Translations under genes and position numbers: made by a program | Shown: positions 1 through 32,188 of the stretch, piece after piece | Position numbering within the stretch: position 1 is the stretch's first letter | Layout: the number at the start of each line of letters is the position of its first letter | Notes under the pieces: generated by a model | The model's input: the letters and a program-made list of their open reading frames with translations, nothing else | Databases searched by the model: none | What the model was told of the DNA's origin: nothing | Virus record (IMG/VR): IMGVR_UViG_3300021602_000611 | Span: 1-32,188 of that record | Direction: 5' to 3' (one strand) | Origin: a virus | DNA: 32,188 nucleotides

Positions 1-336
1 GCGGTTTCCAAGTTCGGGGTTGCTGGGATTGCGAAGGCTAGGGACATCATCGAGGCACTGTGTTCGTTGCTTCCCTACGCCGTTATTGCCGAATTGCTGG
101 AGAACCTGAACGAGAAGACCGATGGCATGGACTACTCGATTTTCAAATTTCAGGAGGACGTGGCAAAAGTGGCGAGTGAACGGGATTATCACTGGGGCGT
201 GGAGTCAACGAGTAGCAGCGAGCAGTGGGGCAACGGCACTGGTGCGAAGAAAGCCGACTTCCCATGGCGTAAATTCTACCCTAGCAGCGTCAAGTTTAGG
301 CTACAGAAAACCAAAGTTGAAGAGGTGGCAGCATGA
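1..336 (+). CDS. 5'-truncated hypothetical protein
   Basis: This frame is open from the first base of the window to a TGA at 334-336, giving 111 visible residues; the start lies outside. I do not recognise the protein. It has an N-terminal helical part (AKARDIIEALCSLLPYAVIA), a Ser/Gly-rich middle and a basic C-terminus. An in-frame TTG at 67 has no SD sequence, so I treat the gene as partial rather than starting there. The stop overlaps the helicase start (ATGA), so it belongs to the replication operon. Its base composition looks more GC-rich than the genes that follow. Function unknown. Confidence 0.6.
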   Translation, partial: AVSKFGVAGIAKARDIIEALCSLLPYAVIAELLENLNEKTDGMDYSIFKFQEDVAKVASERDYHWGVESTSSSEQWGNGTGAKKADFPWRKFYPSSVKFRLQKTKVEEVAA

Positions 337-1586
337 ACACGAGAGAAGTAGAACAACGTTTTTTGGCGTCCGTTCTTTGCAGCCCTGACTTTTTCGAGAA
401 GAACATGGACTTTGTAGCATCACAGCTTGATGAGAATCATTTTGAGTTTGATGAGTTTCGCATCCTGTACGGGGCGATGAAAAAGCTATACGCCGACAGC
501 AAAGACCTTGACGTGATCGAGCTTTTAAGGGCTTGCAAATTCAACAGCAAATCAGAGGAATTGGTTAAACACCTGCTAGCCGAGGGCATAAGCTGGATTA
601 CCGGCAAGTCACAAACCGTATCAGCTGCAAAGGAAATCATTGCACGCTTCATCGACAGGCAAATACTCAAGGCAGCAGATGAACTCCACAAGGTTGCTAG
701 TTCTCCAACTGATGATTATCGGGGAAAAGCTGATTACGTCGAGCTTATCGTTGACGCTGCAAACATGATCGAAGAGATGGAAATAGGCACACAAAAGCGG
801 GGCATTGCTCACTTTGTCGACCAAATAGATGGCATCGTAACCGAGAACGCATCAAGGGGAACTTTTGGTATCAAATCAGGCTTTCCATGGATTGACTCAT
901 TCACTAAGGGTCTTTGCCGTGGGCATATATGGGGCATTGGCGGGTATACAGGCAGCGGAAAGACTAGTTTTGTGCTGCAAACAATGCTCAACGTACTGAA
1001 CACTGGGGCTCGTGTTTCCTATTTTTCACTCGAAATGAACCCAATCGACATCGTGCTGAGACTGTACTCAATGCAATGCGGAATAGCCACAAAGATACTA
1101 GAAATGGGGAGAGAGAAAAGACCGTTAGCACTTGAAAAACTCAAACAGCTCAACCTAAAAATACATGATGGATTCACTCGATCAGTTGAAGCAATCGAAA
1201 CGCTTGCAAGGGCAGACAAAAGATCGACGGGGTTAGATGTGCTGATTGTCGACTTTGTGCAAAACCTCTACCCAGACAAGGATATTTTTGAGTCTCAAAA
1301 ACAGGCAGCCGTGAAGCTCCAACACCTTGCGAAAAAACTGGATTGTACCGTGATTATGGTCTCGCAACTGAGTAATGAGAGTGCAAAGAATGCTAACAGT
1401 AAGATGATTGGATTCAAGGGTGCTGGTGAGCTTGGGGCAGTTGTTGACCTTGCGGTAATAATCAGCCGTGAAGGACAGGACTTCACCGCAGACATCAAAA
1501 AATCAAGGTTTGGGAAGCTGGGGAAATTCACCTACTTCCAGAATATCGACACAGGAGCTATCTCATGCAACTCCGAAATCGAATAA
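333..1586 (+). CDS. DnaB-like replicative DNA helicase
   Basis: A 417-residue protein with DnaB layout: an N-terminal helical domain (about 1-145), a linker, then a RecA-like ATPase core. Visible motifs are Walker A GYTGSGKT (204-211), the conserved SYFSLEM segment (229-235), Walker B LIVDFVQN (304-311), MVSQLS (342-347) and an arginine-finger-like KKSRFGKLG (389-397). Family knowledge: a hexameric ring that unwinds the replication fork with ATP in the cytoplasm. It starts four bases inside the previous gene and runs 22 bases into the next, so it is translationally coupled. No separate primase or loader is recognisable in the window, so the phage probably uses host factors or genes beyond the left edge. 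Confidence 0.93.
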   Translation: MNTREVEQRFLASVLCSPDFFEKNMDFVASQLDENHFEFDEFRILYGAMKKLYADSKDLDVIELLRACKFNSKSEELVKHLLAEGISWITGKSQTVSAAKEIIARFIDRQILKAADELHKVASSPTDDYRGKADYVELIVDAANMIEEMEIGTQKRGIAHFVDQIDGIVTENASRGTFGIKSGFPWIDSFTKGLCRGHIWGIGGYTGSGKTSFVLQTMLNVLNTGARVSYFSLEMNPIDIVLRLYSMQCGIATKILEMGREKRPLALEKLKQLNLKIHDGFTRSVEAIETLARADKRSTGLDVLIVDFVQNLYPDKDIFESQKQAAVKLQHLAKKLDCTVIMVSQLSNESAKNANSKMIGFKGAGELGAVVDLAVIISREGQDFTADIKKSRFGKLGKFTYFQNIDTGAISCNSEIE

Positions 1587-1801
1587 GTCAGGTGATGATG
1601 CACTTGGCAGAAGAAGATCCACGAACCGATGGGCTTTCAAAAGAAGAACGTGTTTTTGGGATCATTTACGGCACTACAAGAGGCCGCGGTGGTGACGAAA
1701 AATACAACGAACTAAAACAACAAATCAGCCGTGAATGTGAAGGTGATTCAGAACTCTACGAAAGAGCAATGCGATCACTTGCGCAATGGCTAGGCATCTA
1801 A
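1565..1801 (+). CDS. small hypothetical protein downstream of helicase
   Basis: A 78-residue acidic, helical protein, not recognised. The ATG at 1565 lies inside the end of the helicase gene and follows a good SD (AGGAG at about 1554-1558), which supports real translation despite the 22-base overlap. The sequence is mainly charged helix (KEERVFGIIYG, KYNELKQQISREC). No catalytic motif or membrane segment is visible. Its position suggests a replication accessory role, but that is inference from context only. Confidence 0.6.
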   Translation: MQLRNRISQVMMHLAEEDPRTDGLSKEERVFGIIYGTTRGRGGDEKYNELKQQISRECEGDSELYERAMRSLAQWLGI

Positions 1802-1820
1802 CCAACAGGAGCAAAAACCA

Positions 1821-2141
1821 ATGACAAAAGGAAGACCAGTTGGGCACTCAACAAAGTGGGGAACTAAAAAAAGCGCAGGCTTTCCGAAATCTTACTGCGA
1901 AACGTGCGAAGAACCGCTTTACACCTCTAAGCAAATAGCTAACAAGTACCTTGGGACTCCATGGATGCCGCATGACGGTGAGTTAGTAGAACACGAATTT
2001 TCAGGTAAGCACTACTGCTTCCCCCATATGCTCAAAAAGATGTACCCGAAGAAAAGCCTGAGAACAATATCGGGCTACTGGAAAAAAGAGCTAGGGGATG
2101 TTGTTTGTAGCTTCTACGCTAAAGAATTGGGGATGAAATGA
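1821..2141 (+). CDS. small protein with possible zinc-binding CxxC...CxxH
   Basis: A 106-residue basic protein. It has a CETC pair near residue 26 and a CFPH motif near residue 67, a spacing that could bind one zinc, although nothing else identifies the family. The N-terminus is Lys/Gly rich and likely disordered. The SD (ACAGGAGC) lies about 11 bases before the ATG. The stop overlaps the start of the nuclease gene by four bases (ATGA), so the two are probably co-translated. Function unknown; a nucleic-acid-binding accessory protein is a guess. Confidence 0.6.
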   Translation: MTKGRPVGHSTKWGTKKSAGFPKSYCETCEEPLYTSKQIANKYLGTPWMPHDGELVEHEFSGKHYCFPHMLKKMYPKKSLRTISGYWKKELGDVVCSFYAKELGMK

Positions 2142-2494
2142 GTACAAGAGTAACTGCAAAAGAGTTTCAGCAAATGTTGAAAAAAAAGCACAAGTACGGC
2201 GTAGCACCGAAAGAAGAGCGAACACTAGACGGTGTAACGTTCGCTTCAAAAGCCGAGATGAGACGTTACTGCCAACTAAAGCTCATGGAGAAGGTGAAAG
2301 ATATTCAAGACCTCAAGTTACAGCCAAAATTCGAGCTTTATGCAGGCATAAAGTACGTTGCTGATTTCAGCTACTACGAGAACAGCGTTTTTGTTGTTGA
2401 AGACGTGAAGGGAATGGTGACGCCTGTTTACCGAATAAAAAAGAAAATGCTGCTCCATAAATACCCAAACCTAGACTTCCGAGAGGTGAAATAA
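2138..2494 (+). CDS. DUF1064 family PD-(D/E)XK-type nuclease
   Basis: A 118-residue protein that matches the phage DUF1064 family by pattern: FASKAEMRRYCQL (35-47), a hydrophobic LQPKFEL strand (61-67), KYVADFSYY (72-80), VEDVKG (87-92) and VYRIKKKML (97-105). E40, D76, E88/D89 and K91 fit the PD-(D/E)XK nuclease core. Family knowledge: small phage endonucleases of this fold, found in replication/recombination operons and suspected of resolving branched DNA. The start overlaps the upstream stop and the stop overlaps the next ATG by one base, so it sits in a tightly coupled operon. The exact substrate is not visible. Confidence 0.8.
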   Translation: MSTRVTAKEFQQMLKKKHKYGVAPKEERTLDGVTFASKAEMRRYCQLKLMEKVKDIQDLKLQPKFELYAGIKYVADFSYYENSVFVVEDVKGMVTPVYRIKKKMLLHKYPNLDFREVK

Positions 2495-2745
2495 TGAAAA
2501 ACCTGCAAAGATTACACTCAGAGATAATCAGAATAGTCGATGAAAGCGAAAAAATAGCCCACAACGCCGTTTTGTTGTCGGAGGTGGACGAAGATAGCCA
2601 ACACCACATTCAAGGCTTAATTACCCGCCCTTTTAAGCTTTTAAGATACAACCTAGGACGTGACATTTTAGCGCATCTTGAAGAGGTGAAAAACGAGAAA
2701 AAATTATGTTCAGCGAACTCTATGAACACAACAGCGTCATCCTAG
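2494..2745 (+). CDS. small hypothetical protein
   Basis: An 83-residue helical protein, not recognised. The SD GAGAGGTG lies directly upstream and the ATG overlaps the stop of the DUF1064 gene by one base. The last 14 residues are encoded in the overlap with the next gene (2706 onward, shifted by one base). The low-complexity C-terminal end (NSMNTTASS) looks like a by-product of that overlap. No motif is visible. Confidence 0.5.
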   Translation: MKNLQRLHSEIIRIVDESEKIAHNAVLLSEVDEDSQHHIQGLITRPFKLLRYNLGRDILAHLEEVKNEKKLCSANSMNTTASS

Positions 2746-2915
2746 GCGTGCGGTTCAACCTGTTCAAAGGTTTGGCACTATTCCAAGATGGGGTGACCTA
2801 CAACCCTGATGAGATTCAAGTGCTGAAGGGCAAAACGGAGCAGGTGAAGAGAACCGTTCACAATGTGAAAAAAATCTTAGTAAACGGCAATAAAACGCCG
2901 ATTGTGAAGGGGTAA
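2706..2915 (+). CDS. small hypothetical protein overlapping its neighbour
   Basis: A 69-residue protein beginning 40 bases before the end of the previous gene, in the -1 frame relative to it. The nearest SD-like sequence (GAGGTG) is somewhat far from the ATG, so coupled reinitiation, or slippage on the A-run just upstream of 2706, are alternatives. It contains a basic segment (KGKTEQVKRTVHNVKK) and no known domain. It is three bases from the next start. Function unknown. Confidence 0.5.
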   Translation: MFSELYEHNSVILGVRFNLFKGLALFQDGVTYNPDEIQVLKGKTEQVKRTVHNVKKILVNGNKTPIVKG

Positions 2916-2917
2916 AC

Positions 2918-3166
2918 GTGAAACCAGAGTTTCGCATATTCGTTGAGACAAAAGACAACATAGCAATCTTGCAGAGGTTAGATAAAACCCCAAGCTTCAA
3001 AGAACGATGGGTAGAAGTTGAAAAGGGAAACAAGTCAGCCGAAACAATGGCTTCATTCCAAGATAGAATTAGGGAATTTGGTGGAATTTTGAGATCAACA
3101 ACAATTCTGTACAACGACCGTCAACCTGTCGTGTTGTCGGCTCAGGAGGCAATTAAATATGAGTAA
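2918..3166 (+). CDS. small hypothetical protein, GTG start
   Basis: An 82-residue basic protein of unknown function. The GTG at 2918 is preceded by AAGGGG at good spacing, which decides the start. The sequence begins with a strand-like segment (EFRIFVETKDNIAIL) and continues with charged helix (DRIREFGGILR). Its end overlaps the next gene by eight bases. Nothing indicates membrane location or catalysis. Confidence 0.55.
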   Translation: MKPEFRIFVETKDNIAILQRLDKTPSFKERWVEVEKGNKSAETMASFQDRIREFGGILRSTTILYNDRQPVVLSAQEAIKYE

Positions 3167-3485
3167 TATACCCATCACGCTAGAAGAATTTGTTTCTACC
3201 ATGGAACTCTACAAAAAAGCACTAGATGAATCAGAGGAATTATCAAAAGCGTTGCGAAAAATATCCCCATACTTTGATGGATACTCACCTGAAAAATTCA
3301 TCAAGCTAGTACGTGATTTACTTGTCAAAATCACAAACGACAAGGCGGAATGGATAGATCATTTTGTTTATGAAAGCTGTTGGGGAGAGAAAGATAAAGG
3401 GGTTTTCATCTACGGAAAAAAAGTCAATTTCACAACAACAGAAGACCTATACAAGGTTTTGGAGCTCTATTATGACAACGAGTAA
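3159..3485 (+). CDS. small acidic hypothetical protein
   Basis: A 108-residue, Lys/Glu-rich, predominantly helical protein, not recognised. A strong SD (AGGAGG, about 3143-3148) precedes the ATG at 3159. Aromatic clusters (EWIDHFVYESCW) suggest a folded domain rather than a spurious frame. It overlaps both neighbours in the early operon by 8 and 14 bases. No family assignment. Confidence 0.6.
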   Translation: MSNIPITLEEFVSTMELYKKALDESEELSKALRKISPYFDGYSPEKFIKLVRDLLVKITNDKAEWIDHFVYESCWGEKDKGVFIYGKKVNFTTTEDLYKVLELYYDNE

Positions 3486-4053
3486 TCAACAGATCAAAAC
3501 AGGACAGGTGTGGAAGAGAAAAGGCAGCGATACAAGAGCGAACATTTGTGGACTCAATAACAAAAAAAAAATAGTGATGTATATCACAAACGTATTTTTG
3601 TACGTACAGTATTGTTCTTTTGATGAGTTTGCAGAATATTTTGAGCTTGAAGAAGGCTGGGGAGAAGAACCGCAGCAGGAGGAGTCGGACTCACCACGAT
3701 GCGAAATGTGCAATTCTCCCGACGTGCAAAAATACACAACCGTTGGAGACACAAAAGACACTATCAATATCTTGTGCAGAGAATGTGCTGAAAAGAAGTT
3801 TACAGTTGAAACCAAAGAAGAGAAGAACGAACGGCTGAGGGCGGAATCTAGGAAGAATGTGGGGAAGATGCCGAACTGGAATGATCGATACTGGCATGTA
3901 TCAGACGGACACGTATTAGACTCTTTCTTTTTGTCTGGTGTTGATATTACTCGCTACCACGCAGGACTTACCCGCAACACTGAAGAAGAAGCATTGGAAC
4001 TATTCAACGACAAAGAGACAATGGCGGCTTACTTTGGGGAGGGGGTGAGATGA
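3472..4053 (+). CDS. zinc-ribbon-containing hypothetical protein
   Basis: A 193-residue protein. The frame extends back to 3364, but that would bury it in the preceding gene; the ATG at 3472, 14 bases before the upstream stop, is the reasonable start. It has three visible parts: an N-terminal beta-rich region (about 1-60), an acidic linker, a zinc ribbon with CEMC ... CREC, and a C-terminal segment rich in aromatic residues (YWHVSDGHVLDSFF). Zinc ribbons usually bind nucleic acid or mediate protein contacts. The role here is unknown; the context is the replication operon. The stop overlaps the next ATG (ATGA). Confidence 0.65.
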   Translation: MTTSNQQIKTGQVWKRKGSDTRANICGLNNKKKIVMYITNVFLYVQYCSFDEFAEYFELEEGWGEEPQQEESDSPRCEMCNSPDVQKYTTVGDTKDTINILCRECAEKKFTVETKEEKNERLRAESRKNVGKMPNWNDRYWHVSDGHVLDSFFLSGVDITRYHAGLTRNTEEEALELFNDKETMAAYFGEGVR

Positions 4054-4184
4054 GGGATTACCTTGAAATTGTTCTTGGGATCTGTTTTTGCTTGGTTGTC
4101 TTTGTTACTACCTCCTGCCTTTGTGTTCTGGTAATAGCTAAAACAAGGCGAGAATTAAAAAAACTTAAATGGGGAGGTCTTTGA
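4050..4184 (+). CDS. 44-residue single-span membrane peptide
   Basis: The ATG at 4050 lies in the ATGA overlap with the previous gene and follows GAGGGGGTGAG, a strong SD. The peptide has one hydrophobic segment (about residues 5-30) rich in Cys, Val and Leu, then a basic tail (KTRRELKKLKWGG), which predicts an N-out/C-in single-span protein. Function unknown. It is paired with another 44-residue membrane peptide immediately downstream, suggesting that the two act together; that is inference. Confidence 0.6.
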   Translation: MRDYLEIVLGICFCLVVFVTTSCLCVLVIAKTRRELKKLKWGGL

Positions 4185-4185
4185 G

Positions 4186-4320
4186 ATGACCGACTACCAA
4201 ACTCTCTTTCTGTTTATATTGCTAGGGTATGCACACATTATTGTCTTAACAATCCATCAACATCTACAAACAAAAAGAATCGAACAACTAGAAAAAATAA
4301 TCATTGGGGACTTCAAATGA
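4186..4320 (+). CDS. second 44-residue membrane peptide
   Basis: The ATG at 4186 follows the preceding stop by one base, with GGGGAGG as SD. Residues about 7-23 (LFLFILLGYAHIIVLTI) form one membrane span, followed by a charged helical tail (QTKRIEQLEK). The stop overlaps the next start (ATGA). Like its neighbour it is not recognisable. Small membrane proteins in an early phage operon can be host-takeover, superinfection-exclusion or lysis-timing factors, but the sequence does not say which. Confidence 0.6.
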   Translation: MTDYQTLFLFILLGYAHIIVLTIHQHLQTKRIEQLEKIIIGDFK

Positions 4321-4679
4321 AGCCCATCAAAAACCCAAAACAAATAAAGGGTATGTGGGAGCTTTCTAAGCAACTGAAAAAGAAGTTTGGCGGCGACTCG
4401 TGGAAACAGCAACAGAGAAGACGGCAGTTAATGTCAGCATCAGCTAGGGCAAGTCAGATAGCTTGCCCTGCTGATACTCAATTCAACCCCATAGGTGATA
4501 ACTTGAAGGGAAAGCCGTTTGATCATCGTGAAAGGTTGAGAAGAAGGTTTATTGGATGCGAAATAGGAAAGTATGAAGTTGTTTGTCTTTTCACTTCCAA
4601 TACTGACGAAATACATTTAGCAGTTAACAAATGGTGTATGTATCTCTTGACAAACAGCCAAAAAAAAACTAGCGTTTGA
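4317..4679 (+). CDS. basic hypothetical protein
   Basis: A 120-residue protein, strongly basic in its first half (SKQLKKKFGGDSWKQQQRRR), which suggests nucleic-acid binding or disorder. The second half contains beta-like segments (YEVVCLFTSN). The start overlaps the previous stop by four bases. I find no domain or catalytic motif. It is the last small gene before the PLD-like gene. Confidence 0.55.
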   Translation: MKPIKNPKQIKGMWELSKQLKKKFGGDSWKQQQRRRQLMSASARASQIACPADTQFNPIGDNLKGKPFDHRERLRRRFIGCEIGKYEVVCLFTSNTDEIHLAVNKWCMYLLTNSQKKTSV

Positions 4680-4701
4680 GTAATTTTAGGGGGTGTGGAT
4701 T

Positions 4702-5370
4702 GTGTTCACACAAGAACAATTAACCAATAATGATTTAGAGTTTTCTTTTTTTGATTTTGATAAAAAACAAGAACAGGAAAGCGAAACTATCGAGCCTGAA
4801 AAAAAGGGCACAAGAAGAAGAAAAACAGAGTGCATAGTTAGGAGTGATAGACACTTATATCGAAGAGCATATTCAGAAACGCAATTACTAGATGCAGTTG
4901 GTTTTGACTTCAAAGACGGAGAGTCGTATCACTGCATAACGGGCGGTGACGTTGATGCTTTATCGTACTTAAAAGTTGTGTTGAGACAACAAAACCTAGA
5001 CTATTGCCTGTTCTCAACTTGGTGTATGAGCGGTGATGATATTCTACAATTTGAGGAATGGTTAGAAGAAGGGAGAATCAAGAAACTAGATGCTTACGTT
5101 GGGGAAATCTTCCCGGGAAGTTACACACAAGAATACAGAAAGTTAAAGGAAGTTTTTGAAAAGTTTGATTGTGGTCGTATTTGTGTTTTCAAGAATCACA
5201 GCAAAATCTTTGCAAGGTACGGCGAAAAATTCCATTTCGGGATAGAAACAAGTGCAAACATTAACACGAACCCAAGAACAGAAAATGGTTGCATCACAAT
5301 CAATAAAGAGATATTTAATTTTTACAAGGAATATTTCGATAAGATAGTAAGTTTTGAAAGGCAGGGGTAA
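4702..5370 (+). CDS. phospholipase D-like (HKD-type) phage protein
   Basis: A 222-residue protein read from the GTG at 4702, chosen because TTAGGGGG lies about eight bases upstream; an in-frame GTG at 4693 would overlap that SD. After an acidic/basic N-terminal tail, the core shows YCLFSTWCMSGDDI (101-114), GRIKKLDAYVGEIF (124-137), then CVFKNHSKIF (161-170) and IETSANINTNPRTE (181-194). The HxK followed by a SxN-type motif resembles the PLD superfamily half-site, used by nucleases and phosphodiesterases that act through a phosphohistidine. The assignment rests on motif resemblance only. It lies directly upstream of the terminase genes. Confidence 0.55.
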   Translation: MFTQEQLTNNDLEFSFFDFDKKQEQESETIEPEKKGTRRRKTECIVRSDRHLYRRAYSETQLLDAVGFDFKDGESYHCITGGDVDALSYLKVVLRQQNLDYCLFSTWCMSGDDILQFEEWLEEGRIKKLDAYVGEIFPGSYTQEYRKLKEVFEKFDCGRICVFKNHSKIFARYGEKFHFGIETSANINTNPRTENGCITINKEIFNFYKEYFDKIVSFERQG

Positions 5371-5371
5371 T

Positions 5372-5779
5372 ATGATCAAAAAAGATAAAAGAGACACTAA
5401 AAAAGTAGAGGAACGGAAAAAGAAGGCAAAACAAGAAATGCTGCAAGCACTAGAAAAGACGCTAGGCGTTGCTACTAGTGCAGCTCAAAAAGCAGGGATA
5501 ATTCCAAACACCCACTATCGCTGGATGAATGAGGATGAGGAGTACAAAGCGGGTGTTGCGAAGATTCAGGACATCGCAAAAGACTTTGTTGAAAGTCAGC
5601 TATTCAGGGGAATACAAGAAGGAAACCCATCACTAATCATTTTCTACCTAAAAACAAAGTGTAAAGACCGTGGATACATCGAAAGCTCAAACATCAACCT
5701 AGGTGGACAAGAAGACAACCCGCTACTAGTGAAAGAGGTAAATTTCAATGTTAAGAGGTTTACCATCAAAGGCGATTGA
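5372..5779 (+). CDS. terminase small subunit (helix-turn-helix type)
   Basis: A 135-residue protein starting at the ATG at 5372 after an AGGGG SD; a TTG 18 bases earlier is less likely. The N-terminus is Lys-rich. The centre reads as a helix-turn-helix (TSAAQKAGIIPNTHYRWM) followed by the pattern FVESQLFRGIQEGNPSLIIF and YLKTKCKDRGY typical of phBC6A51-like small terminases. Family role: recognises the packaging start in phage DNA and recruits the large subunit. It overlaps the large subunit gene by 32 bases, the expected order. Confidence 0.8.
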   Translation: MIKKDKRDTKKVEERKKKAKQEMLQALEKTLGVATSAAQKAGIIPNTHYRWMNEDEEYKAGVAKIQDIAKDFVESQLFRGIQEGNPSLIIFYLKTKCKDRGYIESSNINLGGQEDNPLLVKEVNFNVKRFTIKGD

Positions 5780-7025
5780 TTTTTATGTAAATGATGTGTA
5801 TATGCCAGTAGTTGAGCAAAGTACCCGCTACTACGTGCTAATGGGCGGGCGTGGTGCTGGGCGTTCCACCTTTGCCTCCCAGTTGGCAGTTGGTAGCATA
5901 GCCTCACATCACTATTTCAGATGTGCAATTATGCGAAACGTGCTCAACGACATACGTGATTCAATTTACAAAGAGATCAAAGACCGGATAGATGAACAAT
6001 CATTAACCGAGGCTATTTACTGCAATGACGGCATGATGAGCTTTCGATACGGCAAAAACGAGATAACGGCGAAGGCGTTTCGCAAAAGTAGTAGTGACAG
6101 AACAGCAAAGCTCAAGTCACTGGCCAACTACAACACCATCATCATTGAAGAAGCGGACGAGATAGGGGAGGACGATTTCAACCAGTTAGATGACTCCATC
6201 AGGTCAGTACGTGGCGACATCAAAATCATCCTACTGCTCAACCCACCCAGCAAAAACCACTGGATCATCAAACGATGGTTTAACCTGATTGATTCAGGTG
6301 TGGAGGGTTACTATATCCCAAAGCTCAAAAGCCAAGACGTCACATTCATCTACAACGATTACCACAGCAACGCTATAAACATTGCCCCGATAACGGCCAG
6401 TAACTACGAACGCTACAGGGAGACGCTACCCGACCACTATTACACGATGATCAAGGGCTACGTTAGCGAAGGTTTGAAGGGCAGGATTTACAAGGACTGG
6501 AAGCCGATTCCATACGAGGAATACAAAGCCCTGCCCTACCATCCAACCTATTGGCTTGACTTTGGATTCTCCAACGACCCGACCGCATTCGGTGAGGTGA
6601 AAACCCACAATGACACCGTGTACTTGCATGAACTGATTTACCGTACTGGACTTACAAACTCCATGATTGTAGATGAGTTAAGACGGCTTGAAGTACCTAA
6701 CCACTCCACTATTGTTGCTGATTGTGCCGAACCAAAGAGCATTGAAGAGATACGGCGGGCGGGTTACAACATCATCCCTAGTGTGAAGGGTGCGGACAGC
6801 GTGCGTTCTGGTATTCAGCTAGTGAAGAGTAAGCAAGTACACTACACCTCGAACAGCTCAAACATTGAGACCGAAATACAGGGGTATACGTGGGCTTTGG
6901 ATAGGGACAAGAACCCGACAAACGAGCCGGTTGACGCCTTCAATCACCACATGGATGGGGTGCGGTATGCGGTTAGCAAGATATACGGGAGAAGGTTTGA
7001 CTACCAAATCGCATCCACTTCATGA
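5748..7025 (+). CDS. terL: terminase large subunit (PBSX-type)
   Basis: A 425-residue packaging motor with ATPase and nuclease domains. The ATPase has a Walker A-like GGRGAGRST (33-41), Walker B IIIEEADE (131-138) and the coupling motif LLLNPP (162-167). The nuclease acids sit in WLDFGF (D271), VADCAEP (D325) and HMDGVRYA (D403). Family role: powers DNA translocation into the prohead through the portal and cuts the concatemer. The usual P-loop lysine of GxGK[ST] is Arg here (R39). It starts 32 bases inside the small subunit gene with GAGGT as SD. It is 72 bases upstream of the portal gene. Confidence 0.93.
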   Translation: MLRGLPSKAIDFYVNDVYMPVVEQSTRYYVLMGGRGAGRSTFASQLAVGSIASHHYFRCAIMRNVLNDIRDSIYKEIKDRIDEQSLTEAIYCNDGMMSFRYGKNEITAKAFRKSSSDRTAKLKSLANYNTIIIEEADEIGEDDFNQLDDSIRSVRGDIKIILLLNPPSKNHWIIKRWFNLIDSGVEGYYIPKLKSQDVTFIYNDYHSNAINIAPITASNYERYRETLPDHYYTMIKGYVSEGLKGRIYKDWKPIPYEEYKALPYHPTYWLDFGFSNDPTAFGEVKTHNDTVYLHELIYRTGLTNSMIVDELRRLEVPNHSTIVADCAEPKSIEEIRRAGYNIIPSVKGADSVRSGIQLVKSKQVHYTSNSSNIETEIQGYTWALDRDKNPTNEPVDAFNHHMDGVRYAVSKIYGRRFDYQIASTS

Positions 7026-7040
7026 TAGAATAACGGCAAA

Positions 7041-7056
7041 TAGTAAAAATTTACTA
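7041..7056. repeat. short inverted repeat between terminase and portal genes
   Basis: TAGTAAA and TTTACTA flank two bases. It is AT-only apart from one G and one C, with no T-tract beyond it, so it may only mark an mRNA boundary. No function can be assigned. Confidence 0.35.
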
Positions 7057-7097
7057 CAGCCAAAAAAATAAACCCCTAGTTGGAGGTGTACGCTGTA

Positions 7098-8621
7098 GTG
7101 GATAACATCATCGAATTTTTACAAAAAGCTGATTACTCAAAAGCAAACGCTATTATTTCCCAGTACATCACTAGCCGTCACGTGCAACTAGCAAACATGA
7201 GAGAAGACTATTATGACGGTGTGCATTATGACCGTAAAAATATACTAGGTGAAGGCGTAAAGACTAGATCAGGTACGTTTTTGTACAAACCAGAACGGGG
7301 CGAGGTTAGACTAGATATAGTTGCGAACTTCATTAAAGAAGTCGTAGACATCACATCCGAGCATTGCATGGGTATGAGCCACATCAATGAAGAGATTACA
7401 GTGAGTTGCGAGGGACTGGATGAGGCAAAAAGTGATGTACTTGATGACTTTTTTGAAGAAACCGATATAGACAACCTAGCACAAGATGTTTTTGAGGATT
7501 TATGCAAGCACACAAAGTCATACATCAGACTGCGACAACGAACAGCGGACGAGATTACAACGTTTTCTAGTGACTACAGGCTAGAGGTTGAAGACTTTGC
7601 AGCGGTACACCCTTTTTACGACTTAGGGAATAAACTAACTGGTGTTATGATTGCGTTCAACTTTGATAGCAAAAAACTAAAGTCAAAGTTTGATTCACAA
7701 CTCAACACAACCACAAAATCAAAGTACTCCACCTATGCCGAGATATGGACTGAAACCGAGTGCTACATCCTCATTGACGGCAAACCAGTGGAAACCGCTG
7801 GAAACTTTGGAAACGTCAACCAGTTTGGATTTATTCCCTTTTGGGAAGTAGAGGCAGGACGCTCGAACCTTAGCGATATTGAAAACATTATTTCACTACA
7901 GGATGCCGTGAATAAGTCACTAAGCAGTAACGACATAATCGAACACGTGAACGCCTTTGCAATGTTTTGTTTTGATGATAATGATGAAAAAAACCACGAG
8001 GCATACGCTGCGATACTTGAACAGAACAGCAACAAAATACCCCTAAAGCCCCGCTCGGTAATACCCATGAAGCTGCGACAAATTCAAGCGGACGGCGTGC
8101 CACAAACCGCACTACAGAACCTAGCCGACAACATCGAAAGAATGTGCACAACATCCGGTATTCCAACAAGCCTACTGTTTGGTAGTGACGGCGGAAACGA
8201 ATCTGGTAAAGCTAAAAAGATCAGGCTGTCACGATTAATAAAGAAGGTAAACAAACGCAGGAAAGCACTTACAAAAGCACTAAAAAGCATTGTTAGGAAA
8301 GTGACCTTTCTACTCTTCAAAGAAAACGCTTTAGCTTATGAAATAGAAATAGGTTTCCCTCCGATAATGGAGGATGACGAAAAGGAAAAGATAGATGCTG
8401 CAATTTCCAAGTCAACTATAGGTGTCTCAATCCCAACACTACTAAAAGAGAACGGCTACGATTGGGAAGAGGAAATAGGAAAACAAAAAGAATACGATGC
8501 ACTAAAAACAGGGACTACAGCAACCATTGCAACTGATACAACCGAAATACAAAGCGAACTAGACATCCTCACAAATCAACAAGCAACACCACAAACACCA
8601 GCAGGTTATGAGGTAGAGTAA
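7098..8621 (+). CDS. portal protein (SPP1 gp6-like)
   Basis: A 507-residue protein. The GTG at 7098 is chosen because GGAGGTG (7082-7088) ends nine bases before it; an in-frame TTG at 7080 would overlap this SD. It has the SPP1-type pattern: an N-terminal wing region, GNFGNVNQFGFIPFWEVEAG followed by the clip/stem segment ISLQDAVNKSLSS, and a basic crown region (KKIRLSRLIKKVNKRRK). Family role: a dodecameric ring at one capsid vertex through which DNA is pumped. The acidic, Thr-rich C-terminus is likely flexible. It lies between terL and the Mu F-like gene, as usual. Confidence 0.9.
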   Translation: MDNIIEFLQKADYSKANAIISQYITSRHVQLANMREDYYDGVHYDRKNILGEGVKTRSGTFLYKPERGEVRLDIVANFIKEVVDITSEHCMGMSHINEEITVSCEGLDEAKSDVLDDFFEETDIDNLAQDVFEDLCKHTKSYIRLRQRTADEITTFSSDYRLEVEDFAAVHPFYDLGNKLTGVMIAFNFDSKKLKSKFDSQLNTTTKSKYSTYAEIWTETECYILIDGKPVETAGNFGNVNQFGFIPFWEVEAGRSNLSDIENIISLQDAVNKSLSSNDIIEHVNAFAMFCFDDNDEKNHEAYAAILEQNSNKIPLKPRSVIPMKLRQIQADGVPQTALQNLADNIERMCTTSGIPTSLLFGSDGGNESGKAKKIRLSRLIKKVNKRRKALTKALKSIVRKVTFLLFKENALAYEIEIGFPPIMEDDEKEKIDAAISKSTIGVSIPTLLKENGYDWEEEIGKQKEYDALKTGTTATIATDTTEIQSELDILTNQQATPQTPAGYEVE

Positions 8622-8622
8622 C

Positions 8623-9522
8623 ATGCTTACCTCTAAGCCGACACGGGGAACGGAATATCAGAAAAACGCCCGCATACAGACACTGCAAAAGTACCTAGAT
8701 CAAGAAAAAGAAATCGATATGATGATGAAAGATGTGTCATCCTACGTTGATTCAGAGATTCTTAAGGTTGCAGGTAGTGATGGCGTGTTAAGAACAGCAC
8801 AATTACGAGCGATACAAACCGAGTTGGAGAGTATTACAAGTGAATGGGCTTCTGGCATGAAAACGATGCTACAGAGTGATTTTGAGGAAGTATGTGCAAT
8901 TACCAAGACGAAGTGGGAGAAGTTCCTAAAAGTTCACGTTACCGATAAAAAGATGTTAGAAGTGGCGGGGCGTTCACTTGATAACCTTTCACCTTCAATT
9001 GTTAAATCAGCATTCACAAAAGTAATTTATCAAGACGGTAAAAATCTAAGTACCCGCATATGGGATCTTCAACAGGAAACAAAAAAAGACCTCTATACTA
9101 GAATCGCAACTGGTGCGGTACGTGGTGAGAGTGCCTACGATGTAAGTAAAGACCTGAAAAAGTACCTAGTAGAACCCGATGGAGGAAAGGCAAGAAACAA
9201 CGCCCTAAGACTTGCTAGGAATGAAACAAAGAACATAGCCAACAGTGCCAATACCGAGCAAATGCTAGAGGCTAGAAAGATTACAGGGCTTGCAGTTGTC
9301 CCTATATATCAATCATCAAACGATGGGAGAACACGCCCAGAGCACAGAGCCGCTAACGGTAAATTTATAGTTGATGCTACAATGGAGTTAGACAGTGGAC
9401 TTATGGCGTTGCTTGGTGGTAACATAATTAGCCAATGGGATGCGGACGAGTTAAGGGATGAGGTAAACTGTAGGTGTTGGACAATTGAACGTGTCTTTAA
9501 TTACGAGGTTAAAAAATGGTAA
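8623..9522 (+). CDS. head morphogenesis protein, phage Mu F/SPP1 gp7-like
   Basis: A 299-residue protein. A long helical N-terminus leads into the Mu F domain: ARNETKNIANSANTEQM, then SSNDGRTRPEHRAANG and near the end DEVNCRCWTIE. These DGRTRxxH and NCRC signatures define the family. Family role: minor capsid protein that joins the portal and helps DNA delivery and head assembly. The ATG is two bases after the portal stop with GAGGTAGAG as SD. It overlaps the next gene by seven bases. Confidence 0.87.
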   Translation: MLTSKPTRGTEYQKNARIQTLQKYLDQEKEIDMMMKDVSSYVDSEILKVAGSDGVLRTAQLRAIQTELESITSEWASGMKTMLQSDFEEVCAITKTKWEKFLKVHVTDKKMLEVAGRSLDNLSPSIVKSAFTKVIYQDGKNLSTRIWDLQQETKKDLYTRIATGAVRGESAYDVSKDLKKYLVEPDGGKARNNALRLARNETKNIANSANTEQMLEARKITGLAVVPIYQSSNDGRTRPEHRAANGKFIVDATMELDSGLMALLGGNIISQWDADELRDEVNCRCWTIERVFNYEVKKW

Positions 9523-9911
9523 AGAGTGAAAGAAAATACGAGAAAACTACCGACCTCTATATTTACTTTGGTGAGTACTACGAACCCACCCAAACACTTG
9601 CACGAACAATTGATAACGATCACAAGGAAAGCCCCGATGACTTAGAGGGTATTTTCCAAGCTGCTTATGGAAAAGAAGTTGATGCAAGAAATATAAGATT
9701 TACCCTAATACCTGCATACCTACTAGAAAACAAACGGTTAGATATAGAGGATAGAAAAGTATATATATTCAGTGGTGAGAATGGCTACACCTACTACGGA
9801 TTTCTCCACAAAATAGAAGAGTTTGGAGATTTTGGGAAAGATTTAAAGTATATTGGACACTTTGCAGCAAGTACTGTTGTAAGTGTCTTAAGGATTGACG
9901 GCGATGCCTGA
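9516..9911 (+). CDS. hypothetical protein in head module
   Basis: A 131-residue acidic protein with many aromatic residues (LYIYFGEYYEP; GYTYYGFLHKIEEFG), probably a compact alpha/beta fold. I do not recognise it. It is tightly coupled, overlapping the Mu F-like gene by seven bases and the gp10-like gene by eight, so it is almost certainly made with the head proteins. A minor head or connector component is possible but unproven. Confidence 0.65.
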   Translation: MVKSERKYEKTTDLYIYFGEYYEPTQTLARTIDNDHKESPDDLEGIFQAAYGKEVDARNIRFTLIPAYLLENKRLDIEDRKVYIFSGENGYTYYGFLHKIEEFGDFGKDLKYIGHFAASTVVSVLRIDGDA

Positions 9912-10359
9912 TACAGTAACAGCATATAGAGCAACCCTGAAAGGGAAAGAGCAACCCATTAAGCAGTCTCTTTCTACTATTGTTACCGTTATCACGATTG
10001 AAGCACAGAACCGAATCAAAGAATACGCACCACACAACACCGGACAATTAAAACAGGGTATACAACGAACAATAACGACAAGTAGCAATATAACGGGTAA
10101 AGTCTACCCATCAACAGCATATGCAGCACCTATTGAAGACGGTAGCCGTCCTCACTGGGCACCGATTGAACCGCTAAAGATATGGGCAAAACAGCACGGT
10201 ATGAAAGAAAATGCAGCCTACGCAATACAGAAAAAAATAGCAAAGAACGGCACAAAAGCACGTCCCTTTTTCGCACCTGCAATAGCGGATGTTGAACGGC
10301 AAGCGAGTAAGACATTAGAGGATGCGGGTATTAAGATTTTGGGCATACTTGCGAAATAA
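9904..10359 (+). CDS. HK97 gp10-like head-tail protein
   Basis: A 151-residue protein taken from the ATG at 9904; a TTG nine bases earlier is also in frame. It shows the gp10 family pattern: IKEYAPHNTGQLKQGIQ, then YAAPIEDGSRPHWAPIE, and a C-terminal KARPFFAPAIAD. Family role: neck/connector or minor structural protein of HK97-like siphophages. Its position before scaffold and capsid genes is earlier than in many phages. It ends immediately before the structured, gene-free segment and is the last gene before a strong terminator. Confidence 0.75.
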   Translation: MPDTVTAYRATLKGKEQPIKQSLSTIVTVITIEAQNRIKEYAPHNTGQLKQGIQRTITTSSNITGKVYPSTAYAAPIEDGSRPHWAPIEPLKIWAKQHGMKENAAYAIQKKIAKNGTKARPFFAPAIADVERQASKTLEDAGIKILGILAK

Positions 10360-10439
10360 AAAAGCACTTGCAAAAAACACAAAATAACTGTAGCGTTTAC
10401 CTGATTTAAGCGACCTTTAACAATTGAATGTTTAGACAT

Positions 10440-10610
10440 TAACTGCCAAGTTGCAAGGTGAAATCTTGTAAAAGTGTCTTTGTAGTAGGTGCATGGTTGC
10501 TGTAGACCGTGTTACTACTGAAAAGATTTACTTGGCAGTTATCTTTTTGGACACCGAAAGCAAAGACTCTTTTACAAGGTTTTACGACCTAGTGAAAGAG
10601 TCTTTTTTTT
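10440..10610 (+). ncRNA. structured RNA-like element ending in an intrinsic terminator
   Basis: A gene-free segment (10360-10633) before the scaffold gene that can fold into several long helices. P1 pairs 10440-10451 with 10530-10541 (12 perfect pairs). Inside it are a small hairpin (10454-10458 with 10464-10468) and a longer one (10482-10488 and 10492-10498 with 10505-10518). The terminator hairpin pairs 10562-10580 with 10587-10605. A competing helix pairs 10458-10482 with 10561-10585: 22 Watson-Crick pairs, two G-U and one mismatch. That helix uses the terminator's 5' arm and crosses P1, giving either a pseudoknot or an attenuator switch. No known RNA family is recognised. Strand is assigned from the T-tract and gene direction. 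Confidence 0.7.
10562..10610 (+). terminator. strong intrinsic terminator upstream of scaffold gene
   Basis: The 5' arm 10562-10580 pairs with 10587-10605 with one mismatch and one G-U pair, leaving a six-base loop, and is followed by eight T (10603-10610). It would separate the packaging/head-assembly transcript from the scaffold/capsid transcript unless it is prevented from folding by the upstream complementary strand. Confidence 0.85.
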
Positions 10611-10633
10611 GTCGTTAGTAACAGGAAATATAC

Positions 10634-11269
10634 ATGTCAACTGAAACAACCACTTCCACAGCTGAGAAAGTAGAAGCTCCACAGAATACCGCTGAGAAGT
10701 CACCGGAAAATGTGCCAGCTGCTACAGATCAGGGTGCAAAGGGTACAGATACCAAATCAGAACGTGAACTCGAACTCGAAAGAAAGCTATCAGAGCAAGG
10801 TAGGGTCACAAAAGAACAGCAAAAGCAACTTTCCGAATTCAAAAAATGGAAAGAAGAGCAAGAAACCAAAGATCTTACTGAAACTCAGAAAGCCGAAAAA
10901 GAGTTAAAGTCTCTCCGTGATGAAGCGGAAAGAGTGAAACAGGAAAACCTATCACTCGAAATCAAGAACACAGTAGCCGAATTGGTAGCAGCCGAAACAG
11001 AACTCCCCGAAATAAAAGAGTTAAGACCTTTTATTAAGGGAAGTACAACAGAAGAGGCTACCGACAATTTTAAGGCACTGAAAAAGATACTCACTAACAT
11101 AAAAAATCAGTGGGTTGAAAACTCAACAAAACAGCAAACCGTAGGCATTCCAAGGGTTGCTAACCGTCAATCAGTTGAGGTTAACGCCTTTCAAGATGCA
11201 AAGCAAAAAAAAGACTTTGCAGGAATGTTTAATAACTCACCTGTAATAGGTGTTATACAAGGAAGATAA
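10634..11269 (+). CDS. capsid scaffold protein
   Basis: A 211-residue highly charged protein. The first 40 residues are Thr/Glu/Ala-rich and disordered, followed by a long coiled coil (about 42-115; for example LELERKLSEQGRVTKEQQKQ). The C-terminal part ends with the short hydrophobic tail NNSPVIGVIQGR, which could bind capsid subunits. Length, composition and position one gene before the major capsid protein are typical of siphophage scaffolds that line the prohead and are then removed. SD ACAGGAAA. It is the first gene after the structured RNA and terminator. Confidence 0.85.
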   Translation: MSTETTTSTAEKVEAPQNTAEKSPENVPAATDQGAKGTDTKSERELELERKLSEQGRVTKEQQKQLSEFKKWKEEQETKDLTETQKAEKELKSLRDEAERVKQENLSLEIKNTVAELVAAETELPEIKELRPFIKGSTTEEATDNFKALKKILTNIKNQWVENSTKQQTVGIPRVANRQSVEVNAFQDAKQKKDFAGMFNNSPVIGVIQGR

Positions 11270-11272
11270 TCA

Positions 11273-12511
11273 ATGTCTAACGCAACAGCAAATCAACTGG
11301 ATCAAGGTGACATTTTAAATACAGTACGTGACGTTGTAGAACTCTACACAGAAGTTTTGCACGGTACACCGTTTCTTTCCGCATTTGTTGGAAATGCAAC
11401 TGATTCACTTTCTCCATCATCGCTTAGATATGCAACAGCATTAAAGCATGAGTGGATTAGTTACTATCTCGCACCAAAAACGTGGACAGTAAACGCACAA
11501 AGTGCAATCGCTAGCGACACTATTGTATTAACTGGGGCAACTGGAGGCCTAGCCGTTGACGACATTCTCGTATTTGAGAATTCCACTACTGGTGCTATTT
11601 TGTCGGTGTACGCTAAGATAACAGCTATCGCTGTATCCACAAACACAACCTTAACTGTTACACGACCATGGAACTCTACAACTGACGTTGCAATACCAGC
11701 AAACGCAATTGTTAGGTCATTAGGACGAGCAGGACGAGACCAATTGCAAACAGAATCTAGTTACAACCAAGGAACAGCACTTTATAATTATGTTCAATTG
11801 TTCAAAGAGTACGTTACAATCGGAAAACTTGCACAGGCTATTAACTCCTACGACAAGAGTAATAGCATACCTCTTCAGCTTAGAGCTAAAATGTTTGAAA
11901 TGACGACAAAGGTTGATAACAGTCTTATCTTTGGGCTCCCAACCGCTGCCCCAACAGCTGCAACCACAAAAGATACAAGTGGCACAGTTGGTGGACTTCG
12001 TCACTTTGCAAGAACATATGGAACAACTAAAACAGGCGTTACAGGAAACACCAACACAACCCTAGCAGCTGCCGACATTGATTCAATGTTTGAGGCATAC
12101 GCAAGCGCAGGTGGAGACCTTAACAATGTAACTCTTGTATGTGACGTTGCACAGTCAAAGAACATAGCACCGCTCATCTCTAATAGTTCAAAAATAGTGC
12201 TACCTGCGGAATACATCGATTGGGCAAAAACAGCTGGAAATGCACCTGCTGAAATCTATCAAGCGAGTTTTTCGATTGGTGGAAATATCCTAAAAGCTAG
12301 GGTTTTGGCACTTTGGGGATTCCCAAAAACTGAAATTGTTTTGGCAAACACACAGAACATTCAAAAAGTGTGGTTACAAGGTCAGCAACTACAGACAATC
12401 CCACAACCTTCGACAGGTGACAACGACGCAATAAGCCTACGTGGTGCCCTCACTTATGAATTCATGAACCCAGAACAGCTTGTTATTCGTGACGGCTGCC
12501 CTAAAGGGTAG
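11273..12511 (+). CDS. major capsid protein (SU10/DUF5309-like HK97 fold)
   Basis: A 412-residue protein, inferred from position directly after the scaffold gene, length, and a pattern resembling SU10-like capsid proteins: VLHGTPFLSAF near the N-terminus, an inserted beta-rich Ala/Thr segment (about 75-140), then LGRAGRDQLQTES and YVQLFKEYVTIGKLAQAI. The HK97 fold forms the icosahedral shell. The beta-rich part may be the insertion domain. SD AAGGAAG. A hairpin follows the stop, in keeping with a highly expressed gene. No protease gene is seen nearby, so the prohead may mature without one. Confidence 0.85.
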   Translation: MSNATANQLDQGDILNTVRDVVELYTEVLHGTPFLSAFVGNATDSLSPSSLRYATALKHEWISYYLAPKTWTVNAQSAIASDTIVLTGATGGLAVDDILVFENSTTGAILSVYAKITAIAVSTNTTLTVTRPWNSTTDVAIPANAIVRSLGRAGRDQLQTESSYNQGTALYNYVQLFKEYVTIGKLAQAINSYDKSNSIPLQLRAKMFEMTTKVDNSLIFGLPTAAPTAATTKDTSGTVGGLRHFARTYGTTKTGVTGNTNTTLAAADIDSMFEAYASAGGDLNNVTLVCDVAQSKNIAPLISNSSKIVLPAEYIDWAKTAGNAPAEIYQASFSIGGNILKARVLALWGFPKTEIVLANTQNIQKVWLQGQQLQTIPQPSTGDNDAISLRGALTYEFMNPEQLVIRDGCPKG

Positions 12512-12523
12512 TGCTGTAAAAAT

Positions 12524-12548
12524 AAAGGGGAGTTACTAACTCCCCTTT
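12524..12548. terminator. hairpin after the capsid gene
   Basis: A perfect 11-base inverted repeat, AAAGGGGAGTT and its complement, separated by three bases. The T-tail is poor, so it may be a weak terminator or a 3' stabiliser that keeps capsid mRNA more abundant than downstream genes. Confidence 0.6.
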
Positions 12549-12570
12549 CTCTATAAAAGAAAGGATAGAT

Positions 12571-12762
12571 ATGGCAAAAAAAACATATAAAACGATTTAT
12601 GCAAATACAGTTTTAAATGAAGATGGAGTTATTCCTGTTGAAGGTAAATCAGGGTTTTATGAAGCAGAAGAAGGTGTAATGCCTAAACGATTAATAGATT
12701 CCGTTGTCGTTGAAGTTGCCGAAAAAAAAGAAAAGCCAACACCTGAAAAGTCAGAAAAATAG
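12571..12762 (+). CDS. small structural-module protein
   Basis: A 63-residue protein with SD AAAGGAT and a Lys/Glu/Pro-rich C-terminal tail (EKKEKPTPEKSEK). The front part is beta-like (YKTIYANTVLNEDGVIPV). It lies between the capsid and connector genes and is unknown. Its size and start MAKK resemble another small gene at 14284 in the same module, but I cannot show homology. It could be a head decoration or joining factor. Confidence 0.6.
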   Translation: MAKKTYKTIYANTVLNEDGVIPVEGKSGFYEAEEGVMPKRLIDSVVVEVAEKKEKPTPEKSEK

Positions 12763-12768
12763 GAAACT

Positions 12769-12788
12769 GGGCGGGTTAATCCCCGCCC
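12769..12788. terminator. GC-rich hairpin just before a start codon
   Basis: GGGCGGG pairs with CCCGCCC around a six-base loop, ending ten bases before the ATG at 12799. There is no T-tract, so termination is doubtful. The downstream gene lacks a clear SD, so the hairpin may affect its translation. Confidence 0.45.
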
Positions 12789-12798
12789 TCCCCTTACT

Positions 12799-13521
12799 AT
12801 GGCAGAACAAACATTAACTCAAAAGATAGCATCAGCACTAGCGAGGGCAAACTTCACCTATACAACGGATGAAGCAACCTCACTAGTTAATGATGCTTTA
12901 CGAGAGTTTAGCTTGTTATACCCTAGGTTGCTTTCTAGCACAACTACAACGGACGGCGTAAAAACATCGTATACCCTACCTACTGGTTTTCTTTCACTTG
13001 ATGCAGACACCTATTTTTCGAGCCCACTACATCCATCGGGTGTGGTTTTGAACGGTGTAGATGTATACGAACACGAACGATCAATAGAGAGATACTCAAC
13101 AACGTTGATGGACTGCCCTTTTATTGATCCGACCGTGTGGCAGTATCCCTATAACCTTTACGGAGTTATCCCTGCTAGTTTTTGGATTGTGTATGAGGCA
13201 ATACAAACAATAGAGTTTTACACCGCCCCTAGTGCTGGCAGTTTTACCGTGTACTATAACGGACTTTGGGACGCTACAACAATTAACCCTGTAGCACATA
13301 AAGCCGTTGTGCTTCTTTCCCTGCACTTCGCAAAACTAGAAAGCAAGGGCTTTTCTAGCGATGTGAAATCAGTTAGTGAGGGTGGTATCAGTATCACCTA
13401 CAAAGGTGGGCAAGAGGATGGAGCTGGACACTATCAACAAGCCGTTGACCTTATTAAGAAATTGCCCGGATTCGTTGACCGTTCAAAGAGTTACGTGATA
13501 ACTCCAGCAAGGAGGGCATAA
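12799..13521 (+). CDS. head-tail connector (adaptor) protein
   Basis: A 240-residue protein following the capsid genes. It opens with a helical segment typical of adaptor proteins (TLTQKIASALARANFTYTTD, then VNDALREFSLLYPRLL) and has central beta segments (TSYTLPTGFLSLDAD) and a C-terminal helix containing AVDLIKKLPGF. The role as an adaptor that docks on the portal is inferred from gene order and this helix-beta-helix arrangement. The start has no convincing SD; a GC-rich hairpin precedes it. The next start follows two bases after the stop. Confidence 0.6.
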   Translation: MAEQTLTQKIASALARANFTYTTDEATSLVNDALREFSLLYPRLLSSTTTTDGVKTSYTLPTGFLSLDADTYFSSPLHPSGVVLNGVDVYEHERSIERYSTTLMDCPFIDPTVWQYPYNLYGVIPASFWIVYEAIQTIEFYTAPSAGSFTVYYNGLWDATTINPVAHKAVVLLSLHFAKLESKGFSSDVKSVSEGGISITYKGGQEDGAGHYQQAVDLIKKLPGFVDRSKSYVITPARRA

Positions 13522-13523
13522 AC

Positions 13524-13853
13524 ATGCCAGCACTCCTACCCAATACGACCGTTTCTATTTACATGCAAACAGCCGTCACTGGTTCAACCGTAAAGAAATC
13601 AGACAGTAATACAGATTCACTTAAGTATTCAGCAATAAACGCCCACAAGGAAACAAGAGTAGGTGAATTTGACCAACAACAGAACCAGATTTTTACATTC
13701 TTTATAGACAAAGAAACAACACCACTCATTGACGATCAAAAAGCCGACAAATACAGGCTTGTAGAGGGTTCAGACAACTACACCGTGTACTCAATCATTC
13801 CCCGCTTACTTGTAGGTTCATGGGAAATAATCGCAGCGAGGGCAAAGCAATGA
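13524..13853 (+). CDS. putative head-tail joining/stopper protein
   Basis: A 109-residue beta-rich protein (TTVSIYMQTAV; NQIFTFFIDKETT; YTVYSIIPRLLVGSWEII) with an excellent SD (AAGGAGGG). Size, beta content and place between adaptor and tail-completion genes fit the small stopper/joining proteins of siphophages. No diagnostic motif is visible. It overlaps the following gene at ATGA. Confidence 0.5.
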   Translation: MPALLPNTTVSIYMQTAVTGSTVKKSDSNTDSLKYSAINAHKETRVGEFDQQQNQIFTFFIDKETTPLIDDQKADKYRLVEGSDNYTVYSIIPRLLVGSWEIIAARAKQ

Positions 13854-14281
13854 ACGGTACAGATTTTGGAACAATCAGGACAAATATCAAAACCCTCATT
13901 GATACCGTTCCCGACTTGAACGCTGGAAGTAAGCACCCCGTTTCAGTGATTGGAAACGTTCCAACTTATTACATTAGAACAGTTGGCTTCGAGACTACGC
14001 AAAGCAGCACACACACAGCAACACGCCACCTAGTATGGGAAATAGTTGTTTTGTATGATGAGCCGACAACGGAAGCAGCAATGAGCGTTGTTGATACTCT
14101 ACTACAAGCGATATGGGCAAAATTGGCAGGGCGTAGCTTAGATTTATCCAAAAGTGTACTTCAGATATTACCGTCCTCACTCTCAAGTACAGGCGAGGAA
14201 ATAATCGAAATTGGTGGGCGGTTTTACATTGCCTACCCTATAAAATTCACAACAAAAGTTATGGACAACGTGAGGTACTAA
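13850..14281 (+). CDS. putative tail completion (terminator) protein
   Basis: A 143-residue protein. The ATG at 13850 in the ATGA overlap is preferred over one 30 bases upstream because of the overlap pattern and the GCGAGGG SD. The pattern is an N-terminal helix (FGTIRTNIKTLIDTV), a strand (HLVWEIVVLYDEPT), a helix (AMSVVDTLLQAIWAKLAG) and a final strand (YIAYPIKFTTKVMDNVRY), which matches the alpha/beta layout of the SPP1 gp17/lambda gpU group that caps the tail tube. The assignment rests on size, fold pattern and position. Confidence 0.55.
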   Translation: MNGTDFGTIRTNIKTLIDTVPDLNAGSKHPVSVIGNVPTYYIRTVGFETTQSSTHTATRHLVWEIVVLYDEPTTEAAMSVVDTLLQAIWAKLAGRSLDLSKSVLQILPSSLSSTGEEIIEIGGRFYIAYPIKFTTKVMDNVRY

Positions 14282-14283
14282 TT

Positions 14284-14466
14284 ATGGCAAAAAAGAAACA
14301 AGAACAAGCAGGATATACCTACAGATATGTAGGTAATTATCCAGTCACTGTTACAGGGTATCAAAGAGTGGAGAACGGCGACACCGTAACCGTAGAACAT
14401 CCAATTTTCAACCCTAATTTTGTAGAAATTTCAGAAAAACAACCAGTAACGGAGGTTATAGAGTAA
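14284..14466 (+). CDS. small beta-rich protein before tail tube gene
   Basis: A 60-residue protein with a basic start (MAKKKQEQAG), a beta-rich core (YTYRYVGNYPVTVTGYQ) and FNPNFVEISEK. The stop overlaps the tail tube start by one base. It has the size of small head-tail interface proteins seen next to tail tube genes, but no function can be assigned from sequence. SD is weak (GAGGTACT). Confidence 0.55.
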   Translation: MAKKKQEQAGYTYRYVGNYPVTVTGYQRVENGDTVTVEHPIFNPNFVEISEKQPVTEVIE

Positions 14467-15674
14467 TGACGTACAAAACATTTTCATCAGCTAAGGCAAC
14501 AGTATGGATGGGGCATGAAGCAACATTCAGAACACCTGTAAAGCCTACTATTCAGATACCCGTACTCAGTGCGGAATTTGGTTTCGACCCGGGCATTAAA
14601 ACAAGTGAAACCATTTCAGGGAACGCTTGGAAAAATCAGAAAAACCCACGCTTCACACAGACTAAAGGCGATGGAAAGTTTGAGATGGAGCTCTTCCCTT
14701 CCCTTACAGGCGAGGTGTTGAAGCTACTTTGTGGAGCACCTACAACCGGATCACCAACAGCGGGCGTATACACCCACACATTCTTGATCGACCTCACCAA
14801 GATCCTTTCTGCTACATTCCAGTTTGACTACCCCGACTTTGGCTATAGATCATTTGGCTCCGTAATCGATGAAGTCACATTCAAAATCAAGGACAGCACG
14901 TGGCAGGTAGAGGTGAAGACATTCGCAGCTGGAAGGTATGCAATTACCTTACTCAAAGCACTGGCAGCAAGCGGAGCAACCACCCTTGTACTTGATGACC
15001 AAGGCGGGGCGTTTAAACCGACTGAGGGATTAGTTGCAACAGACGTTTTGATTGCAGAATTTGAAAACGATGCAAGCGATGAAGACGTGACCATATCCAC
15101 CGTAGTAGATGCAAAAACACTTACTGTATCAGCAACAACAGCAAGCCACGCAGCAGGTGTAAAAATGGTACTCAAACCCTTCACAGCATCGGACGTGGTG
15201 ACAGGTCAACCGTTCAACTTTGGACGCACTTCTGTACTTGTGAATGGTACTGCATACGACTGTACAGACGGTTTCGAGTTTGGATTCAAAAAGAACTTAA
15301 AAAAGTTTGCAGCAGCTGGCAACCGTTCGGACGCTTACAACGTAGGCATGGGAGCCGCAGAGGTAGGATTGAAAGGGCTTGATAGAGTGTACAACGGTGG
15401 TGGCTCATTGCTTGACAAGCTCAACGATGGAAAAACCGTCCCCATAGTGATTGACATGATTGGACTTGATGCGGGTAGCGGTACGGGTACAGATCAACTC
15501 ACCGTTTCCATGCCTGCAATTATGCTTTCCGGTAAAAGCGATATGGAAGGTAAAGGGGCAAAGGGTGCGGACGACACCGCCATGGATTCATTCGAGGCAA
15601 TCGCAACCTACGACCCGACAACATCAAAGACAATCGGGTTTGTGCTCAAAAACACAACAGCATCTTATGCGTAA
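14466..15674 (+). CDS. major tail (tube) protein
   Basis: A 402-residue protein with the organisation of siphophage tube proteins: an N-terminal beta region containing SETISGNAWKNQKNPRFTQT, FEMELFPSLTGEVLKLLCGA, a VDAKTLTVSATTAS insertion-type segment (about 150-240), and a C-terminal beta region (FEFGFKKNLKKFAAAGNRSD). It is longer than a minimal tube protein, so the central part may be an extra surface domain. Strong SD GGAGG. It is directly followed by the tail assembly chaperone gene, the conserved order. Assignment is from position and pattern. Confidence 0.8.
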   Translation: MTYKTFSSAKATVWMGHEATFRTPVKPTIQIPVLSAEFGFDPGIKTSETISGNAWKNQKNPRFTQTKGDGKFEMELFPSLTGEVLKLLCGAPTTGSPTAGVYTHTFLIDLTKILSATFQFDYPDFGYRSFGSVIDEVTFKIKDSTWQVEVKTFAAGRYAITLLKALAASGATTLVLDDQGGAFKPTEGLVATDVLIAEFENDASDEDVTISTVVDAKTLTVSATTASHAAGVKMVLKPFTASDVVTGQPFNFGRTSVLVNGTAYDCTDGFEFGFKKNLKKFAAAGNRSDAYNVGMGAAEVGLKGLDRVYNGGGSLLDKLNDGKTVPIVIDMIGLDAGSGTGTDQLTVSMPAIMLSGKSDMEGKGAKGADDTAMDSFEAIATYDPTTSKTIGFVLKNTTASYA

Positions 15675-15686
15675 GGGGTTATAAAT

Positions 15687-16016
15687 ATGGATTTTGATTT
15701 TCCTCAATCAGGCGTAAAAGTAACCTTCATTGATAAAACTGATATTACAGGCGGTTTTGTCGCTAAAGTAATAAACCTATCAAAAGAAGGCAAAAGCGAT
15801 GCAGCCGTTTTGCGGTTCATCACAAAGATAGAAAACGAAAAGGGCGAACACGTCGACAAGCAAACATGGTACGAAAAAATTAAGGGTGCTGGATTCCTTG
15901 ACGACTACCTTCAATTTGACGTTATTACTGAAAAGCTATTTAAAGCGGTAACAGATAGAAAGTCAGAGGTTGACGCTTCGATTGAAAAAAAGTTGCAAGG
16001 TTTCGGTCTTGGGTAA
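15687..16016 (+). CDS. tail assembly chaperone, short (G-like) form
   Basis: A 109-residue protein that ends at TAA 16014-16016 when read without slippage. It has a beta-rich front (VKVTFIDKTDITGGFVAKV) and a charged helical end (KSEVDASIEKKLQGFG). Position between tube and tape measure, size, and the slippery heptamer near the 3' end identify it as the G member of the G/GT pair. In the lambda model these proteins coat the tape measure and recruit tube subunits. SD AAGGGG. Confidence 0.8.
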   Translation: MDFDFPQSGVKVTFIDKTDITGGFVAKVINLSKEGKSDAAVLRFITKIENEKGEHVDKQTWYEKIKGAGFLDDYLQFDVITEKLFKAVTDRKSEVDASIEKKLQGFGLG

Positions 16017-16180
16017 GGTGTAAAAGCCCTGAAAACTATGATAGTGATTTACTTATTTTCAACATATCACAGCTTTACGGATGCACAAGGTCACAGGCAA
16101 AAGAAGAGCTAGAAAAAGACTACATCGGCGTACTGTATGACCTAAAGGTATACGAGATAACGAACGAAAAAAAGGATTGA
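15687..16180 (+). CDS. tail assembly chaperone, frameshifted GT-like form
   Basis: A -1 shift at A AAA AAG (15986-15992, zero-frame codons AAA AAG) joins the first 102 residues to 62 more (starting VARFRSWVRC, then FNISQLYGCTRSQAKEELE, ending at TGA 16178-16180), for 164 residues. The -1 frame is open from 15986 to the stop, has no start codon with an SD of its own, and exactly fills the gap to the tape measure ATG at 16182. This is the conserved G/GT arrangement. Frameshift efficiency cannot be judged from sequence. Confidence 0.85.
15986..15992 (+). promoter_or_regulatory. -1 ribosomal frameshift slippery site
   Basis: The heptamer A AAA AAG in the zero frame, as in E. coli dnaX. An SD-like AGAGG lies about 17 bases upstream. 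A short hairpin (CAAG 15996-15999 with CTTG 16008-16011) lies downstream and could add stimulation. Confidence 0.85.
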
Positions 16181-16181
16181 A

Positions 16182-18302
16182 ATGGCAGACGCTACCAAAA
16201 CACTACAACTAATAGTCATGCTAAAAGAAGAGATGGCAGGCGGTATTAGTGCTATTGGTGACAAACTGCAAGGCGTACAGCAATCAGCGGAAAAGTTAGG
16301 TGGTGGTATACAGAGTGCGGTTGGTGGTGGTTTCAGTAAAATTGGCAGTATGGCAAGTGGCGTTATGACTGGAATAGGTGGCGCTTTTCAATCTGGTTTT
16401 TCTCGTATCCAGTCAGGAATGGGAAAAGTTAATGAGGGGTTTGGTCAAATGCAAGGTTCAGCGATGAAATTAATGGGTTTAATGGCCGGCGGGATGATTG
16501 GGGGTGCTGAATTGCAGATGGTGAAGTTGGCTGGTACAGCTAGCAGACTAAAAAAAGAACTTGGTGAGATGGGAGTGGATGGAGAGGCTGCGCTGGTAAA
16601 GCTGCGATCAGCAACCAGAAACACAATACCAGACATTGACCTGTTAAAGATGACTAATAAAGCTATGGCGTTGGGATTAACTAAAGATACCGACAAAATG
16701 GGTGATTTGTTCATGCTAGCAAGATCAAAAGCTAAGACTTTCGGTATGACGGTTGAAGAAACGATGAACATGTTTACCATGGCAGCCGGAAAAGGGCGTG
16801 ATGCGATGCTATCACAGATAGGTATGCAAATAGACACCAAGTCAGCAATGGATGACTACGCTAAATCAATCGGAAAAACCGCGACACAACTAACAGAAGC
16901 GGAAAAAACACAAGCTGAATTTAATGCAATTTTAAAAGCTGGCTCTAAAGATATTGAAAAGATGAAAACGGCAAACGATGGAGCGGGCGACAAAATAGCT
17001 CAACTTGGTGTGAAAATGGAAAACTTCAAACTAACAATTGGTGCAGCGTTAACCGGCCCTGTTAACTTTCTACTTGATAGACTAACGGAACTCTCCAACT
17101 TCTTTTCAAACATACCCGCCCCCATACAAAACGCCATAATTATGTTTGTCGGTATTGGTGCGGTACTGGCACCGCTTGCCATAGGAATATCTGGGCTTGT
17201 TGGCATGTTTTTAGGAATAGGTACGGTACTTGCTGGACTTGGTGGTATTCTTTCCGGTGTTTTTCTCACTCCAATACTCTTAATTGTCGCAGCAATTGGA
17301 ATACTGGCACTTGCATGGACTCAAAACTGGGGCGGAATTCATGAAAAAATGGCAGCAGTTGCAACTTGGTTTACAACTGTAGCGTGGCCAGCCTTGCAAT
17401 CATTTTTTAACCAACTCGTAAACGTCATAACTACGCAGGTTGTACCTGTTGTTATGGATATGTTACCTACAATACAGAGCATTTTTGAAGGCGTGATGAG
17501 CGTGGTAATGACAGTTGGTACATTTATATACAACTTTATAAAAGACAACTGGGATACTATTTCCGCAGTTTTCAAGGTTGCACTAGATTTCATAGGGACG
17601 GCGGTTAAGTCTGTATTTACTGTAATACAAGGTGTAATACAAGTAATTGATGGAGTAATACACGGCGATATATCGAAAGTGTGGGAAGGTATTAAAAATA
17701 TCTTTGGCGGGGCGTTATCGTTCATTGTGAATAGTGTGACACTCAACCTTCGCTTAGTGCTTGCATTATTTGGAACGAACATGGGGGAATTGTGGGATAA
17801 AGTATCAACCACCTTTAACAGCATAAAAGACACCGCCGTAAACGCAGTCAGTTCAATGGTTACTGGCATAATGGGGTTTATGACTTCATTGCCCGGGAAA
17901 GTATGGGGTGTTATTTCCTCTATCCCAGATAAATTGGCCGCGGCTTTTACTTTTACAATCCCTCACATCAAACTACCACACATCAGTATTTCCGGTGGAT
18001 TCTCTCTCAACCCTCCAAGCGTTCCAAGCGTGGGAATTAGTTGGTATCACAGCGGTGGTATTGTCCAAGGTGGCTACAAACAGGATGTACCCGCTATGTT
18101 GCAAGCAGGCGAAGAGGTGCTTACACGACAAGACCCCCGACACCATGACAATATGCAGCAAGGTGGCAACAGCACAACGATCAACGTAAACATCACTGGG
18201 AACACAATAGATTCACAAGGTCGGGTAGATCAACTAGTAAAACAAGCCGTTGAAGCGTTAAAGCGTGAGCTTGTGATGACTAAGAGAGGGGTAGCGGTAT
18301 GA
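16182..18302 (+). CDS. tail tape measure protein
   Basis: A 706-residue protein. It has a Gly/Ala/Met-rich helical N-terminus, a cluster of hydrophobic segments (about 312-380, for example GISGLVGMFLGIGTVLAGL) that may insert in the host membrane during DNA entry, helical repeats, and the tail-end pattern WYHSGGIVQGG with LQAGEEVLTRQD. The length sets tail length; at the usual 0.15 nm per residue this predicts a tail of roughly 105 nm. No lytic transglycosylase or peptidase domain is visible. The ATG is two bases after the GT stop, with AAAGGA as SD. Confidence 0.92.
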   Translation: MADATKTLQLIVMLKEEMAGGISAIGDKLQGVQQSAEKLGGGIQSAVGGGFSKIGSMASGVMTGIGGAFQSGFSRIQSGMGKVNEGFGQMQGSAMKLMGLMAGGMIGGAELQMVKLAGTASRLKKELGEMGVDGEAALVKLRSATRNTIPDIDLLKMTNKAMALGLTKDTDKMGDLFMLARSKAKTFGMTVEETMNMFTMAAGKGRDAMLSQIGMQIDTKSAMDDYAKSIGKTATQLTEAEKTQAEFNAILKAGSKDIEKMKTANDGAGDKIAQLGVKMENFKLTIGAALTGPVNFLLDRLTELSNFFSNIPAPIQNAIIMFVGIGAVLAPLAIGISGLVGMFLGIGTVLAGLGGILSGVFLTPILLIVAAIGILALAWTQNWGGIHEKMAAVATWFTTVAWPALQSFFNQLVNVITTQVVPVVMDMLPTIQSIFEGVMSVVMTVGTFIYNFIKDNWDTISAVFKVALDFIGTAVKSVFTVIQGVIQVIDGVIHGDISKVWEGIKNIFGGALSFIVNSVTLNLRLVLALFGTNMGELWDKVSTTFNSIKDTAVNAVSSMVTGIMGFMTSLPGKVWGVISSIPDKLAAAFTFTIPHIKLPHISISGGFSLNPPSVPSVGISWYHSGGIVQGGYKQDVPAMLQAGEEVLTRQDPRHHDNMQQGGNSTTINVNITGNTIDSQGRVDQLVKQAVEALKRELVMTKRGVAV

Positions 18303-19198
18303 GATACGGTGAAACCCTTTACGGCTCAAACAGGTACGCACAGATTGGCGTAACTTCAGGTGGTGGTAGCGCGATTGTTGCGGATGCAATCAGAATTGTA
18401 GACTTGGGGCTTTCCTCTAGCTTTGGGCTACAGGGTGACTATGCAACGACAAGGGCAACAAGTGCCCTCAACATGCCGACGACCACAGACCGCAGGCATG
18501 GGCGGGTATATCGTGACGGCAACGATTATGGTGGGCGTGACTACAATTCAAAGACTATAGCAATTGATGGTGAGTTATTTTCATCAACAGCCTCCACCCT
18601 TTCTGAAACCGTGCGAACACTCAAAAAGATCATTGGAAAACGTGGGAGTGATGGGAATGTTTCGGAAGTCTACTTAGATATAACACCAAACGGCGAAACA
18701 TCTTACAGGCGTTATAAAGGTCAGTTTGCTGGAATCGATAAGATCTTTAGTGAGGATCACTATCATATCACACACGTACCCTTCTCTCTCGACTTTGTAT
18801 GTACCGACCCTTTCGGGCGTGACATTGACGCTACAAAAGTAACGCAGGATGGAAACACAACCAATAGCGTTACGGTATCACTAGCAAACACAGGCGACGA
18901 CGTGACTTTGCCTAGCATATCAATTCAGGTTGTATCGGTTACGGGTGGCACGGCTATGACGATTACCAACACGTCAATGAGTGAAAGAAACGTGTTGCAC
19001 ACCTATCTAGCACTCACGGCGGGCGACCTTATCACGTTCGATTTTGCTAACTGCATAGCTCGACAAAATAGCTCATATATCGACCCGCTAGGTAATTGGT
19101 TTCCGCTCATTACTGGCACAAACACGCTTCAATTCGATTTTACGACAACAAGTATAGAGACAAACATCACAATCACGTACAAAAACGCATACCTATAG
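18299..19198 (+). CDS. distal tail protein (Dit-like)
   Basis: A 299-residue protein directly after the tape measure, overlapping it by four bases (ATGA). The N-terminal half shows the Dit pattern: DYGGRDYNSKTIAIDGELFS, LSETVRTLKKIIGKRGSDG, YRRYKGQFAGI and VPFSLDFVCTDPFGR. The C-terminal half is a beta-sandwich-like region (SVTVSLANTGDD onward) resembling the galectin-like domain of larger Dit proteins. Family role: a hexameric hub joining the tube to the baseplate. Confidence 0.85.
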   Translation: MRYGETLYGSNRYAQIGVTSGGGSAIVADAIRIVDLGLSSSFGLQGDYATTRATSALNMPTTTDRRHGRVYRDGNDYGGRDYNSKTIAIDGELFSSTASTLSETVRTLKKIIGKRGSDGNVSEVYLDITPNGETSYRRYKGQFAGIDKIFSEDHYHITHVPFSLDFVCTDPFGRDIDATKVTQDGNTTNSVTVSLANTGDDVTLPSISIQVVSVTGGTAMTITNTSMSERNVLHTYLALTAGDLITFDFANCIARQNSSYIDPLGNWFPLITGTNTLQFDFTTTSIETNITITYKNAYL

Positions 19199-19208
19199 GA
19201 GGCTGGAA

Positions 19209-20768
19209 GTGGCACTAGTTAATACACATCTCACACCAAAAGACCAATTCAGGGCAACCATAACCGCCACTGTTGGAGCTTCAGATAGTACTATTACGAT
19301 AGTTTCAGCAACAAGTAACGTCGGGGCTACGGACTGGATAACAACATGCCCTACAGCTAACTTTGTCGGGGTTATTTCACAAGAGGCAACCGGAAAGAAA
19401 GAAAAGGTATTAGTTGCGAGCAGATCAGGTACAACATTAACAGTCACTGGCGGGCGTGGGTATGGAGACAGTACCGCTAACTCTTTCGACCCGTCCGCAG
19501 GTGCTATTTACTTTGACATCGTTTTGGATGAGCAAACAATTTCACGTATACAGGGAAACCAAACCGATCACGAAAGCCGACTTGCAACGGTAGAAACACG
19601 AACAACGGACGCAATAACAGAAGGCACTACAAACCTTTATTTTCTAGCTTCAAGGGCGGTTGCAAGTGTCTTAACTGGATTGAGTACCGCAACTAATGCA
19701 GCAATCACGGCAGCGGATACGGTACTTACGGCAGCCGGTAAACTCCAAAAACAAATAACCGACCATCTAGCGAATACCTCAAACCCCCACAGCGTAACAA
19801 AGGCACAGGTTGGATTAACTAACGTAACGGATGATGCACAACTCAAAAGGGCAGCAAGTGACTTTTCTACATTTACGGTAAAAGGAACGCCGGTATCTGG
19901 TGACAAAATACTAATTGAAGATTCTGGTACTGGTGCAAAATACTACATAACAGTAGGCTCACTGCCAACTTCCGCAGCTGGTGAAGCAAATACAGCAAGT
20001 GCCCTCGGTACGGCGGGTGATGGTGCAAGCTTGGTGGGTACTAAAGTTGGCGTTGACTTACCTTTCAAACGCATAAAGGCGGGCACAAATATCACCCTGA
20101 CAGAAGAGGCGAACGATGTTGTTATTACTGCAAGTGGTGGAGGTGGTGCAAGTGAAACAGAATGGACTGATGATGGATATGTAACAACATGGGCTTCCTC
20201 TTCAACCTTCACAGTTACCAACGATGCAACAGCTCAAGCTATTTTCGTTAAAGGAAGACCTTTAGCGTACCAACTAGCTGGTTCAGGCGGTTTTGTAAAA
20301 TATGGCATCGTAACCAACTATTCAGCGGGTACGGTTACGGTAGCAGGTGTGAGCTTGGGGGCAAGCACGCAAACGGTTGAAATAAAATACAAGCCACTTT
20401 CAGCGGTTGTATATCTTAAATCCCTAATTGGCGGAAATATTGCAGTAGGTGATAATCAATTCCCAGCACTGAAATACCGACCTTGTAACCTTGCAATTGT
20501 AGAGGTAGCAGCAGAGTTAGAGGTTGCCTGTACTGGAGCCAACGCAACGGTAACAATAGGTAATAACGTAGCTACAACAGACGTGCTCACATCTGCAATC
20601 ACCATCACGGCATCTAACGCAGATACGGCGTATAGCTCAGGGGTTACTGTATCAACCACAAACCAGACACTGACAGCAAATAACAAGCTATTCGTCAACA
20701 TCGACCAAGTAGGCTCAACAATCGCAGGCGCAAACCTTTCAGTTATGGTGACGGGGGTAAAAGTGTAA
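19209..20768 (+). CDS. tail fibre/baseplate protein
   Basis: A 519-residue beta-rich, Thr/Ala/Ser-rich protein. A coiled-coil-like piece (SRIQGNQTDHESRLATVE) is followed by the tail-fibre repeat HLANTSNPHSVTKAQVGLTN, then Gly/Ser-rich linkers and C-terminal beta segments. The GTG start has a strong SD (TAGGAGGCT). The fibre repeat is characteristic of receptor-binding fibres. The gene lies between Dit and the hub, an order different from the common Dit-hub-fibre order. Receptor unknown. Confidence 0.7.
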   Translation: MALVNTHLTPKDQFRATITATVGASDSTITIVSATSNVGATDWITTCPTANFVGVISQEATGKKEKVLVASRSGTTLTVTGGRGYGDSTANSFDPSAGAIYFDIVLDEQTISRIQGNQTDHESRLATVETRTTDAITEGTTNLYFLASRAVASVLTGLSTATNAAITAADTVLTAAGKLQKQITDHLANTSNPHSVTKAQVGLTNVTDDAQLKRAASDFSTFTVKGTPVSGDKILIEDSGTGAKYYITVGSLPTSAAGEANTASALGTAGDGASLVGTKVGVDLPFKRIKAGTNITLTEEANDVVITASGGGGASETEWTDDGYVTTWASSSTFTVTNDATAQAIFVKGRPLAYQLAGSGGFVKYGIVTNYSAGTVTVAGVSLGASTQTVEIKYKPLSAVVYLKSLIGGNIAVGDNQFPALKYRPCNLAIVEVAAELEVACTGANATVTIGNNVATTDVLTSAITITASNADTAYSSGVTVSTTNQTLTANNKLFVNIDQVGSTIAGANLSVMVTGVKV

Positions 20769-21403
20769 TGTTTGGAGAATTCAACACAAAAAACGCACTA
20801 GCCCTATATAGCATGAACGGAAATGCTAACGACAGTAGCGGAAATAACAGAAACGGCACAGTAACCGGAGCAACACTAGTACAGGGAAAATTTGGTCAAG
20901 GATACAGCTTCAATGGAACAACAAACAAAATAGACTTAGCTTTTAACCCTTACCTGATTATGGGAAGTGCGGCTTTCACCGTTGAAACATGGGTGTACCA
21001 AAACTCATACGGGTATTATCTACCTTTTGGGAACATTGACGCATCTAACGAGCTTTTTATCTTTTTAAATGACGCGCCGGGAAACGGAGCAGTAGAAGCT
21101 GGGTTGGGTGCAGCTGCAAACAGAATTACCACACCAGCCGGAATTGTGAGTACTGGTGAATGGGCATATATAGCCTTTACCTACGACACTAGTGTTATTC
21201 GCTTGTATGTTAACGGGAAAGAATACGCTAATAAAACAGTCGGCACAGTATCGCCATGCAATGCAAACTTAGGTCTGGGATACAGACCAAATGGCTCACT
21301 TTACCCTCTCAACGGAAAAATAGACCAGACCAAAATATCTAACAAGGCACTTACGGCAGCCGAAATAAAAGGCTACTACAACTCATTGAAACAATTAGCA
21401 TAA
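20768..21403 (+). CDS. LamG/concanavalin A-like lectin tail protein
   Basis: A 211-residue protein that is almost entirely one LamG-like jelly-roll: ALYSMNGNANDSSGNNRNGT, KFGQGYSFNGTTNKIDL, AAFTVETWVYQN, GEWAYIAFTYDTSVIRLYVN and the ending GKIDQTKISNKALTAAEIKG. Such domains bind glycans, so this is a candidate receptor-binding or decoration protein. It overlaps the fibre gene by one base, suggesting coupled expression and joint assembly. No anchoring domain is seen, so attachment must be through a partner. Confidence 0.8.
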   Translation: MFGEFNTKNALALYSMNGNANDSSGNNRNGTVTGATLVQGKFGQGYSFNGTTNKIDLAFNPYLIMGSAAFTVETWVYQNSYGYYLPFGNIDASNELFIFLNDAPGNGAVEAGLGAAANRITTPAGIVSTGEWAYIAFTYDTSVIRLYVNGKEYANKTVGTVSPCNANLGLGYRPNGSLYPLNGKIDQTKISNKALTAAEIKGYYNSLKQLA

Positions 21404-21416
21404 AGGAACCTTCACC

Positions 21417-21659
21417 ATGGCAGACACCACAAACCCAATCACAATCCTACAAATCGGAAAACAAAAACTATTGCAGGAAATCGAGGTAATTATCAAAGAC
21501 CGAGAAGCCGCAAAGGTTGACGCTTGCAACACTATCGACAGTGAGTTTTCGCTACAGGTTGCAGACAAGCAAGCAACAATCAACCTCATTGACGCTCAGA
21601 TTACGAAACTAACGCAAACCGTAACAACACAGGCAATAGATGCCGCTTTGGCACTGTAG
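21417..21659 (+). CDS. small coiled-coil protein in fibre cluster
   Basis: An 80-residue helical protein with heptad-like hydrophobic spacing (LQEIEVIIKDREAAKVD; INLIDAQITKLTQTV), likely a coiled coil. SD AAGGAAC. It follows the lectin gene and precedes the hub. A fibre chaperone or linker is plausible, but there is no family match. Confidence 0.6.
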   Translation: MADTTNPITILQIGKQKLLQEIEVIIKDREAAKVDACNTIDSEFSLQVADKQATINLIDAQITKLTQTVTTQAIDAALAL

Positions 21660-21671
21660 AGGTAAAAAACT

Positions 21672-21962
21672 ATGAAAATCAACCTAAGCAAAAAGATTAA
21701 AAACATTGAAACCGGAAACGACACGGATTTTACCGTTAAAACCGTTATTGTGCAGGCTCTATTGCAGACTGTAAGTAAAGGGCGTGAACCGTTGGCAGGT
21801 GACGACAAGTACAAAAACGCAGCACTAGCGGAGCGTGTAGTGAGTGCCACGAACGATGACGACTTTTCGATTGAGGATATTGTGCGAATGAAAGAAACAG
21901 TCGGGGAGTTCGCAGCACCGCTATTCCTACGTCAAACTTGGGACACATTAGAAGGCAAGTAA
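21672..21962 (+). CDS. small hypothetical protein before hub
   Basis: A 96-residue helical protein: KTVIVQALLQTVSKG, KNAALAERVV and FSIEDIVRMKETVGEF. This is a common pattern of short phage proteins near tail genes, whose function I cannot name. SD TAGAGGT. It ends one base before the hub ATG. Confidence 0.55.
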   Translation: MKINLSKKIKNIETGNDTDFTVKTVIVQALLQTVSKGREPLAGDDKYKNAALAERVVSATNDDDFSIEDIVRMKETVGEFAAPLFLRQTWDTLEGK

Positions 21963-21963
21963 A

Positions 21964-24456
21964 ATGAAACATCAATTCGTTGTAAAACTGTATGCAAGAA
22001 ACGGCACTTTCACCCGTGAGATTACAGGTGAACTGGTTGCTATTTCTGCTATAAAAAAGCAGATCAACGGATTCATTGGTGATTTGTCTCTTACTTTCAA
22101 AAGTAAATTTGATCAGGACATAACCGGACTTGATACCGGCAGCATAATCACCATATACGATGAATTGACCTTACTCTATAAGGGGATTGTTTCAGAGATT
22201 AAAGGCAGCTTGTCAGGTGAACAAAAAACGGTAACAGTTGAGGACTTCAACGCCTTTGAGCTTAATCGACTTTTTTACAAAACAGGTACAACGCTGGAAA
22301 ACTCACAGGCTACAAAAACAGCGTCAAACTGGATAAAAGCGATTATAGACAACTATAGAACACGATGCACAGCGGAAAGCGAAACGCCTGTAATCAGCTA
22401 CACTACTGGAAGTATTGCAACGTGTTCAACTTCGATAGCTAGAAAAATAGATGAAAAAAAACACTTTGAAGCAATTGCCGACATTTTCAGTTTTATCAAA
22501 GAGTCGTATTTTTGGCACATCACACCGGATGGCGTTTTCCACTTGCAACAGTACCCATCAACAGGGAAATACACGGTAAACTTTGGAACGGCAATTTATG
22601 ACGCTGGTTACGGAAAATCAATCAATGAGTTAAGTAATCGGGTATATGTTGGAAACTCAAAGAAGTCCACAGAGGCGGATTTTCTTTTCTCTTCCTACAA
22701 TGACGTTGTGAGCAAGGGATTATTTGGGCTTGTAGAGAACGTAATCAAAGATGGGAGACTAACATCTACGACAACAGCGGATGTGTTGGGGTATAGTCAA
22801 CTTTCGCAGTATTCAGACCCCCGCTACAACTACGATAGAATAATAGTCACTGATAATGATAAACTCATTAACCTAGAGGATAACGCTGTAGTTTCGCTCT
22901 GGGATTGCACAATTGGCGAAAGCGTTAATTTTCGTAATCGTAGCATAACTACCCAACTCTACCCCGACAACGCCGTCATTCTTTCAATTTCCTATACGAA
23001 CGAAGGCACGGCAGAAGTTACCATAGGCAACCTGCAAAAAACCCTTAGCGAACTGATATTTGAGAAGCAAAACGCAGCAGCGGAAAGGTTGACGGTTACA
23101 GAACAAGGGGCGGTTACTCTCCCCATCGATGGCAGCGACATCACGGACGGCACTATTGATGCAGCTCTAAAGGTGAATGAGGGCACTATTACGGACGCAC
23201 TCTTGCGGCTTGGTGGAAGTGTTGACGGTGTGCGATTCGATAAAATGTATCAAGGTACTAACTCTCTCTACCTTCTCAACGCCAACCACGTGCGAGCTAA
23301 TGAGATAATCGCACAAAGTGCCTGCATTGCTACAGGTGTAATCATAGATGCACACATTCAAACCCTTACAGCTGCGAAAATAACAGCGGGTACAATCGCA
23401 TCAAAGGCTATAACAATATCAGGAAGCCTTGGATATATACAGAGCAGCGGTTTTGTTACTGGTAGTAGTGGATGGAGGATAACAGGTGATGGCAATGCTG
23501 AATTCAACGGTGTTGTAGTTCGAGGCACTGGGGTTTTTGGAACGGTAGAAGGGCAGCGGGTTGAGCTGGATTCAAACAGGTTCAGGGCGTACAGTGCGAC
23601 GAATACGCTAATTGCACAGATCAACAGCTCGAACATTGACGGCACCGACACGATATTCGAGGCGAAAGCAAGCGGAAATTCAAGTGGTGGAATATTCCAA
23701 AACAACAACTCAACTCCATCATACCCAGCGCTATGGGGGCAAAACGACAATACAGGAACATCATCAATTGCAGGCTACTTCGTAGGGGCTGGTGGAACAA
23801 TGAACACAGCAACAGGTGATGTAACTGGGAATGGGGTAGTGACAATTGGAAATTTTGGCGGCGGTGGTGTTCGTTGTGACTTACTAGCGACTGGATGTAT
23901 TCGTGCGACAAATCTCAGTATTGGAGCTACTGCCTTCCTACAGGGGCATGTAATTTTCGGTGATGGGGCAAACTATAACGTAGACCCTTACACTGACAAC
24001 ACTTGCTACCTAGGCTCCTCCCAAACAAAGCGATGGAATAAGATCAATGTTACTGACTGCTATGTGCATGGTGCCTTCAACATGACTAACGCATCAGGAA
24101 CAAATGTGAAACTTTTCAATCTTCAATCATCATCTGTTGCGACAAACCCTGTTCACATAGAATCTTCAGGGACGAACGCATGGAGGGTATACTACTACAC
24201 CTCTTCACAAAAACACAAAGACAACATCAGGGATTTGGATTTTGACGCTTCAAAGGTTATGAGATTGCAGCCCCGTAGTTGGGAAGACAAGTCAACAGGC
24301 GTTACAACGTTCGGAATGATTGCCGAGGAAGTGGCCGAGATACTGCCTGAGCTTTGCGTGTTCAATGACGAAGGCGAGGCTACAAACGTTAATTATCAGC
24401 TCATATCAGTTTTACTCTTACAGGAATTACAAAAAATGAAAGGAAAGAAGAAATGA
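21964..24456 (+). CDS. tail hub/spike protein with C-terminal S74 self-cleaving chaperone
   Basis: An 830-residue protein. The N-terminal part (about 1-370) resembles siphophage hub/Tal proteins: FVVKLYARNGTFTREITGEL, GSIITIYDELTLLYKGIVSE, EDFNAFELNRLF and WHITPDGVFHLQQYP. Next come fibre segments (ITAGTIASKAITISGS; GWRITGDGNAEFNGVVVRG). The last 84 residues are a peptidase S74 domain: SSQKHKDNI (S747 with K752, matching the SDxRxK dyad), WEDKSTGVTTFGMIAEEVAE and VNYQLISVLLLQELQ. Family role: S74 domains trimerise fibres and cut themselves off. The hub, fibre and chaperone are in one chain. It overlaps the following gene by four bases. Confidence 0.85.
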   Translation: MKHQFVVKLYARNGTFTREITGELVAISAIKKQINGFIGDLSLTFKSKFDQDITGLDTGSIITIYDELTLLYKGIVSEIKGSLSGEQKTVTVEDFNAFELNRLFYKTGTTLENSQATKTASNWIKAIIDNYRTRCTAESETPVISYTTGSIATCSTSIARKIDEKKHFEAIADIFSFIKESYFWHITPDGVFHLQQYPSTGKYTVNFGTAIYDAGYGKSINELSNRVYVGNSKKSTEADFLFSSYNDVVSKGLFGLVENVIKDGRLTSTTTADVLGYSQLSQYSDPRYNYDRIIVTDNDKLINLEDNAVVSLWDCTIGESVNFRNRSITTQLYPDNAVILSISYTNEGTAEVTIGNLQKTLSELIFEKQNAAAERLTVTEQGAVTLPIDGSDITDGTIDAALKVNEGTITDALLRLGGSVDGVRFDKMYQGTNSLYLLNANHVRANEIIAQSACIATGVIIDAHIQTLTAAKITAGTIASKAITISGSLGYIQSSGFVTGSSGWRITGDGNAEFNGVVVRGTGVFGTVEGQRVELDSNRFRAYSATNTLIAQINSSNIDGTDTIFEAKASGNSSGGIFQNNNSTPSYPALWGQNDNTGTSSIAGYFVGAGGTMNTATGDVTGNGVVTIGNFGGGGVRCDLLATGCIRATNLSIGATAFLQGHVIFGDGANYNVDPYTDNTCYLGSSQTKRWNKINVTDCYVHGAFNMTNASGTNVKLFNLQSSSVATNPVHIESSGTNAWRVYYYTSSQKHKDNIRDLDFDASKVMRLQPRSWEDKSTGVTTFGMIAEEVAEILPELCVFNDEGEATNVNYQLISVLLLQELQKMKGKKK

Positions 24457-24578
24457 AAAAATTACTTGCTACACTGTTTTTTGCTTTTCTAGTTGCTAGT
24501 TACAGCAACGCAAGAACAGGTGAGGTTATCGATTGCTACAACGTTGATGATGTCGGCGTATGTTTTGTGAGGGCGTAG
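24453..24578 (+). CDS. 41-residue secreted peptide with two cysteines
   Basis: The ATG at 24453 is in the ATGA overlap with the hub gene, and AAAGGAAAG is the SD. Residues 1-20 form a classic signal peptide: Lys-Lys, a hydrophobic core (LLATLFFAFLVA), then SNA before a predicted cut after A20. The mature peptide would be 21 residues with Cys28 and Cys37, able to form a disulfide or a dimer. There is no lipobox. It lies just before the holin, so a lysis helper or envelope-acting factor is possible. I know no family. Confidence 0.6.
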   Translation: MKKLLATLFFAFLVASYSNARTGEVIDCYNVDDVGVCFVRA

Positions 24579-24582
24579 TGCT

Positions 24583-24837
24583 ATGGATACCATAACAATC
24601 ATCCCCTACATGTTCTACTCAACAACGGTCATTTGGGTAGTGATCGAAGCTTATAGAAGTAGAAAGATTAACAAGCAGGCAATTTCGCTTCTACTTGCTC
24701 ATCTGCTTGGGGTTGCTGGGATGTTTCTGGGGGAGATGGATAGGGTGCAATTTTATTATTTCGTCCCATTAGCAGTTTTTGGTCTCAAAGGCATAGTCAA
24801 AATTCTAAAACAAAAAACCATAGAGGGCACTAGGTGA
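24583..24837 (+). CDS. holin-like membrane protein
   Basis: An 84-residue protein with two to three hydrophobic segments (about 4-22, 35-50 and 57-72), a basic loop (AYRSRKINKQ) and a charged C-terminus (KILKQKTIEGTR). Size, topology and position between the tail genes and an XhlA-like/endolysin pair fit a holin that makes membrane holes at lysis. Holins share little sequence, so topology and context carry the call. The stop overlaps the next GTG by four bases. Confidence 0.7.
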   Translation: MDTITIIPYMFYSTTVIWVVIEAYRSRKINKQAISLLLAHLLGVAGMFLGEMDRVQFYYFVPLAVFGLKGIVKILKQKTIEGTR

Positions 24838-25217
24838 CTAAGGGTACAAACCAAGACATTCTAATCGAGATCGCAGGAATGAAGCAGCAAATCGCAGACA
24901 TTCCCGACATCAAAAAAAAAATTGACAGAATTTTAGAAACTTTGTCAAGTCTTCTAACTAGTATGACGGTAGCACAAGAACAAAGAAAGACAGATGAACA
25001 GCAACATCTTGATATGAAGGAATCGATAAAAGACCATTCTAAGAGGATTGAAATACTAGAGTTAGGTATGGCGGATAGGGCTAGGTGGGAGAAGGATATA
25101 ACCCAAAAGATGGAGCCGCTAAGTAAGCTTTTTTGGTCAGTGATCACCTGTGGCATTCTTGGCTTAATAGTTGGGCTTTTGTCCTTGTTTTCACAACATA
25201 ATTTATTTTCAAAATAA
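24834..25217 (+). CDS. XhlA-like holin-accessory protein
   Basis: A 127-residue protein: a long coiled coil (about 5-85, for example IAGMKQQIADIPDIKKKIDR) followed by one C-terminal membrane span (LFWSVITCGILGLIVGLLSLF). This is the layout of XhlA/haemolysin-type proteins that cooperate with a holin at lysis. GTG start with an AGAGGG SD. Alternatives are a second holin subunit or a membrane-tethered coiled-coil protein. It precedes the endolysin gene by ten bases. Confidence 0.65.
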   Translation: MTKGTNQDILIEIAGMKQQIADIPDIKKKIDRILETLSSLLTSMTVAQEQRKTDEQQHLDMKESIKDHSKRIEILELGMADRARWEKDITQKMEPLSKLFWSVITCGILGLIVGLLSLFSQHNLFSK

Positions 25218-25227
25218 GGCGGATAAC

Positions 25228-26832
25228 ATGGCTACACGATCAAAAATTTTCAGCGAACCTAACACAACGTTAATCCCCAACCTAGAGGCGAAAGCACCAA
25301 TCATCACCCAGCAGGGCGGTAGCTGTACCGTGTATTCTGCTAGTGTAGCTTTTCGCTTACATGGAGCTAATCGCTTGTGGTTTTCTGATTGGTTGCTTAT
25401 CTGGCAAGCATCCTATGATGCAGCCTGCAAAAAAGCTGGGAAAATACTAGATAGAGACTCATACAGCAACACCATGAGCGACGTTTTTGAATTTTACAAA
25501 AAACTTGGACTTTGCACAGGTTTTAAAGAGTTGACTGGTGGATACACTCAGATAGTTGATCAGATAACCTCAGAGCTAAAAGCTGGCAACCCTGTACATT
25601 TTGGCATAGGAATCTCACAAATCCCTTACGAGTTGTACTACACAATCACTCAATCGATGTGGAAACCTAGAGATTTACAACAAAGAACGCACGAGCTGGC
25701 AATTGTGGGCTTTGACGAAAAATACTTTTACATCCAAAACTCCTACGGCGTAGATAATCAGCATGCAGAAGGTAAGGGCTATTTCAGGATTGAGAAAGAA
25801 ATCATCAAATATAACGGCTTTGGTTTTTGCGTGTTCTATTTTGACAATGCAGAAGAAAAACCAGTAGAACCTGAGAAACCACCTACACCAGAACCAAAAA
25901 AGGAAATAACCACCATGATTACACTACCAGAAGTATACAACCAACGTGATCAACGATGGGCGGGTGAGAACCTAGGCTACAGCAATACTACGATTGCAGC
26001 GTACGGATGCCTTCTCAATTGCCTTGCGATGGTTGCACGTTACTACGGTATCAACGAAACACCCGTCACACTCGACAAAAAGCTAGAGGGAATAGGCGGA
26101 TACTACGGCGGAAATATGTACGTTTGGGGAAAACTCCAACAACTCTTTCCCGACATCGAAGAAAAGCACGTGCTAACACCTAATAGGTTGACCGACTTAC
26201 AGATCACCGATATCAAGCGGGCACTAGATAGTGGATACCCCGTTATGCTGGAAATTGACTTCAATACTAGTACAACTACCGAGGATATGCACTTTGTGTT
26301 GGCTACAGGATATCAGGGCGAAGACTTCACGATTGCAGATCCATGGACTGGCAAACTCACAACACTAGCAAAGGCAGGCTACATCGGACGAACTAAGCCA
26401 TCGGCACGTGATGCAATCTATCAGTATATGACGCTCAAAGGGAAAGTACCGACAACGAACACTCCAAAGTACGAAGCTGTCGCCAAAGGGCAAAAATTCG
26501 CCTTAGTGGGCTTTCAACCTTCAATACGGTTCACTATTCAGAACGTAGGCACCGAGACGCTTATAGATGATACTGTTCGCTTATTCTTTCGCAAGGATAA
26601 GAACGTAGTAAATCCATCGAACGTGGACTACAGCGTGTTTTTCGCAGGGAAAGATGGGGTGAAGTTGGAGCTACTAGATCAGGCGAGCAGAACCTACACC
26701 GCCACAATCCCGCTGAATGTGAAAATTGGCATTCCTAAAGGGGTGTATAGAGAGGATTGGGGGCTTGCTACCACAGGAACGAGAGAATGGGTTACAACGT
26801 GGAACGGGTGGTTTGAGGTTGAGGTGGTGTAG
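25228..26832 (+). CDS. putative endolysin with papain-like and C39-like domains
   Basis: A 534-residue protein from the ATG at 25228 (SD AAGGCGG); the frame is open further back, but only with a TTG. Domain 1 (about 20-207) looks papain-like: ITQQGGSCTVYSASV (C33), THELAIVGFD (H155) and IQNSYG (N171). A Pro/Glu linker (211-226) follows. Domain 2 (about 230-405) looks C39-like: AYGCLLNCLAMVARYYG (C261), MHFVLATGY (H355) and IADPW (D371). A beta-rich C-terminal region (about 412-534) may bind cell wall or protein. It directly follows the holin pair. An SD-like AAGGA precedes an in-frame ATG at 25915, the start of domain 2. No signal peptide is visible. The bond cleaved is unknown. Confidence 0.7.
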   Translation: MATRSKIFSEPNTTLIPNLEAKAPIITQQGGSCTVYSASVAFRLHGANRLWFSDWLLIWQASYDAACKKAGKILDRDSYSNTMSDVFEFYKKLGLCTGFKELTGGYTQIVDQITSELKAGNPVHFGIGISQIPYELYYTITQSMWKPRDLQQRTHELAIVGFDEKYFYIQNSYGVDNQHAEGKGYFRIEKEIIKYNGFGFCVFYFDNAEEKPVEPEKPPTPEPKKEITTMITLPEVYNQRDQRWAGENLGYSNTTIAAYGCLLNCLAMVARYYGINETPVTLDKKLEGIGGYYGGNMYVWGKLQQLFPDIEEKHVLTPNRLTDLQITDIKRALDSGYPVMLEIDFNTSTTTEDMHFVLATGYQGEDFTIADPWTGKLTTLAKAGYIGRTKPSARDAIYQYMTLKGKVPTTNTPKYEAVAKGQKFALVGFQPSIRFTIQNVGTETLIDDTVRLFFRKDKNVVNPSNVDYSVFFAGKDGVKLELLDQASRTYTATIPLNVKIGIPKGVYREDWGLATTGTREWVTTWNGWFEVEVV

Positions 26833-26860
26833 GGCTATACATATATAGAGAGAGAACAAA

Positions 26861-26898
26861 AAAAGCAGGGGGATAACTCACGTCCTTCTGCTTTTGCT
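26861..26898 (+). terminator. terminator of the late operon
   Basis: AAAAGCAG at 26861-26868 pairs with CTGCTTTT at 26888-26895, extended inwards by four further pairs (two G-U) around an 11-base loop. The T-run is short. It lies shortly after the endolysin stop. Confidence 0.7.
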
Positions 26899-26973
26899 AT
26901 TATTTGAAATGTAAATCTTTTTACAAAGTTATGAAACGGCTTCACCAAGCCAAAACATTTCTAATAATTCCCC

Positions 26974-27002
26974 TTGACATTGTACGCCTTTAGATATATA
27001 CT
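26974..27002 (+). promoter_or_regulatory. sigma70-type promoter
   Basis: TTGACA (26974-26979), a 17-base spacer and TATACT (26997-27002). This near-perfect match would transcribe the gene at 27048 and the ribbon-helix-helix gene. Confidence 0.85.
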
Positions 27003-27047
27003 AGGTACGTAAGATTCACTTACAACAACTAACAAAGGAACAACATC

Positions 27048-27344
27048 ATGACAATCAACAAAAACATCAAGGTAATCAAGGTTGAAGACTTCCCATCAGC
27101 AAACATTCAGACAGCAACATTCGAGCTTAACAGCCTTCAATACTATGCTGTAAGGAAGTATAACGATGATGGTATTACAACAGAGTGCAAGTACGGCAGA
27201 GAGCTAAAGAATGAATACTATGACACTGTATACACGCTAAAAGGCGAGGACGCATCACCAGCAATGAATAACAAGTCAGTAGAGTGTTGGTTTGGTGAAC
27301 TGCCAGAAGACGTTTTTAGTGCGATCAGGGGGTTAGCAAGATAA
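27048..27344 (+). CDS. 98-residue hypothetical protein
   Basis: An acidic alpha/beta protein, not recognised. It starts with a strand-rich segment (IKVIKVEDFPSANIQTATFE), has aromatic-rich turns (YYAVRKYNDDG) and ends with a helix (EDVFSAIRGLA). It has its own near-consensus promoter and an SD (AAAGGAAC), and it shares one base with the next start (TAATG). A separately promoted small gene after the late operon is typical of lysogenic or accessory functions. Function unknown. Confidence 0.6.
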   Translation: MTINKNIKVIKVEDFPSANIQTATFELNSLQYYAVRKYNDDGITTECKYGRELKNEYYDTVYTLKGEDASPAMNNKSVECWFGELPEDVFSAIRGLAR

Positions 27345-27493
27345 TGACAAAACAACCCGCCCGAACCTCACTAAACTTATCAAAAGAACTACACGAACGC
27401 ATTAGGAACATTGCAAAAAAGAACAACCGGCGAATAGTTGACCAGCTGCAACGCTGGGTACAACAGGAAGAGAAGAAGAAAGACACCTCTTAG
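27344..27493 (+). CDS. 49-residue ribbon-helix-helix (Arc/CopG-like) regulator
   Basis: The peptide shows the RHH pattern: an N-terminal strand (RTSLNLSKEL), helix A (ELHERIRNIAKKNN), a turn and helix B (IVDQLQRWVQQEE), then a basic tail. RHH proteins dimerise and bind short operators through the strand. It is short but complete, coupled to the preceding gene by a one-base overlap, and followed by a strong terminator that begins inside its last codons. Its target may be its own promoter at 26974 or others in the block; not shown. Confidence 0.75.
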   Translation: MTKQPARTSLNLSKELHERIRNIAKKNNRRIVDQLQRWVQQEEKKKDTS

Positions 27494-27506
27494 GGGGTGT
27501 CTTTTT
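27479..27506 (+). terminator. bidirectional intrinsic terminator
   Basis: AAAGACACC pairs with GGTGTCTTT and is followed by TTTTT on the plus strand; the complementary strand also runs into T-rich sequence. It can end both the plus-strand RHH operon and the convergent minus-strand cassette. Confidence 0.85.
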
Positions 27507-27561
27507 GTAACTCCTCCTCCACATACTCCAACAACTCCCCGACCGACACGTTGAGGGCTTT
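27490..27561 (-). pseudogene. XRE repressor C-terminal remnant, copy 1
   Basis: Read on the minus strand, 23 codons end in TAA and encode ALNVSVGELLEYVEEELQKD and a short tail, the final helix of an XRE-type HTH repressor. An in-frame TGA lies just before (27562-27564) and no HTH domain precedes it, so only the 3' end of the gene survives. It lies directly downstream of the PH-like gene. Confidence 0.6.
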
Positions 27562-27573
27562 TCAAGCATTCAC

Positions 27574-27813
27574 TTACTTCATTAAACTGTAAATTATTTC
27601 AATAGCTTGTTTCTTTTTTGATGAGTAACAAGGAACTTTATACTTTTGTCCACCAGACGTTTCAACTGTTATAAGTCCAAACATAGGCATTCCAGCATTT
27701 ATTGCAGCAATTTGCTTTATTGGAATGCTTTTTTTAAAAACAGCACCCCATTCTATTTTATTATCATAAACCTTTAAAGCTCCAAACCCTGGTGATTTAA
27801 ACAAAAGATTCAT
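27574..27813 (-). CDS. small PH-domain-like protein
   Basis: A 79-residue protein: ALKVYDNKIEWGAVFKKS, IPIKQIAAINAGMPMFGLIT, a VETSGGQKYKVPCYS hairpin and a C-terminal helix (KKKQAIEIIYSLMK). This strand-hairpin-helix order resembles short bacterial PH-like domains used as small cytoplasmic or membrane-associated modules. No catalytic residues. SD AAGGGGAATGT sits before the ATG. Upstream is a promoter and a leader nearly identical to that of the DUF3862 gene; downstream is an XRE remnant. It is probably a lysogenic accessory gene. Confidence 0.65.
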   Translation of the reverse strand: MNLLFKSPGFGALKVYDNKIEWGAVFKKSIPIKQIAAINAGMPMFGLITVETSGGQKYKVPCYSSKKKQAIEIIYSLMK

Positions 27814-27825
27814 ACATTCCCCTTG

Positions 27826-27841
27826 TTAAGTTATGCTGACA
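27826..27841 (-). repeat. shared leader repeat, copy B
   Basis: TTAAGTTATGCTGACA on the plus strand matches 28371-28386 at 15 of 16 bases, at the same distance from the minus-strand start codon apart from small indels. A GGGG-containing SD also aligns. Confidence 0.75.
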
Positions 27842-27868
27842 TATTAAATTACTAACGCTATTTGTCAC
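27841..27868 (-). promoter_or_regulatory. minus-strand promoter of the PH-like gene
   Basis: On the minus strand GTGACA, a 16-base spacer and TAATAT, placed at the same point relative to the leader repeat as in the DUF3862 cassette. Confidence 0.6.
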
Positions 27869-27947
27869 TTGGGACATACTCTAGTAATTCTCCGACGGAT
27901 ACTTGAAGTGATTTGCAGATTTTTTCTACTTCAATCCTATTTGTGTC
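27858..27947 (-). pseudogene. XRE repressor C-terminal remnant, copy 2
   Basis: On the minus strand 29 codons ending in TAG encode NRIEVEKICKSLQVSVGELL and EYVPSDK, the last helices of an XRE-type repressor. An in-frame TAA precedes it (27948-27950). It overlaps the 3' end of the DUF3862 gene by 22 bases in another frame. It shares VSVGELLEYV with copy 1 at clearly diverged DNA, so the two are related but not a recent duplication. Confidence 0.65.
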
Positions 27948-28354
27948 TTACTCATTAACTTATCATTCTGAAACATTGCATTCATATTTGCACCCCATCC
28001 GGTCGCACCTTCCCATGTGTACATCTTTGTTGCGTATCCTGCTACATTCGATTCACTTAAAATAGTGCCCTCTACTCCAAGCACTGCAACCGCTTGTTTA
28101 TAAGACATTCCATCTTTTAGTTTGTTGAAATTTTCAAGCGTCACACCGCTTTTCGCTTCCACTTTTTCAGGTACAGTTGTACCGGAGCTATTCGTAGTTG
28201 TCGTATTTGTAGTCTTAGAACTTGAAGATCCAGCAGCAGCTAACACGGCAACAATAACGATACCAACAACTATCAACCCACAACACCCGAACGCAACACC
28301 GCCCGCCATTCCAAGCCCACCCAAGAAACCTCTACCTGCTGAATTTCCACTCAT
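27926..28354 (-). CDS. membrane-anchored DUF3862-domain protein
   Basis: A 142-residue protein from the ATG at 28354, chosen because AGGGGG lies just upstream; the frame extends further without an SD. It has a Gly-rich start, one membrane span (about 22-42, CCGLIVVGIVIVAVLAAAG), a Ser/Thr-rich linker and a C-terminal DUF3862-like domain (about 70-142; NFNKLKDGMSYKQAVAVLG and the ending KTQIGLK). Such SmpA/BLIP-like domains usually act outside the membrane. Role unknown; possibly a lysogenic conversion or exclusion factor. Its own promoter faces that of the 28476 gene. Confidence 0.75.
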   Translation of the reverse strand: MSGNSAGRGFLGGLGMAGGVAFGCCGLIVVGIVIVAVLAAAGSSSSKTTNTTTTNSSGTTVPEKVEAKSGVTLENFNKLKDGMSYKQAVAVLGVEGTILSESNVAGYATKMYTWEGATGWGANMNAMFQNDKLMSKTQIGLK

Positions 28355-28370
28355 ACGATGCCCCCTTTTA

Positions 28371-28386
28371 TTAAGATATGCTGACA
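28371..28386 (-). repeat. shared leader repeat, copy A
   Basis: TTAAGATATGCTGACA on the plus strand, matching 27826-27841 at 15 of 16 bases and lying in the untranslated leader of the DUF3862 gene. Confidence 0.75.
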
Positions 28387-28416
28387 GTGTAGCACGCACA
28401 CCCTCTTGATTGTCAA
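28386..28416 (-). promoter_or_regulatory. minus-strand promoter of the DUF3862 gene
   Basis: On the minus strand TTGACA (28416-28411), a 19-base spacer and TACACT (28391-28386). The spacer is longer than ideal. The -10 box lies in one arm of an inverted repeat. Confidence 0.65.
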
Positions 28417-28433
28417 TAGTTGAGGTGCTACAC
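28388..28433. promoter_or_regulatory. inverted repeat spanning divergent promoters (putative operator)
   Basis: GTGTAGCAC (28388-28396) and its exact complement GTGCTACAC (28425-28433) are 28 bases apart. Each contains most of a -10 box (TACACT) of opposite promoters. A GTAGCAC also occurs at 31086-31092, just upstream of the XRE repressor gene. Confidence 0.5.
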
Positions 28434-28434
28434 T
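28406..28434 (+). promoter_or_regulatory. plus-strand promoter of the 28476 gene
   Basis: TTGATT (28406-28411), a 17-base spacer and TACACT (28429-28434). Its -35 box touches that of the divergent promoter. Confidence 0.7.
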
Positions 28435-28475
28435 ACGTTCAGAACCGAAAAAAAACCGAATAGAAAAGGATTACT

Positions 28476-28685
28476 ATGAAGGGCTACTATACCATTCAGG
28501 AATTAACTGAGAAGTATTTCTCAAAACTAGATAAAGTTGAGATAGAAAATAAGCTAACCTACCTACGAAGACTTTTAAAAAATAATCATCATGCTGTAAC
28601 TGGTTCATTTAAAGAAGGTAGCAAGTTTAGGGGTGTTTGGTACATTGCCGAAGATTGCGACTACGTAGCCAAACTAAAGGAATAA
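28476..28685 (+). CDS. small putative DNA-binding protein
   Basis: A 69-residue basic protein: YYTIQELTEKYFSKLD, then KLTYLRRLLKNNHHAV and a beta-wing-like FRGVWYIAEDCDYVA. This helix-turn-helix plus wing pattern resembles excisionase/Cox or MerR-type small regulators. It is the first gene right of a divergent promoter with symmetrical operator-like repeats and is opposite a minus-strand gene, a setting typical of regulators. SD AAAAGGA. The call is inference; no signature residue proves it. Confidence 0.5.
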   Translation: MKGYYTIQELTEKYFSKLDKVEIENKLTYLRRLLKNNHHAVTGSFKEGSKFRGVWYIAEDCDYVAKLKE

Positions 28686-28694
28686 TTTTTTTGC

Positions 28695-28723
28695 TTGACA
28701 TAGTCCGGTAGATGTACTATACT
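28695..28723 (+). promoter_or_regulatory. consensus sigma70-type promoter
   Basis: TTGACA (28695-28700), a 17-base spacer and TATACT (28718-28723). It drives the three small genes from 28800 and possibly the lysozyme gene. Confidence 0.88.
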
Positions 28724-28762
28724 GGTATTAGTGAAAAGAAAAACAATATTTTTTTATCAAGA

Positions 28763-28783
28763 GTGGTCAGGCTGCTTGACCAC
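28763..28783. promoter_or_regulatory. hairpin in the leader of the 28800 operon
   Basis: GTGGTCA and TGACCAC flank seven bases, 16 bases before the ATG at 28800 in the transcript leader. No T-tract follows, so it is probably an mRNA stability or translation element. Confidence 0.55.
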
Positions 28784-28799
28784 AAAAAGGAACACAACC

Positions 28800-28910
28800 A
28801 TGAAACTAATCAACACACTCACAAACGGAGAACAGACCGTCTACATGTTCGACACCGGCGACTCAATCAAGATCATCACCGTGAACAATGAAACACAGGA
28901 GGTAGCGTAG
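28800..28910 (+). CDS. 36-residue microprotein
   Basis: The ATG at 28800 follows AAAAAGGAAC. The protein is 36 residues (TVYMFDTGDSIKIITVNN in the middle), beta-rich, acidic and without cysteine or membrane segment. It is the first gene after a near-consensus promoter and a leader hairpin, so it should be well expressed in lysogens if the promoter is not repressed. Its stop region carries the SD of the next gene. Function unknown. Confidence 0.5.
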   Translation: MKLINTLTNGEQTVYMFDTGDSIKIITVNNETQEVA

Positions 28911-28912
28911 TT

Positions 28913-29158
28913 ATGACCATCACAACTAACCCCGTCAAAATCCAAACAGTCGAAATCATCGTCACCCTCTCTATGCCGGTCTACACGAACGGCAACCCCG
29001 ACAAAGAGGCAAGATTAAAAACCGAGGCACTACTACAGGATCGGGGCATTGACTACGATCTAGTTTCTACCGTCAAAGACTTTGAGGAAGACAACGCCGA
29101 CAGGGCAGCGGACTTGGCGTTTGAGCAGCATCAAGATTTAGTTTTTTCACAAATATAA
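28913..29158 (+). CDS. 81-residue hypothetical protein
   Basis: An acidic alpha/beta protein: VKIQTVEIIVTLSMPVYT, LKTEALLQDRGIDYDLVS, then an Asp/Glu-rich helix (KDFEEDNADRAADLAFE). No family recognised. AGGAGG lies about 11 bases upstream of the ATG within the end of the previous gene. It is the second gene of the promoter-28695 operon. Confidence 0.55.
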   Translation: MTITTNPVKIQTVEIIVTLSMPVYTNGNPDKEARLKTEALLQDRGIDYDLVSTVKDFEEDNADRAADLAFEQHQDLVFSQI

Positions 29159-29181
29159 CCAAACCAAGAAAGGAGGCAACT

Positions 29182-29352
29182 ATGGAAAAGGCAACATTCG
29201 ACCTACTCACCAGAATTGAGGGCTTTCTAACAGTCCTCATCAATGAGCGCAGGGACGAAGCAATGAACATCATCGGAGACATTGCCCAACTACGCTACGA
29301 GCAACAAAAAAGAGCCGACAGCAACGCCGCCGACTCTACCCCATCACAATAA
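29182..29352 (+). CDS. 56-residue helical protein
   Basis: It starts at the ATG at 29182 after a strong AAAGGAGG. It is a helical, amphipathic protein (FDLLTRIEGFLTVLINERRD; QLRYEQQKRADS) ending in a Ser/Ala-rich tail. It could be a short coiled-coil oligomer. No function is visible. It ends about 50 bases before the lysozyme gene. Confidence 0.55.
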   Translation: MEKATFDLLTRIEGFLTVLINERRDEAMNIIGDIAQLRYEQQKRADSNAADSTPSQ

Positions 29353-29403
29353 CAATGAGGCTGGTGCTAGAACACCGCTTCCTATTTTACAGGAATAACA
29401 AAA

Positions 29404-30195
29404 ATGAAAACAAACACATTCAATCTCGTCGCAGCAATTGTATTTTTTGTTCTGCTACTCGGGGCCATATTCATCCCTGGCATGATGAGTAAACCATCAA
29501 CAATCGATCTCGAAGCTCAAAAGCGTAAATTGCAGTCAGAAACGTACATTACTCAGGCAGGTGAACATATGGCAACAGCAACGGCACTAATCGAGGAGAG
29601 TATCAAAGTACTCACACCACAGCCGAAAACTGCAATGTTAGGAAGTGCTGTCTATGCTGCAGAAGCAACAGGGGTACAGATTGTACCCACTGCTACAGTG
29701 ACCGAGGCAATAAGTGGAAGTCAAGGACAAACAACAACAACGGCTTCCAATAGCAACGGCACAGGTGGCAGCGTCGCATCAGTAATGCACATTAGTGAGC
29801 AAGGCATAGCAATGATAAAGAAGTATGAGGGGTTCAGGTCGTGTGCATACTGGGATATAAAGATGTGGACTATTGGATACGGTTCGGCAGGAAAGAAGGG
29901 GCAGTGTATCAGTGAAGTCGAAGCGGACAAAATCCTAAGAGATCAGGTGTACGTCAAAGAGATTGCAGTACATAGGCTCGTGAAGGTTGCACTCACTCAA
30001 CAACAGTACGATTCTCTTGTCTCGTTCACCTACAACATGGGTGCAGGTGCTTTGGAAGGCAGCGACTTACTGAAAACCTTAAACGCTGGAAAGTACAACG
30101 AAGTTCCCGCACAATTAGCTAGGTGGGTGCATGGTGGAGGTCAGAAGTTAGGCGGGTTGGTGAAGAGAAGAGCGGAAGAGGCGAAAGCGTTTTAG
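29404..30195 (+). CDS. signal-anchored GH24 lysozyme
   Basis: A 263-residue protein. Residues about 8-27 (LVAAIVFFVLLLGAIFIPGM) form an N-terminal membrane anchor, followed by a long linker (about 30-128). A C-terminal T4-type GH24 domain (about 129-263) follows: MIKKYEGFRSCAYWDIKMWT with catalytic E142, D151 and T156, IGYGSAG, YDSLVSFTYNMGAGAL and a WVHGGGQKLGGLVKRR end. GH24 enzymes cut peptidoglycan glycosidic bonds. The anchor suggests a SAR-like or membrane-tethered enzyme exported without holin help. It lies in the accessory block, not in the late lysis cassette. SD CAGGAA. Confidence 0.85.
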   Translation: MKTNTFNLVAAIVFFVLLLGAIFIPGMMSKPSTIDLEAQKRKLQSETYITQAGEHMATATALIEESIKVLTPQPKTAMLGSAVYAAEATGVQIVPTATVTEAISGSQGQTTTTASNSNGTGGSVASVMHISEQGIAMIKKYEGFRSCAYWDIKMWTIGYGSAGKKGQCISEVEADKILRDQVYVKEIAVHRLVKVALTQQQYDSLVSFTYNMGAGALEGSDLLKTLNAGKYNEVPAQLARWVHGGGQKLGGLVKRRAEEAKAF

Positions 30196-30198
30196 TAA

Positions 30199-30537
30199 TT
30201 ACAGGTTGTAACCGTTCTCAGAACTCTTAAAATAGTAACCGACAACAAATCCAAGAGAGGTTCCTATAGTGCTTGAGATTGTGAGGATGATATCTTTGAC
30301 GCTTATTATTAGAGATTGATCTAGCTTTAGATACGATACTGTTAGATTACTAGCCATAGTAAGTAAAAAAGCAACGGAGAGAAGTATAAAATATCCCAAC
30401 ACAAACGTTTTCGCTAACTCGGATCTTGTTTTGTCTTCGTGTTCTTTAGGATTGTGGGGAAGAGTTTCTTTGTTTTTTTCCCTAAGAAGAGCTATTTCAT
30501 CAACAATATCAAGAACTGTTTGTTTCAAGGTAGCCAT
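30199..30537 (-). CDS. two-span membrane protein of the repressor operon
   Basis: A 112-residue protein. The N-terminal charged region (about 1-42) is followed by two membrane spans (about 43-66 and 78-104; GYFILLSVAFLLTMASNL and TISSTIGTSLGFVVGYYF). This small family pattern recurs in bacteria and phages, but its role is unclear. It follows the coiled-coil gene by three bases and lies downstream of the repressor on the same strand, so it should be expressed in the lysogen. A superinfection-exclusion role is an inference. It is convergent with the lysozyme gene, three bases away. Confidence 0.65.
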   Translation of the reverse strand: MATLKQTVLDIVDEIALLREKNKETLPHNPKEHEDKTRSELAKTFVLGYFILLSVAFLLTMASNLTVSYLKLDQSLIISVKDIILTISSTIGTSLGFVVGYYFKSSENGYNL

Positions 30538-30540
30538 AAA

Positions 30541-30807
30541 CTACTGACCATTCATCTTGTCAATAAGATCATTGTACTGTCCAAAAAGTGTTGTTGTTTG
30601 TTTAACAAGTATTTTTAAAGCATCTAAAACACTTATTACTTGTTGTTCTAATGTTTCTTTAATTTTCACTTGTTCAGCACTAGTACCGAGGCTTTCAACG
30701 ATATCAGCAAGTCCTCTTGCCTGTTCAAAAAGAACCTCAATAGTTTTTACATTCAAATCTAAAGTTGCTTTGATTGATTCAAGTTGTTGTTTTAAGTGGT
30801 TTTTCAT
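30541..30807 (-). CDS. small coiled-coil protein of the repressor operon
   Basis: An 88-residue helical protein with strong coiled-coil character (NHLKQQLESIKATLDLNVKT; LEQQVISVLDALKIL). The ATG at 30807 is preferred; a TTG 15 bases earlier lies in a possible -10 box. It lies between the XRE repressor and a two-span membrane gene, with a 32-base gap after the repressor stop. It could be the cytoplasmic partner of the membrane protein. No family recognised. Confidence 0.6.
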   Translation of the reverse strand: MKNHLKQQLESIKATLDLNVKTIEVLFEQARGLADIVESLGTSAEQVKIKETLEQQVISVLDALKILVKQTTTLFGQYNDLIDKMNGQ

Positions 30808-30813
30808 ACTCAA

Positions 30814-30843
30814 AGTATACAACTACACGAGTGAAGAATTCAA
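30814..30843 (-). promoter_or_regulatory. possible minus-strand promoter inside the repressor operon
   Basis: On the minus strand TTGAAT, an 18-base spacer and TATACT. A transcript from it would begin close to the ATG at 30807, making that gene almost leaderless. Confidence 0.45.
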
Positions 30844-31082
30844 TCCTTCAACAACTCCCCAGCCTCAACACCAAGTGCATCAGCTAAACGATAGATCACC
30901 TCAAGTGAAGGATTATTCTTTCCCTGTTCAAGGTATCCGACATAGACAACAGAAAGACCAGTCAACTCAGCAAGCTTTTCCTGAGTGACACCAGATTTCA
31001 AGCGTAGTTTTTTCAGGTTCTTACCGAATTGCCGTTTTTTGTTTTTCAAATCGTTGCTAATAATGTCAACAGTATTGTCCAA
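30840..31082 (-). CDS. XRE-family HTH repressor
   Basis: An 80-residue protein that is nearly all one HTH domain: NLKKLRLKSGVTQEKLAELT, GLSVVYVGYLEQGKNNPSLE and a C-terminal ADALGVEAGELL helix. This matches Cro/CI-type DNA binders that hold a prophage silent or drive the switch. It lacks a C-terminal oligomerisation domain. The only upstream start is a TTG at 31082 without SD, so the true start is uncertain. The first gene of a minus-strand operon next to, and divergent from, the integrase, as expected for a lysogeny regulator. Confidence 0.8.
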   Translation of the reverse strand: MDNTVDIISNDLKNKKRQFGKNLKKLRLKSGVTQEKLAELTGLSVVYVGYLEQGKNNPSLEVIYRLADALGVEAGELLKD

Positions 31083-31176
31083 TTCGTAGCACTTTTACAA
31101 CACTAAGCAACAGTAAGAGATTGAAAAATAAAACACTAACTATTTACAACTATGTCAACACATAAACACAGATTAC

Positions 31177-31205
31177 TTGACGCAAAAATTTAATCGTGTT
31201 AAGTT
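31177..31205 (+). promoter_or_regulatory. possible integrase promoter
   Basis: TTGACG (31177-31182), a 17-base spacer and TAAGTT (31200-31205), about 35 bases upstream of the integrase ATG. The 31083-31240 intergenic region also has repeated TTTACAAC and ACACTAA half-motifs that could be repressor sites. Confidence 0.5.
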
Positions 31206-31240
31206 TCTCCCCTCAACCAGCAATAAGGAGGAATTGACAC

Positions 31241-32188
31241 ATGAGCATCAACGGTGTAGCATTATCAACCTTCCACAACTTACCTATCATTATTGGAAGG
31301 GGGGAAAGTTCTGGTTACATCGTGAAAAGAGAATCAGTGTTACGTGGTTGGGAGGATTTTTGTTTGTTCTTCAAAGGAAACAAAATGGTTTCCGTTAAAA
31401 AGAAAAAGAACCTGATCAATTTGTTTTTTAATTGGTTGGATGAAAGAGAGATACCAATTGAGAAAGTTGGAAAGGCTCATATAAGGGATTACTTCGTTTG
31501 GGTTGGGAAGTCAGGAAAGACGCCGGCCCATCTTCAAAATTTAAGTAAGGCAGTCAGATCTTTGTTTTCCTACTTGAATGAATACGAGATTAACCTGTTT
31601 CCATATACAGCAATAAAAAGATATAACATAGTCCAGGCAATTTGGCGGATTCCGAACCAAGAGGAGTTCGAGCGATTCAGGAAAGAACCAGACACGTCAA
31701 CATTTATCGGGATACGAGACAGGGCAATGATTGAAGTGTTACACGCTACTGGAATGAGGATTGGGGAACTGTGCAAGATGGAAAAAGACATGATAAACTT
31801 TGACCTATACCCAGCTGAAATAACGATAATGGGAAAAGGCGATAAAGTGCGGACTTGCTTAGCGGATAAAGAGGCTATTTACTGGTTGCAACTTTACTTG
31901 AGCAAAAGCAAGGATAAAGGGAAAAGAGTTTTCACAATTACCGAGAAGGCAGTGAGGGCACGGTTCAGGCTTCACAGTGAGAACTCAGGCGTTAAGATTA
32001 ACCCACACCTACTACGTCATATGTTCGCTACTAATATGTTAAGCAACGGTGGAGACCTAAGACTCGTACAAGAACACCTAGGGCATGCATCAGTTAAGAC
32101 AACTGAGATATACACAACCGTTACAGCATCGAGAAAAAAAGAGGGTTACGAGAAATATCACGGGTTTCAAAAAAAGCCCTTGCAATAA
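31241..32188 (+). CDS. int: tyrosine recombinase (phage integrase)
   Basis: A 315-residue protein with an N-terminal SAM-like core-binding part (about 28-125; NLFFNW-type helices) and a C-terminal catalytic domain. The catalytic set is complete: R173 in ATGMRIGEL, K199 in IMGKGDKVR, H256/R259 in HLLRHMFAT, H282 in LGHASVKTT and nucleophile Y291 in EIYTTV. Length and pattern are close to XerC/D-type recombinases. SD AAGGAGG lies nine bases upstream. It should integrate and excise the phage at an attachment site, which is not visible in the window. It ends at the last base, so anything downstream, including an att site, is outside. Confidence 0.93.
   Translation: MSINGVALSTFHNLPIIIGRGESSGYIVKRESVLRGWEDFCLFFKGNKMVSVKKKKNLINLFFNWLDEREIPIEKVGKAHIRDYFVWVGKSGKTPAHLQNLSKAVRSLFSYLNEYEINLFPYTAIKRYNIVQAIWRIPNQEEFERFRKEPDTSTFIGIRDRAMIEVLHATGMRIGELCKMEKDMINFDLYPAEITIMGKGDKVRTCLADKEAIYWLQLYLSKSKDKGKRVFTITEKAVRARFRLHSENSGVKINPHLLRHMFATNMLSNGGDLRLVQEHLGHASVKTTEIYTTVTASRKKEGYEKYHGFQKKPLQ

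Follow-up and report, generated by a model that had tools for sequence, protein, structure and literature searches.

In tailed phages, both the quantity and the timing of capsid and scaffold synthesis must be right, and the control of these genes is usually ascribed to promoters, antiterminator proteins and translation. What, then, is the role of a strongly structured RNA that lies directly in front of them? The locus that raises this question is in the virus record IMGVR_UViG_3300021602_000611, of which positions 1 to 32,188 were analysed (hereafter the window). The source of the window is an uncultured tailed phage, with modules for a DnaB-like helicase, Holliday junction resolvase, TerL, portal, head morphogenesis protein, neck protein, scaffold, SU10-type capsid, adaptor, tape measure, tail, endolysin and integrase. 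Positions 26833-29403 (2.6 kb) contain small open frames only, and no gene was assigned there.

The neck gene ends at 10359 and the scaffold gene starts at 10634. The 274 nt between them hold no confident gene and divide TerL, portal and neck from scaffold and capsid; structured RNA occupies most of this gap. A preliminary description, made from the sequence, had placed the RNA upstream of a capsid operon. This was correct, as the capsid gene directly follows the scaffold gene and has a strong match to the SU10-type family, the match of the scaffold protein being weaker (Table 1). The scaffold start codon is 24 nt past the end of the T run of the terminator, and a Shine-Dalgarno-like AGGAA (10623-10627) lies between the two. 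No sigma-70-like promoter was seen in 10360-10440, which carries little weight, as the promoters of the host may differ.

Table 1. Elements of the leader RNA and the genes that follow it, in window coordinates.
Feature	Positions	Strand	Remarks
P0 5' strand	10429..10436	+	8 bp with 10546-10553, 3 of them G-U; mean pair probability 0.90
P1 5' strand	10440..10451	+	12 perfect Watson-Crick pairs with 10530-10541; proposed control helix
P2 hairpin	10452..10470	+	10452-10459 with 10463-10470, loop GAA; MFE fold
Segment A	10458..10483	+	putative antiterminator 5' strand; predicted to be sequestered in P2/P3 in the terminating state
P3 long hairpin	10476..10527	+	10476-10488/10515-10527 plus 10491-10498/10505-10512, loop GCUGUA
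41-codon open frame	10493..10618	+	spans P3, P1 and terminator
P1 3' strand	10530..10541	+	MFE fold
P0 3' strand	10546..10553	+	MFE fold; P0 closes the putative anti-antiterminator domain
Intrinsic terminator	10555..10611	+	hairpin 10555-10581/10586-10611, 25 pairs; T run 10603-10610 (eight T)
Segment B	10560..10585	+	putative antiterminator 3' strand; shared, as the terminator 5' arm
Scaffold protein gene	10634..11269	+	phrog_172 7.1e-4, PF14265 9.1e-4 (weak match)
Major capsid protein gene, SU10 type	11273..12511	+	PF17236 4.9e-28; phrog_1328 1.9e-13

The RNA of 10425-10620 on the plus strand has an MFE of -79 kcal/mol, compared with -43.2 +/- 3.8 for dinucleotide shuffles (z -9.4). The minus strand of the same region is less extreme (z -5.8), and the 5' domain folded alone gives z -7.7. 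With GC correction, the region is the most extreme of all 180-nt stretches on both strands of the window. G-U pairs account for 14 of the 73 pairs in the MFE fold, which points to selection on the plus-strand RNA and not on the DNA. Each helix of this fold (P0, P1, P2, P3 and the terminator) has a mean pair probability of at least 0.90. The perfect 12-pair helix reported in the preliminary description and the two hairpins enclosed by it were found again, as P1 with P2 and P3 inside; the outer 8-pair helix P0 had been missed. The terminator hairpin described there is real and is longer than was thought, and one detail needs correction: its T run is eight in total, and the first three of these belong to the hairpin arm as originally drawn.

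Two other structured places in the window lie further downstream. The second most structured 180-nt stretch is on the minus strand at 12749-12928 (z about -6 versus shuffles) and spans the start of the adaptor gene (12799); the plus strand is structured there too (z -4.9). Directly 3' of the capsid gene, at 12524-12548, is the perfect hairpin AAAGGGGAGTTACTAACTCCCCTTT, and three related phages (L019, L035 and L074) have long hairpins at an apparently matching place. Hairpins 3' of the capsid gene perhaps stabilise or end the capsid mRNA.

The MFE fold competes with a second long pairing. A helix between 10458-10482 and 10561-10585 had been proposed, and it proved exact, with 22 Watson-Crick pairs, two G-U pairs and one U-U mismatch; the complementarity of A and B extends over 26 positions. 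Its simple score is 19.6, whereas 1000 shuffles of the 196-nt region reached no more than 15.8 and 245,140 shuffles restricted to the 177 nt upstream no more than 17.4 (Gumbel p about 1e-6). The earlier opinion that such a complementarity is very unlikely by chance was therefore borne out, none of the 245,140 shuffles having equalled the A:B score. As a biological control, 177 terminator-like hairpins from 1.87 Mb of related phage loci were scanned for upstream sequence able to pair with the 5' arm. The highest score among them was 10.2, compared with 17.4 for the terminator of the capsid operon in the same scan, so upstream partners of this kind are not a normal property of terminator arms.

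A:B shares segment A with P2/P3 and segment B with the terminator, and it crosses P1 because A is inside P1 and B is outside; the use of the terminator 5' arm and the crossing had been noted in the preliminary description. When P1 is closed, the connector between its 5' strand and segment A offers only the 6 nt of 10452-10457 to span a 26-position helix, which is too short, so that on geometric grounds P1 and the full A:B helix should not form together. Anti-antiterminator, antiterminator and terminator are thus present as a complete set of three folds that are mutually exclusive.

Model energies were followed by the position of the RNA 3' end, as equilibrium values for naked RNA. On this basis the antiterminator has -56.2 versus -54.3 for the P1 state when the RNA ends at 10585, -57.8 versus -55.5 at 10590, and -58.0 versus -58.2 at 10595, so that the two are in balance over this stretch. 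The state with P1 plus terminator is best from about 10598; at 10600 it has -67.4 versus -58.0 for the antiterminator, and its lead grows from 9 kcal/mol at this point to 18.5 at 10612. Once folding is complete, termination is strongly favoured (-79 versus -60.5), and read-through would therefore need an active cause. Both strands of P1 have been made by about 10541 and both of P0 by about 10553, ahead of the synthesis of B, so this folding order predicts that the leader should terminate without help. When 10425-10451, which includes the P1 5' strand, was blocked in the model, the antiterminator was the best fold through 10600, and at 10605 it was 1.2 kcal/mol short of the best. Since blocking this strand favours A:B, P1 would be the natural control point.

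Our preferred reading, to which we give a probability of about 60%, is that the element is a transcription attenuator of the scaffold-capsid operon, off by default and switched on when the formation of P1 is prevented. The nascent leader would fold into P0, P1, P2 and P3 (10429-10553) first and bury segment A. Segment B, on emerging, would pair with 10586-10611 to form the terminator, and RNA polymerase would halt at the U tract, ahead of the scaffold Shine-Dalgarno sequence. P1 might be kept from forming, or be opened, when a protein, an antisense RNA or a ribosome acts on it or when a ligand causes a rearrangement. With P1 absent, A would pair with B, the terminator would be precluded and transcription would continue into scaffold and capsid. 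On this reading, termination and read-through would really take place at the leader, the choice between them would be regulated and the off state would be the default. What the sequence and the model themselves establish is the three folds, how they overlap, how improbable they are by chance, their energies in the model and where they lie. An attenuator was one of the two readings offered in the preliminary description, and the anatomy, the energetics and the location directly ahead of scaffold and capsid support it; the other, a pseudoknot, is disfavoured (see below).

The main rival to the attenuator is a plain terminator or a terminated small RNA. The small RNA would be a separate, stable and terminated transcript of about 190 nt, made from its own or an upstream promoter and acting in trans on RNAs or proteins of the phage or its host. 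A:B would then be incidental, left for instance by an inverted duplication from which the terminator arm arose. The three-way-junction domain is compact and very stable and has a strong terminator behind it, which would suit such an RNA; moreover, A and the 3' arm resemble each other and the reverse complement of B, as they would after a duplication. A 28-nt stretch of P3 (10493-10520) is also 82% complementary to the end of the portal gene (8500-8527), but other inverted matches in the window are at least as good, so this is at background level and probably due to chance. Because the A:B energies are balanced exactly where an attenuator requires it, and because the element sits right at the scaffold start, we consider a separate small RNA unlikely.

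An unregulated terminator, stabilised by the structure upstream of it, could instead end the packaging and neck transcript, scaffold and capsid being transcribed from another, unrecognised promoter. The parting of TerL, portal and neck from scaffold and capsid by the gap agrees with this, as does the common presence of long hairpins after the capsid gene in related phages. However, it leaves unexplained both A:B and the 12-pair P1 that exactly encloses A, and the short distance from the T run to the scaffold start gives little room for a promoter behind the terminator. An unregulated terminator is thus rather improbable.

It is very doubtful that the leader is translated, with ribosomes reading the 41-codon frame, opening P1 and the terminator, and so coupling capsid transcription to translation. 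The frame does cross P3, P1 and the terminator, and its codon-use score of 0.27 compares with 0.23 +/- 0.135 for chunks of real genes of the phage; this score was reached by 3% of open antisense windows and by 0 out-of-frame windows. Its start codon, however, is fully paired in both states, and AGG stands just 3 nt ahead of the AUG, a poor Shine-Dalgarno spacing. The frame has no protein relatives (best E about 1) and no Pfam or PHROG match. Since its stop is just past the terminator, the frame does not qualify as an upstream leader peptide of the classical kind. Finally, coexistence of P1 and A:B in a pseudoknot would account for their crossing in sequence order, but it is hardly credible given the geometry of the 6-nt connector and given that A:B must also displace P2, lower P3 and the terminator.

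If the attenuator reading is true, a leader attenuator before scaffold and capsid adds a layer of RNA control in cis. A more tentative proposal goes further: the element may be an RNA switch, encoded by the phage, that sets the timing of scaffold and capsid production through transcription, with a three-way-junction domain outside known RNA families as the sensor of some signal from phage or host. A short DNA fragment is enough to test the candidate attenuator in vitro, and neither the phage nor its host is needed.

Searches by sequence, by pattern and by covariance model gave no homologue of the RNA. Capsid, portal and head protein searches of IMG/VR gave no homologue, and a capsid search of genome contigs found none. 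The TerL search gave about 90 loci that share TerL alone; where TerL is 44-58% identical, portals and capsids are unrelated. With a capsid profile built with distant Bacillus phage capsids, 60 loci with SU10-like capsids were obtained at 23-29% identity, and none of the 60 has a similar RNA upstream of the capsid. When 380 genomes from one candidate phylum and 42 from a second were searched for the capsid, the only matches were weak and distant. The DNA pattern for P1 had no matches; that for the A/B core had two, which lack the structure and were judged to be chance. A single-sequence covariance model matched only the window itself, and Blastn against phages and plasmids gave nothing relevant. 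Other structured spots inspected in relatives were hairpins after a capsid-like gene or within coding sequence, and are not counterparts. The element is thus not general to this capsid or TerL type, being absent from distant relatives that have an SU10-like capsid or share the TerL, and this counts against the attenuator reading. At such distances its absence is no refutation, but the element cannot be called conserved.

The TerL genes of four related phages are interrupted at one residue (about 276) by an open insert of 297-303 aa (L031, 9663-10562; L032, 1653-2561; L033, 1871-2779; L036, 4572-5462). The inserts begin with Cys and end with HNC, as inteins do, and no Rfam intron was found at these four sites.

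Across the whole window, no Rfam 15 family matched at or above its gathering score, and matches below it (SpF03 sRNA, PyrR, microRNAs) were rejected as generic hairpin matches. The leader can nevertheless be compared with several known attenuators. In the Bacillus subtilis rplJL leader, an autogenous attenuator that responds to L10(L12)4 and has a kink-turn/UAA site for L10, an anti-antiterminator, an antiterminator and an intrinsic terminator have been shown experimentally (PMC4538822). The phage leader likewise has three overlapping structures in the same order, each excluding the next, but its genes and sequence are different and its overlap is 26 positions, compared with 8 and 5 nt in rplJL (PMC4538822). 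In the pyr operon attenuators, an anti-antiterminator sequesters the antiterminator strand and is followed by the terminator (PMC7430163, PMC4347634). The topology is the same in the phage, where the genes are those of the capsid; RF00515 gives only a weak match (20.1 bits versus a gathering score of 54), and the binding-loop consensus of PyrR, ARUCCAGAGAGGYU, is unmatched in the RNA at up to 3 mismatches, so that a PyrR site was rejected. A sensor-like multi-helix domain joined to a choice between antiterminator and terminator also recalls T-box leaders and transcriptional riboswitches. A T-box was rejected as well, its core AGGGUGGNACCGCG being unmatched near the RNA at up to 3 mismatches, and no Rfam riboswitch matched.

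In antisense-controlled attenuators of the pT181/pIP501 type, an upstream pre-emptor segment pairs with the 5' arm of the terminator, as A does with B in the phage. Unlike in those systems, the gene behind the leader is for the capsid and not for replication, and no minus-strand antisense gene or promoter was found here; in 10430-10640 the minus strand has no sigma-70-like site, though the promoters of the host may differ. Like our element, the Mu-gpT-DE candidate motif is a structured RNA that goes with a phage capsid gene; the Rfam matches did not include it even at E 10. A limited literature search found no description of a leader of this kind ahead of phage capsid genes. What the phage leader has in common with transcription attenuators is a set of mutually exclusive structures with shared strands, and an intrinsic terminator placed ahead of the coding region that it would control.
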